Shown here in pieces: positions 1 to 54,334 of a stretch of 54,334 nt of DNA. The stretch's first letter is position 1; every line of letters starts with the position of its first letter. Origin of the DNA: Terriglobia bacterium (GTDB lineage Bacteria > Acidobacteriota > Terriglobia > JAIQFV01). The notes beneath the pieces were generated by a model, which worked only from the letters and a program-made list of their open reading frames with translations, did not search any database and had not been told where the DNA came from. Made by a program: the position numbers and the translations under genes. The stretch is from the NCBI GenBank assembly GCA_028716525.1, contig JAQUPQ010000030.1, positions 1-54,334 of the forward strand, read 5' to 3'.

Positions 1-95
1 CGCCAACGGGATAGAACGTTTTTATTGCCGCTATAAACAATGGTTACACCGATAACTACCGCCACAATCCAGAACCACACGGGCATCCCTAACAT
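1..95 (-). CDS. small two-helix membrane protein, 5' fragment (complete copy at 54087-54302)
   Basis: This is the start of the gene that is complete at the right end of the window. The contig end cuts it here only because the circle is opened inside it. Its start overlaps the stop of the 89-325 gene, with GGAGG about 10 nt upstream. Confidence 0.8.
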   Translation of the reverse strand, partial: MLGMPVWFWIVAVVIGVTIVYSGNKNVLSRW

Positions 96-127
96 GGCCT
101 CATCGCCTCCCATTTTTGGCGTAGGCA
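1..127. repeat. 127-bp terminal direct repeat, left copy
   Basis: Identical to 54208-54334. An exact overlap of this length at the two contig ends indicates a circular or circularly permuted molecule of 54,207 bp. The length 127 equals a common assembler k-mer size, so the repeat is probably an assembly overlap and not a biological terminal repeat. It holds the 5' part of a small membrane-protein gene (start near 95) and the 3' end of the 89-325 gene. Confidence 0.95.
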
Positions 128-325
128 ATCCGAGGAAATATCGCCCCAGCCGTTGTCCTTCCAAAGCCTCACCAACGCTGGGAACGAAATCGGTCTTGGC
201 TCTTTCCTGCCGTAGCGCAACCATTCTTTCTGCTCATCCGTGAGAATGATTTCATGCGGAACCGTCTCGGCACGGAGTTGGTCGAGTTGCGCCTTCCACT
301 GTTCAGGAGGGATGCCGAAGGTCAT
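89..325 (-). CDS. hypothetical protein, 78 aa
   Basis: Not recognised. The product is basic and Trp-rich (WLRYGRKE, VRLWKDNGWG) and ends CLRQKWEAMRPC, a composition that could suit a small DNA-binding protein, but no defined domain is visible. The start overlaps the stop of the metallophosphoesterase gene (ATGA), and the stop overlaps the start of the next membrane-protein gene, so it is translated as part of a tight operon. Confidence 0.6.
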   Translation of the reverse strand: MTFGIPPEQWKAQLDQLRAETVPHEIILTDEQKEWLRYGRKEPRPISFPALVRLWKDNGWGDISSDCLRQKWEAMRPC

Positions 326-1185
326 ATCTCGCCTCGGAATTTACCCGTTACCGGATTCACCCTTGCGATTGCACTTCCCAGGATTGTCGGGGCGTACCCC
401 TTCATCTCTCCGTAGGTGGTCACCCCTCGCTTGTATGTTTTGAGATAGGAACCGGAAATCATGCCGAGCCGTTCGTGGTGTGAGAGATCGTCGCAGTTCT
501 CATTGCCGCCAAGCACGGCGATCCGTTTGCCGGATTGGTCGTGTACGTGCCCGACGAAATACAAGTCCGCCTCAAAGAAATACATGAAGTCAATAAGACG
601 TTTTAATTTTCCGGCCGGGGTAGTAGCAAAACCGGCTCCGTGGTGGTCGTAAACCCTTCGCTTTATGTTTTTTTGATCCCCAAAGTTATACCCGACAACA
701 ACGCTTGGCTTTACTATCTTCGGTTCGCTTTCGCAAACATGGAACTCAATATCAAATATTGCCGAATACCCCATGTTCGGAACACCAAGTTTTTCACAAA
801 GATCGGCATGGAGGCTTGCCTGGTTCTCCCAGTTTTGATATTTCTTTTCGTGGTTCCCGTAAAGTAGACCGAGGCATTTGTGTTTTATCGGATCGAATAT
901 TTCAGCAACCCTGCCCGTCAGAACCTTGCCGAGCATCCCCAAATCGCTTACCTTGATATTATCCGGCACGCAGTCGGGATCGAAACGCTTGTCCGTGTAT
1001 CCGATGTAGTCCGCGTAGTCGCCGCCGCCGAGCCACAGGGCATATGGGTCTGCCCTGACTTGCTCCACATCCGCCAGAATCTCGTTCATGGCGCAGGCTT
1101 TGTTGCCTATGTGCAAATCCGAAAGGTTCCAGATGGTCAACTCATGGTCGCTACACAATATGTGTTGGGTTCCGAGGGCTTCCAT
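322..1185 (-). CDS. calcineurin-like metallophosphoesterase
   Basis: Two-metal phosphoesterase, 287 aa. The family signature blocks occur in order: DLHIG at residues 23-27, GGGDYAD near 53-59, GNHE near 110 and GHVH near 215; these supply the metal ligands. Phage members act on nucleic-acid ends or nucleotides, but the substrate cannot be read from sequence. It has no signal peptide, so it is cytoplasmic. The start overlaps the preceding gene stop by one base and it sits among small early genes. Confidence 0.85.
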   Translation of the reverse strand: MEALGTQHILCSDHELTIWNLSDLHIGNKACAMNEILADVEQVRADPYALWLGGGDYADYIGYTDKRFDPDCVPDNIKVSDLGMLGKVLTGRVAEIFDPIKHKCLGLLYGNHEKKYQNWENQASLHADLCEKLGVPNMGYSAIFDIEFHVCESEPKIVKPSVVVGYNFGDQKNIKRRVYDHHGAGFATTPAGKLKRLIDFMYFFEADLYFVGHVHDQSGKRIAVLGGNENCDDLSHHERLGMISGSYLKTYKRGVTTYGEMKGYAPTILGSAIARVNPVTGKFRGEI

Positions 1186-1577
1186 TACTTATCACCATCT
1201 GCTAAAATTGTCATTTCTTTTTCGTCAAAACCTTGCGGCCAATTCCCCCAACGCGTCCAGATAATTTTCTTGTAGCCATTGTGGGCCATGTTCCAGATTA
1301 GGGTCTCCGTAGCCCCTGGGTTTCGCGTGGCTTCAGCAACCGTCTCAATCTTACTGTCTGGATGATAATAGAGCGGCCCGACTTGTTTGGCTTCACCATG
1401 ATAGACCTTACCGTCTACCTCCACATCTTCCCGCTCATAAATTGAAAAAGCGTATGCGCCTTTCGGCCATTTTACTTTCATGGGATCGGGGCTTGTGATG
1501 TCTCGCTTAAAACTTTCTCCCACGAAAAAACCGGGGGTCAAAAATTCAGCCCAATATTTTTTCACTTTGTCCGCCAT
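1185..1577 (-). CDS. hypothetical protein, 130 aa
   Basis: No family recognised. A soluble mixed-charge protein starting MADKVKKYWAEFL after a good GGAGGAGAAAG ribosome site. It has no cysteine cluster and no membrane segment. It lies directly upstream of the metallophosphoesterase gene, sharing one base with it, so the two are probably co-translated. Confidence 0.65.
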   Translation of the reverse strand: MADKVKKYWAEFLTPGFFVGESFKRDITSPDPMKVKWPKGAYAFSIYEREDVEVDGKVYHGEAKQVGPLYYHPDSKIETVAEATRNPGATETLIWNMAHNGYKKIIWTRWGNWPQGFDEKEMTILADGDK

Positions 1578-1604
1578 CTTTCTCCTCCTTGTGCATCTGC
1601 ACGG

Positions 1605-1829
1605 TTACTTTACAGCCTTACCTACGTACTTCGTACCTAATTCATCTTTGGGATCCGGGAACGTGACTTTCAGGATTTGGTGAACGGGGTAATATTCCAT
1701 CGTTCCATTGACCACATTGCGCCAACCATAGTTGATGATCCGGTGAGCGTGTTCGCGGGCTTTCACTCCATCCTCGACTTCAAACTTGAACACCCGCCCG
1801 TCTTGCATATAAACCTTGACAGTTACCAT
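1605..1829 (-). CDS. hypothetical protein, 74 aa
   Basis: No family recognised. The N-terminus looks like beta strands (VTVKVYMQDGRVFKFEV) followed by a helix with HAHRIINYGW; the layout suggests a compact alpha-beta fold. Start chosen at the ATG 5 nt after GGAGGAGGAC. It is followed by the 130-aa gene after a short spacer. Confidence 0.6.
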   Translation of the reverse strand: MVTVKVYMQDGRVFKFEVEDGVKAREHAHRIINYGWRNVVNGTMEYYPVHQILKVTFPDPKDELGTKYVGKAVK

Positions 1830-1846
1830 TTTGTCCTCCTCCTCGG

Positions 1847-2185
1847 TTAAATTTCACAATACCCTTGTTTTCGCAAATAGCAGTTGCCCTGCGATAGGCA
1901 GTTCCTGAATCCGCCCAAGTCGCCGCACGGCTGTTCCCACTGCCAGCCTTTCGCCTTCGGACGTGCCACTCTCGCCCTCGCCTGCGCGGATGCCGCCCGT
2001 TTTTTCCGCAAGTATTCGGCGTAATATTCCTCTCCGTGGGTGTGGCGGTAAACCCATGTTGTCGTCAGACCAAGCATTTCAGCCGTCTCGCGGTGGTTCC
2101 ATCCGTAGTTTACTAAATCCTGCGCCTGTCTTGCATACTCGGCGGCGTTGTCTATCGGAGGACGGCCAGGGATAGGTGCGTTCAT
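1847..2185 (-). CDS. small helix-turn-helix protein with cysteine-rich tail
   Basis: 112 aa. Residues about 25-50 (YGWNHRETAEMLGLTTTWVY) read as a helix-turn-helix of the type found in small phage regulators and terminase-like adaptors. A basic linker (KKRAASAQARARVARPK) follows, then a tail with four Cys that could bind a metal. DNA binding is inferred. The start overlaps the stop of the 35-aa gene upstream (ATGA). Confidence 0.65.
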   Translation of the reverse strand: MNAPIPGRPPIDNAAEYARQAQDLVNYGWNHRETAEMLGLTTTWVYRHTHGEEYYAEYLRKKRAASAQARARVARPKAKGWQWEQPCGDLGGFRNCLSQGNCYLRKQGYCEI

Positions 2186-2289
2186 TCTTCCTCCGACACC
2201 TTTTGGAGGCTATATGACCTGTCCGCAAGGTCGTCGAGAAGCCTCCGCGCCCCGTTGATGCTGTTGATCCTCTCATCAGGCAAGGTCAT
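2182..2289 (-). CDS. microprotein, 35 aa
   Basis: Starts at an ATG within a TAATG overlap with the preceding gene, 5 nt after GGAGG. It encodes a charged, probably helical peptide (MTLPDERINSINGARRLL...) and stops in an ATGA overlap with the next gene. Its position in an unbroken chain of translational overlaps is the main support. Function unknown. Confidence 0.55.
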   Translation of the reverse strand: MTLPDERINSINGARRLLDDLADRSYSLQKVSEEE

Positions 2290-2426
2290 TATCTGCCTCC
2301 ATACAAAACCATTTGCCCGTTCTTGGGCCACTCAAAGAAAAACCAGTAGCCCAGTTTCCGGAACCCGCGCAGTACCCGCCTCGGTGTGCGCCTCTGTTTG
2401 GTACGGTACAACTCTGTTAGTTTCAC
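2289..2426 (-). CDS. basic microprotein, 45 aa, GTG start
   Basis: GTG start inside a GTGA overlap with the stop of the secreted-protein gene, preceded by GGAGG. The product is strongly basic (YRTKQRRTPRRVLRGFRK) and aromatic (YWFFFEWPK), which suits nucleic-acid or membrane-surface contact. It ends in a TAATG overlap with the 35-aa gene. No family recognised. Confidence 0.5.
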   Translation of the reverse strand: MKLTELYRTKQRRTPRRVLRGFRKLGYWFFFEWPKNGQMVLYGGR

Positions 2427-2842
2427 TTTTTGCCCTCCAATGGTATGGCAATACCCACCGTCTTGCCGTTGGACGTGATCGCCAAACGCTGATCCACCAA
2501 CTGCATCAGCAAATCCAGCAAACACGCGAACCCTGCTCCGGCTCCGACCATAACGGCATCGCCAAACAAGTCTGCGCCTGCCGGGTCCGGTTTGTCCAGA
2601 AGCGGAATCTGATTGTTTAGTCCGTCGGAATATATCTCGTATGCTATACCTGCCGCGACGGTCAAGAGGAGGCTTGTCTTTATCCCGACATGGCAAACCC
2701 TGAATCCCGTGTAAAGCGCGGCCCCGCCTCCGAAATGGGCGATAGACCATCCGTCCAGCCCCGGCTGTTCGGCGAAGCGAATCTGTGCGCTTGCGGTGGA
2801 CAAAAACAGCAGAAAAATGATTGTCGAGAATAAGCGTTTCAT
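2423..2842 (-). CDS. secreted or membrane protein with Sec signal peptide
   Basis: 139 aa. A classic signal peptide (MKRLFSTIIFLLFLSTASAQ) with a probable cut at ASA/Q is followed by Gly/Ala-rich hydrophobic stretches (FGGGAALYTGF, VAAGIAYEIY, VMVGAGAGFACLLDLL) that could be membrane segments or hairpins. The pattern resembles small exported lipoprotein-like proteins of unknown role. It is one of several exported products of this phage and probably acts at the host envelope. Confidence 0.65.
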   Translation of the reverse strand: MKRLFSTIIFLLFLSTASAQIRFAEQPGLDGWSIAHFGGGAALYTGFRVCHVGIKTSLLLTVAAGIAYEIYSDGLNNQIPLLDKPDPAGADLFGDAVMVGAGAGFACLLDLLMQLVDQRLAITSNGKTVGIAIPLEGKK

Positions 2843-2851
2843 GGTTTGACC

Positions 2852-3664
2852 TTAATCAAATATCATTATTTGAGATTGGTCGGATGTTGCTTCCTTCCCA
2901 TGCACCCACCAACGAAACATATCTTCCGCGTTCATGAACTCAAGTTTTCGTTTCAACGCTCCGCGCAATTCAAGTTCCTTTTTTCTCTCCATCGCCCTTA
3001 CCATTGCTCTTTTATACATTTTCTCAAATTGGGGCCACCTTTCAAATTGCCTTAACATTGATTTCGTCCCACCCATCGGGCAACCGATACAACCAATCCG
3101 CTTCCACCCCTCGTCGTATAAACTGCAATATGGCAAGTTGTTTTGTTTGATATATTCCCACACGTCTGCATCCGTCCAATCAATAATGGGGTGCAGAAAA
3201 ACCTTGCTTTTGTGTTTGTAACACGATTCAACCATAACCCGTTTGCTCCGCTGTAGACTCTCGGCCCACCTGATACCCGTAACGACCAACCTCCCAACAC
3301 CTCCGCGTTCTTTCAGTTCATCGCAACAATATCGTGCTATTCTCGTTGGCGGCATCATATTGTATATTATCAATCGGTACATACTTTTGGTTGGCACTTC
3401 TCTTTTAACATCTGGATAGTTTTCTCTCACAAACCCTATCAACTCTGGAGGGTCAACGGTTGTCAGATTAAAATGTGCCGTATGTTTCACCCCGGATTTA
3501 CGCACCAAATCAAGAATAACGATACTGTCCTTCCCTCCAGAAAAGGCTACCCAATAACCGTCTGGGTTCATCTGCAATGCTTTCTGTTCAAAACTTTTCA
3601 ACCGTTGCATCGCCATATCAACCCGATATTCAGTTCCAAATAAAGTATTATCAATAAGAGCCAT
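2852..3664 (-). CDS. PAPS-reductase-like PP-loop protein
   Basis: 270 aa of the adenine nucleotide alpha-hydrolase superfamily (phosphoadenosine phosphosulfate reductase/CysH group). The PP-loop SGGKDS is at residues 42-47, and there are paired cysteines at YCCDEL and CIGCPM. Phage members of this family are common, and their true substrate (sulfur assimilation, or a PP-loop step in nucleic-acid modification) is mostly unproved. The spacing of the two cysteine pairs would suit a metal or Fe-S site. The assignment to the superfamily is firm; the exact reaction is not. Confidence 0.8.
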   Translation of the reverse strand: MALIDNTLFGTEYRVDMAMQRLKSFEQKALQMNPDGYWVAFSGGKDSIVILDLVRKSGVKHTAHFNLTTVDPPELIGFVRENYPDVKREVPTKSMYRLIIYNMMPPTRIARYCCDELKERGGVGRLVVTGIRWAESLQRSKRVMVESCYKHKSKVFLHPIIDWTDADVWEYIKQNNLPYCSLYDEGWKRIGCIGCPMGGTKSMLRQFERWPQFEKMYKRAMVRAMERKKELELRGALKRKLEFMNAEDMFRWWVHGKEATSDQSQIMIFD

Positions 3665-4018
3665 TTACTTTGTCCGCTCCTGCACATCTTCCGGCCTCGG
3701 TACGTTGGGCCAGACGTAAACAGGGATACCGAGTTTTTCGGCAAATTCTTTCTCGGCCCTGGTTCCGCTTGACCGCTCCCAGTCGGGCATCAAGACAAGA
3801 ATGTCTGAAACCTTGATCCATTCCAAATCGCCGTCGAGCCAGATTTGATCCGGTATGTCGGTCCCGCCATAGAAACTCGTATTCTTGTGTGGACACATGA
3901 CCGAGAAACCATCCCTCCAGAGTTTCCGCGCAACCTCTCCTGCGTGTTCAATGTTCTGCTGGACAAACCACTCGCCCCTTGAATCTCGATACGGTCCGGC
4001 CAGATAACAGCGTTTCAT
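3665..4018 (-). CDS. DUF4406-like (nucleoside deoxyribosyltransferase fold) protein
   Basis: 117 aa. It starts MKRCYLAGPYRD, the hallmark N-terminal strand and loop (YLAGPYR) of DUF4406 and the related nucleoside 2-deoxyribosyltransferases. A GTRAEKEFAEKLGIPV block near the C-terminus also fits. Start chosen at the ATG overlapping the upstream stop (CGATGA), not at an earlier in-frame ATG, because that ATG lies deep inside the DUF3310 gene. A nucleotide-metabolism role is inferred from the fold. Confidence 0.75.
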   Translation of the reverse strand: MKRCYLAGPYRDSRGEWFVQQNIEHAGEVARKLWRDGFSVMCPHKNTSFYGGTDIPDQIWLDGDLEWIKVSDILVLMPDWERSSGTRAEKEFAEKLGIPVYVWPNVPRPEDVQERTK

Positions 4019-4275
4019 CGTTTCTCCTTCGCTATCGCACGTTCGATGTACCACCGCGCCTTTTCCAAATCCTGCACCTTCGACACCCCGTCTTTGAGTC
4101 CAGAACGCCAGAGATATTTCAAGGCATTGCCGAGAAGAAAGTCCATGTGCTCGGTGATCTGGATGCACTCGACCCCTGACGGATGTGAAGTGTAGTGCGA
4201 GGGATGGTTGATGGGATCATCCGTCCGGGCGTGCGTTTTCTTGGGTTTCGTTGACGGGCATCCATCGGGTCTCAC
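4015..4275 (-). CDS. DUF3310 family protein
   Basis: 86 aa. It contains the DUF3310 core, INHPSHYTSHPSGVECIQ followed by FLLGNALKYLWRSGLKDG and a final helix of KARWYIERAI type. The family is widespread in phages, small and helical; a nucleotide-binding or MazG-like role has been suggested but is not settled. I start it at a GTG about 5 nt after AGAGGGGG, because longer versions run into the preceding 53-aa gene. Confidence 0.7.
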   Translation of the reverse strand: MRPDGCPSTKPKKTHARTDDPINHPSHYTSHPSGVECIQITEHMDFLLGNALKYLWRSGLKDGVSKVQDLEKARWYIERAIAKEKR

Positions 4276-4336
4276 GGCTTCCCCCTCTGGATAATCGAAA
4301 TCACCGAACCGCGTTTCATCGTTCCCTCCGTTGCCG

Positions 4337-4498
4337 TCAACGTGCATAACCAAATTCAATGTCTTTGCTGTTTGGTATTTTGTATAGTTCTCGCCTATCT
4401 TCACCATGTACCGGACAATACCCGATCAATTCCTTTTTGGTTTTCGCTGTATAACTACACCCACAGCGATAACCTTCCAACCAAACATATTCTTTCAT
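4337..4498 (-). CDS. zinc-finger-like microprotein, 53 aa
   Basis: The ATG overlaps the stop of the preceding gene (ATGA). The product has CGC near residue 12-14 and CPVH near 28-31, a C-x-C...C-x2-H arrangement that could bind zinc. It is one of about ten such microproteins in this genome. Function unknown. Confidence 0.55.
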   Translation of the reverse strand: MKEYVWLEGYRCGCSYTAKTKKELIGYCPVHGEDRRELYKIPNSKDIEFGYAR

Positions 4499-4770
4499 GG
4501 CCTCTCGCTCCTTCCGTCAATCAAAACCTGCCCAGTCAAACCCATTGTCCTGTACCGAGCAGGGCAGAGCCGTGAGATTTGCGCGTTGTCGTTCCTCTGC
4601 CACCTTACCCACCAACCCTCGCCGTGGTAAGCGGACCTGTTGGATATTTCCCAGACCCTGATTCCGGTATGGTCCAGAAGCGGAGGTCTTTCCTGCGCCC
4701 GTTTCTGCGGTCGTCCGGTCTCACGGGTGATCCGCTCCTTGTGTGAACGCGAACCCAAGCCGAGGGTCAT
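4495..4770 (-). CDS. basic hypothetical protein, 91 aa
   Basis: Arg/Lys-rich N-terminal third, then a Trp-rich middle (WWVRWQRND). No domain recognised. It is linked by ATGA overlaps to the collagen-like lipoprotein gene upstream and the 53-aa gene downstream, which supports translation. Confidence 0.55.
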   Translation of the reverse strand: MTLGLGSRSHKERITRETGRPQKRAQERPPLLDHTGIRVWEISNRSAYHGEGWWVRWQRNDNAQISRLCPARYRTMGLTGQVLIDGRSERP

Positions 4771-5426
4771 GGCATCCTCTCCACTCTATTTATCACGAAA
4801 TCGTCAGCCGTCGAATAGTAATGTTTGCTCCAATGCCAACCCGTGTCCCTCGCCCGCACTCCGATAATGCTCTGCCCCATTGGAATATCATGAAGCAGAT
4901 AAGCGATCACGTCTTTCTGCGTTGTCGGCTCAATGTCCCACTTCCGTACCCAGTTTCCGTTTGTGTCAATCAATTGCACCCGCCAGCCGATTGAGTCAAG
5001 CGGAACCCCGTTCTCCCTTATCCAACGCTGATGGAAATAAATCGTGCATGTATCGGCGGTAATCAGTTTTGTGTAGTTCTTGAAAAGCCCAAGCGGAGCC
5101 GTTACGGAATCCGAACCCGTCCAAACCGTGTCGGTGTGGGTAACTTGCATTGCAGAGTCAATCTTGTGTTGCAAAGTCAACATCTGAACCGTAAAGGATT
5201 CCTTGAATTGGGCCAAATCAGCCTGAACAATGGCCCGGATCGCCGCCGTGTCGGGGAGGACGTACACGGTTCCGGATTCACCCTTCGGCCCTTGCGGTCC
5301 TGCCGGACCTTGCGGACCTGGAATCTCTTGGCAGGAACAAAGCAAAATTAATAGGAGTAGGGAAAGACAAAACGCTATTCCTCCAAGACAAAAACCATCT
5401 AACCGGATCAGTGTTTCCCTGTTCAT
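4767..5426 (-). CDS. collagen-like lipoprotein
   Basis: 219 aa. The N-terminus has a hydrophobic stretch (FCLSLLLLILLCSC) with a lipobox-like LLCSC, so it is probably lipid-anchored. It is followed by a short collagen triplet run (GPQGPAGPQGPKGESG), a coiled-coil-like helix near 65-90 and a beta-rich C-terminus. Collagen triplets are common in phage fibres, but here they sit on an exported lipoprotein, which suggests a host-surface role such as superinfection exclusion. That role is inference. Confidence 0.7.
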   Translation of the reverse strand: MNRETLIRLDGFCLGGIAFCLSLLLLILLCSCQEIPGPQGPAGPQGPKGESGTVYVLPDTAAIRAIVQADLAQFKESFTVQMLTLQHKIDSAMQVTHTDTVWTGSDSVTAPLGLFKNYTKLITADTCTIYFHQRWIRENGVPLDSIGWRVQLIDTNGNWVRKWDIEPTTQKDVIAYLLHDIPMGQSIIGVRARDTGWHWSKHYYSTADDFVINRVERMP

Positions 5427-5439
5427 CTCTATCCCCTCC

Positions 5440-5694
5440 TTACACTACTTCAGGATTTCCCGTAGCATGAAGCCGCTTGCAAACATTGATGTGCGTGAGA
5501 ATCCCGTCCTTTGCATCCTCATCCTGAAAAACCTGCGCTCCACATTCCCTTTTCTCATAATCGTAATACCACACCATCGTTTCGGCGTATTCCGATGGTG
5601 AGTTCATCATGGCCGACGATCTTCTGTTAATGGTACTCACGGAAAAACATTTTCCTTCGTACCATACATAACTCTGCATGACACGGTTGTTCAT
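5440..5694 (-). CDS. hypothetical protein, 84 aa
   Basis: Start at MNNRVMQSYVWYEG after the conserved leader AAGGAGGGGATAGAA, which also precedes the genes starting at 5426 and 6118. Tyr/Trp-rich and soluble, with three Cys; no family recognised. Confidence 0.6.
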   Translation of the reverse strand: MNNRVMQSYVWYEGKCFSVSTINRRSSAMMNSPSEYAETMVWYYDYEKRECGAQVFQDEDAKDGILTHINVCKRLHATGNPEVV

Positions 5695-5707
5695 TTCTAT
5701 CCCCTCC

Positions 5708-6118
5708 TTATGGCACAACCAAACCACCACTTACATCTTCTTCGGCTGTTTCGATTCCTCCGCCAACCGACACTGAAATCAATCTTACCCCTTCGGATTC
5801 TCCGTATTTGCTTACCCATAGCGGAGTAAGAGCACCCATCACGAAATCACCGCCCTTGTATCCCGTAAAAACCTTCCCCATCGCGCCTTTGCACTCGGCC
5901 AATAACTCCGAAGCCGCCCGTGTACCATCGGTTAGTTCAAACGCAAGATCGCAGTAGTACCCTCGGTAACTGTGCGGCGCGCACAGATTAGCAACGCGGC
6001 TTTCTGGCGGCATTGATTCGAGGGCCGCGATGAGTAACCCAAGTGTAAGTTGTGTTTTAGAGCGTTCACGTTGCCATTGTGCGCTCATCCCGTCCACAAG
6101 AGCCTGCATATCAAACAT
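5708..6118 (-). CDS. hypothetical protein, 136 aa
   Basis: Starts MFDMQALVDGMSAQWQRER after AAGGAGGGGATAACA. Residues 15-40 are helical (LTLGLLIAALESMP), followed by an alpha-beta region (NLCAPHSYRGYYCDLAFEL). No named family recognised. The same translation-start module is repeated before two neighbours. Confidence 0.6.
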   Translation of the reverse strand: MFDMQALVDGMSAQWQRERSKTQLTLGLLIAALESMPPESRVANLCAPHSYRGYYCDLAFELTDGTRAASELLAECKGAMGKVFTGYKGGDFVMGALTPLWVSKYGESEGVRLISVSVGGGIETAEEDVSGGLVVP

Positions 6119-6120
6119 TG

Positions 6121-6234
6121 TTATCCCCTCCTTACACAGACCGACAGAACAAACAGAATCACCGCGCAACCTACCACCAGCGCCGCAACAAGCACGGCTC
6201 CGGTGCGGAGGATTTCACTTGTGAGATTTTTCAT
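6121..6234 (-). CDS. single-pass membrane microprotein, 37 aa
   Basis: ATG in an ATGA overlap with the preceding gene. It encodes a short N-terminus, one membrane helix (GAVLVAALVVGCAVILFVLS) and a VRRG tail whose codons form the ribosome site of the next gene. Probably an inner-membrane peptide; role unknown. Confidence 0.55.
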   Translation of the reverse strand: MKNLTSEILRTGAVLVAALVVGCAVILFVLSVCVRRG

Positions 6235-6434
6235 CGCAAACCTCGTTCATGTTCTTCTTTTTGTTTTTCTTCCAACAAACTGTCCCTCTGTTCTTTGAGT
6301 TTATCAACCTCGTTTTCAAGAAAATCAACACAACATTTGTATTCTCTCAAATCTGCCATCTTGCCAGCAGTGAAAAGCCCCATGATAAACGCCCCGAATA
6401 CTGCTCCTCCGATAAACAACGCTACGTATATCAT
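6231..6434 (-). CDS. membrane-anchored coiled-coil protein, 67 aa
   Basis: N-terminal membrane helix ([20 protein letters not shown]) followed by a charged heptad-like helix rich in E, K and L. Start at the ATG after GGAGGTGAT, overlapping the stop of the helicase C-terminal cistron. The shape resembles small phage membrane-anchored coiled coils; role unknown. Confidence 0.6.
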
Positions 6435-6631
6435 ATCACCTCCGTAAACTCTGCACTCTCCACCTTGAACCGACAAAGGCAGTCCCCCGTCGGACCATTG
6501 CGGTGCTTCGCCAGGATCAACTTCGCATCCTCCGGTCTGGTTTCGTCCGGCCTGAATACGAATATCACCAAATCGGCATCCTGCTCCAAAGAGCCGGAAC
6601 TGCGTAAATCTGATAGGCGAGGCTTGCGCAT
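6431..6631 (-). CDS. DnaB-type helicase, separated C-terminal segment
   Basis: 66 aa. The sequence [19 protein letters not shown] followed by IFVFRP is the conserved motif H4 block of DnaB/RepA-type replicative helicases, and AKHRNGPTG is the usual C-terminal hairpin. In intact DnaB this follows the QLSR motif directly. Here it is its own reading frame with an ATG start in a TAATG overlap with a small zinc-ribbon gene. It must join the 6786-7817 product to make a complete RecA-like domain, either as a separate subunit or by some recoding event. Confidence 0.85.
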
Positions 6632-6789
6632 TATGCTTTACCTGCTTGGCGTAAAGTAAAGTTTTTGCCATTTTTGACTTTTCGAGAGTATTCAACATAG
6701 TCGCAAAAAGCACACTTCATCCCGTATGGTTGCCAAACAAGACCTGCTTCTTTACAGGATGGGCATTTTTTTACTTTTTGTTTTCTCAT
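6631..6789 (-). CDS. zinc-ribbon microprotein inserted in the helicase gene
   Basis: 52 aa, very basic, with CPSC at residues 9-12 and CAFC near 26-29, a typical zinc ribbon. It starts in an ATGA overlap with the stop of the helicase N-terminal cistron and ends in a TAATG overlap with the C-terminal cistron, so it interrupts the helicase precisely between two conserved motifs. Its first residues (MRKQ) echo the first residues of the C-terminal cistron (MRKP). Function unknown. Confidence 0.7.
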
Positions 6790-7817
6790 TCTCTCGTTTT
6801 CTCCATGTCCCTCGACAACTGGCAAAGCAGAACCACCGGGATTTGCAGTTCCTTCGCCAGACCTTTCAAGGCCTTTGTTACGTCCCCGATTTCGTCATTC
6901 AAACTCGCCTTGCCCGGAAATGACATCAGCCCGATATAGTCAATGATTATCAGCCGGACGTTCCGCTGTTGTTTCCACCTGCGGGCTTTGGCTCTTATGT
7001 ACTCCACCGTTATCCCTGCGGCATCGTCAATAATTACCGGCGCGTTCCGCAAAGACTCCGTGGATTCCTTGTACCGTTCCCATTCCTCCGGAAGCATCTT
7101 CCCCTTCATCAGCCGGAATAAGTTCACCCCCGCGTTGATCGCCGCGATCCGCGCCACAATCTGCTTCTTCGACATTTCCAGAGAAAATATCCCGACAGGC
7201 TTCTTGTCCTTGACTGCGGCGTTGCAAAGAATCTTCACGGCAAACGAAGTCTTTCCGTGTCCGGGCCGTCCGGCGATAAGAACAAGATCCCCGTCCTGAA
7301 AGCCGTCGGTCAGATCATCCAGAGCCTTCAAGCCGCACGGGATTCCGGTGATAGCGAGATCGCGCTTTTTGTCAATGTCCTCGTGCAAGGAATGTAAAAG
7401 TTCACCCATTGACGAATCGTCTGCGGTGTTTGTAATGATCTTTGAAATGTGCTTTCCGATTTCATCGGTGATTGTTTCGTATTTTTCGCCGTCGTAAAAT
7501 TTGTTGATTGCGGTGTTCAGTATTTCAATGCTTTGCCTTGCAATGGCCTTTTCGTGGATTATATCGGCATACCAACGCCAATTCGCCGCAGATGGAATTT
7601 CAGGTAAAAGTAAATATTTATTTCCAAGCGTAACCTCGTCAATGGGGCGGCCCTCATCATGGACGGCAATCATTTCCTGAAACATCAGCCGATGGGCCTG
7701 CTTGTAAAAATATTCCGGCCTCACAACGTCGGCAACATCCAAGATGATTGAATTGTCATTCAGAATACAGGCCAAGAGAAATTCCTCTGCTTTGGTATCA
7801 ACTGGTATCTGCCGCAC
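6786..7817 (-). CDS. dnaB: DnaB-type replicative helicase, N-terminal and RecA core
   Basis: 343 aa. Residues 1-100 form the helical DnaB N-terminal domain. The RecA-like core has Walker A GRPGHGKT at 183-190, Walker B RLIIIDYIGLM near 293-303 and the sensor-like VVLLCQLSR near 330-338. It stops at KTRE, where homologues continue into the H4 motif that here lies in a separate frame 155 nt downstream. The start is a GTG with GAAGGA six bases upstream. A 67-nt repeat of GG every 5 nt lies just upstream. Confidence 0.85.
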   Translation of the reverse strand: MRQIPVDTKAEEFLLACILNDNSIILDVADVVRPEYFYKQAHRLMFQEMIAVHDEGRPIDEVTLGNKYLLLPEIPSAANWRWYADIIHEKAIARQSIEILNTAINKFYDGEKYETITDEIGKHISKIITNTADDSSMGELLHSLHEDIDKKRDLAITGIPCGLKALDDLTDGFQDGDLVLIAGRPGHGKTSFAVKILCNAAVKDKKPVGIFSLEMSKKQIVARIAAINAGVNLFRLMKGKMLPEEWERYKESTESLRNAPVIIDDAAGITVEYIRAKARRWKQQRNVRLIIIDYIGLMSFPGKASLNDEIGDVTKALKGLAKELQIPVVLLCQLSRDMEKTRE

Positions 7818-7868
7818 AATTTATCCTTCAAAAAGTAACCCCACGAGTCCGTGTTAAATAAAAATCGT
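7818..7868 (-). promoter_or_regulatory. helicase leader between pentamer repeat and GTG start
   Basis: About 50 AT-rich nt carrying the ribosome site GAAGGA before the GTG start at 7817. No promoter box is obvious. The pentamer repeat lies immediately 5' of it in the transcript. Confidence 0.4.
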
Positions 7869-7935
7869 CCCTACCTTACCAGACCGGGCCTCACCGCACC
7901 GTACCTGACCCCGCCTTGCCTGACCAGACCATACC
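7869..7935 (-). repeat. 14-unit pentamer array, GG every 5 nt (transcribed strand NGGYN)
   Basis: On the plus strand CC occurs at 7869-70, 7874-75 and then every 5 nt without exception to 7934-35, 14 times. The base before CC is A in ten units and G in three, so the transcript reads mostly GGU or GGC separated by two variable bases. It begins directly after the stop of the 7936-8202 gene and ends shortly before the helicase ribosome site. The strict 5-nt register with free spacer bases suggests contacts by a repeating RNA- or DNA-binding protein, or G-rich structure. Confidence 0.85.
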
Positions 7936-8202
7936 CTAATCTTTCCAATTTTCACAAAGAACCAACAAATCATCCCTTACCGTGCAAGCTCTCGCCTTCT
8001 GCCTCACAGCCGAACGGATTATCCCGATCCCGTTTCCGGCGGCAATCTGCGGCAGTACGTCCATGCAGGTCAGGAACCCGTACTCCTTCCGCAGTTTTCC
8101 GGCGAGTCCGTACATCTTCTCGGAAGGCTTGTCGGTTATCCGGCAGAGTTCGGCAAGGATTATACTCTGCTCGCGGCGGACTTCTTTCTGGCTGTCAGTC
8201 AT
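7936..8202 (-). CDS. hypothetical early protein, 88 aa
   Basis: Helical protein starting MTDSQKEVRREQSIILAEL. Its position between a tRNA-like element and the helicase gene suggests a replication role, possibly as a helicase loader or partner, but I see no motif to prove it. The start follows GAGGGTTTGAA. Its stop abuts the pentamer array. Confidence 0.6.
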   Translation of the reverse strand: MTDSQKEVRREQSIILAELCRITDKPSEKMYGLAGKLRKEYGFLTCMDVLPQIAAGNGIGIIRSAVRQKARACTVRDDLLVLCENWKD

Positions 8203-8224
8203 TTCAAACCCTCGTTAAAAGTTC

Positions 8225-8359
8225 TGGCCGACCGGGAGGACTCGAACCTCCAACGCATAACCAGATGAGCCTCAACCCACCCGGTGTACGAACCGCCACA
8301 CATGGGCCCCACAATGGCGTGCGTTCCCGAACCCTGATTATTTCCGCCACGATCAACCA
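8225..8359 (-). ncRNA. tRNA-like structured element D (type II-like, non-decoding)
   Basis: A 135-nt segment closed by a 10-bp stem (TGGTTGATCG with CGGTCGGCCA). Two unpaired bases (TG) and a GCG/CGC stem follow, as in a tRNA D-arm. A perfect T-arm (GGAGG, loop TTCGAGT, CCTCC) abuts the closing stem, and CCA is encoded at the 3' end. Between the arms are about 80 nt with further inverted repeats and no proper anticodon arm with U33. It overlaps the stop of the 8353-8538 gene and ends 5' of the ribosome site of the 7936-8202 gene. It could be a tRNA with an insert, a tRNA relic or a leader RNA. Confidence 0.45.
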
Positions 8360-8538
8360 TTTTTCATCCCCACACCAACAAAGTATTTCCAGAATACCAC
8401 ACCCCATATCTCACGTCCGACAAATTCATCATGAATGAAACCAGCGATAAAATCCGGCCCCAAACCAACGTATTTCCCGACAACAATGGTGAACCGAGTT
8501 TTTGACAACTCCTCCGCTTTCATACTCGTTATTCTCAC
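8353..8538 (-). CDS. hypothetical protein, 61 aa, GTG start
   Basis: Aromatic, beta-rich protein (FTIVVGKYVGLGPDF, EIWGVVFWKYFVGV). I start it at the GTG overlapping the stop of the upstream 35-aa gene (GTGA). Its stop codon lies inside the closing stem of element D. No family recognised. Confidence 0.45.
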   Translation of the reverse strand: MRITSMKAEELSKTRFTIVVGKYVGLGPDFIAGFIHDEFVGREIWGVVFWKYFVGVGMKNG

Positions 8539-8642
8539 TTCTTCACCGTCGCTTTCGCAATCCTCAAAGACCGGACTCCACAACGCGCCAACTTCCTCTG
8601 CGTCTGGCGCAACCGTATCGTATTCCTGCGTTCATCGGTCAT
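8535..8642 (-). CDS. basic microprotein, 35 aa
   Basis: Very Arg/Lys-rich (TIRLRQTQRKLARCGVRSLR), linked by ATGA to the preceding stop and by GTGA to the next start. A nucleic-acid-binding peptide is plausible. Supported mainly by its place in the overlap chain. Confidence 0.4.
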   Translation of the reverse strand: MTDERRNTIRLRQTQRKLARCGVRSLRIAKATVKK

Positions 8643-8929
8643 GGTGTGCCTCCGTCAACAAATACGGCATCCGCAATCTTCGGGGCCTTCGGTGGAACAA
8701 GTGGTCGCCAGCCCCATACCGTTGCGTCAGAAAAATTACTTCCGTACCTGCCGTACCAATAACAATTTTTTGAAATGTCGTCATCAATCTTAAGTGGCAT
8801 CCCATATCTGCGTTCCGCGAGTCTTACTTGCTGACGGGTCCCGCCCGTATGGTGATTCCACTTCCGCAACACCCAAACATAAATTCCTTCGGGAGGAAGT
8901 TTTTCCGAAAGCCGAATCCATTTCCCCAT
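8639..8929 (-). CDS. DUF551-like protein
   Basis: 96 aa. It opens KWIRLSEKLPPEGIYVWVL and ends with a WGWRPLVPP block, the two conserved ends of the DUF551 family of small phage proteins. The function of the family is not known. The ATG at 8929 is placed 8 nt after GGGAGG; another ATG two codons upstream is too close to that site. Confidence 0.65.
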   Translation of the reverse strand: MGKWIRLSEKLPPEGIYVWVLRKWNHHTGGTRQQVRLAERRYGMPLKIDDDISKNCYWYGRYGSNFSDATVWGWRPLVPPKAPKIADAVFVDGGTP

Positions 8930-8931
8930 GT

Positions 8932-9108
8932 TCATTCCCTCCCAGTACAAACGTGATGATAGAGATTGATATGCCGTACAAATGGGAATGGCCCCATGAA
9001 CACTTCCGGGCAACGGCATCCTGGGCGTGGTTCTGTTTTTATCCCACCACAAACCGGACACGCAACTTTGCCGTCCGAAGGCAGTTTGTCAAATTCCTCT
9101 TTTGTCAT
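8932..9108 (-). CDS. zinc-finger microprotein, 58 aa
   Basis: Contains CPVCGG at residues 17-22 and CRC near 31-33 and ends HHVCTGRE. The Cys spacing suggests a small zinc site. Start after GGAGGTGTGAG. It is followed without spacing by the DUF551-like gene. Confidence 0.55.
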   Translation of the reverse strand: MTKEEFDKLPSDGKVACPVCGGIKTEPRPGCRCPEVFMGPFPFVRHINLYHHVCTGRE

Positions 9109-9120
9109 CTCACACCTCCG

Positions 9121-9816
9121 TCAAAATGGAATATCCGAGTCGCCACCACAGACATCTCCAACAGTGCTGTCGTATTCCTTCGGCAGATCGTCCAGAGGTT
9201 TCTTCTCGCCAACCAGGGCTTTCGCGTCGCCCTCATGGATCACGGAATGGTTCTTCATCGCCTCCGAAAAAATGGAGTACGTCGCCGCGAACATTTTCTC
9301 CGTGTAAATCTCTGGCGGCGGCTCCACGAAGTCCTTGCCGAGCCGTTCCCGAAGCCCCCGCATCACCTTGTCGAACTGCATCACCACTTTCCCGAAAATG
9401 GCGGAATAGGTGAAAACCAGATCGTTGATGCTCGGCGTTTCCATGATGGGGTTGTCCTTCCCGTTGCCGTCCGCTTTCGCCGGAGCCGGAGCCTTGTACG
9501 TGGACTTGTCGGAGCGGAACTCGCCCTGTGCCGTCTTGACCGACCAATAGACTTTCTTGGTGTTGTCCGGTTGTTGGTATTTCCCGATTTCCGCGTCCGT
9601 GCCTTTCTTGCAACGCGCCTCCTGAATCAGATTGTGCAGGGCTTCCGTGGCGAAGAAATTTTTCTCGCCTCCCGCCTCCACTTTGTAGAGCCAGTACGGT
9701 TCCCCTGCGTTGGCTCCGGACTTCGCCGTGCCGGTGATCGGTGTGTCGTAAAGAAAACGCATCTTGACCGGAACATTGTCAAGGAAAGACAGTTTTGGTG
9801 CTCGATTGTCAGCCAT
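9121..9816 (-). CDS. single-stranded DNA-binding-like protein
   Basis: 231 aa. The C-terminus is GGDSDIPF, the acidic tip with terminal IPF used by SSB proteins to recruit partners. An OB-like N-terminal half (VPVKMRFLYDTPITG, YWLYKVEAGGEKNFFA) and a helical second half fit phage SSB analogues. It sits in the replication block between the origin-like region and the helicase. The SSB role is inferred from the tip and context. Confidence 0.6.
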   Translation of the reverse strand: MADNRAPKLSFLDNVPVKMRFLYDTPITGTAKSGANAGEPYWLYKVEAGGEKNFFATEALHNLIQEARCKKGTDAEIGKYQQPDNTKKVYWSVKTAQGEFRSDKSTYKAPAPAKADGNGKDNPIMETPSINDLVFTYSAIFGKVVMQFDKVMRGLRERLGKDFVEPPPEIYTEKMFAATYSIFSEAMKNHSVIHEGDAKALVGEKKPLDDLPKEYDSTVGDVCGGDSDIPF

Positions 9817-10123
9817 TGTGAACCTCCTCTTTTAACGGAGAGGGCGGGGCGCAGACGGACGCCTGGTCATGGCATCCTCTACTTACTTCAACATTGTCTG
9901 CAACCCCGCCCACGGGGGTGGATGGATGGAAATAGGGGCTGTTGTATTCCTTCTGAATTTCCAGGATTTTCCGAGTCGTTTCCTTGCTTGCCACAAAACA
10001 ACCGTCACCAGTTCTTTCCAGACAGCAGAGTAGGGCCAAGAAATTCGACCTCTCCCGACGATCTTCTTCCCATGATGCACAAATCTTGTCAAATGCCGAA
10101 TCAATCATTTCATTAAAGTCCAT
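9809..10123 (-). CDS. hypothetical early protein, 104 aa
   Basis: Starts MDFNEMIDSAFDKICASWEE after GGAGGTGGAAG, helical in its first half. Its end overlaps the start of the SSB-like gene by 8 nt, so the two are probably translationally coupled. It begins 22 nt after element C. No family recognised. Confidence 0.6.
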   Translation of the reverse strand: MDFNEMIDSAFDKICASWEEDRRERSNFLALLCCLERTGDGCFVASKETTRKILEIQKEYNSPYFHPSTPVGGVADNVEVSRGCHDQASVCAPPSPLKEEVHNG

Positions 10124-10144
10124 CTTCCACCTCCGTTAAAAGTC

Positions 10145-10255
10145 GGACAGGCAGGGCCGGATTCTCACCGACATGTAAGTTTTCCCTTGTTGCCCTTTTA
10201 TTGATGCGATGGGGATTACCGCAAGTACGTTTTCCACCGTACCGCCTGCCTGTCC
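10145..10255 (-). ncRNA. tRNA-like structured element C
   Basis: A 111-nt segment closed by an 11-bp perfect stem (GGACAGGCAGG with CCTGCCTGTCC). Inside are a two-base linker (CG), a D-arm-like hairpin (GTAC, loop of 10, GTAC), a 5-bp hairpin GCGGT/ATCGC with a 7-nt loop, about 33 unpaired nt, and a T-arm-like hairpin (GTCGG, loop of 7, CCGGC) that abuts the closing stem with no gap. The linkers match tRNA topology, but the closing stem is too long and the loop lacks U33. It lies directly before the ribosome site of the 9809-10123 gene. Confidence 0.4.
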
Positions 10256-10265
10256 TGAAAGAGTT

Positions 10266-10398
10266 TGGCTGACCGGAAGGATTTGAACCTTCATACGTGT
10301 TTCGCCTTCTTTGAGTCCCATACGGGACTGGAGGCCGTGACGTACAACGAGGGGGAACGGCCCGCCCTTGCGTCTACCAATTGCGCCACGGTCAGCCA
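10266..10398 (-). ncRNA. tRNA-Leu-like structured element B with oversized variable arm
   Basis: A 133-nt segment closed by TGGCTGACCG/CGGTCAGCCA (10 bp). It has the linker TG and a canonical type II D-arm (GCG, CAATTGGTAGA, CGC), and a perfect T-arm (GAAGG, loop TTCAAAT, CCTTC) abuts the stem; CCA is encoded. In place of a normal variable arm is a nested hairpin of TACGT/ACGTA, GCCT/AGGC and AGTCCC/GGGACT. No anticodon arm with U33 can be drawn. It is the clearest tRNA-like member of the set. Confidence 0.5.
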
Positions 10399-10407
10399 TA
10401 TTTATTT

Positions 10408-10485
10408 GGCGGCCCACCGATGGACTCCAGGGGCCTAACGACCCCACACCCAAAAAGGATGTTCGTACCATCATGGCAGGCCGCC
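10408..10485 (-). ncRNA. structured element A, long-stem hairpin domain
   Basis: A 78-nt segment closed by 11 bp including two G-T pairs (GGCGGCCTGCC with GGTGGGCCGCC). Inside are a short hairpin GATG/CATC and alternative stems such as ACATC/GGTGT around CTTTTTG, and GGGG/CCCC. It lies 9 nt upstream of element B in the transcript. It is less tRNA-like than B, C or D. Confidence 0.35.
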
Positions 10486-10722
10486 TAATATTCGTCCGGG
10501 TAGGTGCGCTTGCAACCGAAGCCACACGGTACGCGCCCGCGAGTGCAATTATCGGCAACGAAGCGGATTCGTGTTTCAACGCTTCAATGGCGATATTGGC
10601 TTTTCGTCCATGCGTATGGACACCCGGAAGATTCTCGCGGGACCGGGCGGAGCCACGCCTTCCATTGTCCCGTATTGTTTGATTTTCACTTCCACTTGTG
10701 AGTATCATGGCCCCGCCCTTGT
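10486..10722. other. gene-poor leader between 10723 gene and elements A-C
   Basis: About 240 nt with no convincing gene. A long minus-strand frame stays open through this stretch and through elements A-C, but it reads the tRNA T-arms as peptide, so I do not call it. Short GTG frames exist without a good ribosome site. Confidence 0.5.
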
Positions 10723-11094
10723 TTACCAATACAAATACTGCCATTTCCTGTTGATTCTTCTGGACAGATATTTCCACGAATCCTTTTCCTCGTACCCGTC
10801 AAACTTGTCCACCCACGGGAATACCTGCTCGCCGTCACCGTCGCACGCGCCGAACCATACCCAACTCCGGCTTGTCCCGTCAATCATATCCAGCACTTTC
10901 TCGGTCGCCCGAATTTTCTTCCACTCATCCGGCGTGCACTGCTCTTGAAGAAGTTCTTCCGCCGTGGGGCGGTAAACGCGCCGATGTGATTCCATTTCGG
11001 CGGTTTCTTCCAATGAGTACGATCCACCCGAAATCATGTGGATATAAGCGATGTACTCACTGTATGGCTGATGTCTCATTCCAAGCCCGTTCAT
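10723..11094 (-). CDS. hypothetical protein, 123 aa
   Basis: Starts MNGLGMRHQPYSEYIAYIHM at the ATG overlapping the stop of the 30-aa gene. It contains an acidic-aromatic central part (WVWFGACDGDGEQVFPW) and a basic aromatic end. No family recognised. It is the last gene before the 600-nt structured region. Confidence 0.6.
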   Translation of the reverse strand: MNGLGMRHQPYSEYIAYIHMISGGSYSLEETAEMESHRRVYRPTAEELLQEQCTPDEWKKIRATEKVLDMIDGTSRSWVWFGACDGDGEQVFPWVDKFDGYEEKDSWKYLSRRINRKWQYLYW

Positions 11095-11183
11095 GACAAC
11101 GCTCCATCCTGCTTTCCGGCAAAGTATCCGACCACGAAAACGAGCAGATACGGAACGGCTTCGAGAAGGATTCGCCCGATCAT
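11091..11183 (-). CDS. membrane microprotein, 30 aa
   Basis: One membrane helix (ILLEAVPYLLVFVVGYFAG) and a short polar tail. ATGA overlaps link it to both neighbours. Too short for family assignment. Confidence 0.5.
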   Translation of the reverse strand: MIGRILLEAVPYLLVFVVGYFAGKQDGALS

Positions 11184-11536
11184 ATCCAGTCCTCCAGCAT
11201 TTCCTGCGGCCAACCGACTTCGAGGGCCGCCAACTGCTCCGTCGAAAAATCGCCGCTCTCCCAAAGCACTTCTTCACCCCTGACGATTTCGCCGATGACC
11301 AGTGTGGTGTGGCATACGGCGCAGTTCGCAAGAATCAGTTTCCGCTTCGGCTTGTCGTCCGTTGTCTGAACCCCGATCCGATGTTTGATTGCATGAGCAC
11401 ACATTGGACACCCCCGTCCGTTAAAATAAACGGGGCTTGGCACTTGCCTTGCGGTAGTTACCAAGCCCCGCGTCTCAGGGGATTGAAACGGAAACCCTGT
11501 TGATGTCGTGTCTGAGTTGTGAAGTCCTTGTTCCAT
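11180..11536 (-). CDS. zinc-ribbon protein, first gene after an early promoter
   Basis: 118 aa with CPMC near residues 43-46 and CAVC near 72-75, a four-Cys zinc ribbon. The ATG start follows AGGGGATTAGAAA and lies just downstream of the promoter at 11562-11590. The 5' coding part contains two strong inverted repeats (GGGGATT/AATCCCC and GGGGCTTGG/CCAAGCCCC), so an alternative is a structured leader with a start at a later GTG or ATG; keeping the CPMC pair needs at least the GTG. Confidence 0.6.
   Translation of the reverse strand: MEQGLHNSDTTSTGFPFQSPETRGLVTTARQVPSPVYFNGRGCPMCAHAIKHRIGVQTTDDKPKRKLILANCAVCHTTLVIGEIVRGEEVLWESGDFSTEQLAALEVGWPQEMLEDWI
11433..11470 (-). promoter_or_regulatory. 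9-bp inverted repeat hairpin within or before the zinc-ribbon gene
   Basis: GGGGCTTGG and CCAAGCCCC separated by about 20 nt, followed in the transcript by the U-rich run GTTTATTTT. It could act as an attenuator if translation starts downstream, or simply be coding sequence with RNA structure. Confidence 0.4.
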
Positions 11537-11561
11537 TTTCTAATCCCCTATTGACAAATAC

Positions 11562-11590
11562 AAGATACAAAAACCATTTTAAAAAGTCAA
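11562..11590 (-). promoter_or_regulatory. sigma-70-like promoter
   Basis: On the minus strand TTGACT, a 17-bp spacer and TATCTT. The same -10 sequence and spacing are found at 42381-42409. It would drive the zinc-ribbon gene and the genes below it. Confidence 0.6.
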
Positions 11591-11599
11591 GTTCTTTTT

Positions 11600-11845
11600 T
11601 CAGTTTGACAAAGTATTTTTCACCACTTCGACAAAAGCAGGATGTTCCGCCATTTCTGATGCGAGTTCACCGGTTTCATCGAGTACGTAAATCTGCGCCC
11701 CGTTTTTGTCCCGAATTTCCGTCAGATAATACGCCCCGTCGAATCCCATGCAGTAGGAACAAAGCCCGACCGTCCGCCAATCGGAAAACTCTGTCAAGGT
11801 CATTACCCCATTTCTCATTCTCCACACTTCACTTGCGTATTGCAT
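11600..11845 (-). CDS. hypothetical protein, 81 aa
   Basis: Starts MQYASEVWRMRNGVMTLTEF eight bases after GGAGG. Beta-rich (YYLTEIRDKNGAQIYVLDE) with a helical C-terminus; one CSYC pair. No family recognised. It precedes the early promoter at 11590 and follows the AT-rich origin-like region. Confidence 0.6.
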   Translation of the reverse strand: MQYASEVWRMRNGVMTLTEFSDWRTVGLCSYCMGFDGAYYLTEIRDKNGAQIYVLDETGELASEMAEHPAFVEVVKNTLSN

Positions 11846-12299
11846 TTTGAATACCTCCAATGGCTTACACTCCTTTTTATAGCATATTTCGTGCCAGAAA
11901 GCACAATGCAATAAAATCAACAGTTTATGCCATCAAGGTCTTGCAAAAAAGGCATTGGGTTGTGTTCTTTTAACACACTTTTGCGATTTTCTGTGTTGTT
12001 TTTGCACACGATAAACAGGATTGAATTGTTATACTTGCAGGGCTGTGCCGAATTAACACGGTTTTGTTTTTGCGAGTTTTGCAAGACATTACAAACATTA
12101 AACTTGTGGACACGGCGCACAATATTCTTTTTTAGTAATCCGCGCCACTTATCACAAAACAGTCCAAAAGCAAAGACGGCAATGAAGGGGATGAAGTTTC
12201 TCGTAAGTGCCTCAGTTCGGTTTATTAATTCATGTTTGGTTTTTACATGACGATCATTTCACGTCTAAAAACAACAAAAGAATATATAGTGTTTTTAGT
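11846..12299. other. AT-rich non-coding region next to the origin repeats
   Basis: About 450 nt without a supported gene. It is rich in TTTTTGC-like words near 11945-12090 and may hold promoter elements for the 11600-11845 gene (an AT-rich TATAAA-type box near 11876-11885 on the minus strand), but no promoter is clear. A minus-strand frame is open for over 100 codons but has no good start. Confidence 0.5.
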
Positions 12300-12334
12300 G
12301 AATCTCTTCCATGAATCTCTTAACTGAATCTCTT
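12300..12334. repeat. three 13-bp direct repeats starting GAATCTCTT (possible DNA unwinding element)
   Basis: GAATCTCTT occurs at 12300, 12313 and 12326, an exact 13-bp period, directly next to an AT-rich flank. The arrangement and wording resemble the three 13-mers of the E. coli oriC unwinding region. It borders the 23-bp-spaced palindromes and the initiator gene. Confidence 0.7.
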
Positions 12335-12338
12335 CTGT

Positions 12339-12400
12339 TTATCAAATTTGATAACCCTCGTTTATCATTTTTGATAATCTGCGCTTATCAATTTTGATAA
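12339..12400. repeat. three 16-bp palindromic iterons at 23-bp spacing (putative initiator binding sites)
   Basis: TTATCAAATTTGATAA at 12339-12354, TTATCATTTTTGATAA at 12362-12377 and TTATCAATTTTGATAA at 12385-12400, with starts exactly 23 bp apart. The last overlaps the end of the helix-turn-helix gene, as lambda O sites lie in gene O. They are likely binding sites of that product, for initiation or autoregulation. Confidence 0.8.
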
Positions 12401-12744
12401 TCCGGCTCCGTAACGGCTCGCTTCTTCGCTTCCGTCATCCATTGGTGAAATAGGAAATAATACTTGGATGTTTCCTTGATTCCGTCCTGTTTGCACTCTA
12501 TCAAGCCGTGGTCTTTGAGGTTTTTAATCGCGCGGTCTACTCGTTGGACTGATATTCCGAGGGCTTCAGCGAGGGTTTTCCTGGAAGGCCAGCAATGGTT
12601 TTTTTCGCGTCCCGTGTATTGACAAAGGCGGCTGTAAAGAAGTTTGGCGGTACTGTTTATTTCAGATCGTTCAAGAAGCCAGTTTGGAATCCATGATCCG
12701 GTAAAGTTTCCCCATGGATTAATTCGTTCGCCAACTTCAGTCAT
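12388..12744 (-). CDS. replication initiator-like helix-turn-helix protein
   Basis: 118 aa. Residues about 20-85 form a winged helix of the phage replication-protein type (AKLLYSRLCQYTG, then CWPSRKTLAEALGISVQRV, then RAIKNLKDHGLIEC). Many phage initiators and replisome organisers carry this domain at their N-terminus; this protein is little more than the domain. Three palindromic iterons lie in and just after its 3' end. An origin-binding role is inferred from domain and position; a transcriptional regulator is the alternative. Confidence 0.65.
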   Translation of the reverse strand: MTEVGERINPWGNFTGSWIPNWLLERSEINSTAKLLYSRLCQYTGREKNHCWPSRKTLAEALGISVQRVDRAIKNLKDHGLIECKQDGIKETSKYYFLFHQWMTEAKKRAVTEPDYQN

Positions 12745-12758
12745 ATTGTTCCCCGGTT

Positions 12759-13271
12759 TTAATTTTTATTATCGTCAAAAATGTATCTTTTAGCACAATA
12801 CTTTCTCGCATCATCAAGGGGCAAATAAAACTTCTTAATTGTTGGGAGTTCTGCTTCTTGGTAACGTCCACTTCCATGGAGTTGTCTTAAAAGTTTAATT
12901 GGGAATATGAAAAATTCCTTATAATTCCCTTGAATATAAAGCCAAGAATTATCACCCCTATAAATTCCACTTGGTATAAAATTTGGATTTTCTGCTTTTG
13001 TTTTTTCTGCTATTTCAATAGACAACCTACCCGTTGCTGGTTTATCCGGTGGATAAAACCCATTAAACCTATTATCAAGTTTTATTTCAAATCCCTGTAA
13101 ATTTTCGCCAACTTGATATTGGAATTTCTTTGAATTAATATTTTGCAAAACTATTCCATCTTTTGCCATTTCAATGCAAACAAAATCAGCAAAAGCATCC
13201 CCCTCTTCCTTGCTATCATCATGCCCGCTATTTATTTTAGGATAATTGATTGCCAAACGCATCCCATCCAT
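12759..13271 (-). CDS. putative PD-(D/E)XK-type nuclease
   Basis: 170 aa, AT-rich codons unlike the late genes. It contains GFEIKLDNRF near residues 60-69 and RLSIEIAEK near 82-90, spaced like the catalytic acidic residue and ExK strands of PD-(D/E)XK nucleases, then SGIYRGDNSWLYIQG. It overlaps the MT-A70 methyltransferase gene by 35 nt. Together they could be a restriction-modification pair or a phage nuclease with a protecting methylase. The catalytic call needs a profile search. Confidence 0.5.
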   Translation of the reverse strand: MDGMRLAINYPKINSGHDDSKEEGDAFADFVCIEMAKDGIVLQNINSKKFQYQVGENLQGFEIKLDNRFNGFYPPDKPATGRLSIEIAEKTKAENPNFIPSGIYRGDNSWLYIQGNYKEFFIFPIKLLRQLHGSGRYQEAELPTIKKFYLPLDDARKYCAKRYIFDDNKN

Positions 13272-14202
13272 TTACTTTTTCCCTCGCAAAAAGTTCAATT
13301 CTGTTTCCATGTGGATAAAGAAAATCAATAATTTCTCTGAATATTTTGGGTTTTACGGAATGTTCTGTTCTTTCCTCAACTACAACACTATCAAATAATT
13401 TATTTACTTCTGGTGTACAACTCCCCCTGACACAGACCAAAAGAAATTCATGTCTTACGGAATTATAATGCCCCATATTATGCTTCACCTTATCCCATAC
13501 AAAGGATGTTTTATATTCAAACCCCCAGGCATCAATTACTTGAAAGGATTCTTTCAGAATTGGAGAAGTCACCCAAAGGAAAAGAACGGCATTTTCCTCC
13601 GCCAATTCTTTTATGGGTAACCGTTCAAGTTCCCCTAATTGCATCAAAGGATAATAATTTGCTTGTTCGGTAAAATATGAGGGCATTGAATTTCCGTAAC
13701 TCCACGGTGGGTCGGCATAAAAAATGCGATATTTCTTTTGAGGCAAATCGCCTTGATCTTGTAAGATTTTGATTTTATCTTTCCGGATTTCTTCACGCAG
13801 TTCACGGACCGAAAGTTTTTCTTCTACCGCACGGTCAAGATATTCTTTCTGTTTTTCGGGGGAAAGTGGAGCGACTTCGGCATGGTGTCCAAAAGACAAA
13901 TCTTCCCGACGTCGGGAAGATTCGATTTGTTCAGATATGTTTTTAAAATTGCATAGTGTTTTTCTTTCATATCCCGTCGCTTTTTCGATTTCATCATAGA
14001 CAGACGAATCAGTATAAAATCCACGCTTTTCTCCGAATCGCGCCCAATCACCAATCCAAAACTGCACCGCCCCTTCGATGAATCGAAGCCCCTCTCCAAC
14101 CTTGAGCCATTCTTCTTTTGTGGCTATTTCGGAAATCATTAATCCATTTTTGGTAAATTTGCAGATATGGGTATCTGGGATTAGTATTAATTCAGCCGTC
14201 AT
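13237..14202 (-). CDS. MT-A70 family N6-adenine DNA methyltransferase
   Basis: 321 aa. The catalytic motif is DPPW at residues 164-167, with FLWVTSP, EFLLVCVRG and PHGNRIELFARE blocks expected of the MT-A70 fold. The N-terminal 150 residues are a helical region seen in phage members (GEGLRFIEGAVQFWIGDW). The gene follows a promoter at 14235-14263 and is the first early gene. Likely methylates adenines in phage DNA to escape host restriction or to protect against the overlapping nuclease. Confidence 0.85.
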   Translation of the reverse strand: MTAELILIPDTHICKFTKNGLMISEIATKEEWLKVGEGLRFIEGAVQFWIGDWARFGEKRGFYTDSSVYDEIEKATGYERKTLCNFKNISEQIESSRRREDLSFGHHAEVAPLSPEKQKEYLDRAVEEKLSVRELREEIRKDKIKILQDQGDLPQKKYRIFYADPPWSYGNSMPSYFTEQANYYPLMQLGELERLPIKELAEENAVLFLWVTSPILKESFQVIDAWGFEYKTSFVWDKVKHNMGHYNSVRHEFLLVCVRGSCTPEVNKLFDSVVVEERTEHSVKPKIFREIIDFLYPHGNRIELFAREKVNGWDAFGNQLS

Positions 14203-14234
14203 AAAAAATCCTTTCGATTTAATTTAGACGGCTT

Positions 14235-14263
14235 AATATAATTTCACGAATGGCAGAAGTCAA
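14235..14263 (-). promoter_or_regulatory. early promoter
   Basis: TTGACT, 17 bp, TATATT on the minus strand, about 30 nt upstream of the methyltransferase ribosome site (AAAGGA). It is a near-consensus sigma-70 promoter and the probable start of the early transcript. Confidence 0.7.
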
Positions 14264-14361
14264 GGGGAAAAAGTAAATTCCTTCCGACTTCTTTACGACA
14301 TCTTTCCGACATTCCCAATGATATACCGTGTTATTCCGTGCAAAAGGCTTGCAAAATGGGA

Positions 14362-14401
14362 GGCAAAAAGAAAGACCCTGCTCTTTAATTATCAGGGTCT
14401 T
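14362..14401 (-). terminator. rho-independent terminator after tRNA fragment
   Basis: Stem AAGACCCTG/CAGGGTCTT (9 bp, 12-nt loop) followed on the minus strand by a T-rich run. It lies 3 nt after the CCA end of the tRNA-Arg fragment, as in a host tRNA gene with its terminator. Confidence 0.65.
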
Positions 14402-14404
14402 AAC

Positions 14405-14453
14405 TGGTACGCCCGTCGGGAGTCGGACCCGAAACCTTTGGCTCCGGAGGCCA
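14405..14453 (-). other. 3' half of a tRNA-Arg(CCG) gene; candidate attP core
   Basis: Reading the minus strand, TGGC-CTCCGGA-GCCA is an anticodon arm with U33 and anticodon CCG. It is followed by a T-arm (TCGGG, TCCGACT, CCCGA), CGGGCGT and ACCA. The matching 5' half (ACGCCCG and a D-arm) is missing upstream. A phage-borne tRNA 3' half is the usual form of an attP site for integration into a tRNA gene. No integrase was recognised, so this may be a relic or a captured fragment. Confidence 0.6.
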
Positions 14454-14613
14454 TAGATTTTAAGGCTAATTTCTTCACTTTTTCCGATATTCCTCTGGTA
14501 CAAAACATCGGCAAATATTTTCAAAGACCGACGTTTTGTAACATCGTGTACCATGAAGATGTAACAAGTTACAAAATTCCGCGCCTTTTAACAAGTGGAC
14601 GGTTTCCGTACAA
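14454..14613. other. regulatory region with GTAACATC inverted repeats
   Basis: Non-coding. It contains GTAACATC and GATGTAAC separated by 12 nt (about 14538-14565) and a nearby GTTACAAAA, a layout typical of operators. No gene is supported on either strand. Confidence 0.45.
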
Positions 14614-14631
14614 TTCGCAAGAAATTGCGAA
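14614..14631. promoter_or_regulatory. operator-like palindrome TTCGCAA-N4-TTGCGAA
   Basis: Arms of 7 bp with spacer GAAA. The same arms occur at 16077-16094 with spacer GAAT, and a related core GCGAATATTCGC follows the head-operon promoter at 42352-42365. Recurrence at three transcription boundaries suggests a regulator binding site. Confidence 0.6.
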
Positions 14632-14663
14632 TTTAACACTTTTGTTAATTTGGCGGATTTGAG

Positions 14664-14698
14664 AATAAAAAAGGCCCGGCGAGAAGGGTCCGGGCCTT
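14664..14698 (-). terminator. strong terminator of the late operon
   Basis: AAGGCCCGG/CCGGGCCTT (9 bp, 10-nt loop) followed on the minus strand by a T run. It comes about 20 nt after the stop of the holin-like gene and marks the end of the long late transcript. Confidence 0.85.
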
Positions 14699-14720
14699 GT
14701 ACGGAGGAGGAGAAGGGGAA

Positions 14721-14936
14721 TTAGACGTTCACGGCGAGCCAATCCCTGATGCCCTTGTCGAGGGCAGTCAGAAGCCCCGCAATCGGCACCCAGGCGTAGG
14801 TCAAGAGGATCTTCCAAACGCCAGTCGCTTCGATAGACGGAACATGAAGAAGCAGGAACTGGATCGCGGCGGAAAGGGCGGTATAAAGAACCACCCTTCC
14901 GAATCTTTTCAGCATGGACTTCAAAATCGGACTCAT
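14721..14936 (-). CDS. small membrane protein, possible holin
   Basis: 71 aa with two hydrophobic segments (VVLYTALSAAIQFLLLHV and ILLTYAWVPIAGLLTAL) and charged ends. Size and topology suit a class II holin or lysis accessory, and it is the last gene before the late terminator. No sequence family is recognised, so the lysis role rests on context. Confidence 0.5.
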   Translation of the reverse strand: MSPILKSMLKRFGRVVLYTALSAAIQFLLLHVPSIEATGVWKILLTYAWVPIAGLLTALDKGIRDWLAVNV

Positions 14937-14951
14937 AAAATCTCACCTCCT

Positions 14952-15419
14952 TCATTGGGTTGATAATAGAAGAACAGTTGTCGTTAATGCTGTTACGGCA
15001 ACACCCGTTAAAAATCCGTTCCAATATTTCGTTTTCGGTTTTTCAGCCGGAGGAGTCAGTTTCTTGACAATCGCCTCCTTGTTGAAAGTGAATTTCAGTG
15101 TATCGCCTATCTGGTTCACTGGAACGCTGGCCCACACCGCGACGTTGGACTCCACGCCGATCAGTTCCTGTTCTCCGTCCGCCCACAGCGTTGCGCGGAA
15201 GTTTTTCAGCGAAACGATCTGCGTGTCTTTCGGCGTAATTTCCTGGTAGACCGTATCGGGCGGACCGGCCTTGAACGCGACGATCTTCTGCGGCGGCATA
15301 TTCTGGATGATACTCACGACGGATGAATGTTCAATCACGCGCGGGTTGAAGAAATACATCGCCGTAAAGAACGATAGACAGGCAATAACAACAAGACTTA
15401 CAGCCACATACCATTTCAT
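14952..15419 (-). CDS. membrane-anchored periplasmic-type protein, 155 aa
   Basis: N-terminal membrane helix (WYVAVSLVVIACLSFFTAMYFF), a beta-rich middle and a C-terminal hydrophobic helix (GFLTGVAVTALTTTVLLL). Two anchors flanking a periplasmic domain could suit a spanin-like lysis factor, but no spanin motif is visible. It lies inside the putative lysis block. Confidence 0.55.
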   Translation of the reverse strand: MKWYVAVSLVVIACLSFFTAMYFFNPRVIEHSSVVSIIQNMPPQKIVAFKAGPPDTVYQEITPKDTQIVSLKNFRATLWADGEQELIGVESNVAVWASVPVNQIGDTLKFTFNKEAIVKKLTPPAEKPKTKYWNGFLTGVAVTALTTTVLLLSTQ

Positions 15420-15803
15420 TCAGCACACCTCCAAATCAAACGAATCAAGCCCGGCAAGTTTCTCCATGAATTCCCGGAACCCGCGTCCACTCGACAGCAC
15501 GGCGGGCTTGCCCCCCATTTCGCCGAACTCCTCCGCGATGCCGATGCATCCTTTCAGGTCCGCGATAGTGTTCGCCTTGTGGAAAAGAATATCGTCGCGT
15601 TCAGGAACATTCATGACGCGGAAAGTTCTTGTCCCGTCCGCGCGCCACGTCAGGCAACAGCGATAAATCCCCATCGGTATGCATGACACATTTTTGGCGT
15701 TATCTTTCCACGGCAATTCGATTGTTACCGCAAAGGGGATTTCGCTTAAAAGCAAGACTCCAAAAGTGCCGTGCTCCGTGTAGGAGATTCGTTTTAGGAC
15801 CAT
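15420..15803 (-). CDS. DUF5675-like protein
   Basis: 127 aa. TFGVLLLSEIPFAVTIELPW, SCIPMGIYRC, VPERDDILFHKANT and KGCIGIAEEFGE follow the conserved order of DUF5675, a family found in phage lysis and tail regions. An enzymatic role (possibly wall-active) has been suggested for the family but is unproved. The start overlaps the stop of the coiled-coil membrane protein. Confidence 0.75.
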   Translation of the reverse strand: MVLKRISYTEHGTFGVLLLSEIPFAVTIELPWKDNAKNVSCIPMGIYRCCLTWRADGTRTFRVMNVPERDDILFHKANTIADLKGCIGIAEEFGEMGGKPAVLSSGRGFREFMEKLAGLDSFDLEVC

Positions 15804-16042
15804 TATTTGTCCTTCAGAATATCAATCAGAATCCACACCACCGGAACCAACAGGGCGACGATGGCGACGTATATTCCCTCCACCTTTTTACATAGCCGTC
15901 CCATGATCCCGTTCGATAATCCCTTGCGCAGTTCTTCAACGGCTTTTGTGTTGTTCTCCAATCTGTCGGTTAAGAGGGTCAGGACTTTGACCGCTTCGCG
16001 TTGTGCTTCCAGATAGTCCTTCAGCATGGCATTGGTCGGCAT
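15803..16042 (-). CDS. coiled-coil membrane protein, XhlA-like
   Basis: 79 aa. A long amphipathic helix (AQREAVKVLTLLTDRLENN and onward) is followed by a C-terminal membrane helix (IYVAIVALLVPVVWILID). This is the layout of hemolysin XhlA-type phage lysis accessories. Start at the ATG six bases after GGAGTG. An operator palindrome lies 35 nt upstream. Confidence 0.55.
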   Translation of the reverse strand: MPTNAMLKDYLEAQREAVKVLTLLTDRLENNTKAVEELRKGLSNGIMGRLCKKVEGIYVAIVALLVPVVWILIDILKDK

Positions 16043-16076
16043 TGACAACACTCCGAAAAGTTACAGTTTTGTATGA

Positions 16077-16094
16077 TTCGCAAGAATTTGCGAA
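16077..16094. promoter_or_regulatory. operator-like palindrome, second copy
   Basis: TTCGCAA, spacer GAAT, TTGCGAA. It fills the short gap between the tail and lysis genes, so it may set lysis timing. No clear promoter was seen beside it. Confidence 0.55.
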
Positions 16095-16097
16095 TTT

Positions 16098-16355
16098 CTA
16101 AACTTTACACAAGGACCGGTATTGGCACTGAATCAGGTGGCAAAGAATCTGGCACACCGGACCATAGGGGCAGGTCGGGACCGTGCCGCCGCCGTCCGTT
16201 TGCGCGCCTTCGATTTCCACGTCCACGGGTTCAATGTCGGAATCGAAAATGGCAAGGTCGAGAATCTCTTTGTACTTCTCCTCTCCGAGTTCGGCAATGA
16301 GGTAGCCGGAAAAGGTTTCGAGAAAAGAATGTTCGGCTTGGTCGAGGATTGACAT
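16098..16355 (-). CDS. hypothetical protein with cysteine-rich C-terminus, 85 aa
   Basis: Acidic helical N-terminus (QAEHSFLETFSGYLIAELG) and a tail with five Cys (CPYGPVCQILCHLIQCQ...C). It may bind metal or form disulfides. Located at the tail-lysis junction. Not recognised. Confidence 0.55.
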   Translation of the reverse strand: MSILDQAEHSFLETFSGYLIAELGEEKYKEILDLAIFDSDIEPVDVEIEGAQTDGGGTVPTCPYGPVCQILCHLIQCQYRSLCKV

Positions 16356-16366
16356 TGGTTTGGCTC

Positions 16367-17587
16367 CTATGGCGTGTAGTAGAAGATTTCGTAAGCAATG
16401 CTTACGGTTGCATTCAATTGGTTTTCAATTTCTATTCCGCTTCCATCGTCGTAAATATTCAGTTTCGCATCCGTGCCGTTGGTCGTGGAGATGTTTGCAG
16501 ATGAAAAGCCGTTTGTCGCCGTGGTCAGTGTTACCACGCCTGCGGAGGTGAATGAGAAGTTTGTCCGCTCCTGATTATCGCCAGCCATGATCCAGCCCCA
16601 GCCGCAGACACCGGTAGCAAGAGCCATTGAATCGGCATCGGCCCAGCTTCTTTTTCCGCGCAAGCATTTCAGGCCGTTGTAGGTTGTAAGAACGTCGCCG
16701 TAAGAGGTTATGGTTATAAGTTGGCTTGAATCCGTTCCGGCTGGTACGGCTTCACGGGTGATGAGGAGGTCGCGCTGGGCGGCTTTGTTACCGAGAGTAA
16801 GCGAGTTTGCAAGAGGAGCAGTTCCACACCTAAACCCAGAACCGCCAGAATTTGAATCAACGAAGAATAGCGTCGCGCCAGATGCGTCCAGAAATTTGTA
16901 TCCGTGCGTTGTGTTGGCTCTTGGAAGCCGAAAATACATTCCGTCCGCGCTCCACGAACTAACTATATATGATGTCTGTTGCGTTCCCGTTGAATTTGTC
17001 GGGTTAAAATATATCCCCCCGTTGTTGTTGTTTCCCGACGGATCGCACTTCCACAGGGCGTCACCAGCGTAACTATTTTTTACTCCTCCGCTTGCATTTT
17101 TAAACCTTGCCGCGTCGCTTGAATCTATGCTCAAATGCCAAGTATCCCCATCTGTCCCATTGAATTGTATCGTAGGCTGAAGGGTTGAAGCTGTAATAAG
17201 AAGCGAGGAATCTGTACCAGCTGGAACAGCCTCCATCGTAACGAGTAAGTCCCTCTGCGCGCCTTTTTGACCGAGTGTTAAAGACGTGGCTTTGGGAGTG
17301 AGGGTTCCCACCCCCGCGATTCCAGCAAGTTTCAACGCGCCCGTAGAGTCCAAATAAGCGAGATTGGTTCCGGTTGCGCCCATCTGTTTAAATTCCCATT
17401 TCCCGCCTGCGGTCTTGTAGAATTTCATCGTTGCCGTATCGCAAAGGGCGATCGTGCTGTGAGCCTTTTCCAGGGTCTTGTTGATGAGCGCGAAGTTGAT
17501 GGAGTTTGGGTTTGTGTAAAAAGTCGTTTGGCCCCAGACGGTCAAGGCCCAGAATAAGAGCAAGAGTATCATAACGATTCGCTTCAT
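16367..17587 (-). CDS. secreted fibre-like protein with internal repeat
   Basis: 406 aa. Sec signal peptide (MKRIVMILLLLFWALTVWGQ) followed by a Thr/Ser/Gly/Asn-rich beta body. Two copies of the block SLTLGxKxAQRDLL-x-T-x-EAVPAGTDSS lie near residues 105-130 and 265-290. This resembles the stem of the 32800-34656 protein and tail-fibre or decorated-surface proteins. Signal peptides are not normal on virion fibres, so the product may be exported to the host surface. Confidence 0.65.
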   Translation of the reverse strand: MKRIVMILLLLFWALTVWGQTTFYTNPNSINFALINKTLEKAHSTIALCDTATMKFYKTAGGKWEFKQMGATGTNLAYLDSTGALKLAGIAGVGTLTPKATSLTLGQKGAQRDLLVTMEAVPAGTDSSLLITASTLQPTIQFNGTDGDTWHLSIDSSDAARFKNASGGVKNSYAGDALWKCDPSGNNNNGGIYFNPTNSTGTQQTSYIVSSWSADGMYFRLPRANTTHGYKFLDASGATLFFVDSNSGGSGFRCGTAPLANSLTLGNKAAQRDLLITREAVPAGTDSSQLITITSYGDVLTTYNGLKCLRGKRSWADADSMALATGVCGWGWIMAGDNQERTNFSFTSAGVVTLTTATNGFSSANISTTNGTDAKLNIYDDGSGIEIENQLNATVSIAYEIFYYTP

Positions 17588-17590
17588 GGT

Positions 17591-17857
17591 TTAGAGTCCT
17601 ATGTTTGGTTCGGATTTATGGGCAATAAGTTTGTAGGTCTTTACCGTGTCCACGTACACCCAATAATGCGTTTCATCGTCCAAATCTGAATCAGGCTTGT
17701 ACGACGCGAGATTGGGCAGTTGCGAACAAGCCACTTTATTGGTCGGATACGCCGAGGTCGTGGGCTGGACTTCGACGGTATGGGTGGCTTTGTCGAGTTC
17801 ACCCGTTGTCGAATTGCGGAGGGTTATGAGAATAACGTCTTTATCCCAAGCGGCCAT
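17591..17857 (-). CDS. hypothetical tail-region protein, 88 aa
   Basis: Beta-rich and soluble, starting MAAWDKDVILITLRNSTTG. Located between the tail tip genes and the fibre-like gene; probably structural. No family recognised. Confidence 0.6.
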   Translation of the reverse strand: MAAWDKDVILITLRNSTTGELDKATHTVEVQPTTSAYPTNKVACSQLPNLASYKPDSDLDDETHYWVYVDTVKTYKLIAHKSEPNIGL

Positions 17858-17860
17858 TTT

Positions 17861-18295
17861 TCAAATCCTTCCGATAGGCAGATAGGTTATTTCCACGGCA
17901 GGGGTCTTGGCGGTCAGCACTTCCCAGAAGTGAAGGCGCATGAGGCGGCCAGCGTCCCGGCTTCCGGCATCGAAGTAAATCTCCACGTTCGGGTCAATCT
18001 TCACGTTATAAACGCCCGCCGAATCCCCGTTCAAATAGTAAAGCGTGATTTCAATTTCTGCGGTCAGGGCTTTCAAAGTATTAACATGGTCCACGGTCCC
18101 GCGTTCGTCCGGTATCACGTCCACGGTCAGTTCATGCCACGGCTCCCCGTGGTAGTAAAGAAGCGGCTGGCCGGAAAGAAGATACCGCGTGTAAAACCGT
18201 TGGTTGGTTACGACTTCAACCGACAGGACTTCGTTGGAAGTCAGGTTGATCGTCGTGGAACCGGAAACGAATTTTAAAACATTGTGGACAGACAT
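17861..18295 (-). CDS. hypothetical tail protein, 144 aa
   Basis: Beta-strand-rich (STTINLTSNEVLSVEVVTNQ, EIEITLYYLNGD). It may be a small baseplate or fibre-attachment protein. The start overlaps the stop of the 198-aa gene by one base. Inferred from position. Confidence 0.6.
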   Translation of the reverse strand: MSVHNVLKFVSGSTTINLTSNEVLSVEVVTNQRFYTRYLLSGQPLLYYHGEPWHELTVDVIPDERGTVDHVNTLKALTAEIEITLYYLNGDSAGVYNVKIDPNVEIYFDAGSRDAGRLMRLHFWEVLTAKTPAVEITYLPIGRI

Positions 18296-18891
18296 TAGCC
18301 TTTGATGTCCAGTTTAACCGTTGCCCCGCCGATTTCGGCTTTCTGCGCACCGGTCCCGCCGGATTCGGTCAAAACCGTACGGACGAAAAACCGCAACAGG
18401 TCCCCCGGCGAAACCCCGCTTGCCGTGATGGTGAACGAAAAGGCCGCCATAGAAGTCGTAAGCGTTTGTGCGGCGGTCGCGCAAATATCAGAACCAGCCG
18501 TTCCAGCCTCCGCGATCTCGTAGCATTCGCAGTCAATCGATTTTGCCGACATGGTTCCGGTCCCAGTGTCGGAATACCGCGCCGTTACCGAAAGTGTGAT
18601 GGTTTCGGCGGCCACGTAGCACTCCGGAACACGGAACGCGAAACACACGGTTTCAGTCTTGGTGGTTCCGTGCGCGTCCTGTCCCCTGAGAACCCCCGTT
18701 CCACTTCCGTAACCCCCCATGACTATCTGGGGATCGCCTGCGGCCCCTGTCGTGTTCAGAACATCCCCGTCCGCGTAAACCCATGCCGTAATCGGGACGG
18801 GATATGAAATCGCGTCCTCTTGTTTAAGATTCGCGCGGGGTTTTGAATTTACTTCCGCAAGTGGTAGAACGTCGCCAGTTCCATAAGCCAT
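18295..18891 (-). CDS. beta-sandwich tail protein, 198 aa
   Basis: Thr/Ser/Gly-rich strands (ETITLSVTARYSDTGTGTMS, TTSMAAFSFTITASG) typical of virion surface domains. It has no signal peptide and follows the large tail protein. Possibly part of the tail tip. Confidence 0.6.
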   Translation of the reverse strand: MAYGTGDVLPLAEVNSKPRANLKQEDAISYPVPITAWVYADGDVLNTTGAAGDPQIVMGGYGSGTGVLRGQDAHGTTKTETVCFAFRVPECYVAAETITLSVTARYSDTGTGTMSAKSIDCECYEIAEAGTAGSDICATAAQTLTTSMAAFSFTITASGVSPGDLLRFFVRTVLTESGGTGAQKAEIGGATVKLDIKG

Positions 18892-18901
18892 TTTAACCTC
18901 T

Positions 18902-21900
18902 TTACCAAATTACATCGTAACCGTTAAGACCGGACGCATTGAGCAGAAACCAGTTCTGCATATTGTTTATACAGTAGGAAAGGACTTCAAAATTCACCCC
19001 CCCGACAAGGTTCAGGGACTGAATTCCGTAAACTTCCGCAATCGCGCTAATGGTAGGTTTTTCAAGAACAAATTCCACCCAGTCGCCGGGCTGTGTCAAA
19101 ATCTCCAACAGGGAAAGCGAATACTTGAAACAAGTGATCCCGTCGTTCCACATCCAATACCGATGCTGTGCAACGGACGCGGCGTAGGATTCCACCCAGC
19201 ATCCAGGAAGCCCGATGTATTTCGTCCGCTTCACGCCGTGCTTGATATAAGACTTGTTTTTTTCGTCCGACGGCGGCCATACGTATTCGTACATATATTC
19301 AGAGTTCAAATAGTCGTATCCGTACCGTACCACGAACTCGTTATAAGGTTCAATTGTCGTGATCGTCGGAACCGGGAAAGTGATATTTGTATCGTACCAA
19401 TGCGCCGCAGTTATACTTGCCGGATTGTGCGGACGGAACGAGTGCAGTTTGTCGACACCCCAATTGTCCGTCCATACATATCCGTCCAAATGTTTTACAA
19501 TTTCCTCAATCGCCTGCAAGATCGTCTGCGCGCGGTCGAGCGAGAATGTAATGTCATAGTTCATTATATCGCAGTAATGATATTCTGCATCCCATGTAAA
19601 ATCGGCATCATAGGCCGCCCGTTGCTTCCAAGTTACCGTTGCGGCTTTGGTATAAGAATTTGCCAGAGCCGAAACGACAAGCGTTATATAAGGCGGATAT
19701 TTCGCTGTGGCCGCGACACCCGTTGAAACCGTTACGTCCTCGGTCGTGGTCCCCTCGGTGATTGTCAGAACTTCGGCGGCCTTGATGTACGCCGGGACGT
19801 TCACGGCAACGCGGATGGTCGTGTCCCCGGCCGTGAAAGATTCGTTCAGGGTTCCGATGGTTTTGGCCCCGAAATACGAGGAGCAATCCAGATACTTGTT
19901 GTCTATCCCGGCATGGTTTACGTACAAGTCGTAAAGCGCGGATACGACGTTCTGGTTCTCGAAATTGATGCACGTCGAGAACTTGCACATATCGTAAACG
20001 ACGGGGGTTCCTCCGAACGCCGAGAACGGGATTCTGACCGATTCCTGGCCTACCTGTTGGCTGTCAGAGGTCGAAATCCTGAATACGCCGAGTGAATAGT
20101 CGGACGCGCCCAAAACATAGGCGTAATCGCCGTATAGAGCGAGATGGATGGCTCCGTCAAGGTAGTTTGGCGAACCGTCGGACGCGAGATGGTCCACGGT
20201 TGCAGGCGAGGCAGGCGTAGAAACGTCCACAACGGTCAACGAGTCGTCATTGAACGCGGCAACGTAGCAGTACGAATCACGTTTTACAACCGCGTAAGCA
20301 CCACCGAGATAGTTGGCGGAACCTGAACCTGCCAGCGCGCCTTCCTTCACAGGGTTTGCCTTGTCCGTGATGTCGATAACCAGAAGCGCGTGATTTGTCG
20401 TGTCAACCAAATATGCGTAATCGCCATCGACGTACAAGTCTTTTGCGGCCGTGAGATAGTCCGGCGCGGCCGTACAAGAGCCTGTCAGGGACGGCGCGGC
20501 AGGGTTGGAGATGTCGATAATCTTGAACGTATCGGCATCGACGCAATAGGCGTAATCGCCAAGCACAAACAGGCAGTTATGGTTTGGGGTGGTGAGCGCA
20601 ATGTTTCCCGTTGCGGACGGGTTTTCGGGGTCTGCGAGGGAATAGACGTAAAGCCCTGATCCGGCCGCCAACGCCCAAACTACGTAAAGATTTTCACCGA
20701 GCACAAACGGATTCGGAGCCGTGCTTGCGCTGACCGCGCCGCTTGGCGTGGTGATTCGTGTCTGGTACGCCGGATTAAATCTGTCCGTAACGTCGAGAAT
20801 GGTTACGCAATCGTCGTCCTGTGTTCCGACAAAGAGATAATCGCCCTTGATGGCCAGATGAATGGGATTGTCCAGATAGTTCGGAGATCCGGTTCCGGAA
20901 ATTCTGGAAATCGCAACGGGGTTTTCTTTTTCGTGTATGTCGAAAATATCCACCGCGTCCGTCGAGTCCGCAATGTACAGATAATCGTTATCAGCAAGAA
21001 CCTTGCGCGGCGTGATAGCGTAGGACTGATACTTTACGTTCCCGTAGGTCTTGACGGCGTAGAGATTGATCCGGCCCTTCACGCCTTCGATAACATCCGG
21101 CCCGTAGAGTTTAAAACCCTGGCTTCCGAGGCTCGTTATCGAAACATCGTCAAACCCGGCCGAATCGTCCCGGCTTCCCATCCCGCAAAGCCCGGCCCCG
21201 TGCGTGGTGTCTGTAACCTGAAAGACTTGAACGGAATCATGCCACATTGTTATCACGCCGTCAAGCCGTTGTATGGTAAACTCGTGCCAATCCGTATCGT
21301 CAAGATACGCGGAGGCAGCCCAAGAGCTGATCAGGGAACCTATCCCGCTAACAACATTCCACAACTCTATCTGCGGGTTCCCGCTGTTATTGTTTACATT
21401 CACGTAATAATAATTGTTCGCGTCCTCGTAGCCGAACACAAGCGCAAAAGCATATCCCCCCGACAGGGCTTCGTTTATCATGGCCTGACAAGTAAACTCG
21501 AAGTTGTAATATTCGATTCCAGTTACAAGCGCAAGTTCTCCGAGCCTGTTGTAGTCCAGCGCGCCATAAGCAGAAGTATTGATATACCAGCACGTCCGCC
21601 CTCCGAGTGCGCCGTTGGTCCAGCGTGTAGCGGTCAGGGGGAGCCAGCGATAATCAACCGCCGAATCAAAGTTGTCCGTGAAGTCCTCGCCAACGACAAC
21701 GCTTTCCTCCTGATAAAACTCTACCGTCCACTCTCCGAGTTTGGCGTTACTTAAAACGGCAACCTTCGCTCGGTCAAGTGTTCCCTCGGAGCCGTCGTTC
21801 CAAATCACCGTATCGGCAATCGTGCCCGTGGTATCAACACGCTTCAATTTGTCCGAGTCGCCCGTTTCCGCGCCGCGTAGAACCTGATCCAGGTGGTACT

Positions 21901-22552
21901 TTTTAACATCCACCACGTTTAGCACGGCTTTTCCGTTGGAGCATTGCGGAAGGGCCAGAACCTTGCCACGGAAAAGGTTGATCCGCTCCGCCGAACCTTC
22001 GACGTGCAGCCGGATGATGATGTCCTTGTTGACAACCGACTTTGGGTATATCCACGTTCCTTTGGTGTATCCGTAGGTCGTGGCCGTATCAATCGCTATG
22101 GTATGGTAAAACGTGGAAGATCCATCCGCCGCCGTGAAACTCGCTACTGTTACTTCTTCGGTCTTATCGCCGTCGTTTATGACAAGCACTTCATCGGCCG
22201 CGAATGTTACGAATGTTTTTCCGACGATGTAAAGATTGGTGGAACCGTCCGGAATAAGCCGATCAAACTCTCCGACAACCGAATGGAACGGTGAAGAAGT
22301 CGAAAGCGGATTGAAATAATCATCCGGGTCTCCAAAGGTGATTGAAATGTCCGGTATCGTCGGCCGGTGAATCCATTCCGGGTCGAGGTCCAGAACATTG
22401 GAAATCGGGGACATTGAAATAATATCGTGCGATCCATTCAGAACGATGTTCTGCCCTTCGGGGTCGTATATGACTTCAACGTAATACTTCGCGCCCGTGG
22501 AGTTTGAGAGCGCGGTTGAAATCGTCGAAGGAAGTTCATCATGGTACGGCAT
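18902..22552 (-). CDS. large tail tip protein with lectin-like and LVIVD beta-propeller domains
   Basis: 1,216 aa. The N-terminal 290 residues and C-terminal 380 residues are tail-like. Residues about 295-480 resemble a concanavalin-type jelly-roll (YYYVNVNNN, WHEFTIQRLDGVITMW). Residues about 505-835 hold seven or so repeats of the form GDYAYV-x-DITDKANP, the LVIVD propeller unit. It follows the tape measure and a small distal-tail-like gene, so it probably builds the tail tip and binds the receptor; the propeller is the best candidate for binding. Confidence 0.75.
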   Translation of the reverse strand: MPYHDELPSTISTALSNSTGAKYYVEVIYDPEGQNIVLNGSHDIISMSPISNVLDLDPEWIHRPTIPDISITFGDPDDYFNPLSTSSPFHSVVGEFDRLIPDGSTNLYIVGKTFVTFAADEVLVINDGDKTEEVTVASFTAADGSSTFYHTIAIDTATTYGYTKGTWIYPKSVVNKDIIIRLHVEGSAERINLFRGKVLALPQCSNGKAVLNVVDVKKYHLDQVLRGAETGDSDKLKRVDTTGTIADTVIWNDGSEGTLDRAKVAVLSNAKLGEWTVEFYQEESVVVGEDFTDNFDSAVDYRWLPLTATRWTNGALGGRTCWYINTSAYGALDYNRLGELALVTGIEYYNFEFTCQAMINEALSGGYAFALVFGYEDANNYYYVNVNNNSGNPQIELWNVVSGIGSLISSWAASAYLDDTDWHEFTIQRLDGVITMWHDSVQVFQVTDTTHGAGLCGMGSRDDSAGFDDVSITSLGSQGFKLYGPDVIEGVKGRINLYAVKTYGNVKYQSYAITPRKVLADNDYLYIADSTDAVDIFDIHEKENPVAISRISGTGSPNYLDNPIHLAIKGDYLFVGTQDDDCVTILDVTDRFNPAYQTRITTPSGAVSASTAPNPFVLGENLYVVWALAAGSGLYVYSLADPENPSATGNIALTTPNHNCLFVLGDYAYCVDADTFKIIDISNPAAPSLTGSCTAAPDYLTAAKDLYVDGDYAYLVDTTNHALLVIDITDKANPVKEGALAGSGSANYLGGAYAVVKRDSYCYVAAFNDDSLTVVDVSTPASPATVDHLASDGSPNYLDGAIHLALYGDYAYVLGASDYSLGVFRISTSDSQQVGQESVRIPFSAFGGTPVVYDMCKFSTCINFENQNVVSALYDLYVNHAGIDNKYLDCSSYFGAKTIGTLNESFTAGDTTIRVAVNVPAYIKAAEVLTITEGTTTEDVTVSTGVAATAKYPPYITLVVSALANSYTKAATVTWKQRAAYDADFTWDAEYHYCDIMNYDITFSLDRAQTILQAIEEIVKHLDGYVWTDNWGVDKLHSFRPHNPASITAAHWYDTNITFPVPTITTIEPYNEFVVRYGYDYLNSEYMYEYVWPPSDEKNKSYIKHGVKRTKYIGLPGCWVESYAASVAQHRYWMWNDGITCFKYSLSLLEILTQPGDWVEFVLEKPTISAIAEVYGIQSLNLVGGVNFEVLSYCINNMQNWFLLNASGLNGYDVIW

Positions 22553-22935
22553 TACGGCAAACTCGTTTCCATGAACATCAGCGTATGAACCACACCGTAG
22601 GCTTTTTCGCCAAAGGTGTATCTGGTCCGGATGTTATCCGGTACAAGAAAGACCTTCAGTGAAGCCGTTGCGTCATAGATAAAATTATAGTACACCGTCA
22701 TTTCTTTCTGTTCGTCGATGATCTGCCTTATCCGTGATTTGGTGTCACGCGCGGTTTCGGCAATCTGCATCGTCATGGTGTCCCAGCGCGAGCCGGAAGC
22801 GTGGAGATACGGCGCGCCGAGCTGGTTGTTTATCAAGTCTGTGTCCTGCGATTGCCGGACCGCAACCAGGCGGACTTCTTCGTCGGAGAAATAAACGCTC
22901 GAACCGGCAAGCGTGAATTTGACGGCGTTCGCCAT
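22552..22935 (-). CDS. distal tail-like protein, 127 aa
   Basis: Position directly after the tape measure, size and beta pattern (VKFTLAGSSVYFSDEEVRLV, MTMQIAETARD) fit a small tail-tip or distal-tail protein. Start and stop touch both neighbours by one base. Assignment by synteny only. Confidence 0.55.
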   Translation of the reverse strand: MANAVKFTLAGSSVYFSDEEVRLVAVRQSQDTDLINNQLGAPYLHASGSRWDTMTMQIAETARDTKSRIRQIIDEQKEMTVYYNFIYDATASLKVFLVPDNIRTRYTFGEKAYGVVHTLMFMETSLP

Positions 22936-25853
22936 TAGTACGGACTCACCCAGTTTGTCATGTATCTTTCACGGTAACGGATTCTCGGAGAGATGTTTTG
23001 ATCCGTTATCTCTACCCATGTCTGGGGCGTGGCCTCATTGACGATAACATTCACGCCTTGCTTTGAAGCCTGCCCCGTCCCTCCAGGAGGACCGCTTAAC
23101 CCGGCACTCACCTTGCCTGCCGATCCGAGTCTGCCAAGAAGATCGTCCAACGGCCCCGTATCAATATCAAGCCCGACTGAGATCGTCCAAATGTGCGACG
23201 TAACGCTTTGGAGTTCAGTATCGAGGGCCGTCATGGAGGCCGTGTATTCGTTGGTTACATCCGTCGCGGATTTCATTTCGTCGGAATTATCCGCTATCGC
23301 GTCGGACTGTGCGCCGTAGTGCTCCAAGAGTTCATCGGAGCCGTCGCCAAGCGTCTGGGTCATCTGGTTGTATTGGTCGATCAGGTCATTGTACGCCTGC
23401 ACCGCGTCGGCATAGGCTTGGCTGGTCGGGTCCAGGGTTTCGATGTACGCCGCCATGTCGTCGATAAGAGTTCTGATATATTCATCGACTTCCGTTTCCG
23501 ACATGGGGACACCGAAGTATAGCATATCCTGAATAGCCTGCCCCGCCATTGCGATGTTCTGCTGAAACTCCTGAAAATCCGTGAAGAAGGTTTGCCAGTA
23601 TCTTTCCCATTCGATGCTTGCCAGACGGACAAGCCCGATCTGATCTTCAAGAAGCGGGTTCACAAGACCGAGCTTGTCATACAGGGCCGTGAGTTTATCT
23701 ACGACCTGTTGATATTCGTATGAGCCTTCTTCCAACTTTGGGATCAGGGCTTCGTAGGAATTGATTTGTTTCCATACTGATTCCTCGGTTTCGATACCGA
23801 GATAGTCAAGCTGCCCGGCTAGGCTGTAAAAATAATCGATCTTCTTCCGCATTTCTTCGTCAACTTCTCTCGCTGTTGGACTTGTAAACGCTTCAATGAG
23901 TGCAGAACCAACAGCCAAGATGCTCGGAGCCAAATCTTTAAAACTCAAATCAATGTCTTTGATATTGCCCGTAATTTTGTCACGCGGCATCTGTTCAAAT
24001 ATGGTGATAAGCCCGGCAACAGCCGCGACGATATTCCCAATCGTAGCCACTGTCTGTTTCATTACAGAATCAGAGCCTGCGAGTTGCCCCGTCAACTCAA
24101 ATATTGTACTAACCCACGCTTGCGTAGAGGCTTTTGCCGCTTCAAGCTTTGCCTTCGCTTTTTCTGTTTCATCGGCCCATTTTTTAATTTTATCTTCTAC
24201 TTCTGGACAAGATTCTATGAGTTTACCTATCGCATCGTCAAGGGCGTGAGATTCAACTTTTGCCTTGCGTAATTTCCCGCTGGCTTCATTTGCTCTAATA
24301 GCAAATTCTTCCGTGGCTACTGCGGCACTCCCCGTTGATTGGGCAAGTTCATCTGTTTTTTCACTTGTCATCCCAAACAAATCCGTAATTGTGGCTACTG
24401 GACCATTGGGGGCTCCAAGTTTTTGTGTTTCTCCGAACAGGTTTTCCGTTGATAGGGTCAGATTTTCCGTATCAACTTCTAAATCCCTTGCGGCTTGACT
24501 TGCCTGCATATTCATGTGTAGTTGCGCATCGTAGGCATTTTTCGATTTCTGCCCAGCGATGGTTTCGACAAAAAGAAGCCACGCTGCCGTGGCAGCCGCA
24601 ATCGCGCCGACAACACCCAACGAACCAGTTCCGATAACAGAGCCCAGCCCGGTCAGCCCGTTGATAACTTTCGCAAACTCAATTCCCTTGATCGCAAGCG
24701 ACACAGCACCGAACGCTAACGCTAACTCTCCGACAAGTTTGATAATCGCCTGAAACTGCTCCGGATTGTCTTTCAGCCAGCCCGTTATGTCTTTCAGAAC
24801 CGGCATGACGGCTTTGCCGATTTCAACAAACGCAATCTCAAAATTGTTTTTAAGAATTGCCAGTTGTTGCGTAAAGGTTCCGGTAACTTCTTGAAATTCT
24901 TTCTCTGTGTCCCCAGATGCATCTGCAACGCCCCGGATCGCCTCTCCGAAAGCGTCCATGTTATTCGCGGCGAGTTGGATAATATCCCGGCTTCGGCCAA
25001 GTTCAAGGGTCTGGAGAGTTGCGGCCTTGGCCTGCGGGGTCATGGTTTTAAAACGAGTTTCGAGTTTTTTAATTAGGGCTTCGAGACCGATGAAATTCCC
25101 CTGCGAATCATAAATGGATCCAATGAGCTTTTCCCATTCCGGCCGGTGTTCCGTAATAGACTTTAAGGCCATCGCAATCTTTTGCCCGGATTCACTGGCC
25201 TCCAAGCCGTATTGCGAGAAAAATCCAAACGCGCCGTACAATTCTTCAATTGGGATTTTCAGGCCCTGAGCCTGCGGAATAATTTTCCCCATCGCGGATT
25301 CGAGTTCTTGATATGAGACGTTGGACATATCAAGAGTCGCGTTTTGCATATCAAGCAAAGATTCCAAATCCTCAACACCGAGACCGTAAGCCTTCATGAT
25401 AGGCGTTGTGGCCCCTATCACGTCCCTCAGGTCGGAATGCGTGGCAACGGCGGCCTTGCTTGTAATTTCAAGAGCGGAAATCGCGTCGCTTGTACTGAAT
25501 CCGGCGCGGAGCAGTTGTTCCATTCCTCCGGTGAGCGCGGAGAGAGAAAGCGGAACGGATGAACCAATGTCCTTGATGGACTGTTCTATCGCTTTAAATT
25601 CGTCATCGGTCAGGTCAACCGTGTTTTTCAGGTCAACCATCCCGCCTTCAAACTTCGCGGCGGCGATAGTGGAGGCGACAAACGCGGCCGTTCCTGCGGC
25701 AAGGGCTTTATTGAGGACGTCATCCATTGTGATCGCGCCCTTCTTAATCTTCGCCGTCAGGTCGTCAAGACCTTTTCCGAATTTGTCAGCCCCAGCCAGA
25801 GAAACAAGAACCGCTATTTCACCGAGTCCCGGTATGTCCCCGAATCCAGCCAT
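22935..25853 (-). CDS. tape measure protein
   Basis: 972 aa. The N-terminal half is the phage minor tail/TP901 type (AAAKFEGGMVDLKNTVDLTD, DVIGATTPIMKAYGLGVEDL, YGAFGFFSQYGLEASESG). Hydrophobic segments near 370-430, such as GVVGAIAAATAAWLLFVE, are the usual membrane-active part, and long helices follow. By the rule of about 0.15 nm per residue the tail would be near 145 nm. Preceded by the chaperone pair, as usual. Confidence 0.9.
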   Translation of the reverse strand: MAGFGDIPGLGEIAVLVSLAGADKFGKGLDDLTAKIKKGAITMDDVLNKALAAGTAAFVASTIAAAKFEGGMVDLKNTVDLTDDEFKAIEQSIKDIGSSVPLSLSALTGGMEQLLRAGFSTSDAISALEITSKAAVATHSDLRDVIGATTPIMKAYGLGVEDLESLLDMQNATLDMSNVSYQELESAMGKIIPQAQGLKIPIEELYGAFGFFSQYGLEASESGQKIAMALKSITEHRPEWEKLIGSIYDSQGNFIGLEALIKKLETRFKTMTPQAKAATLQTLELGRSRDIIQLAANNMDAFGEAIRGVADASGDTEKEFQEVTGTFTQQLAILKNNFEIAFVEIGKAVMPVLKDITGWLKDNPEQFQAIIKLVGELALAFGAVSLAIKGIEFAKVINGLTGLGSVIGTGSLGVVGAIAAATAAWLLFVETIAGQKSKNAYDAQLHMNMQASQAARDLEVDTENLTLSTENLFGETQKLGAPNGPVATITDLFGMTSEKTDELAQSTGSAAVATEEFAIRANEASGKLRKAKVESHALDDAIGKLIESCPEVEDKIKKWADETEKAKAKLEAAKASTQAWVSTIFELTGQLAGSDSVMKQTVATIGNIVAAVAGLITIFEQMPRDKITGNIKDIDLSFKDLAPSILAVGSALIEAFTSPTAREVDEEMRKKIDYFYSLAGQLDYLGIETEESVWKQINSYEALIPKLEEGSYEYQQVVDKLTALYDKLGLVNPLLEDQIGLVRLASIEWERYWQTFFTDFQEFQQNIAMAGQAIQDMLYFGVPMSETEVDEYIRTLIDDMAAYIETLDPTSQAYADAVQAYNDLIDQYNQMTQTLGDGSDELLEHYGAQSDAIADNSDEMKSATDVTNEYTASMTALDTELQSVTSHIWTISVGLDIDTGPLDDLLGRLGSAGKVSAGLSGPPGGTGQASKQGVNVIVNEATPQTWVEITDQNISPRIRYRERYMTNWVSPY

Positions 25854-26125
25854 TAGTAGACCTCAACGTCTGTAAACCCACCCTTGCCGTCTGGAACCCT
25901 GTACGTCTTTGCTCCCTTGTTCTCTTGCCGTTTCTCTCTCTTGAATAACTGCTTAATGCCCTTGCCTTTTGGAAGATGGACATTCACGTTAGCCGTACCA
26001 ATCACGTCCGCCACGCCTATCAATAACTCCGGAAAATGCTTGATTAGGTATTCCGCGATAATCTGTTCCTCGGTCTTGATTCCCATTGAAGCCAATAGAA
26101 GCGCGCGCCGGAACGGGTTGGTCAT
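25853..26125 (-). CDS. tail assembly chaperone, frameshifted extension (T part)
   Basis: The frame is open well upstream of its first ATG (26125), back to the slippery site at 26218-26224, and reads LDNEGFAEWRIREHIARRYG before MTNPFRR. That sequence is typical of the second chaperone frame. The product is therefore likely a fusion to the 26134-26736 protein by -1 frameshifting, giving the G-GT pair needed for tail assembly. It overlaps the tape measure start by one base. Confidence 0.75.
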   Translation of the reverse strand: MTNPFRRALLLASMGIKTEEQIIAEYLIKHFPELLIGVADVIGTANVNVHLPKGKGIKQLFKREKRQENKGAKTYRVPDGKGGFTDVEVY

Positions 26126-26133
26126 GTCCTCCG

Positions 26134-26736
26134 TCAGTTCGTCGGAGAAAGGTTTGTATCCGTAGCGTCGGGCGATGTGCTCTCGGATTCGCCACTCTGC
26201 AAAACCTTCATTGTCGAGTTTTTTGCTTCGCGCGCCACCTCGTTGATCTTTCCGGTAAGTTCAAGATATTTCTGCGCCAGAAGGTTCATGAGGTCGGCGT
26301 TGGAGCAAAGAATATCCTTGAACGCCACGCGGTCGTCGGAGGTCGGAAAGAGTTTGTTCCCGCCACGGTCTTTAAGGAACATGGGGATAAGTTCCTGGAT
26401 CGTCCGGACCTTCGAGAATTTCTTGGCCATCTGCTCGGCAAGATTGCGCGGCTTTTCCTCCTCGATCCGTTTCCGAGCCTCGCCCTTGAAGGTTTTCACT
26501 TCCGCGCGCCAATCATCTTCATTGACGGCCATGTCAGCAAAGCCCTTCGCGCGGAGTTCGGCGTACCGGCCCTGATAGACTTCCTCTTGCACTTCGAGAA
26601 TGGAATAAACGTCCGGGGCGGTCAGAACAGCGTCAACGTGGCCCGTATCACCGGGAAGTGGGATCTGGAATTGGACGGAGATGGTTTTCTTTTCGTAGGC
26701 GGATTTGATGATGTCAATGGGTTTGAGTCCCGACAT
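26134..26736 (-). CDS. tail assembly chaperone (G part)
   Basis: 200 aa, starting MSGLKPIDIIKSAYEKKTIS after GGAGAAAACAAC. It has the acidic helical make-up of siphovirus tail chaperones (VYSILEVQEEVYQGRYAEL, QYLVL-type C-terminal helix). Codons 172-173 form the slippery A AAA AAC; without a shift it ends at SPTN 28 codons later. It lies between the tail tube genes and the tape measure. Confidence 0.8.
   Translation of the reverse strand: MSGLKPIDIIKSAYEKKTISVQFQIPLPGDTGHVDAVLTAPDVYSILEVQEEVYQGRYAELRAKGFADMAVNEDDWRAEVKTFKGEARKRIEEEKPRNLAEQMAKKFSKVRTIQELIPMFLKDRGGNKLFPTSDDRVAFKDILCSNADLMNLLAQKYLELTGKINEVAREAKNSTMKVLQSGESESTSPDATDTNLSPTN
26218..26224 (-). promoter_or_regulatory. -1 programmed frameshift site, A AAA AAC
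   Basis: The heptamer is in the correct register with the upstream frame (GCA AAA AAC). After slipping, translation reads into the 25853 frame without a stop. The heptamer is a classic X XXY YYZ slippery sequence and sits where tail chaperone frameshifts are expected. Confidence 0.8.
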
Positions 26737-26995
26737 TGTTGTTTTCTCCTTTCTCGATCGTTTCATCTACCAGTGCGAATACGTGCCGCTTGACGGCCAT
26801 GTACTGCATGGAAAAATCAAGGAACTTCTGAATATCGGACTTGGGGGGCAGTTTACTTTTGTCCGCGTAAACCGCCACCCCAAGCCTCGAATTTCTCTCG
26901 ACCAAATACCGGTCAGGCTCCACGCCGGACACGAATTTGATCGCGGCAATCTCAAAAAGGTTAATCGTCGCGTGTTCCCGTTTTCCCTCTTCCAT
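26714..26995 (-). CDS. small tail-region protein, 93 aa
   Basis: Starts MEEGKREHATINLFEIAAIK after GGAGGTTTGAAA. Mixed alpha-beta with no motif. Lies between the tail tube and the chaperone and overlaps the chaperone start. Probably a tail morphogenesis factor. Confidence 0.6.
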   Translation of the reverse strand: MEEGKREHATINLFEIAAIKFVSGVEPDRYLVERNSRLGVAVYADKSKLPPKSDIQKFLDFSMQYMAVKRHVFALVDETIEKGENNNVGTQTH

Positions 26996-27013
26996 TTTCA
27001 AACCTCCTTAAGG

Positions 27014-27817
27014 TTAAGCGGATACTTTCGCCCACAGACACGAAACAACGTCCGAAGCGGCCGGGGTTCCGGTGGTGAATGTGATGGTCCCGGATGCTCC
27101 GATGGTAATGCCGGACTTGACCCGCTTGGTCGTCCAGGAATCGGACTTGTCTTTCAACTTGACAAACACGGCGGTGTCATAGTCCCAGTCGTCATGCGAA
27201 GTCGCGGTAACGAGCGTAACGGGCGTGCCTGAGGACATCTGGTAAACGGCCGTTGTCGGCGTGGCGTTGAACTTGTCAAACACCATTTCAGCACCAGAGC
27301 AGAGGACAAACGGCTCGTGATAGGTGTGGAATTTGATCGTCCGGTCGCCATAGTCCATCTGGTTGGTGAAGCCGATGTCGTCAATAACCATGTCCTGGAT
27401 GACAAGGGAGAACAGGACCGTAACATTGTCAGAATCCCTGCAAATGGCTTCCCAGTGTCCGACCGGAAGATCGTTTTCCTGGCGGAGCGAGAGGACACCC
27501 GTTCCGGCAGTGGACCAGGTCTGCCCGTAGAACGTGGCAAGATCAGTCCAAGCCTTTCCGCCGAGAATGGTAAGGGTTCCGTCCCAGCGCGGTCCGCGCC
27601 GGATATGGGTTTTGTCGTCGCCGCCGCCCTGCTGGAAAATGTCCGCCTCGTAGTCCCATGACGGTTCTCCGATTTCAATCTGGGTGATGTAGGACATATT
27701 CGTCCACACCACCGGAGCCGCGACGGTCGCCTCTTGGCGGACAAAGCGGTTAAGCGTAAAACGCCCCATCTGGTGCGAATTTGCCGCAGGCGCACCGAGT
27801 TGGTCAGTTTTTGCCAT
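27014..27817 (-). CDS. major tail tube protein
   Basis: 267 aa, beta-rich with an N-terminal long arm (LGAPAANSHQMGRFTLNRFV), in the standard place between the tail terminator and chaperone genes. Good ribosome site (AGGAGG). Identification rests on synteny, size and composition. Confidence 0.7.
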   Translation of the reverse strand: MAKTDQLGAPAANSHQMGRFTLNRFVRQEATVAAPVVWTNMSYITQIEIGEPSWDYEADIFQQGGGDDKTHIRRGPRWDGTLTILGGKAWTDLATFYGQTWSTAGTGVLSLRQENDLPVGHWEAICRDSDNVTVLFSLVIQDMVIDDIGFTNQMDYGDRTIKFHTYHEPFVLCSGAEMVFDKFNATPTTAVYQMSSGTPVTLVTATSHDDWDYDTAVFVKLKDKSDSWTTKRVKSGITIGASGTITFTTGTPAASDVVSCLWAKVSA

Positions 27818-27834
27818 TAAAAATCCTCCTGAAG

Positions 27835-28326
27835 TTAAGCGATAAGAATTACTTCAAACTCGCGTCTAAACTCTTTCGGGTCCTCTGCGGTCAACACACG
27901 CGGCCCGTTTATCTGTTGAACCACTATGCCCTGCGCCGTGAGCGTGGTTCCCGTGTAAGCCGTGCTTGTGGTTACGTTAAACGTCGAAGTCGATTGCAAT
28001 GTCTTTGGATCCTTGAAAAGATTCAGCGTGGTGTCCGTGATAATGTTCATTTCTTCTTCGCCGCCCGTCTTTCTATCGCACCATGCGCCGATAATCATGG
28101 AATAGCGTTCGTATCCTGCGCCGCCCTGCTGGTTGAAATCGCCGTTGCATAACGGAGCCTCCACATAAAGAACGGGCTTGGAAAATCTTTTAAAAACGTC
28201 ATCCTCCGGCCAACCCAAGACCACCGTCCATGAAGTCCACGGCGAAGTGGCGGCGGCTTTCGCGGCGAGCAGTTGATAGATGCACTGCTGAATGTCAGTT
28301 GATTTCCGGGCCGCCCGAAGCGACAT
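27835..28326 (-). CDS. tail terminator/completion-like protein, 163 aa
   Basis: Starts MSLRAARKSTDIQQCIYQLL. Strands and helices of the lambda U-like type (WTVVLGWPEDDVFKRFSKPV; EFRREFEVILIA at the end). It follows the gp10-like head-tail gene and precedes the tail tube, the usual tail terminator position. Confidence 0.6.
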   Translation of the reverse strand: MSLRAARKSTDIQQCIYQLLAAKAAATSPWTSWTVVLGWPEDDVFKRFSKPVLYVEAPLCNGDFNQQGGAGYERYSMIIGAWCDRKTGGEEEMNIITDTTLNLFKDPKTLQSTSTFNVTTSTAYTGTTLTAQGIVVQQINGPRVLTAEDPKEFRREFEVILIA

Positions 28327-28513
28327 TTTCCCCTCTCGGCATCATGGATGAAAAATCGTTTATCAGTTCTGCGGCGGTTGTGTAAGAAAACATCAAAACC
28401 AGATCGCGCCCCTGCCCGTTGTAGTTTGAAACCGTGAGACAGATTTTATCCCCGGCTTTTGCGGTGGCGATGTCATCCACCTTGTTGAACAGAATTAAAT
28501 CAGATAGCATCAT
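28295..28513 (-). CDS. hypothetical head-tail region protein, 72 aa
   Basis: Beta-rich (GDKICLTVSNYNGQGRDLVL). Overlaps both neighbours by 4 and 32 nt. Probably a small head-tail joining or completion component; not recognised. Confidence 0.55.
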   Translation of the reverse strand: MMLSDLILFNKVDDIATAKAGDKICLTVSNYNGQGRDLVLMFSYTTAAELINDFSSMMPRGENVASGGPEIN

Positions 28514-28980
28514 TTCTGACCTTCTTTTTTTATGGCTTCTTTGAGTGCGTTGGCAATATCCTGTTTAATCTGCGGCCCTTTCTGGCGCATGGGATCTCCC
28601 AGGAAACGCCTCGGAGCCATGTACTTTGTCCCGTCGTGGACAAACTTCATGTAATTCGCTATCGTTTCGTCCTGATAAATCAGCCATTGCAGGGCTTTGG
28701 TAAAATCGCCCGACTGACCGACCGGGATCATTTTCATCGACCGTCTCCCTTGCCCCGTTAAAACGCGGACTGGCATGGACGGACCGCCCGGAGGCGGAGG
28801 AAAGTATTGCCTTCCTTTGCTCGACGTAACAGGGGCTGGATGCGGGCCGGAAAGGTTTTTCAATGATTCGTCAAAAATATCCTGCGCACCCTTCCTGATA
28901 ACCCTCGGCGCAGTATCCAGAAACGCCTTCTTGACTGCGGCGGACTTGGTTTCCCAGCCTTTTATGTTCACACTGTTCAA
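28510..28980 (-). CDS. HK97 gp10-like head-tail joining protein
   Basis: 156 aa. A long N-terminal helix (SAAVKKAFLDTAPRVIRKGA) followed by LSGPHPAPVTSSKGRQYFPPP, RVLTGQGRRSMKM and YMKFVHDGTKYMAPRRFLGD are typical of the gp10 family. The position before the tail terminator agrees. Confidence 0.75.
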   Translation of the reverse strand: MNSVNIKGWETKSAAVKKAFLDTAPRVIRKGAQDIFDESLKNLSGPHPAPVTSSKGRQYFPPPPGGPSMPVRVLTGQGRRSMKMIPVGQSGDFTKALQWLIYQDETIANYMKFVHDGTKYMAPRRFLGDPMRQKGPQIKQDIANALKEAIKKEGQK

Positions 28981-29462
28981 GATTCCCGCCTGACCAGATG
29001 CGCCACCTGCCCGGCATCGCCCGGAAGGTCTGTAACGTCCCGGATCAAGTACTTATTGCTGTCATACGTTATATAATCATGATATTCAGATTTTCCGGAC
29101 AAGTCTACAAACGCGCCGGATGTACGGTTCACCGTACCCCAAACAAAGCGGTCTGTTTTTTGAATCTCGCCTATCTGGGAAAGCCATTCCTTGTTGATAG
29201 GGATATTGCCGGAAATCATCGAAATCGGCTCTGTAATGACAAACGAAAGCGGCGTTGTGGCCTCGGTGGTAGAGTAAAGCCCCAGACCGTTGCAGGCCGT
29301 TGCTGATGGGTTGTCCCTGTGCCACTGCGCGGAGAAAGACGGGTTGTTGGTATCCCTCGAAGCCATGCACCGGCACGTGGAACCCGTGAAGGTCGAAAGC
29401 GTGGCATCTTCGGCCAGTGCGGACCTGTTAAGCCACGCGCAAAACCGTTCCTTGTACGTCAT
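28977..29462 (-). CDS. head closure-like protein, 161 aa
   Basis: MTYKERFCAWLNRSALAEDA start and beta-rich body (DKYLIRDVTDLPGDAGQVA near the end). In the order of head-tail connector genes this is the head closure slot. Overlaps neighbours by 4 nt on both sides. Confidence 0.55.
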   Translation of the reverse strand: MTYKERFCAWLNRSALAEDATLSTFTGSTCRCMASRDTNNPSFSAQWHRDNPSATACNGLGLYSTTEATTPLSFVITEPISMISGNIPINKEWLSQIGEIQKTDRFVWGTVNRTSGAFVDLSGKSEYHDYITYDSNKYLIRDVTDLPGDAGQVAHLVRRES

Positions 29463-29956
29463 TCGTCGTCAACCCCGAAAACCTGAAATGCTCTTGATTC
29501 GTCCGTTGCGCCAAAGTCGATATTGGTATTGTCGTTTTCGTCCGGGTGGTAGTCGTCCCCGCCCGTGTAGGACCAAGACCAGGTTTCATATTTCATCCCG
29601 GCCTTGTCGAGCATATCCTTGGCGCGCGCAATGTACCAAGCCGCCATTTCCTTCCGTTCGGTGTTCCGGACTTCCGTGCTCTTGACGTTTCCGGCCTGAA
29701 AGTCCTCTTTGGCCGGGATTGAAACAATCAGCGCGGCCACGTAGTAACACTGCGCCGCCTTTGCCAGCGCGCCGCCGTCAGCCGAAGCGGTAGTGTAAGC
29801 GGTGAGCGAGGCGTAGCCGTTATTGGAAAGAATCTTGTTCAGCCACGAATCCCCAGCTGTGATAAACGGCGCGGAATAGAGAAACGAAGTCCCGAAATCG
29901 GTTGTAGACCAATTCCCAACGTTCCTGACTTCGGTCGATGTTACGTTATGTGCCAT
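29459..29956 (-). CDS. head-tail adaptor-like protein, 165 aa
   Basis: Helical (AALIVSIPAKEDFQAGNVKS, EMAAWYIARAKDMLDKAG) with an acidic C-terminal tail. It occupies the adaptor position after the capsid cluster. Assigned by synteny. Confidence 0.5.
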   Translation of the reverse strand: MAHNVTSTEVRNVGNWSTTDFGTSFLYSAPFITAGDSWLNKILSNNGYASLTAYTTASADGGALAKAAQCYYVAALIVSIPAKEDFQAGNVKSTEVRNTERKEMAAWYIARAKDMLDKAGMKYETWSWSYTGGDDYHPDENDNTNIDFGATDESRAFQVFGVDDE

Positions 29957-29991
29957 TGTAAACCCATTTTTTAGGAAAGCAGGCCAAGTTG

Positions 29992-30336
29992 TTAAACAAC
30001 GATTCGATCTATTGTTTTGCCGTCTTCGTTTTCAATAAACGCAATCGTGTTGAAAAAAATGTTAAGGTGATTTTCATCCTTATCTGTTACATCTTCCAGA
30101 ACAGCGAAAGCCCACCAACCCTGTCGTTTCAGTTCATCCGCTATGTGGTCTGTATCGAGAATAATCTTCTCCCACGGTTCTTGTGGACGGGCCAGCGAAC
30201 TTTCCTGAAACGGAACCTCAACTCGGTTGTTATAAACCGCATGATAGTGTTTGATGCTCCCGACGACAAATTCCTTTACTATTTCCTTTGGGTTCACAGC
30301 ACCACCCGGATGCTTAAAACGAATTTTGACAACCAT
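29992..30336 (-). CDS. hypothetical protein, 114 aa
   Basis: Starts MVVKIRFKHPGGAVNPKEIV; mixed alpha-beta. It lies between a glycosyltransferase gene and the head-tail connectors, separated from the former by a 200-nt structured leader. Not recognised. Confidence 0.6.
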   Translation of the reverse strand: MVVKIRFKHPGGAVNPKEIVKEFVVGSIKHYHAVYNNRVEVPFQESSLARPQEPWEKIILDTDHIADELKRQGWWAFAVLEDVTDKDENHLNIFFNTIAFIENEDGKTIDRIVV

Positions 30337-30533
30337 GCTCTACCTGCCTTTCTTGGTTTGCTCGGCCTGCCTTCCTATTATCGCTTGTGGCTTCACCAGA
30401 AGCCCGTAGAGGCAAGATAATTGAGGGGCCGGGTTCGCATCCGTCTGATTCCAAGATTACGCGAAGCGACTTGTTCCGGTTTTCCCGGTACGGTTCCGCA
30501 AGATTAAGGGATACGGGGAACCCGGCCATTTCC
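30337..30533 (-). other. structured leader between glycosyltransferase and 114-aa gene
   Basis: About 200 nt without a supported gene. It contains element G (30427-30527) and a hairpin GGCTTC/GAAGCC with a 4-nt loop near 30388-30403. A minus-strand frame is open but carries no motif and follows the inverted repeats. Confidence 0.5.
30427..30527 (-). ncRNA. long-stem structured element G
   Basis: A 101-nt segment closed by a perfect 10-bp inverted repeat (GGCCGGGTTC with GAACCCGGCC), with inner hairpins such as CCGG-GAAAA-CCGG. It resembles elements A-D in stem length and in lying just before a gene, but no D- or T-arm is convincing. Confidence 0.4.
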
Positions 30534-31556
30534 TCAAATGCTCTCGTAAAGATTCTCCAGTCCTCCGATATAGTTTTCCATGCAAAACTCGGAGCGTTTC
30601 AAAAGCAGATTCTTCCTTTTCTCGACGTGCTCGCCCCAGCGTTCTTTCAACTCGTCCGGGGACTGAACCACTATCCCAATGTCCGACCGCAAGACCAAAT
30701 CTTCCGACGGCTTGTTGCCGATCACCACGGGCGGAACCCCGGCCGCGATCCCGTCAAAGAGTTTGTTCGGAAGCGCGAAGTCCCAAACCGGCTGATGCTT
30801 TTCCGTCCAGTTCCCGACAAGGCTCCACGAGTACATCCCGATTTCGCCAAGCAGGTCCAAGTACACAGCCGACTTGATAACATCCACGAGATTTTGGTAA
30901 TATTCGCGCGTGTCCCTGTGGTCTTTGAGGTTCGGCGCGTAAATAGAAACCGGGATGCCGAGTTCTTTCAGCCGTTTGTAAATCTTGGTATAGTCCCGCC
31001 AACCGTCGCGCATGATTTCGCTTTCCCGGACGTGCGCACCGTTACAAACCAGCCCTCCGAGAAACGAATAGTCCCGGTGTTTGAAGAACGCATACGGCAC
31101 GGCGGACGGGATAATCGCAACCGGCTTGGCGAACCTTTTTTTCAGTTCAATTTGACACGCCCCGGACGTTATAACTGCCCCGTCGGAACAGGCCAGTGCC
31201 GCGTCCTCGGACACCCACCTGATTTCCTCGCCGGAATCCGCTTTCTCGTTTCGGACCCGCCAATAATTCGAGTCGTGCATATCCAGCACTATTTTTGCAT
31301 CTGGCAGAAGTTCCCGAATCATGATCGCGTGAAAGTTCGGCTCGTTGTGGACCTGCCAAACGTCAACCTTGTCCTTGTACAATTGTACGGCGTTCCTGAA
31401 TTGATTCAGATTGGCGTAGACTGACGTGGTGGTATATTGCGAATCATCGCGGTACTTCCCGGCCAGAAGATGCACCTGATGACCGTGATCGAGAAGCACC
31501 CGCGCCTCTTTGGCGACACGGATGCAGTTATAATCCGCTACGAAACAGACTCGCAT
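30534..31556 (-). CDS. GT4-like glycosyltransferase
   Basis: 340 aa with the GT-B plan. The N-terminal Rossmann half begins MRVCFVADYNCIRVAKEARV and has LDMHDSNYW. The C-terminal half has FALPNKLFDGIAAGVPPVVI, the acidic-loop region that binds the nucleotide sugar. It resembles bacterial family 4 enzymes that transfer hexoses to polysaccharide or protein. It lies in the virion operon together with a second GT4 gene and a small membrane protein between them. Confidence 0.75.
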   Translation of the reverse strand: MRVCFVADYNCIRVAKEARVLLDHGHQVHLLAGKYRDDSQYTTTSVYANLNQFRNAVQLYKDKVDVWQVHNEPNFHAIMIRELLPDAKIVLDMHDSNYWRVRNEKADSGEEIRWVSEDAALACSDGAVITSGACQIELKKRFAKPVAIIPSAVPYAFFKHRDYSFLGGLVCNGAHVRESEIMRDGWRDYTKIYKRLKELGIPVSIYAPNLKDHRDTREYYQNLVDVIKSAVYLDLLGEIGMYSWSLVGNWTEKHQPVWDFALPNKLFDGIAAGVPPVVIGNKPSEDLVLRSDIGIVVQSPDELKERWGEHVEKRKNLLLKRSEFCMENYIGGLENLYESI

Positions 31557-31843
31557 TATTTTACGCCGAATTGAGCAAGCACCTGATTAACCGGCTCGCT
31601 TTTCAGGGCTTGAAGTCTTTTGACCAACTCGGACAATCCGTTGTTAAGTTGCAGATTCGCTTTTTCCTGCGTATTCAAAGCGTCGGCGTAGGAGATAAGC
31701 AGTTCCCTGACCCGCGCCTCCGACACCTTGCCGATCTTCGACAAGTCAACCTGATGTTGTGGAGCCGTAACCCTCCCGAACCCGAACGCGATAACCAGAA
31801 CCAGAACAACGATCCATCCGTACTTCTTGGCAAACTCTTTCAT
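31556..31843 (-). CDS. membrane-anchored coiled-coil protein, 95 aa
   Basis: N-terminal membrane helix (YGWIVVLVLVIAFGFGRV) and a charged helical domain. It overlaps both glycosyltransferase genes by 1-4 nt and could anchor them to the inner membrane. That role is inference. Confidence 0.55.
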   Translation of the reverse strand: MKEFAKKYGWIVVLVLVIAFGFGRVTAPQHQVDLSKIGKVSEARVRELLISYADALNTQEKANLQLNNGLSELVKRLQALKSEPVNQVLAQFGVK

Positions 31844-32754
31844 CTTTGTCCTCCTAACTCTGTTAGTAATTGGTTGATTTTATCCATCTGGTTTTCCAAC
31901 GAATACCGCGTAACGAAAGCCCTGTACTCCCCCGAATTGATTTCGGAATACTTTATCATGTCAACCGCTTCTTCGGTGTGGTTGAACAGGTTTTCCGATG
32001 GGTACAATTCCTCCGCACCGGGGAAGTTATGAATCACGGGCAGAAGCCCCTTCGCCATTCCCTCGACTATCCCATAGCCGAACGACTCATGGAACGACGT
32101 TGAAAGCAGATACTGGCAGGACGAAAGAAACCCATCCATGTCCTCCACCCATCCGTGGAATAAAACATTGTTCGTCAATCCCGTCCGGTCGAGCAGGTGT
32201 TCCATGTAGTGATACAAAAGTCTGTCCTGCCACTTCCCGGCGATATGCACGGTGTAACGCTGATCAACCTCGACAAGCGGACCGAGAATCTGCGGAATCA
32301 TCTGCGGGTTCTTACGGACGTTCAGATAGCCCACCCACGCAATATCAAATCCCTGGTGCATTTCTTCGAGTTTGAACTTTCCGAGGTTAATCCCGTTTTC
32401 AATGACCACCTTGTTCACTTCCACGTCCGGATGCTCGCGGTCAAACATTTTCCGCGCCGGTTCGGAAACAAACACAAGTTTGCTCACATTCGGCCAGTAG
32501 ATTTGCATCAGGTTCGTAAAGATTTCGTATCTATGGAGACGGCAAACCAACTTCGCCCGCCCCTTGAAATGCGACATCTTGGCAAACTCCGATCCGCACC
32601 ATTCGGCCCAAATTAAATCCTGCGAGTCGAACAACTGGCTGTAATCAGGGCAACTTTGCGCGTCCATTACCATGACGTTATGCTCACAAGAGAGACGTTC
32701 GATAACGTCCTTGATAAATTCCTTTGTTCCCTGATGTACAATCGTAATCTTCAT
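31840..32754 (-). CDS. GT4-family glycosyltransferase
   Basis: 304 aa. The C-terminal half has the family 4 signature: AWVGYLNVRKNP, VHIAGKW, FHGWVEDMDGFLSSC and ESFGYGIVEGMAKGLLPV, with the E-x7-E motif. The acceptor is unknown. It follows a fibre-like secreted protein gene across a short hairpin, and precedes the membrane-anchor and second GT4 genes. Confidence 0.85.
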   Translation of the reverse strand: MKITIVHQGTKEFIKDVIERLSCEHNVMVMDAQSCPDYSQLFDSQDLIWAEWCGSEFAKMSHFKGRAKLVCRLHRYEIFTNLMQIYWPNVSKLVFVSEPARKMFDREHPDVEVNKVVIENGINLGKFKLEEMHQGFDIAWVGYLNVRKNPQMIPQILGPLVEVDQRYTVHIAGKWQDRLLYHYMEHLLDRTGLTNNVLFHGWVEDMDGFLSSCQYLLSTSFHESFGYGIVEGMAKGLLPVIHNFPGAEELYPSENLFNHTEEAVDMIKYSEINSGEYRAFVTRYSLENQMDKINQLLTELGGQR

Positions 32755-32766
32755 CTCTTAGGCTTC

Positions 32767-32786
32767 GGGGGCGGTTGCCCGCCCCC
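32767..32786 (-). promoter_or_regulatory. 7-bp GC hairpin between fibre-like and GT4 genes
   Basis: GGGGGCG, loop GGCAAC, CGCCCCC. No T run follows, so it is probably an mRNA processing or stability hairpin and not a terminator. Confidence 0.45.
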
Positions 32787-32799
32787 TTTGCCGTTCTCC

Positions 32800-34656
32800 T
32801 TAGTTCAGAGCAAAAAACACAGTATCCTTGGTCGTATTTTTTGCCCAGACGACGATAAAAATGCTGTCGCCGTATGCGGTTCTGCCGATTTCTCTGATGT
32901 AATTCGAGCTACCAAGTGCCATTGAATCCGCAGCCGAAGCATTGATATAGTTGCTCGTAAGAATAAGCGGATATTTCATCGTTGCTCCGGTAATGGTTCC
33001 GAATTTCAAAGACGCATCTTCGGAATTATTGGTAGTGTCATCAAGGATGGCGGTAAGCGTCGCGTAAGTGGTCACGTTTTTCAGACCATCATAAGCCTTG
33101 AATCCGAAAATCATGTTATCTGCGGGAGCAAGGCCAGCCGTGTCGTTCGACGAAACCATATACAGTGCTCCAAGCGTGGCCGCGTCGTCATTGAAAGTAA
33201 GCGCGACGTTTGCATTGGTAGCGTTCGTGAAGGTTTCCTCATTCTGCAATCTGAGGTCCGTCGTACAGGTTCCGATGTCAATTCCTACGGCTGCTCCCGA
33301 ATCGTTGATTTTCAAACCGATGGGCCATACCGCGCCTTCGCCTTTGCTTCGGATCACTACGCCAGCACTGATGCCTGTTCCAGATGGAGACACAGGCCCA
33401 ACGCCTCCGAGGTTCACATCGACCCCGGAAAACATCGTCCCCGATGCGACGGTCATAGTCCCGGCAAGAGTAGCCCCGGCGTTGATGATTCCGTATTCCG
33501 CCGTCCCGGCCAGGGTGATCGTTCCGCCCTGGTTGAAGATTTTGGCGGCGACGATTGAGCCGTCGGTGAAAGAGAGCGATCCTTCAGTTTTCAACTGGTT
33601 GTAAACACCCGCCTGCGTCGCGCCGCTTGTCTGGCCGATGGTAAGCAAGTATCTGGTCCAAATCGGAGACGTGATTTCAGCCGCAGCCTTCCCGCCGTCA
33701 TCGGCGAAAACCTGAATCCCGCCGGTGTTGTCTGTGCTTCCGACAAGGATGAGTCCGGCACTATCCGAGTTTGATTTCACGCCGACTTTAAGCGGGACTG
33801 TCGCTGTTCCGCCTGGGACCGTGTTGGCTCCCGTCCACGCATTCGCAAGGCTCAACCCTGGAAGGGTGGTCGTTGCTGACGGCAACGTAATGGTAGCCGC
33901 ACTGATGTTTTGGTTCTGAATGGTCGTCAGGGCGGTTCCCGTTGCAATGGGAGCGATCTTGATTCCCCCACTGGTGGACCCGTCCCATTCGGCGGTGCTC
34001 GTGTAGACGTTCGACAAGCTCAAACCAGGAAGCGTGGTGGTTGCGCTCGGCAAAGTGATTGTAGAAGCCGATACGTTCTGGTTCTGGATTGTCGCCGTCG
34101 CCGTTCCGGTGGCGATAGGTGCAATCTTGATCCCTCCGGAAGTAGACCCGGCCCACGTCGAGGAAATCCCGCCTGAATAATTGATGGCGGTAACGTCCCC
34201 GGAGGACCAGGTAACCGTGTTCGATCCGAAGGTTGCGATCAGTTCATCCGAGTTTTCATTCCACTCGAATGTGTTGTTGGTGCTGTTATCGAATGTCCCG
34301 CCGCTCTTTAACATGACAATACCGGTCGAATCCACTCCGAACACACGGGCATCACCGATTTCAAGGTCAATCGGATAAAGAGCCTGATACAGATTGATTT
34401 TCAGGCTATCGCTGTCATCGGTGAAGTTTGCGTTTCCGCTGAAATTCGCGGCTCCAGTGAAATTGTTCGTCGCGGAGTTCGTTACCGTACCGGCCAACGT
34501 CGGGCTGGTCAGCGTCTTGTACGTGAACGTGAACTGCCCGTTTTTGATGTAATCCATCAGCCGGTCGTAGCGCGGCATCCTTCCGGGATCGCCGGTCTGC
34601 GCAAAGAGCGGAGGAAAAAGAGCAAGAGCCACAAACAGAATGAAGAACTTCCTCAT
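32800..34656 (-). CDS. secreted fibre-like repeat protein, 618 aa
   Basis: Sec signal peptide (MRKFFILFVALALFPPLFAQ), then a repetitive Thr/Ala/Gly/Ser body. Two near-identical copies of a block beginning STWAGSTSGGIKIAPIATGT, with QNQN(V/I)SA(S/A)TITLPSATTTL, lie near residues 165-275. The rest is beta-solenoid-like and ends with a strand-rich domain. The look is that of a tail or head fibre, but a signal peptide on a virion protein is unusual. It sits between the capsid and glycosyltransferase genes. Confidence 0.65.
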   Translation of the reverse strand: MRKFFILFVALALFPPLFAQTGDPGRMPRYDRLMDYIKNGQFTFTYKTLTSPTLAGTVTNSATNNFTGAANFSGNANFTDDSDSLKINLYQALYPIDLEIGDARVFGVDSTGIVMLKSGGTFDNSTNNTFEWNENSDELIATFGSNTVTWSSGDVTAINYSGGISSTWAGSTSGGIKIAPIATGTATATIQNQNVSASTITLPSATTTLPGLSLSNVYTSTAEWDGSTSGGIKIAPIATGTALTTIQNQNISAATITLPSATTTLPGLSLANAWTGANTVPGGTATVPLKVGVKSNSDSAGLILVGSTDNTGGIQVFADDGGKAAAEITSPIWTRYLLTIGQTSGATQAGVYNQLKTEGSLSFTDGSIVAAKIFNQGGTITLAGTAEYGIINAGATLAGTMTVASGTMFSGVDVNLGGVGPVSPSGTGISAGVVIRSKGEGAVWPIGLKINDSGAAVGIDIGTCTTDLRLQNEETFTNATNANVALTFNDDAATLGALYMVSSNDTAGLAPADNMIFGFKAYDGLKNVTTYATLTAILDDTTNNSEDASLKFGTITGATMKYPLILTSNYINASAADSMALGSSNYIREIGRTAYGDSIFIVVWAKNTTKDTVFFALN

Positions 34657-34934
34657 TCCTGTTCCTCCTTTGATTTGACGGGCTTGGCCTTCGGCTTTTC
34701 CTTCGACTTCAGCCAGGCATCATACTTCGCCTTTGCCGAGGCCGCGTCGGGTGCGCTTTTAAGCAAGCCCTCATTGATTTTTCCACGCCAGAACGCGGAA
34801 TCAGGGACTTCAACCGGGATTTCTTTTTCGACCATATCCTTTGTAATGGCCGCTTCCCTGTAATTGTCCCGCCCGATTCTTTCAGTGAATCCCACGGGTT
34901 TTCCCGTTCCGGTATAAACCCAAAGTGTTCCCAT
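34653..34934 (-). CDS. small capsid-region protein, 93 aa
   Basis: Starts MGTLWVYTGTGKPVGFTERI; basic Lys/Pro-rich end (EKPKAKPVKSKEEQE). Follows the major capsid gene, overlapping the fibre-like start by 4 nt. May be a head-stabilising or connector protein; not recognised. Confidence 0.55.
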   Translation of the reverse strand: MGTLWVYTGTGKPVGFTERIGRDNYREAAITKDMVEKEIPVEVPDSAFWRGKINEGLLKSAPDAASAKAKYDAWLKSKEKPKAKPVKSKEEQE

Positions 34935-34958
34935 TTTTATCTCTCCTTTCTGTTCGGT

Positions 34959-36086
34959 TTAGAACGTGGTGTCCCAAATCCCGACGGCGTTCTTGTCGAA
35001 GATGGAGAACGCATCGCGGTGGGAAATCGCCGTTCCGTTGATCTGCTTGCGGATGATCTTTTCGGATTCGGTCAGGACGGCCCCGGTCGTAACGTGCTCG
35101 ATAGCATACCGGCTGTCAACGCCGTAAATCCGGTCCGTCGCGGAGATCACGCCCCTGTCCCATTCGTGAGTCTGGGGCAGGTCGATGCCCATGAATCCCC
35201 AAGTGGCAACTGGGTTGTCGAAGTCTGACAGCGTGGTGTAGTAGGTGCAGAGCAGGGCTTTCTTGCCGATGTGATGGTTCATCTTGTACGGAGTCGGAAG
35301 CCCGGTCGCCCATTCGATCACGTCAGCCGTTCCGATGGTCGTGGTCACGGCAGGCTGGACGGTCGTTCCGGGGCTGTTGCTGTTGCCGTCGCCGTTGATG
35401 AGGATGTAAATCATTTCGTCGGTCCGGTCAACGTCGATCTGCTTTCCGATGAGTTCCAGGGCCTTTCCGAAAACATTCAGCCTCTGATACTGCACGTCCT
35501 CATAGGTCAGAGTCAGGTACGCGCCGTATTTGGTGAGATAGATCGACTGTTTGGACACGCCGATGTGCTTTTCCGGAAGTTCGGCCCCGGCTGTGGTTTC
35601 GGCCAACTGGCGGTCGCCTTCCAAATCCTCGATATAAATCTTGTGGAAGTTCACGCCGTCGATGATGGTTTCACCCATCGAAATCACGGGAACGAGGGAA
35701 TCTTTCAGCATCCCGGCATACACGCGGTCCGAAAAATAATCCGGGAACAGAACGTCGGTGTCGGAATACTCAAAGAACTTGCCGACGTAATCGGTGTGCG
35801 GACCGAACGCCTTGATCCCGGCCTCAGCCAGACATTCCTCGAACGCGGTCATGGGAATGACCTGGTTCGCTCTTTTCATCTCCTCACGGAGCTGGAACAC
35901 CTCGAACTTGGTCAGGCCGAGATACGGGGACGCTTCATTCTTTTTCTGCGCCCTCAAATCTTCAAGGAACATGGAAAAAGTCTGTCCCTTCGTTGCGGCC
36001 TCGCCATACATCCCGGCATCAAGACCGTCTTTCCCGACCCAGAAATTATCTCCACGAAGCGGGGTCGGACGATGAATATTGCTCAT
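34959..36086 (-). CDS. major capsid protein
   Basis: 375 aa with features of HK97-fold capsids: a spine-like middle helix (MTAFEECLAEAGI), beta-rich A domain (YGAYLTLTYEDVQYQRLNVF), and GDGNSNS-type loops. Strong ribosome site (AGGAGGATAACTA). It follows the protease-scaffold and decoration genes, the expected order. Fold assigned by context and length, not by alignment. Confidence 0.75.
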   Translation of the reverse strand: MSNIHRPTPLRGDNFWVGKDGLDAGMYGEAATKGQTFSMFLEDLRAQKKNEASPYLGLTKFEVFQLREEMKRANQVIPMTAFEECLAEAGIKAFGPHTDYVGKFFEYSDTDVLFPDYFSDRVYAGMLKDSLVPVISMGETIIDGVNFHKIYIEDLEGDRQLAETTAGAELPEKHIGVSKQSIYLTKYGAYLTLTYEDVQYQRLNVFGKALELIGKQIDVDRTDEMIYILINGDGNSNSPGTTVQPAVTTTIGTADVIEWATGLPTPYKMNHHIGKKALLCTYYTTLSDFDNPVATWGFMGIDLPQTHEWDRGVISATDRIYGVDSRYAIEHVTTGAVLTESEKIIRKQINGTAISHRDAFSIFDKNAVGIWDTTF

Positions 36087-36110
36087 TAGTTATCCTCCTG
36101 AATAAGTCGA

Positions 36111-36563
36111 TTAAAACAGAACGTCGCAGTATCCGGAACCGGGAACGTCTTTCGCAATCACAAATCCCCAGCCTCCGGAAGTCGCATCCCGGATCGTGTA
36201 GAAAGTCGTGCCGTTGGACACTTCGACCGTATCACCGAGCGCAATGGACGAATACGGGATGTTGATGATGCCCTTCGCCGTGTGGCCCGTGGTGTTCTGG
36301 TCGGTGTAGTGCCAGAGTTTGCAATGCAGGACATACGTCGAACCCCGAATCTCGTAGCTGTCAACTTTCCCGTCGGGAACCGCGCCGTCAGCCGCCGAGG
36401 TGCATTCGTAATTCGCGGCGGTCGTCAGGGTGATAAGTTTCCCAACGATGTCGGTCCCGGCGGCCTTGAGCGCGTCGAGTTCGGTTTCAAGGGTGGAATC
36501 GGGAACGAGATCCACGTCAAGATACTGGCCACGGTCGCCCCCGCCTTTCACGAGAACACTCAT
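36111..36563 (-). CDS. head decoration-like protein, 150 aa
   Basis: Small beta protein starting MSVLVKGGGDRGQYLDVDLV. Placed between protease-scaffold and major capsid genes like lambda D-type stabilisers. Assignment by position. Confidence 0.6.
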   Translation of the reverse strand: MSVLVKGGGDRGQYLDVDLVPDSTLETELDALKAAGTDIVGKLITLTTAANYECTSAADGAVPDGKVDSYEIRGSTYVLHCKLWHYTDQNTTGHTAKGIINIPYSSIALGDTVEVSNGTTFYTIRDATSGGWGFVIAKDVPGSGYCDVLF

Positions 36564-36575
36564 TGATGATCCTCC

Positions 36576-37040
36576 TTAAACTTCGGACATATACGCCTTG
36601 GTCGGGCCGGTGGGCTTGTCTTTCTTCTTGCCCTTGTCGTCCGATTTCGGCTCGTGGTTATCCGGCGATTTGGAAGCGGGCGGATGCTTCTCGGTGTATG
36701 CGGAAAAATATTCGTCCCGCAATGCCTTGATGTCCTCCACTTCGAGTTTGCCGAACAGTTTGGTTTTCGCTTCGGTCTTGTCGGTCTGGAACAGTCCCGC
36801 AAGAACGCCGTACTTGATGGCTTCCTTGATGAGTTCGGACTTGTATTCATCGCCTAATTTCGCGCGGGCTTCGAGGTCGGCCATTGAGTTCGTCTTTTCA
36901 TCCAAAGCCTTGACGGCTTCTTCGGCGGACTCCTGGATCTCCTCGATCTGCTCGTTGATTTCAGCGAAGAACGCCTTGACGGCATCCTCGGTCAATTCCA
37001 GTTCTTTTTCGACCGCAAGCGATTTGACTTCGATTTTCAT
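36576..37040 (-). CDS. scaffold protein from internal in-frame start
   Basis: 154 aa, nested in the protease gene. The ATG of MKIEVKSLAVEKELELTE follows AAGGAGGTTCG, a ribosome site far stronger than chance inside a gene. Acidic helices with heptads are typical of scaffolds. The lambda C/Nu3 pair is the known precedent for such nesting. Confidence 0.6.
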   Translation of the reverse strand: MKIEVKSLAVEKELELTEDAVKAFFAEINEQIEEIQESAEEAVKALDEKTNSMADLEARAKLGDEYKSELIKEAIKYGVLAGLFQTDKTEAKTKLFGKLEVEDIKALRDEYFSAYTEKHPPASKSPDNHEPKSDDKGKKKDKPTGPTKAYMSEV

Positions 37041-38198
37041 CGAACCTCCTTGCTTGGGTGAGTTTGCGGGTTCCGGTTCTGGTGCGGAGTCTGCGGATTT
37101 TCCCGAAGCGGTCTCGAAACTCCCGCCCCGGTCGGCGCAATGCTTCCTCGCATCGTCAACGTCCCATACGCTTTTCGGATACCGCAAGGCTTGTATTTCT
37201 GTTTTTCCGTCTTTTATCCCATAGATAACATCAATGCACTTGCCTTCATGCTTCTGCTCACAGTTCTTCCGCGCAAACCTCTCGTACTGGTCAGGTGAAT
37301 TAACGCGGCAGGCGTGTTCATTCTCGAACGGCTTGATTGCGTCCTCTTTGGTGATTTCGTCCGGGTCTTTGGCGGATTTCGCATTCCGCGCGCCCAACTG
37401 CGAACCCAAAAACACAAATGAAGCCTCAACCGCTTCCGGCTCAAACCCGCCCTGGCCCACCCATTCCACCCATAACACATTCCCGTTTTCGTCCTTGACC
37501 GGCTCCGAGAATCCCCGGAACCCGATGCTCATGTCCTTGATGATCCCGGCATCCATCTTCCTGACAAACTCTTGGTCCGAGGCCAGGACGAAGAACGACG
37601 GAACAAGCCAGTAAACCCCGCCGTCCCGTTTCTCAATTTCCGCCAACTGGGACCGCAGTTTGTCGGACCCGTCCCCGACAAGCGCAAGCGTTTCCTCGAC
37701 CGACACCTTCTTCACATCGGCCGCGTAGAATCTTCCATTTCCGGGCGGCCCCCAGTCGTGGCCCTTTGGAAGCAGGCTCTTTCCGACTATTGTCTTGGCG
37801 AACGCCCACAACGTCTTGACTGGGAATCTTTCCCCGTCCCGGTCGATGAAGTTGTTGGCAAGGAACGGATGATAGACTCTAACATCGGACTTCTGGAACT
37901 GCGCCGGATCGACCATCTGCTTCTTGACGGCTTCCCATTCGGCATCGGTTACTTCGGCGGCTTTTGCGGACAGCCCCAGAAACGACTTGGAGTGCAGGGC
38001 TTCCCGCTTGGCCTCGAAGTCCTCAAACCACTCCGAACAATCGTCAATCGCCTCGAAGGTCTTGCGGCCGGAGTTGTCCTTATGGACTCGCGGAAACTCA
38101 ATCCGCCCGTCCTTGCACCTGATCCCATCCAACTCAAAATCGGGGATATTGGTAACGTCGAAAATGAACTTGCGGCGCGTTTGGTTGACAAACTTCAT
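36576..38198 (-). CDS. prohead protease fused to scaffold domain
   Basis: 540 aa. Residues about 60-300 resemble phage prohead proteases (VRVYHPFLANNFIDRDGERF, GHDWGPPGNGRFYAAD, FEPEAVEASFVFLG). A following domain with HACRVNSPDQYERFARKNCE and CIDVIYGI is often seen in such proteases. The last 150 residues are acidic coiled coil, the scaffold part. An internal start at 37040 would make the scaffold alone. Start at MKFVNQTRRK after the upstream stop overlap. Confidence 0.75.
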   Translation of the reverse strand: MKFVNQTRRKFIFDVTNIPDFELDGIRCKDGRIEFPRVHKDNSGRKTFEAIDDCSEWFEDFEAKREALHSKSFLGLSAKAAEVTDAEWEAVKKQMVDPAQFQKSDVRVYHPFLANNFIDRDGERFPVKTLWAFAKTIVGKSLLPKGHDWGPPGNGRFYAADVKKVSVEETLALVGDGSDKLRSQLAEIEKRDGGVYWLVPSFFVLASDQEFVRKMDAGIIKDMSIGFRGFSEPVKDENGNVLWVEWVGQGGFEPEAVEASFVFLGSQLGARNAKSAKDPDEITKEDAIKPFENEHACRVNSPDQYERFARKNCEQKHEGKCIDVIYGIKDGKTEIQALRYPKSVWDVDDARKHCADRGGSFETASGKSADSAPEPEPANSPKQGGSMKIEVKSLAVEKELELTEDAVKAFFAEINEQIEEIQESAEEAVKALDEKTNSMADLEARAKLGDEYKSELIKEAIKYGVLAGLFQTDKTEAKTKLFGKLEVEDIKALRDEYFSAYTEKHPPASKSPDNHEPKSDDKGKKKDKPTGPTKAYMSEV

Positions 38199-38202
38199 GG
38201 CT

Positions 38203-39018
38203 CTACTCCCACCATCCGGCAAAGGAAGCCGTTACATGACCCGCCCCTCCGGATGCGTTGGCTCGAAGGGCAATATCCGTTTTCTCGTCAAAGACAAGCG
38301 GAATGCTAAACTCCTTCGACACCGGTCCGCCGGTCTGGATTTCAAAAATATCCGCCAAGTACCACTCCGCGCCGGAAGGCCGGACGTACAGCGAAATCAC
38401 GGTGGCCTTGTTGGTGTGCGTCTGGGCCGTGATGGAGGTCATGTAGAAAGTCTTGTTGTCGGGGACGGTCAATAATGCCATAGGAGAACGCGCGTACCCG
38501 GATGTGGAATCAATGAGAGCCAGAACGGTATCGCCCGTAGAATTAGTAATCGAAATCGCCCCGTCGTTGATCCCGCCCGTTCCGGCCACCGTTACTTTGG
38601 CATCCCAAATCCGGACAAACTTCACGGAGGAGGAAACGGTATCTTTGCCGCCGAGATAGACTTTGGACGCGGCATAGTACGTATAGGAACTGTCAAGCCC
38701 AGTCAGAACAATGCACGTCGCGCCTGTTCCTGAAGTGTCGTCAGCCTGGTTGGACGAAACGATTTTTAACGTCTGGCCGTAATTCAGGTATGGCTGTACT
38801 CCTGATTGGATCGTAACATCCTCATCCGTTGCCGCCACCGCCGTATTGATTCCGATCTGATAAATCGGGGTCTTGCCGTAGACGGCAGATTTTCCGATCC
38901 ATGTCATGTCGTTTTTCAGGGCGGCGTTGATAGCGTCCTGCGTGGAAAGCTGGGTCCACTGCCCGTGAACCAGTCCGACGATTGCGAAGATCAAAACAGA
39001 AACCAGAACCTTTTTCAT
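38203..39018 (-). CDS. secreted structural-type protein, 271 aa
   Basis: Sec signal peptide (MKKVLVSVLIFAIVGLVHGQ) then a Thr/Gly/Ser-rich beta body ending in a compact lectin- or receptor-like domain (VISLYVRPSGAEWYLADIFE). Start at the ATG after CAGGAGGTAGC. It lies between the head morphogenesis genes and the protease, and a terminator hairpin lies just upstream. An exported phage surface protein is likely; exact role unknown. Confidence 0.6.
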   Translation of the reverse strand: MKKVLVSVLIFAIVGLVHGQWTQLSTQDAINAALKNDMTWIGKSAVYGKTPIYQIGINTAVAATDEDVTIQSGVQPYLNYGQTLKIVSSNQADDTSGTGATCIVLTGLDSSYTYYAASKVYLGGKDTVSSSVKFVRIWDAKVTVAGTGGINDGAISITNSTGDTVLALIDSTSGYARSPMALLTVPDNKTFYMTSITAQTHTNKATVISLYVRPSGAEWYLADIFEIQTGGPVSKEFSIPLVFDEKTDIALRANASGGAGHVTASFAGWWE

Positions 39019-39032
39019 GCTACCTCCTGACA

Positions 39033-39069
39033 ATAAAAAAGCCCGGCCTCCATTTCTGGAAGTCGGGCT
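39033..39069 (-). terminator. terminator or attenuator upstream of secreted protein gene
   Basis: Stem AGCCCG..TTCCA with TGGA..CCGGGCT and a T run on the minus strand (39033-39039). It ends 15 nt before the start of the 38203-39018 gene, so it could attenuate expression of the head operon. Confidence 0.65.
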
Positions 39070-39119
39070 GTCGAACAGCTCTTTAAGATTTCAGGCGGTC
39101 GGACCGCTCGCTTACTAAA
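39070..39119 (-). other. short non-coding spacer with GCGGTC/GACCGC inverted repeat
   Basis: Between the 60-aa reading frame and the terminator. It contains GCGGTC-C-GACCGC near 39096-39108. No gene seen. Confidence 0.4.
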
Positions 39120-39302
39120 TTACAATGGGTCCGTCACGAGAACCGCAAAGAAAAACAAAAAATACATTCTCATTTTTGCAACAGGCCCAAATTGGGAATT
39201 AACTGTTATATCCCTTTTGCAAATCCAAGTATCATCACAACAAAACCCAATGATTTCTTTAATACTGAACAAGAAAAATTTGGTTTCTTTTTTCATCTTC
39301 AT
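39120..39302 (-). CDS. possible small membrane protein, 60 aa
   Basis: ATG one base after the stop of the Com-like gene; AT-rich. The C-terminus is hydrophobic (MRMYFLFFFAVLVTDPL). No family; no clear ribosome site. Could be non-coding leader. Confidence 0.35.
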   Translation of the reverse strand: MKMKKETKFFLFSIKEIIGFCCDDTWICKRDITVNSQFGPVAKMRMYFLFFFAVLVTDPL

Positions 39303-39303
39303 T

Positions 39304-39531
39304 TTAGTTTGTGTGGCTCATTGCCCCGACGTTAAACCCGTCATGCTTGGATGCCGACCAATAAAGCGAATTGATGTATCCGCACTTGGGGCATTTGACT
39401 TGAACCTCTCCCTGGATCCATCTTTGCCTGAACATCAATCTGTTGCACTTCCGGCAACGGACATCGGCGTACACAGTGGACGTGCCCGGTGGGCCGGGGT
39501 CTCCAGCGTCTATCTGGATCGAATCACTCAC
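39304..39531 (-). CDS. Com-like zinc-ribbon protein
   Basis: 75 aa from a GTG overlapping the preceding stop (GTGA). RCRKCNRLMF followed by VQVKCPKCGYIN matches the RCKNCNKLLF...IRCPRC pattern of phage Mu Com, a zinc-binding translational activator of the mom gene. Whether it regulates anything here is unknown. It is part of a run of three small genes after the Mu F-like gene. Confidence 0.7.
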   Translation of the reverse strand: MSDSIQIDAGDPGPPGTSTVYADVRCRKCNRLMFRQRWIQGEVQVKCPKCGYINSLYWSASKHDGFNVGAMSHTN

Positions 39532-39740
39532 GCCCGATCCCATTTCTTTTTGTACTTCCGAACCTCGGCGGCCGGCGCGTTAAAGACTTTCGCCTCCGGC
39601 TCGATCTCGGCTTTGGTGATCTTGCCAACCAGACCCTGCTTCCGGCACGACCCGCACACCCAGCCGTCTTTCAGTCTGGCAAAATCGCCCTTTGCCACAA
39701 CGGTAATACTTCCGCATTTAGGACAAGTTAAGGTACTCAT
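39528..39740 (-). CDS. zinc-ribbon protein, 70 aa
   Basis: CPKC at residues 6-9 and CGSC near 29-32 form a four-Cys ribbon, followed by a basic tail (VRKYKKKWDRA). Overlaps both neighbours by 4 nt. Confidence 0.65.
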   Translation of the reverse strand: MSTLTCPKCGSITVVAKGDFARLKDGWVCGSCRKQGLVGKITKAEIEPEAKVFNAPAAEVRKYKKKWDRA

Positions 39741-39931
39741 TTCTTCCTCGCGTTTATCAGAACACCAAGATCAAGCAGTTTCAAAACCAGCCGCATTGCC
39801 TGTTCTTCCGAGAACCCCGCTTTTATGTAGGCGTCGAACCATTCCTTTTGCTTGCTCGCCAAATCCTGCACGGGATTGGTGTCAAGCAACTGCCGCGCCC
39901 TTTCCACAGGACCGGTTTCGGGTTTTGTCAT
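39737..39931 (-). CDS. helical small protein, 64 aa
   Basis: Starts MTKPETGPVERARQLLDTNP at the ATG overlapping the stop of the Mu F-like gene (ATGA). Helices include KEWFDAYIKAGFSEEQAMRL, reminiscent of small head-region proteins. Not recognised. Confidence 0.6.
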   Translation of the reverse strand: MTKPETGPVERARQLLDTNPVQDLASKQKEWFDAYIKAGFSEEQAMRLVLKLLDLGVLINARKK

Positions 39932-40947
39932 CGCCTGGCTCCATACGGGGAGGGTTCGTCGTATCGGTCCCTCACGTCGTGCTCGCCTTCCCAAACCGGC
40001 GTTACGGCACAAAGACAATTTGGATGCGTGTCTGTTACTGGGCGGGGGCCTTCACCGGCAACCCACATCTCACCGTCAAGGGAATCGCACAACTCACAGC
40101 ATCCCGCCGTGGCAACCCATCGCTCATACGGAATCCCGTAAGCCCTGACTGACGCATCCCAAGAGGCATTTACCGCAAGAATCCCTTCTGACCGGGCAAC
40201 CATGTTCCAATACCAGGAATCTCCCTCGCCTATCAAGCCCCAGAGATCGCGCCCGACTTCCATCGTCCCGCGTCCAGTTCCGGCCCAATCGCTTAAAAGC
40301 CCGTACACTTCGCCAAGATGCCGCGTGCCGAGTTCAGCCACAATCCTTGCCCCGCCTTCACGCATGACCGCGTCCAAAAGGTACTCGGCTCCGCGCGTTG
40401 CCAATGCAAGCCGACGCAACTTTAACGCATCAGCATCAACCCAATCCGGCGCGGATTCAAGAGCCTCTTGAAGCGTCTGGCCAAGCGCAAAGTCAAGAAC
40501 AGCGTCGAGGAGGTTTACATACACCCCGCGTTCTTTCGTGTTCACACCCTTACGGGACAACTCCACTCCGAGGACTTCCAACTCCCAAGCATGAATCAGG
40601 TCGGCGTATCGTCTGGATTTCTCTGGTGTCCAAGTGAAGGCTGGACCTGGATCGCCTTCATGCTCCATCAGTGAACGCCGAACCTTGTCCGCATCCGGCA
40701 AACCCAATGCCTTGAAAATAGCATCCTGATACTGTGAACAGAGTTTTACCATCTGCCCGGCGTACTTATCCATAATCTTATTCAGCCCAGACCAGCGATG
40801 CTCATTGACTTTCGGAACCTTCGCCAGAAGCCCCTTGTAAATGGACCATGCCCGTAACGCCGGAAGGTTCGCTTCAACGGGAAGCACCTGCGCCATTACC
40901 GGCACGTCAATAGGAAACTCTGCACATTTTGTGATCGTCAGTTCCAT
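39928..40947 (-). CDS. Mu F-like minor head protein
   Basis: 339 aa. The C-terminal part ending in CCELCDSLDGEMWVAGEGPR and THPNCLCAVTPVWEGE is the conserved Mu gpF/SPP1 gp7 motif. The long helical N-terminus fits. It follows the portal and overlaps its stop by 10 nt. Acts in head assembly and DNA ejection. Confidence 0.85.
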   Translation of the reverse strand: MELTITKCAEFPIDVPVMAQVLPVEANLPALRAWSIYKGLLAKVPKVNEHRWSGLNKIMDKYAGQMVKLCSQYQDAIFKALGLPDADKVRRSLMEHEGDPGPAFTWTPEKSRRYADLIHAWELEVLGVELSRKGVNTKERGVYVNLLDAVLDFALGQTLQEALESAPDWVDADALKLRRLALATRGAEYLLDAVMREGGARIVAELGTRHLGEVYGLLSDWAGTGRGTMEVGRDLWGLIGEGDSWYWNMVARSEGILAVNASWDASVRAYGIPYERWVATAGCCELCDSLDGEMWVAGEGPRPVTDTHPNCLCAVTPVWEGEHDVRDRYDEPSPYGARR

Positions 40948-42329
40948 GCGTTCAAAAGATTGCGCGTGGCGCGGAGGGCTGTTACCTCTGCAACCTTGCC
41001 GCGTAACCAGTCCTTTGTCGGCTCCTTGACTAAATTGTTCTCCTGCAAATAACCCGTGGCTTCGTCCTCGTTCATCCAGCCCATGCCGAGCATGGTAATG
41101 ATGTTCAGGATTTCTTGTTCGGCGGCCATCGCATTATTAAGCCGCGCCTCGGATTGCCCGGTTTCGTCCATCAGGTTGACAGCGTTCCACTCCACCCAAT
41201 ACTCGCCAAACCGTCCTTCCGTTGCCATCCAGATTTTCGTTACCTGATCGATGATCGAATCCAACTGCGTGCGCTGGCTCTTGACGTTGGAAACAATCAA
41301 ATCGCTTTGGTCCTTCGACATTCTTTCGGTGGTGGACCATGACAGACCAAGCATATACGGGGCCAGACCCGTCTTCGCCACAATCTGCTCCAAGATCGTC
41401 CGCGCCGGAAGATCGAAGTTAATCATGGTCAACCCCTTGCCCAGCGCGTCGATACTCACCTTCGCCCCGAACGGAACGGCCCCGTGGATGTCGGCCGTCT
41501 GACCCTTGCGCCGCAACTGCATGATGCTGGAAAACTGCGTCGAGATCGATGATGCTATGTCCTGCGCGTCTTTCGGGGTCTGGCCGTCCGCGCCCTCGAC
41601 AATGGTGGCAAAGATTGGGTCGCCAACGCGCCAAACGTAGTTCTCCCAAGACTTTTCCATCCGCATCAGAATCTGCGCCACAAACGGAAGCGAGTAAAAC
41701 AGCGAGTAGCCGTAGGGGTTGCCCTCGCGCTGGTCGAAAGCGAGATAATGGATGTACTCCTGGCCCTCAATCGGCCTGACTCTGAACCCTTGATCGTCGT
41801 ACATCCCGAACACAAGTTTGTCATCCTGCCATACAAACCTGAAATCGTCCGGCAGTGCAATCTTCAACCTGTGTATCCCGCGTTCGCCGTCCAAGAGCAC
41901 CGTTTCCCCGAATCCCATTCCGGTCCCGAACGCAGAATCCGACAACTGCGAAATCCAGTTCGACATCCCCTTCTGGAACCAGTTCACTTGAACGGTCCGC
42001 TTCCATTCGTTGAGTTCATCCGCAAACCCCCGGTCCTCAGACTTGTACTCGAAATCTCCAATCAGGCGAATGAGTTTGATAACGGCAATGTCAAGGAAAG
42101 GGATGCTCTCGCGGATAACGCGGAATAGGCCGATGTTGTGTTTTAAGGGGTGGTACTCATTAAACGCCGTTGCCCACTGGTCCGTCCCGCTCTCCCGCGT
42201 GCGCGGCTTCGACGGGTGCGGTTCACGTTCCGACTTCGGAGGCTTCTTTTCGACGGCAGGCTCCGGCTTGGGCTTTCTTCCGAGATTAAGACTGAAATTT
42301 ACGTGATTTCCGTGAACGGCTATTTCCAT
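40938..42329 (-). CDS. portal protein
   Basis: 463 aa. Starts MEIAVHGNHVNFSLNLGRKP and contains FRVIRESIPFLDIAVIKLIR, WENYVWRVGDPIFATIVEGA and a long C-terminal helix, matching phage portals of the SPP1/DUF935-like kind. It sits between the terminases and the Mu F-like gene. A promoter and operator lie just upstream (42352-42409). Confidence 0.8.
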   Translation of the reverse strand: MEIAVHGNHVNFSLNLGRKPKPEPAVEKKPPKSEREPHPSKPRTRESGTDQWATAFNEYHPLKHNIGLFRVIRESIPFLDIAVIKLIRLIGDFEYKSEDRGFADELNEWKRTVQVNWFQKGMSNWISQLSDSAFGTGMGFGETVLLDGERGIHRLKIALPDDFRFVWQDDKLVFGMYDDQGFRVRPIEGQEYIHYLAFDQREGNPYGYSLFYSLPFVAQILMRMEKSWENYVWRVGDPIFATIVEGADGQTPKDAQDIASSISTQFSSIMQLRRKGQTADIHGAVPFGAKVSIDALGKGLTMINFDLPARTILEQIVAKTGLAPYMLGLSWSTTERMSKDQSDLIVSNVKSQRTQLDSIIDQVTKIWMATEGRFGEYWVEWNAVNLMDETGQSEARLNNAMAAEQEILNIITMLGMGWMNEDEATGYLQENNLVKEPTKDWLRGKVAEVTALRATRNLLNAWN

Positions 42330-42351
42330 CAACGCGCCTTTGCGTATTTGG

Positions 42352-42365
42352 TGCGAATATTCGCA
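42352..42365. promoter_or_regulatory. operator-like palindrome TGCGAATATTCGCA
   Basis: Perfect 14-bp palindrome in the leader of the portal transcript, sharing the GCGAA half-site with the 14614 and 16077 palindromes but with the arms joined without a spacer. Confidence 0.5.
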
Positions 42366-42380
42366 AAAACCTACGAAGGG

Positions 42381-42409
42381 AAAGATAATAAATAAATATC
42401 CCCCCGTCA
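42381..42409 (-). promoter_or_regulatory. head operon promoter
   Basis: TTGACG, 17 bp, TATCTT on the minus strand, about 50 nt before the portal start. It shares the -10 box with the 11562 promoter. Confidence 0.6.
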
Positions 42410-42413
42410 AGAA

Positions 42414-43109
42414 CTATAGACTTTTATTCACTATCCCAGACCTGAAGTATTTCCCAACCTTGCGACAATCCTGGAGAAATACTTTTTCAGATTCTAAAAT
42501 TTCGTTCATTTCCCTTGAAAACATTCTATCCCTTCTGCATTGCCAACAGAGCCGCATGAGGGCCTTCATAATTATTTGTCTTGTGCGTTCACGGGTTAGT
42601 TTTAATTTTTCAGATATTGCCCCCAATGAATAAACATACTCCTGTCCGATACCAAAGTATAATCTTAGAACATATTCTTCGCGGTCGGTCAAACAAACTT
42701 CTCCCGGACCATCGTCATCCAACCAACCATTCCTGATAATATCAATAAAACCATCTTCGATTATAATATTTTTAAAATGTCTCGCTCCAACATTACGCTC
42801 ATCATCTTTTTCAAATTCATACGGCACAACAAGGGAATTTATGTTGTTCTGTTTCAATAGGTTTTCAACATATTTCTTTATCTTGAAGGGGGTAACAAGG
42901 CAGAGTTGGTGATCCGGGTAATCCTTTGAATACAACACTAATTGCCCAACGGCAGATTTTATGTTATGTATGGGTTTGTTTATCTTTACCTCATAAATAG
43001 TATCGTCGGTTAAAACGTCTATATAACCGCCGGTAACTTTGACATTTGTTCTGTAAGATACATTCAGTGTCTTTACAAAATACTCCTGGAATTCTTTTTC
43101 ACTCGCCAT
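42414..43109 (-). CDS. PD-(D/E)XK nuclease-like protein fused to sigma-70 region 4
   Basis: 231 aa, AT-rich. Residues 25-60 (GGYIDVLTDDTIYEVKINKP, with D31, E40-x-K42 and Q56) fit a PD-(D/E)XK core. Residues about 140-195 (LTDREEYVLRLYFG, then LKLTRERTRQIIMKALMRL) are a sigma-70 region 4 helix-turn-helix. It lies between terminase-linked genes and the portal promoter. Function unproved; a transcription factor for late genes or a DNA-targeting nuclease are both possible. Confidence 0.65.
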   Translation of the reverse strand: MASEKEFQEYFVKTLNVSYRTNVKVTGGYIDVLTDDTIYEVKINKPIHNIKSAVGQLVLYSKDYPDHQLCLVTPFKIKKYVENLLKQNNINSLVVPYEFEKDDERNVGARHFKNIIIEDGFIDIIRNGWLDDDGPGEVCLTDREEYVLRLYFGIGQEYVYSLGAISEKLKLTRERTRQIIMKALMRLCWQCRRDRMFSREMNEILESEKVFLQDCRKVGKYFRSGIVNKSL

Positions 43110-43284
43110 ACTTGTTCCCGTAATAAATCCGCCTCAACGTCTTTTCCGAATAACAAAGCACTTGCGATAATTCTTCACAGGCCGTAACGATGGGGGTTCG
43201 GTGGTATATCTTTTTAAGTTCCGCCACCCTCTCATCCATCATGGACCGCGCTATTTCGTGCCTTTGTAAAGTAGTTTGACGCAT
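43099..43284 (-). CDS. small helix-turn-helix protein, 61 aa
   Basis: Starts MRQTTLQRHEIARSMMDERV. The end ACEELSQVLCYSEKTLRRIY reads as a helix-turn-helix. Overlaps the nuclease-sigma gene start by 11 nt. Possibly a regulator. Confidence 0.55.
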   Translation of the reverse strand: MRQTTLQRHEIARSMMDERVAELKKIYHRTPIVTACEELSQVLCYSEKTLRRIYYGNKYGE

Positions 43285-43291
43285 AGCATCC

Positions 43292-43423
43292 TCAGTAAAT
43301 GACGTGGATAACCGGACTACCGAAAAGTGCTTCAATAATCTGCCACATACGAAGCGACAACTCCATTAATTTCCCCAGTACGTGCCCGTTCGGCAACAGA
43401 AAAATAACCCATCCCCAAATCAT
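43292..43423 (-). CDS. membrane-associated microprotein, 43 aa
   Basis: Starts MIWGWVIFLLPNGHVLGKLM with GGAGGTGCGCC upstream; hydrophobic N-terminus. The start overlaps the stop of the 65-aa gene. Not recognised. Confidence 0.5.
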   Translation of the reverse strand: MIWGWVIFLLPNGHVLGKLMELSLRMWQIIEALFGSPVIHVIY

Positions 43424-43617
43424 GGCGCACCTCCGAGTGTAGAAGAAAGATGTTTCACTGGGTCAAATGGAACATCTGGTTTAAGTGTCCTTGTAACATT
43501 GATGTGTTGAAACAAAAGTCTGCCATGAAACGCCCTGTGCTTCCGCGAAGTCAAAAGCCTGTTAGTCCGCCAATGGTCCTTACGCATCAGCCTCTGTTTG
43601 TACGCCTTGCTTGGCAT
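43420..43617 (-). CDS. basic small protein, 65 aa
   Basis: Starts MPSKAYKQRLMRKDHWRTNR after GTAGGAGGACCA. Highly basic N-terminus. The first gene after the promoter at 43630-43658. Not recognised. Confidence 0.55.
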   Translation of the reverse strand: MPSKAYKQRLMRKDHWRTNRLLTSRKHRAFHGRLLFQHINVTRTLKPDVPFDPVKHLSSTLGGAP

Positions 43618-43629
43618 TGGTCCTCCTAC

Positions 43630-43658
43630 CCGATTATACGACAATCCAAGTTAAAAAG
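43630..43658 (-). promoter_or_regulatory. promoter candidate, TATAAT
   Basis: Perfect -10 box TATAAT on the minus strand with a weak -35 (TTACTT) 17 bp upstream, 12 nt before the 65-aa gene. Confidence 0.5.
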
Positions 43659-43678
43659 TAATTTAAAAATTAACTTTC

Positions 43679-43918
43679 TCAGGACCAGTGAATGTACGGA
43701 CCGTGTTTAAAGAATCTAATAAACTTCCTTGCTTCCCCCAGTGTCGGGTAAGTTCTGATACATGAATGAACCATACCACCACCGCAAATGGACTCTCGGT
43801 ATGGCTCCCAACGCAATTCAGGTTTTTGCCAAAACTGCTCTACGACACACTCAAACTGCGGATGAAACCCGAACTCGCTTTCCACAATCCTATCCCTGCC
43901 CGTTGGATAAATCTTCAT
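43679..43918 (-). CDS. hypothetical protein, 79 aa
   Basis: Starts MKIYPTGRDRIVESEFGFHP; Trp/Tyr/His-rich. Ends about 60 nt before the 65-aa gene, past the promoter candidate. Overlaps the preceding gene by 29 nt. Not recognised. Confidence 0.5.
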   Translation of the reverse strand: MKIYPTGRDRIVESEFGFHPQFECVVEQFWQKPELRWEPYRESICGGGMVHSCIRTYPTLGEARKFIRFFKHGPYIHWS

Positions 43919-44090
43919 TTAACACCTCCATGTCTACAATCTCTCCAGTGCACCAATTTGTTACAACTATGGGCCGACCCGTTTTGTCTCTGCTCATAAC
44001 ATTTCTCCACTGAACCGTATATTCATAAACCGGGCAAAACAAATCGGTCATTCCAAGTTTGTGTCTAACAAGTCGTATTTCAATCTCCAC
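43890..44090 (-). CDS. hypothetical protein, 66 aa, GTG start
   Basis: The GTG start (VEIEIRLVRHKLGMTDLFCP) follows GGAGGGGACAA and overlaps the stop of the zinc-finger gene. Beta-rich. Not recognised. Confidence 0.5.
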   Translation of the reverse strand: MEIEIRLVRHKLGMTDLFCPVYEYTVQWRNVMSRDKTGRPIVVTNWCTGEIVDMEVLNEDLSNGQG

Positions 44091-44304
44091 TTGTCCCCTC
44101 CTCTGTAAATTTGTCCATTTCGGGATGCGCGAATATGGGGTATCCGGCATCATCCCCGCATATCGCACACTTGTTGCCTGCGTATTCCGGCCCCATTTTG
44201 GCGCCATAAGTAAACGGGCCTTGCCCTCCCCAAATTTCACCAAGTGGCTTTACGAGACGGACATTGACTTTCTCGGCAATACACTTACAGCAGTAATACT
44301 TCAT
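44080..44304 (-). CDS. zinc-finger protein, 74 aa
   Basis: CCKC at residues 5-8 and CAIC near 47-50 flank a 38-residue loop, a treble-clef-like or zinc ribbon arrangement. Located directly downstream of the large terminase gene. Role unknown. Confidence 0.6.
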   Translation of the reverse strand: MKYYCCKCIAEKVNVRLVKPLGEIWGGQGPFTYGAKMGPEYAGNKCAICGDDAGYPIFAHPEMDKFTEEGTSGD

Positions 44305-44317
44305 CTTCTACCTCCTT

Positions 44318-45601
44318 TCATCCTTGACTTACTCCCCAATTTAGCGTATCACGGGGATCGCCCTGGTTGAACCCCCAGCCTCCGGAAACGGATTTGCCGA
44401 TCATGAGCTCCGTCATGGACCATACCAACGCATCCAACCTATCCGGGCTTCGTCCGGCCTCTCCTGTGTAACTGCACATCTGATCCTCTAACTCCGGGAA
44501 CGTGCCGACGTGTTTAACTTTGCCCTGCTCGTACAATGCGCTTATCGGCTCCGCTCTGGTTATCTTCCCGCGCGAGGCCCAGACCAATTTCACCGGAACG
44601 GTGGGGTCTATGGAGTTCAATACCGCCTTGACCATCTCACCACCATTGTTTGATTCGGCAATGATCTTGTCCGCCTTCCAAGTTGCATAAGCGGAAATCG
44701 CACGGCTGCCCCATTGGACCGGCGTTCCGCGAACCGTAACATCCGCCAAAACGTACCCGATCTTGTCAACACCGCGCCCGGCTACGATTATACCCGTTTC
44801 CGCGCTTTCCTCGCCGCTTGTCGCCTCTGGGTCGAGGGCCACAACTATCCTCTCCATTTGTGGCGACTTTACGGCCCTGTTTGACTCTATCGTCTGCCTT
44901 GTCCACAATGCCCCCGGCACATCCTCTAGAAGTTCCGCATCCAGTTCCTGCCGTCCGAGGCGGGTTCCCTGGTACTGCGATAAAATCTGCTCCCTGAATA
45001 CCGCGCTTAAATTGTCCAGATTGTCCTTTGTTTTTCCCTTTGTCAATCTTGTCCCGGACCGGGAAAGTATCTCCTTAATAAGCGTCAGGTTTTTGACCTT
45101 CGGCGTTGTCGTTACCAACTGTTTCGCCCAACCCATGCGAAGCCCGAACTGCGCCATATCCCATGTCTCTCTTGCATATTTCCAAACTCCCAGCTCGTCG
45201 GACCAGATTGTATCATGCTGAGGCCCGTTCAGCCGATCCGGTTCCTCCGCCGAATACAAGAACGCCTGGGCGCCGTTCTCCCAGATCACTTTCCTGAGGC
45301 TTGCGATATAAACCGGCTTCGGTTCCGGCGAAATCGTTACTATCCCGCTCGGTCCGTTTACCATGACATCCCGCGCGTCAGCCGCCGTCGCTCCAATCAA
45401 CCCAATCCACTTGGACTTGCCTTCTACTACCCAACGCCGGATGGTTTCGGCCCCGGTCCTGGTTTTTCCCCAACCTCGACCGGCCATAATGAACCACGTT
45501 AACCAGCCACCTTCGGGAACCCACTGCTCATCACGGGCAACCCTTACCCATGAATCAAACTTTTTCGCTATGCTCTGGGAGTCTTGGGACATATCCTCCA
45601 T
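44318..45601 (-). CDS. terL: large terminase subunit
   Basis: 427 aa. ATPase motifs: Walker A GRGWGKTR at residues 41-48 and Walker B DTIWSDELG. The nuclease half has VVALDPEATSGE and IIAESNNGG, carrying the acidic metal ligands. It cuts and pumps phage DNA into the prohead. It overlaps the small terminase gene by 47 nt; a second ATG three codons downstream is possible. Confidence 0.9.
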   Translation of the reverse strand: MEDMSQDSQSIAKKFDSWVRVARDEQWVPEGGWLTWFIMAGRGWGKTRTGAETIRRWVVEGKSKWIGLIGATAADARDVMVNGPSGIVTISPEPKPVYIASLRKVIWENGAQAFLYSAEEPDRLNGPQHDTIWSDELGVWKYARETWDMAQFGLRMGWAKQLVTTTPKVKNLTLIKEILSRSGTRLTKGKTKDNLDNLSAVFREQILSQYQGTRLGRQELDAELLEDVPGALWTRQTIESNRAVKSPQMERIVVALDPEATSGEESAETGIIVAGRGVDKIGYVLADVTVRGTPVQWGSRAISAYATWKADKIIAESNNGGEMVKAVLNSIDPTVPVKLVWASRGKITRAEPISALYEQGKVKHVGTFPELEDQMCSYTGEAGRSPDRLDALVWSMTELMIGKSVSGGWGFNQGDPRDTLNWGVSQG

Positions 45602-46010
45602 CCAATAGTTTACGCGCTTCCGCTTCTACCAGTTCTTTCCATTCCGCGCGTTGTTTCTCAAAGTCCAACTGCGGCAATATCACCTCGCGCCGTTCCTGTG
45701 ATTTGTCCGACTGATTCAGGTATTGCTTTCCAAGCCAGATCAACATGGTGTTGTCCCCCCTCTTTACCCCTTTCAACCATTGCTTGCGCCGGAGGGACAT
45801 CTTGCCAACAGATTTTTTTTGTTCTGCATACTCGCAAAACATCATTTTCTTGTAAAGTTTCACCCTTTCTTCGAGTGTTCTGGGTGAAACATCCAAAATC
45901 GCCGCACATTCTTCCAGAGTGCATTGAATTTCGAGCAACTTGTCAAGCTGTTCAAAATCAAGGTCCAGTTCCGGTTTCCCGTCCCGTGGTACAAATACAG
46001 GTTCATCCAT
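45555..46010 (-). CDS. terS: small terminase subunit
   Basis: 151 aa. Helix-turn-helix near residues 28-50 (IQCTLEECAAILDVSPRTLE), basic middle, and C-terminal helices (FEKQRAEWKELVEAEARKLL). It precedes the large subunit gene, as usual, and should recognise the packaging start. Confidence 0.8.
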   Translation of the reverse strand: MDEPVFVPRDGKPELDLDFEQLDKLLEIQCTLEECAAILDVSPRTLEERVKLYKKMMFCEYAEQKKSVGKMSLRRKQWLKGVKRGDNTMLIWLGKQYLNQSDKSQERREVILPQLDFEKQRAEWKELVEAEARKLLDGGYVPRLPEHSEKV

Positions 46011-46012
46011 GA

Positions 46013-46192
46013 TTAATCCTCAATAAATTCGGGGTATTTTCTATGAAAACACTCAAGATGCACAAGTAAATCATTGTAAATCCTAATATTGCGTTTCGAT
46101 TTTAACCTACCCTCAACCCATAACCCTATTCTGCTCCATCGGCCTTCCTCGATTTCTCCCTCACAAATATCACAAAAATATTTAGTTGCCAT
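46013..46192 (-). CDS. zinc-finger microprotein, 59 aa
   Basis: CDIC at residues 7-10 and CFH near 48-50 give a C-x2-C...C-x-H set. The start overlaps the stop of the 76-aa gene. One of several small metal-binding candidates. Confidence 0.55.
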   Translation of the reverse strand: MATKYFCDICEGEIEEGRWSRIGLWVEGRLKSKRNIRIYNDLLVHLECFHRKYPEFIED

Positions 46193-46412
46193 GTCTTTTC
46201 TCCTTTTCCTTGTTTAATAATTCATAACAAATAGCATAATAAAAATGGGACATTTCAAGATAAAACCGACCTAATTCACCGCCAAGCGTACTTTTATCGT
46301 AATAACCTACCATTGCCACCCCACGTTTATAACAATCCGATGCACGGCGATAAAAAAAATACAATAATATGCCCCTAATCACTTTTGACCTCTTTCCTTG
46401 TTTAACGGACAT
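46182..46412 (-). CDS. hypothetical protein, 76 aa
   Basis: Basic N-terminus and Tyr/Phe-rich helices (YLEMSHFYYAICYELLNKEK). It overlaps the 59-aa gene by 11 nt. Not recognised. Confidence 0.55.
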   Translation of the reverse strand: MSVKQGKRSKVIRGILLYFFYRRASDCYKRGVAMVGYYDKSTLGGELGRFYLEMSHFYYAICYELLNKEKEKRHGN

Positions 46413-46531
46413 TCCTTCATCTGCTCTATCCGGTTTTCCTTACCGGGTTTCTCCTGTCCGCAATGTTTACCGCCTTCATCATCTTCCGCAAAAGGACAGA
46501 CTTTACCTCTTAACTTGCAGAATCCGAACAT
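46379..46531 (-). CDS. four-cysteine microprotein, 50 aa
   Basis: Cys at residues 5, 12, 24 and 41 in a charged peptide starting MFGFCKLRGKVCPF. TAATG overlap with the preceding gene. Possible small metal-binding protein. Confidence 0.5.
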   Translation of the reverse strand: MFGFCKLRGKVCPFAEDDEGGKHCGQEKPGKENRIEQMKECPLNKERGQK

Positions 46532-46896
46532 TACAACCCTGCCCTCATTTGTGTCCGCAGGTTATAGCCCTGTTGGTACAAATCTTCGCGCCAATCATTC
46601 AGCCTTTGCAGTTCGTCTTTCGCCACCGCGTATTCCAACTCCGCCGCCGAAAGTGCAATGGAATCCTGTTCGGTCTGGACTATTGCAAAAGCCCAGCGCG
46701 TCTTATCAGACGGATATTTCTCTGAATCAAGCCGGGCATCCTCCAACTTCTTCGCCCGCGCCAGCTCCAGCCGCCTCTTGGCCTCGTGTTTGGCCTGTAA
46801 AGCCCTCGCCACGCGCGGACCGGCAAGGTTGACAGCCTCGTGCGCTTTCGCCAGATCCCTGTTCACTTCATCCAAAGTCAAAGGCTTGTCTGTCAT
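46531..46896 (-). CDS. coiled-coil protein, 121 aa
   Basis: Almost entirely helical and charged (VNRDLAKAHEAVNLAGPRVA, AKHEAKRRLELARAKKLEDA). It overlaps the 49-aa gene by 4 nt. Located just before the terminases; function unknown. Confidence 0.6.
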   Translation of the reverse strand: MTDKPLTLDEVNRDLAKAHEAVNLAGPRVARALQAKHEAKRRLELARAKKLEDARLDSEKYPSDKTRWAFAIVQTEQDSIALSAAELEYAVAKDELQRLNDWREDLYQQGYNLRTQMRAGL

Positions 46897-47042
46897 CTTC
46901 CGTATTCCTCCCTCAAAATGTTCCTGACTTCTTCAAGCACTGTCTTAATCTCCTGTAAAACCTGCATCAACGTCTTGTCATCCGCAGAGGCGCAGGTATA
47001 AAACTCCATCATGTCAAGACGCCGACGGTTATCGTCGTTCAT
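46893..47042 (-). CDS. helical microprotein, 49 aa
   Basis: Starts MNDDNRRRLDMMEFYTCASA; charged helix to the end. Joined to both neighbours by overlaps. Confidence 0.5.
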   Translation of the reverse strand: MNDDNRRRLDMMEFYTCASADDKTLMQVLQEIKTVLEEVRNILREEYGR

Positions 47043-47340
47043 TAAGCCGCTCCTCTATCCTTCTTAAACTGTTCAAAATCTCAATTATCGGCTCACTCCT
47101 GCGTCCGCCCTCGCCCTCGATCCGCTTTCTTAAACTTGTCTTGTCCACGGCCCAGGAAAAGACAATGAACAGAATCAGAAACCCGCCACTCGTAACTATC
47201 CAGCCCGTTTTGTTCATCTTGAAGATTTTGCAGAACATCGGGACCCAAAGGACCGTTTGAACGAGTCCTATCATACGGCGCGTAAACTCCGCTCTTACAA
47301 ACCATTCGGCGGTGAAGGTGATAAGGCTCTTAATGTTCAC
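47029..47340 (-). CDS. membrane protein, 103 aa, GTG start
   Basis: Two hydrophobic segments (GLVQTVLWVPMFCKIF and IVTSGGFLILFIVFSWAV) followed by a cytoplasmic charged helix. The GTG overlaps the stop of the secreted-protein gene. Role unknown. Confidence 0.55.
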   Translation of the reverse strand: MNIKSLITFTAEWFVRAEFTRRMIGLVQTVLWVPMFCKIFKMNKTGWIVTSGGFLILFIVFSWAVDKTSLRKRIEGEGGRRSEPIIEILNSLRRIEERLNERR

Positions 47341-47761
47341 GCCAATACCCAAATACAAAATTAAAGAACTGTTTTGCCGCGCTACTGATTTTTAAGTTAC
47401 CCTCCACAACAAGAGAATCACCCCGGATGAATAGTTTTAGCACGTCCTTCCCCCTGTTAATCTCAATGAACGGCGTTGACTTTGTATCAAAAGAAAATGT
47501 TACCGAAGAATCAATATATGCATGATATGCATGACGTATTTCTCCGGGCGAGAATGAAGAATCTATCGAAAATATAAAACCATCATCCTTTTTATCTGGT
47601 TTCAGATAGACTTCAATGTTCCCCCAATATGCATCACCGGTATTCTCGTAACAGGAACTGTCTGGTGTGTCATAAACCACGCGCATCGGGTGAATCCATC
47701 CCCATCCTGACTGCGCAAAACATACAGCCGGAAACAATAGAACAAAAAAGAACCTCTTCAT
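47330..47761 (-). CDS. secreted protein with Sec signal peptide, 143 aa
   Basis: Signal peptide MKRFFFVLLFPAVCFAQ followed by Trp-rich and beta sequence (SGWGWIHPMRVVYDTP). It overlaps the GT4 gene by 4 nt. Probably periplasmic or outer-membrane; not recognised. Confidence 0.6.
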   Translation of the reverse strand: MKRFFFVLLFPAVCFAQSGWGWIHPMRVVYDTPDSSCYENTGDAYWGNIEVYLKPDKKDDGFIFSIDSSFSPGEIRHAYHAYIDSSVTFSFDTKSTPFIEINRGKDVLKLFIRGDSLVVEGNLKISSAAKQFFNFVFGYWREH

Positions 47762-49062
47762 CTTTTCTCTCCTTCCGTTGCTTTATTTAATATCTCCGCA
47801 AGCCTCGCCGTATTCCTGCGGCGATCGAATTGCTCGATAACGTCCTCACGTTTCAATGTCCGCCAATCCCAAAACCATTCCCCCGTTTCTCGATTTCTCA
47901 AAACATCCCTTATGTTACAATAAATTGACAAATAGTCGTTTTGCGTCCATCCGGCTTTTGCCTGTTTTACTATTTGCGCCGATGCCCCCCAATTATCAAG
48001 ACAGATTATCAAACCTCCTGCCCTTAAATACTCGAACAGTTTTCCCGAAACAATCTCCGGCCTGCCCTCCGGAATAGCCAGAACAAGAATATCCGCGCCA
48101 AGCATTTCCCGAATAATCTCACGGTGTGAAACGGGCGGCGAGGGCTTCAAAAAGAACGCATGGTTAGGATTCTCGAAACACCGCTTCATTTCCGGAGCGA
48201 TCCGGCCGATAATTTTAAACTGTACCTTTCCGATCTGATCCGGCTGTTCGTAAAACAACTTAATCATTGCATCCACCACCGGAAGCGGATGCATCTTTTC
48301 GTTCACGGTCCCGGCGTATAACACCGTAAACTTGTCATTTTTAACCGGAACTATATTTTCAAAGTCCTGCGGATCGTAACCGTTCGGAATGACCGTCCAC
48401 CGTTTAACACCATAATTATTTTCTAACTTTCGCGCCGTGTCCTCGATGTTCGCCGTTATCCACGCGGCCCGTTTTGCCAGAAGCCTTTCCATCTGCCTCT
48501 CGACCCACGCCGAAAGCCGGGGCCGCTTCAAGTAAAAATACGCGCCCGTCCACGGATCGCGGTAATCAGACACCCAAGGCTTTCCGGTCAGAATCGAAAG
48601 CACGTACCCGACCAACGCGCACGTAAACGGTGGCGAGGCTGTAAAGATAACATCGATCTTGTCCCTCTTGATAATTCTTAAACCCTTGAAAACCGCGAAC
48701 GGCAACCAGAACAGCCTTGCATCCGGGATAAAGAACGCCCTCCGAATCCAGACAATCAATTTCTCGTACCAGTGCAGGTCCATGTAGTCAAACTTGAATA
48801 GTTCCACGTCGTTTAGTTTGGTTTTCGCCACACGCGCAAAGAAACGGTAAAAATCAATACACGGTGTCCGCTCGACCTTGATACTTTCCGGCGTTTCGTC
48901 AAGCATGGAGAAATCCAGAAGCGGATAATATTTGTCATGCACCGTCAACACGGTCGGAATCCAGCCGTTTTCAGGCAGGTACTTGACAAACTTCGTAACC
49001 CGCTGCGCGGCCGTGCCGCCAGCCGGGGGGAAGTAATAACTAACTACCAGAACGCGGTTCAT
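47758..49062 (-). CDS. GT4-family glycosyltransferase, 434 aa
   Basis: GT-B fold: N-terminal PPAGGTAAQRVTKFVKYLPE and a C-terminal half with VIPNGYDPQDF, FTVLYAGTVNEKMHPLPVVD and EIVSGKLFEYLRAGGLIICL. This is like WcaI/ExpE7-type enzymes that act in cell-surface polysaccharide synthesis. It is followed by a secreted protein gene. The acceptor is unknown. Confidence 0.85.
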   Translation of the reverse strand: MNRVLVVSYYFPPAGGTAAQRVTKFVKYLPENGWIPTVLTVHDKYYPLLDFSMLDETPESIKVERTPCIDFYRFFARVAKTKLNDVELFKFDYMDLHWYEKLIVWIRRAFFIPDARLFWLPFAVFKGLRIIKRDKIDVIFTASPPFTCALVGYVLSILTGKPWVSDYRDPWTGAYFYLKRPRLSAWVERQMERLLAKRAAWITANIEDTARKLENNYGVKRWTVIPNGYDPQDFENIVPVKNDKFTVLYAGTVNEKMHPLPVVDAMIKLFYEQPDQIGKVQFKIIGRIAPEMKRCFENPNHAFFLKPSPPVSHREIIREMLGADILVLAIPEGRPEIVSGKLFEYLRAGGLIICLDNWGASAQIVKQAKAGWTQNDYLSIYCNIRDVLRNRETGEWFWDWRTLKREDVIEQFDRRRNTARLAEILNKATEGEKR

Positions 49063-49186
49063 GGCTTCCCCAAATCACAAATACCATCAGAACGACAATA
49101 CCGAACCAGATAAACCCAAACACAAGGCAAAGGCTCACCAACACGGCCCTGATAAAATCCACGGTTTCACGAATGAAGTTCGGCAA
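49040..49186 (-). CDS. membrane microprotein, 48 aa, TTG start
   Basis: One long hydrophobic helix (AVLVSLCLVFGFIWFGIVVL). TTG start 7 nt after GGAGG inside the end of the GT2 gene; the stop overlaps the GT4 start. Could anchor the sugar enzymes. Confidence 0.45.
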   Translation of the reverse strand: MPNFIRETVDFIRAVLVSLCLVFGFIWFGIVVLMVFVIWGSHEPRSGS

Positions 49187-49874
49187 GCATCTGCCTCCGC
49201 AACTTGACGCGCATTGAAAGTCTCTGGATCTTCCGCACTATCGGCACACTCTGAAATTTCCGGAAATTCGACGCCTCGAACTGATAGTACATAAGCGGAA
49301 GGTGCAGGCGGGAGAATTTCTCCGTCGCCTTTGACACCCGCAGCCACCATACCATATCCATGCCGTAGCCAATATCTTCCGGAAATTTTATCTTCTTGGC
49401 AATTCGCGTCCGGACCATGATGGTCCCGAAGTCGGACGGGCATCGGCGGCATAAGTCCTCTTTTGAAAACGGTCTTGCGGTGAAATAGTCCGGCTTCCGG
49501 TTCCGTTTCAACGCGATAAAATCACCATATAGCAAATCCGAATCGTCAATAAGCATTTGGTGGACCGAACTTTCCAGCCGCCGCGTCATGCTCCAATTGT
49601 CCGCATCCTGAAAGGCCACGTATTCTCCCTGTGCAACCTTGATACCCTCGTTCAAACACGCGGCCACGCCTTTCTGGAAAACATTCTGAATGATCCGGAT
49701 GTTCGGCGCAAACTTCCGGTATTCTGCAAGGCTTATCGTCGGGTCGTCATTCACAATGATTATTTCAACAGACTCCATTGGATAGGACTGCGCCAAGACG
49801 GACTCTATCGCCTTCGGCAAATAGGCTTGGTGGTTGTAGTGCGGAATAATGACGGAAACCAGAGGATTAGCCAT
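49167..49874 (-). CDS. GT2-family glycosyltransferase
   Basis: 235 aa. VSVIIPHYNHQAYLPKAIES at the N-terminus, IIIVNDDP near residue 45 and YVAFQDADNW near 95 are the GT-A motifs including the DAD metal site. The start overlaps the end of the HNH gene. It likely adds a sugar to a surface glycan together with the GT4 enzyme. Confidence 0.85.
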   Translation of the reverse strand: MANPLVSVIIPHYNHQAYLPKAIESVLAQSYPMESVEIIIVNDDPTISLAEYRKFAPNIRIIQNVFQKGVAACLNEGIKVAQGEYVAFQDADNWSMTRRLESSVHQMLIDDSDLLYGDFIALKRNRKPDYFTARPFSKEDLCRRCPSDFGTIMVRTRIAKKIKFPEDIGYGMDMVWWLRVSKATEKFSRLHLPLMYYQFEASNFRKFQSVPIVRKIQRLSMRVKLRRQMLAELHS

Positions 49875-50373
49875 TGGCAAATTCTCCAAAAGCCTCAACG
49901 GCAGCCCTTTGATATGCCTTGCTTGCCTCTATCGCACTCTTAAAAAGACCAAGATTTCTGCTCTTATGATTTACGTGGATAGACGCAGACCATTTTTTAT
50001 GTTTTTTGGCAAAATACACGCCCTTGTATCCAGTTTTGTTGGCCTTGCTCAATTTGGCATTTGCACCATTTTGGGCCTTTGATGCTTCACGTAAATTGCC
50101 CCATCTATTGTTGAGACCATTGCGGTCAATATGGTCAATTAACTCCTTGGGCCATCTTCCAACCATCCACAAAAAAATCAACCTATGCGCCAAATATATC
50201 TTACCGTCTATTGTAACAACAAAATATTTACCGCCGTATCTATCGCGTCTTATTCTACCGACCGCCTTCCCTGGTCTGCCCTTACCCTTGGTTACTTTCC
50301 ACTGCAACAAACCAGATTCTGGGAAATAATCAAATAACCTCCTAACATACTCGCTTGTAAGTTTATTGTTCAT
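49867..50373 (-). CDS. HNH endonuclease with AP2 DNA-binding domain
   Basis: 168 aa, AT-rich compared with neighbours. HNH core near residues 64-100 (LAHRLIFLWMVGRWPKELID, HIDRNGLNNRWGNLREAS) and an AP2-like C-terminus (TGYKGVYFAKKHKKWSASIH). This is the standard make-up of free-standing phage homing endonucleases. It sits between the radical SAM and GT2 genes, a likely insertion. Confidence 0.85.
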   Translation of the reverse strand: MNNKLTSEYVRRLFDYFPESGLLQWKVTKGKGRPGKAVGRIRRDRYGGKYFVVTIDGKIYLAHRLIFLWMVGRWPKELIDHIDRNGLNNRWGNLREASKAQNGANAKLSKANKTGYKGVYFAKKHKKWSASIHVNHKSRNLGLFKSAIEASKAYQRAAVEAFGEFANG

Positions 50374-50375
50374 TT

Positions 50376-51389
50376 TTACCCCTTCTTGCCTCTAATACCA
50401 TAGGAAAAGATAAGCGGCAACTCATTATTTAATGAAATGCCGATTTCGCAATGGTTGCACACACCACCGATAGCATATTGACAAACTTCCGGGATCTGCC
50501 CGCAAACATCCTTCGACAAATCCTTGTCAGCCAACACAACCGAACCTTCCTCCACGGTTCCAAGTTCAAATGTTTCATAAAACGAACAGGGCCGAATGGT
50601 CCCTTGCGGGTTAATGTGAATCAACTGTTCCCCGGCGTAACAAGGCATCATTTTCTTGGCCTGCGCCTTTTCGCAGAAGTACAGCCACGCCCACTTGTCC
50701 CATGCCCACCTGTACCGCTTCGCGCTTTCCGTTAAGATAAAATCAAGTTTTTCCTTCGGAAGCGGAGTCCATGTAATTCCGGATTCCCCGAACTTGGCCG
50801 AAACGGTGGGATAGCACACGCCGACGAAGATCCCCATTTCCTTCCCCTTCGCCACCACTTTTTCGTATTCGTCAAAATTCTCCTTGAACGGCGTGAACGA
50901 AAAAGAAACGCGGAACCCCGCGTCTTTGTAAATCGCCGCGCTCCGGATGGTAAAATCATAAGCACCTGGAACACCCCGACTTTCGTCATGCTTCGGCCCT
51001 ATCCCGTTCAGCGATACAACAAAATGCACACGGTCAGTGAAGCCTCCGAGATCACGCGCAATGTCAACGGCCTTTTGGACAAGCAAGCCGTTGGTGATAA
51101 TCGAAATCTTTGCCTTGGGATGATGGAACAAAAATGTGCGGACGAACCAAACCAATTCAGGCCACAAAGTCGGCTCGCCGCCTTCGATCACCACGTACTT
51201 AATATTCCGGAAAGCCTTGTCCTTGATAATCGTTTCAGCCTGTCTTGCGGTCAACGAGTCTTTGGGCCGCTTCCATGCTCCGCACGTCGGACATTTGGCA
51301 TTGCATTTCCATGACGGGCAAAGGTCCATGTACCACCAATGCCGGGCGTGGAACTTGTGCAGAAAATACCTGTAAATCCGTTCAATCAT
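50376..51389 (-). CDS. radical SAM protein with SPASM-like C-terminus
   Basis: 337 aa. The cluster motif C-x3-C-x2-C is at C29, C33 and C36 (KCNAKCPTC); EGGEPTLWPELV follows, as expected. The C-terminus has C-rich segments (PCYAGEQ, RPCSFYE, VCGQIPEVC, GVCNHC) typical of an auxiliary-cluster SPASM domain. Such enzymes modify peptides or sugars. The substrate here is unknown, but glycosyltransferases and a methyltransferase flank it. Confidence 0.85.
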   Translation of the reverse strand: MIERIYRYFLHKFHARHWWYMDLCPSWKCNAKCPTCGAWKRPKDSLTARQAETIIKDKAFRNIKYVVIEGGEPTLWPELVWFVRTFLFHHPKAKISIITNGLLVQKAVDIARDLGGFTDRVHFVVSLNGIGPKHDESRGVPGAYDFTIRSAAIYKDAGFRVSFSFTPFKENFDEYEKVVAKGKEMGIFVGVCYPTVSAKFGESGITWTPLPKEKLDFILTESAKRYRWAWDKWAWLYFCEKAQAKKMMPCYAGEQLIHINPQGTIRPCSFYETFELGTVEEGSVVLADKDLSKDVCGQIPEVCQYAIGGVCNHCEIGISLNNELPLIFSYGIRGKKG

Positions 51390-51564
51390 TCTTTTTCTCC
51401 TTTTTCGGTCTGACAACCTCTTTCCACAACGCCAGAAGCATCATGATCGTACCGCTTCCCATGACGTAGTTATAAACCCAAATATCTCCGGGCCGATAAC
51501 AGAGCCAGAGATAACCGCCGACCAAGAGCACGGCCCCTATACTGAAAACTATCACCCATTTCAT
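51382..51564 (-). CDS. two-helix membrane protein, 60 aa
   Basis: Hydrophobic segments MKWVIVFSIGAVLLVGGYLW and MGSGTIMMLLALWKEVV, then a Lys-rich tail. It begins 5 nt after the methyltransferase stop and overlaps the radical SAM start. May anchor the neighbouring enzymes. Confidence 0.55.
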   Translation of the reverse strand: MKWVIVFSIGAVLLVGGYLWLCYRPGDIWVYNYVMGSGTIMMLLALWKEVVRPKKEKKND

Positions 51565-51568
51565 ATTT

Positions 51569-52270
51569 TCACCTGCTTTCATTTTTCTGGTTTTCCATAA
51601 CACGCAACAAGTACAGATTCGACCACCCGAACCAGAACCGCAGGAACGGCCTGATCCCAAAAACATAATGCGTCCACGGCTGGCGCATCGTAATCCGCCT
51701 TTTGTCCACAACCTCGAATCCGGCGCGCTTGAACAACTTGTACAACTGCGGCCTGGCGATTTCGTGAAAATGATATTGCCCCCAACAGAAATGCGGACGG
51801 CTCGGCGTGGACAATAAAAGCACCCCGTCTTTTTGAAGCAGTTCCTTGATTTCTTCCAGATGCAGGAGGGGGTTGAACAGGTGTTCCAAAACCTCAAACG
51901 AAAGGACCGTCCCGTATTTCCGGTATCGTCCGGCTGAAACATGGTCAATATCGAAATCCCCGTTTATTGAATCAATTTTTACTCCGAGACGATCTTCAAG
52001 GTATTTCTTGACAGGGTTATCCTCACCCATGTCCGCAATCGGGTGTTGTAATTCGCAGGCGTGTTTCAGGATAAAAGCCAGGGTCTGTTTCAGCCTGCGC
52101 TTGCTTGGACCGTAGTGTAAAACGTCCTCAACTTTTTTCATGGTCATCATGAACGGGCTTTTCAACTGCGCCTGTTCTGATTCTACCTCGTTTCGCACAA
52201 ACACCGAACGGATAGACAATGCAAGGCATACCAGAACATATAAACCCACAGCCAGACCGACGTACATCAA
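51569..52270 (-). CDS. SAM-dependent methyltransferase with N-terminal membrane helix
   Basis: 233 aa. A membrane helix (MMYVGLAVGLYVLVCLALSI) precedes a class I methyltransferase of the type linked to glycan genes: IADMGEDNPVKKYL (a degenerate SAM loop), LSFEVLEHLFNPLLHLEEIK and LLLSTPSRPHF. The target may be a glycan or lipid. First gene of the modification cluster. Confidence 0.75.
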   Translation of the reverse strand: MMYVGLAVGLYVLVCLALSIRSVFVRNEVESEQAQLKSPFMMTMKKVEDVLHYGPSKRRLKQTLAFILKHACELQHPIADMGEDNPVKKYLEDRLGVKIDSINGDFDIDHVSAGRYRKYGTVLSFEVLEHLFNPLLHLEEIKELLQKDGVLLLSTPSRPHFCWGQYHFHEIARPQLYKLFKRAGFEVVDKRRITMRQPWTHYVFGIRPFLRFWFGWSNLYLLRVMENQKNESR

Positions 52271-52282
52271 CCCTCCCTCTCT

Positions 52283-52651
52283 TTAAGTGCTTTTAGTTCT
52301 ATTTTTACAACTGCACCCGATTTCGCCGTTCTGCAAAATCGTTTCCGTCTCCAACCAGTTCTTCCCGCATGACGGACAGGTTTCGGCAACCAACCTTTTC
52401 TTCAATTCCGTCAGTTCAACCCTCGCCTTCGCCGGATGACTCTCCGCCCATTCGTGGCATCGCATACACAGCGCAAGCCAGTTTTCCTCCTGATGAACGG
52501 GGGAGTCTTTCGGTCTGCCTCCCATGCCTGCGCTTTGAATATGATGCACGGACGACGACCGATAGCGTTGGCATCTCTCGCAAATCGGGTGGTCCGCACG
52601 GTAGATGTTCATTTTGTTTTGGACTGCGCCCTTTCTACTTCTGGTGGTCAT
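52283..52651 (-). CDS. HNH endonuclease, 122 aa
   Basis: CERC with HHIQSAG and NWLALCMRCHEWAESHP form the HNH finger, followed by a CPSC...CSC zinc pair. It may be a packaging-linked or homing nuclease. Its start overlaps the zinc-finger gene upstream by 17 nt. Confidence 0.75.
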   Translation of the reverse strand: MTTRSRKGAVQNKMNIYRADHPICERCQRYRSSSVHHIQSAGMGGRPKDSPVHQEENWLALCMRCHEWAESHPAKARVELTELKKRLVAETCPSCGKNWLETETILQNGEIGCSCKNRTKST

Positions 52652-52826
52652 GCAGTTTTCTCCCGAAGATGTATTTTGCCATAAATTTGATACTGTCTCT
52701 CATGTGTTCTTTGGCGCACCCCCAACATATCCAATAACTGTCAGCCAAATTGACCGTTGGATAACTTCCACAAATGCTACACCCACCACCATTGTCTCGC
52801 AAATTCTTCTTACGCAAGTCCATCAT
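52635..52826 (-). CDS. zinc-finger protein, 63 aa
   Basis: CSIC near residues 16-19 and CWGC near 34-37 define a zinc ribbon. Overlaps both neighbours. Role unknown. Confidence 0.6.
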   Translation of the reverse strand: MMDLRKKNLRDNGGGCSICGSYPTVNLADSYWICWGCAKEHMRDSIKFMAKYIFGRKLHDHQK

Positions 52827-52990
52827 TCCTTCTCCTTAAAACAAGAATAATCGCGCTTCCAGTCTTGCCTGAAATCCGCATCTCGACAATCAATGCGGTA
52901 TTGCTCCTGAACGTTGCTCACGTAAAACTTGCACTTTTCTTTAATCCTGCACTTTTGAGCAACGCATATTCTAAATCCGCACCCCATCAT
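52823..52990 (-). CDS. cysteine-rich small protein, 55 aa
   Basis: Starts MMGCGFRICVAQKCRIKEKC; six Cys in 55 residues. Overlaps the upstream gene by TGATG. Metal binding or disulfides possible. Confidence 0.55.
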   Translation of the reverse strand: MMGCGFRICVAQKCRIKEKCKFYVSNVQEQYRIDCRDADFRQDWKRDYSCFKEKE

Positions 52991-53196
52991 TTCTCCTCCG
53001 GTTCCGGGATTGGGCCGGACCAAAATGTCAACGATTCGCAATATTGAACAAAGTCTCTAACTGTTTTTTGGAGACCCTTGAATCTACACCAATTCACATC
53101 TGGTTGGATTTCAACCATGAACGGTTTGGGATCATACGGAACCCTATGGCACCAATACCACCCTGGTTTTGTCGGGAGTTCTTTTGTCCATTTCAT
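52987..53196 (-). CDS. DUF551-like small protein, 69 aa
   Basis: Starts MKWTKELPTKPGWYWCHRVP and ends SGPIPEPEEK, resembling the conserved ends of DUF551 proteins, as the 8639-8929 gene does. Function of the family unknown. Confidence 0.55.
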   Translation of the reverse strand: MKWTKELPTKPGWYWCHRVPYDPKPFMVEIQPDVNWCRFKGLQKTVRDFVQYCESLTFWSGPIPEPEEK

Positions 53197-53297
53197 CACT
53201 CGTCCTCCTCTCCATATGCCTTGCCGATCCTGTATCCAATATAAGCCGAAGCCAAACAGTCAAAACAAACAAGAACCATAAAAAGAATCTCGTTCAT
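53196..53297 (-). CDS. membrane microprotein, 33 aa
   Basis: MNEILFMVLVCFDCLASAYI: one helix with two Cys and an acidic tail, ribosome site GAGGAGGTGGAAGG. Overlaps both neighbours. Confidence 0.5.
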   Translation of the reverse strand: MNEILFMVLVCFDCLASAYIGYRIGKAYGEEDE

Positions 53298-53656
53298 CCT
53301 TCCACCTCCTCTTTCAGCCATTTCATGTTTTCCTCTGTTATCATGGACGGCGTGAACCTGTATACCTTCCATCCGAGGCGTTGGGCGTGATTGTACTTTT
53401 CGCAGTCTTTGGCGTAACCTATCGGGCTTCGGTGGCGCGATTTGACAAACTCTCCCCCTTCGATTTCCACGGCAACAGACCATAGTCGTTTTATAAACCC
53501 GTTAGAACCTAATACAATATACTGCTTCGCCATCCGCTCCCACGCATAGTCAAATCTCCACTTCCTTGTCGGATGGAAGCGGTATTCACGGGCAGGCTCC
53601 GGAAAGTGCAAGGCCTTCAAAAGAATCTCAAACTTTTCAACAGGGGTGAGTTTCAT
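53294..53656 (-). CDS. PD-(D/E)XK nuclease-like protein
   Basis: 120 aa. KWRFDYAW, VAVEIEGGEF, SRHRSPIGYAKDCEKYN and LGWKVYRFTP form the pattern D...ExE...(K/R)YN...GW-x-V of small phage endonucleases (VRR/Vsr-like). It probably acts in recombination or DNA processing. The start overlaps the preceding stop (ATGA). Confidence 0.7.
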   Translation of the reverse strand: MKLTPVEKFEILLKALHFPEPAREYRFHPTRKWRFDYAWERMAKQYIVLGSNGFIKRLWSVAVEIEGGEFVKSRHRSPIGYAKDCEKYNHAQRLGWKVYRFTPSMITEENMKWLKEEVEG

Positions 53657-53877
53657 TCTGACCATTTCAAAGCCTCAATTTTCGCCTCGTTATCAAGACA
53701 CCGGACGCACAAACCTTCACCAATCGTGATCTCGGCAATAACGAATCCCTTGCGTGCTCCACCCGTAGCGGTAAAGTGCAATACCGGAGTCCACCCACCA
53801 CATCTTTCGCATTTAAAATCCGTGCGATGTTCGATATATTTGCGTCTTACCCGTTTTGGGCGAGGGTAGAGTTTCAT
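53653..53877 (-). CDS. zinc-ribbon protein, 74 aa
   Basis: CERC near residues 23-26 and CVRC near 57-60 flank a beta-rich insert. Very basic N-terminus (PRPKRVRRKYIEH). Overlaps the nuclease gene by 4 nt, so a nucleic-acid partner role is possible. Confidence 0.6.
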   Translation of the reverse strand: MKLYPRPKRVRRKYIEHRTDFKCERCGGWTPVLHFTATGGARKGFVIAEITIGEGLCVRCLDNEAKIEALKWSE

Positions 53878-54071
53878 GCACAATCTCTCGCAAACTCGAT
53901 TTCATTCGTTGATAAAATAAGTTTTGCCATTTCTCCGATTTCATCCCTTCTCTTTGCCACTTCTTTAATGAAATCTTCGCGCAATTCATCTTCGAGGGCG
54001 TGGGCCTTCTCGTAATCTGTCTTGACCGAATCAATTTCGGAAATAAACCCTTTGATGTCTTTGGTGGTCAT
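53874..54071 (-). CDS. helical protein, 65 aa
   Basis: Starts MTTKDIKGFISEIDSVKTDY seven bases after GGAGG. Charged helix. Not recognised. Confidence 0.55.
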   Translation of the reverse strand: MTTKDIKGFISEIDSVKTDYEKAHALEDELREDFIKEVAKRRDEIGEMAKLILSTNEIEFARDCA

Positions 54072-54086
54072 TTCATCGCCTCCCAT

Positions 54087-54302
54087 TCATGCTTTCTTAA
54101 TAGCAAAGACCAATAACGCGATTAAGATTGCCAAACAAAACAAAATCACAAAACCCAATCCCCCCTGGTCAGAATCATCTTGATCCTGCTGGGTTTCCAC
54201 ACAACTTCGCCAACGGGATAGAACGTTTTTATTGCCGCTATAAACAATGGTTACACCGATAACTACCGCCACAATCCAGAACCACACGGGCATCCCTAAC
54301 AT
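54087..54302 (-). CDS. small two-helix membrane protein, 71 aa
   Basis: Two hydrophobic helices (MPVWFWIVAVVIGVTIVYSG near the start and LGFVILFCLAILIALLVFAI near the end), joined by a polar loop with QQDQDDSDQ. Start at the ATG about 10 nt after GGAGG, overlapping the stop of the 89-325 gene on the closed circle. Possible holin-like topology, but it lies in the early region. The 5' part is repeated at 1-95. Confidence 0.65.
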   Translation of the reverse strand: MLGMPVWFWIVAVVIGVTIVYSGNKNVLSRWRSCVETQQDQDDSDQGGLGFVILFCLAILIALLVFAIKKA

Positions 54303-54334
54303 GGCCTCATCGCCTCCCATTTTTGGCGTAGGCA
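54208..54334. repeat. 127-bp terminal direct repeat, right copy
   Basis: Exact copy of 1-127; see the left copy. Removing one copy gives the unit genome of 54,207 bp. Confidence 0.95.

Follow-up and report, generated by a model that had tools for sequence, protein, structure and literature searches.

The window analysed here, an entire 54,334-bp contig from a bacterial genome assembly, is a tailed phage with minus-strand genes for a DnaB-like helicase, a replication initiation protein, a DNA methyltransferase, and tape measure, terminase, portal and major head proteins. Since the phage genes lie on the minus strand, the RNAs described below are read from that strand. No DNA similarity to phages or plasmids was found for the window, and the relatives of its helicase and terminase are distant.

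The stretch at 10136-10722 is non-coding by codon usage, in line with an earlier note on this DNA, which had placed three tandem RNA elements (A, B and C) in a gene-free stretch here. A 213-aa ORF that spans it scores -0.008, compared to 0.211 +/- 0.075 for the phage genes, and matches neither a PHROG nor, above cut-off, any Pfam family (a single sub-threshold match, E = 0.08). Nearby ORFs of 104 and 140 aa also have low codon-usage scores, but clear ribosome-binding sites precede their starts. The ribosome-binding site of the 104-aa gene (9809-10123, minus strand; no family match in Pfam or PHROGs) directly follows element A. The neighbouring 231-aa protein has no relatives in viral contigs and no SSB match in Pfam, PHROGs or PDB sequence comparison, so the "SSB operon" of the earlier note is left without support. 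ARAGORN called no tRNA in the window, and neither ARAGORN nor Rfam found a tmRNA gene with a tag peptide there.

Closing stems of the tandem elements

The stems claimed for the three elements were recovered with the coordinates and lengths (10-11 bp) originally given; the gaps, put at about 10 nt before, are 10 and 9 nt. Element A (10145-10255) is closed by 11 bp without G-U pairs over a span of 111 nt, element B (10266-10398) by 10 bp without G-U pairs over 133 nt, and element C (10408-10485) by 11 bp, including the only two G-U pairs, over 78 nt. By themselves, these stems are weak evidence: the window contains five perfect stems of at least 10 bp at that span, compared to 3.5 expected by chance. 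Two perfect stems end to end were found in 0 of 40 shuffles. A combined test required a closing stem of at least 9 bp stacked on a T-like hairpin (5-bp stem, 7-nt loop) with T54 and A58. On the minus strand it returned A, B, a further element that we call F, and one AT-rich match, with none in 12 single-strand shuffles. A possible further structured element lies at 10645-10718 (minus strand; 13-bp closing stem with two G-U pairs, z = -2.8, 2.8 bits with the covariance model R1 described below).

Elements B and F have a tRNA-Leu frame

Element B (minus strand, 133 nt) is a tRNA-Leu-framed RNA that lacks an anticodon arm. It was scored with R1, a covariance model made from 34 metagenomic sequences with the window left out, and reached 49.4 bits (E = 4.9e-10 in the window; R1 E-values are rough). 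The tRNA-Leu frame of B is complete, with acceptor, D-arm, T-arm and elbow nucleotides. In the closing stem, TGGCTGACCG (10389-10398) pairs with CGGTCAGCCA (10266-10275). The D-arm, GCG-CAATTGGTAGA-CGC (10370-10386), has A14, A15, G18, G19 and A20a, and a 25-nt stretch including it shares 92-96% identity with tRNA-Leu(UAA) genes from the host's relatives. The T-arm, GAAGG-TTCAAAT-CCTTC (10276-10292), has 7/7 T-loop consensus positions and is stacked on the closing stem; U8 is present as well. Both arms had been claimed previously and are indeed there, on the minus strand. By sequence and model, B carries the A15-U48, G18G19, A20a and D/T-loop contact set.

Between the D- and T-arms of B, a structured insert takes the place of the anticodon arm. 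Two stems can be drawn within it: S1, in which GGGCCGT (10357-10363) pairs with ACGGCCT (10338-10332), and S2, in which GTACGT (10340-10345) pairs with ACGTAT (10298-10293), which adjoins the T-arm at the variable-arm position. The stems cross, suggesting a possible pseudoknot (GGGCCGU/ACGGCCU plus GUACGU/ACGUAU, p = 0.02 versus dinucleotide shuffles); the MFE structure contains S2 and not S1. ARAGORN does not call B as a tRNA. The Rfam tRNA model RF00005 did not match B even at E up to 10, and Rfam as a whole, at gathering and permissive thresholds, returned nothing for the window elements.

A second tRNA-Leu-framed RNA, element F (8225-8359, minus strand; 135 nt; R1 28.1 bits, E = 7e-5), lies outside the stretch covered by the earlier note, just upstream of the ATG at 8202 that starts an 88-aa gene. 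Its 10-bp closing stem is TGGTTGATCG/CGGTCGGCCA. The D-arm (8321-8347, from sequence and model alignment) has a GCG/CGC stem and a 21-nt D-loop, and the T-arm, GGAGG-TTCGAGT-CCTCC (8235-8251), has 7/7 T-loop positions. The closing stems of B (TGGCTGACCG/CGGTCAGCCA) and F (TGGTTGATCG/CGGTCGGCCA) are nearly the same and differ only in ways that preserve pairing (C-G to U-G, U-A to U-G). Frame and closing stem are thus common to B and F, and their middles are unrelated. Both have C73 rather than A73 as the discriminator; C73 is paired with G-1, and the CCA (at 73-75 in B) is paired with UGG.

Elements A and C

Besides its closing stem, element A (10145-10255, minus strand) comprises two hairpins, some 33 nucleotides that are mostly unpaired, and a T-like hairpin, GTCGG-TGAGAAT-CCGGC. 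This 5+7 hairpin, overlooked in the earlier note, is stacked directly on the closing stem. The D-arm and T55/C56 are lost, the R1 score is 21 bits (E = 0.004 in the window) and the folding z is about -2.6. As 985 kb of other phage loci yielded two R1 matches at E up to 1 (33.4 and 21 bits), the score of A alone is not decisive. A is probably a diverged member of the class described below. By eye, its 3' end (GGTGAGAATCCGG) resembles a cobalamin riboswitch; this idea was discarded, as Rfam gave nothing for it up to E = 10.

Element C (10408-10485, minus strand) is not tRNA-like. The D-like, anticodon-like and T-like hairpins attributed to it are not borne out, since its MFE structure is a rod that contains a three-way junction and is very stable (z = -6.2; 0/200 shuffles as stable) and R1 did not match it even with filters off. 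Of the two elements said to have tRNA-like arms, therefore, B does and C does not, and the T-like hairpin of A had been missed. B and F are non-decoding tRNA-like RNAs, and A is probably one as well.

The same frame is found in more than 100 viral contigs

Viral contigs were searched with the pattern ATTGGTAGACGC-N60-90-GGTTCRANTCC, which leaves the acceptor free; the stretch between these motifs is clearly shorter in normal tRNA-Leu. At least 120 loci matched, most of them sharing the frame, which encloses a hypervariable middle of 50-120 nt. A second scan with a spacing of 91-120 gave further members of total length up to about 165 nt; members measure 109-165 nt. The commonest frame, TAGTCAGG-TGGCGGAATTGGTAGACGC ... 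ACAGGTTCGAATCCTGT-CCTGACTA, encloses totally different middles. Phages often carry several copies: one contig (L167) holds at least five members beside 16 tRNA genes. Since B and F have one frame with different middles, the window phage follows this class pattern.

An acceptor stem of at least 6 bp in the exact tRNA register was found in 97 of the 120 matches listed, most commonly of 8 bp, and a clear gap separates real pairing values (6 or more) from random ones (0-3). Alignment of 34 members showed pairing in 98.7% of frame cells, double changes in 11/16 pairs and 100 double-changed cells, compared to 22 in shuffles. When the partner was shifted one column, pairing fell to 34-39%. As acceptor pairing was required when these 34 sequences were chosen, it is the 97/120 count that provides the unbiased acceptor test. 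Because the D- and T-arms were partly specified in the pattern, some of their conservation reflects how members were selected; sampling is of Leu-type frames near the consensus, and the counts are lower bounds. U48, which lies outside the pattern, was present in 86/91 members and A73 in 67/91. A20a was present in 84/91, A15, G18G19 and A20a being part of the search pattern. At the 3' end, N73, C74 and A76 resemble those of canonical-size tRNAs from the same contigs. A U-1:A73 pair considered as a class hallmark was dropped, as it is about as common in those tRNAs.

Covariance-model searching, which the earlier note had proposed for related phages, recovered B and F, A weakly and C not at all in the window; the class members in more than 100 viral contigs came from the pattern search. 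On the whole host genome, R1 ranked canonical tRNA-Leu genes and B best, followed by F and weaker matches to other canonical tRNAs. In the contigs of the helicase and terminase relatives of the window phage there was no clear member, the strongest model matches being canonical tRNAs. A stricter class pattern gave one match in about 85,000 named prokaryote genomes, and one Chitinophagaceae metagenome contig carries a member. Some members pass the Rfam tRNA model with long inserts. No description of the class was found in the open-access literature searched.

Long members lack an anticodon arm

Among 156 distinct elements, a canonical anticodon arm directly follows the D-arm in 17/29 with a short middle and in 0/127 with a long one. 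An anticodon arm anywhere was seen in 8/127 long members, compared to 3.9 in shuffles. ARAGORN, run as a tRNA search only, called 0/127 long members with introns off. With introns on, it named 112/127, with anticodons scattered over amino acids, and such calls are a likely source of wrong annotation. Public phage annotations may hold false intron-bearing tRNAs of this origin (L116-L235 members).

The acceptance of 112/127 by ARAGORN could be taken to mean that these are tRNA genes with small introns, spliced to functional tRNAs, and a few loci (L154, L187, L172) do resemble intron-bearing tRNA-Leu. We consider this very unlikely for the class: the assigned anticodons are scattered despite a single Leu frame, hairpins whose loop is of the anticodon type occur at about chance frequency, and the split anticodon stem that would mark an intron is not enriched in class middles, nor are its halves at the D-arm end.

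Several loci are of separate interest. In L154, L187 and L228, an intron-like insert interrupts the anticodon region of a tRNA-Leu gene; these genes look unlike the main class, and two of them have acceptor stems of 11-18 bp. In a 402-kb phage contig (L227), inserts of about 60 nt that resemble each other (AGCTNCGACNCTC, a hairpin, TGTCATRAGCCTACANGC) lie in two different tRNA frames (1641-1777 and 1837-1973); the insert may be mobile or a small intron. L240, a contig related by its terminase, has at 1490-1600 (minus strand) a tRNA-Leu 5' half that includes an anticodon arm but is not joined to a 3' half; this may be a tRNA split by an intron.

Middle domains and a member in a cultured phage

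No middle motif is common to the whole class. Enrichment of a six-base complement is highest (38% versus 13%) in the segment that stops two bases short of the T-stem, which is the variable-arm position, and a crossing stem pair is enriched (21/83 at p up to 0.05). A universal pseudoknot was rejected, as the crossing pair is enriched rather than universal and compensatory support comes from one subfamily only. In L122, L193 and L216, which are diverged relatives, the first stem (GAGTA/TACTC) is constant and the second changes in a compensatory manner: GAGCTTT/AAAGCTC, GCACAAT/ATTGTGC and GTTGTAAT/ATTACAGC. These pairs were read from the sequences, since alignment by MAFFT misplaced the second stem. 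The idea that the middles pair antisense to the phage genome was also rejected: such pairing is at chance level, with longest matches of 10-11 nt.

A member is present in the cultured Bacteroides phage BS-TP2 (PQ571275.1) at 19549-19657, unannotated and scoring 80.6 bits, so that the class is directly testable. It sits in a 153-nt gap between the DUF2303 and NinG genes of a replication and recombination module, and ARAGORN found no tRNA in the 13-kb region around it. The BS-TP2 RNA has a pseudoknot with compensatory changes in relatives, and an identical RNA occurs in several other contigs. At 5809-5927, separate from the tRNA mimic, PQ571275.1 has a tRNA 3' end that is probably an attachment site.

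Because phage attachment sites can carry tRNA pieces, as in BS-TP2 at 5809-5927, and because the elements are inverted repeats near replication genes, a function at the DNA level (cruciform, attachment site or origin structure) was considered. It appears extremely improbable: both tRNA halves are kept, together with tRNA-specific unpaired nucleotides (U8, A14, U48 and the T-loop), and the several copies per genome have different middles, unlike an attachment core.

We also considered whether these are functionless, decaying tRNA-Leu genes. Descent from tRNA-Leu is clear, the decoding arm is gone, the middles are hypervariable and the window phage has no canonical tRNA. Decay nevertheless seems quite improbable, as the frame is intact in its closing stems, its D- and T-arms and its elbow nucleotides, the stem differences between B and F only preserve pairing, the frame covaries across the class, and separate Bacteroides phage contigs retain an identical middle.

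Genomic placement and proposed roles

Class members are intergenic. Only 10/127 long members lie mostly inside a long ORF, compared to 61% of random positions, and in all 40 cases with another tRNA within 2 kb, the two share a strand. Gene contexts are many and unrelated, and include tRNA clusters.

Three roles had been put forward in the earlier note: processing punctuation, a leader switch for the SSB operon, and tRNA mimicry that ties up tRNA-binding enzymes. If the frames were punctuation, RNase P and 3' nucleases would excise them and so split polycistronic mRNAs, the middles being irrelevant. This would suit the intergenic location of class members, the A-B-C tandem with its gaps of about 10 nt, and the positions of A and F directly before ribosome-binding sites. 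It leaves unexplained the long, structured, phage-specific, hypervariable middles and their pseudoknots, and the several copies that sit among ordinary tRNA genes able to do the same job; moreover, the 10-bp helix of B and F is a poor design for RNase P. We regard punctuation as possible but unlikely.

The position of A just upstream of the ribosome-binding site of the 104-aa gene, and of F just upstream of the 88-aa gene, could also point to a cis-acting leader, either an attenuator or a riboswitch, for the downstream genes. However, B and C are not adjacent to the downstream gene, no Rfam riboswitch or leader matched, and the class occurs in unrelated contexts and in tRNA clusters. This variety of contexts weakens the leader switch, as does the position of F before another gene, and a leader function seems improbable.

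Mimicry fits best of the three, given that the elbow is kept, the decoding arm is missing and the design recurs in more than 100 phage contigs. We therefore favour, as the likely though by no means certain explanation, that these are non-decoding, tRNA-Leu-framed phage RNAs of a large class, often several per genome, which probably undergo tRNA-like maturation and act in trans as mimics. The upper half of a bacterial tRNA-Leu is kept, and its anticodon and variable arms are replaced by an element-specific structured domain, which in some members is a pseudoknot. The RNAs would be transcribed together with neighbouring minus-strand genes, and the frame would route them through tRNA maturation and confer stability. 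The elbow may be the feature that host proteins recognise, and the variable domain may give each RNA its own target. Acting in trans, an RNA could then occupy a tRNA-binding protein; synthetases, translation factors and defence nucleases that cut tRNA would be examples. As the elbow is common to all members, we infer that an elbow-recognised mimic with specificity in the variable domain is the best common explanation.

Prospects for leucylation differ between members. E. coli LeuRS requires A73, A15-U48, G18G19, A20a and D/T-loop contacts, and the anticodon is dispensable; tRNA-Leu forms without anticodon and variable arms are still charged by this enzyme, and C73 abolishes charging (PMC9976931). 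The full leucine set is present in 58/91 class members, A15, G18G19 and A20a partly by choice of pattern. With this set in most members and 3' ends like those of canonical tRNAs, tRNA maturation is plausible and, for many, so is leucylation. Judged by sequence, members with A73 agree with the E. coli rules for anticodon-free leucylation and may be charged with leucine. In B and F, charging is unlikely, as C73 is paired with G-1 and CCA with UGG. The 10-bp closing stem that hides their CCA is unfavourable for charging, and perhaps for RNase P too.

That more than 100 other phages, mostly uncultured, have the same design suggests a class of viral tRNA look-alikes that has drawn little notice, being invisible to a standard tRNA finder or misnamed by one. 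A broader reading, which we offer tentatively, is that these are undescribed RNAs, common among tailed phages, in which the tRNA-Leu frame serves as a standard scaffold with swappable domains, using the host tRNA machinery and directed at diverse host targets. If this were true, phages would have a tool kit of tRNA look-alikes made, stabilised and possibly aminoacylated by the host, with targets such as tRNA-cutting defence enzymes. The class would therefore bear on tRNA mimicry by phages during infection, tRNA-cutting defence systems included.

Comparison with known RNAs

RNAs with tRNA-like domains are already known (tmRNA, Y RNAs, plant-virus ends). Not described, so far as we have searched, is a class that is broad among phages, keeps the tRNA-Leu frame constant, has a swapped anticodon arm and occurs in several different copies per genome. 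The class resembles tmRNA in having the upper half of a tRNA without an anticodon arm, other structure including pseudoknots, and an occurrence in phages. It differs in its full D-stem, Leu-type elbow and much shorter length (109-165 nt), and the window has no tmRNA gene. Phage-encoded tRNAs have the same D- and T-arms and 3' end pattern and are often in the same clusters, but class members have no anticodon arm, cannot decode and are not called by ARAGORN.

Rfam 15 includes a YrlA model, and no Y RNA family matched the window region (E up to 5) or 15 member loci (E up to 1); no Ro60 neighbour was seen in the few contexts read. Compared to the bacterial YrlA RNAs, as represented by the 2014 work cited in PMC7790460, the RNA ends here form an acceptor stem. 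The Bacillus cereus pseudo-tRNA tRNA-Other (PMC3399842) is similarly tRNA-like, outside translation and kept for another role; however, it has a Trp anticodon and is not a phage class with hypervariable middles. The plant-virus tRNA-like structures, as cited in PMC9976931 and PMC3399842, also imitate tRNA, some being pseudoknotted and some charged. As described there, they are the 3' ends of RNA virus genomes, whereas the class consists of intergenic RNAs that stand alone in DNA phages. A sequence relation between the two was not found. GOLLD and ROOL are sometimes near tRNA genes. These ornate RNAs (PMC12286853) are likewise structured RNAs of phages and bacteria but far longer, and no Rfam family matched the window elements.

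Other structured stretches in the window

The lowest folding z-score in the window scan (z = -7.2) was at 14581-14700 on the minus strand, where a strong intrinsic-terminator-like hairpin (GGCCCGG...CCGGGCCTTTTTT) is followed by another structured stretch. A very stable long hairpin (26821-26940, minus strand; z about -5 to -6) lies between the ORFs at 26134-26766 and 27014-27817. Just upstream of the helicase gene, at 7960-7865 on the minus strand, is a run of degenerate GGTNNGG-like repeats, possibly origin repeats.
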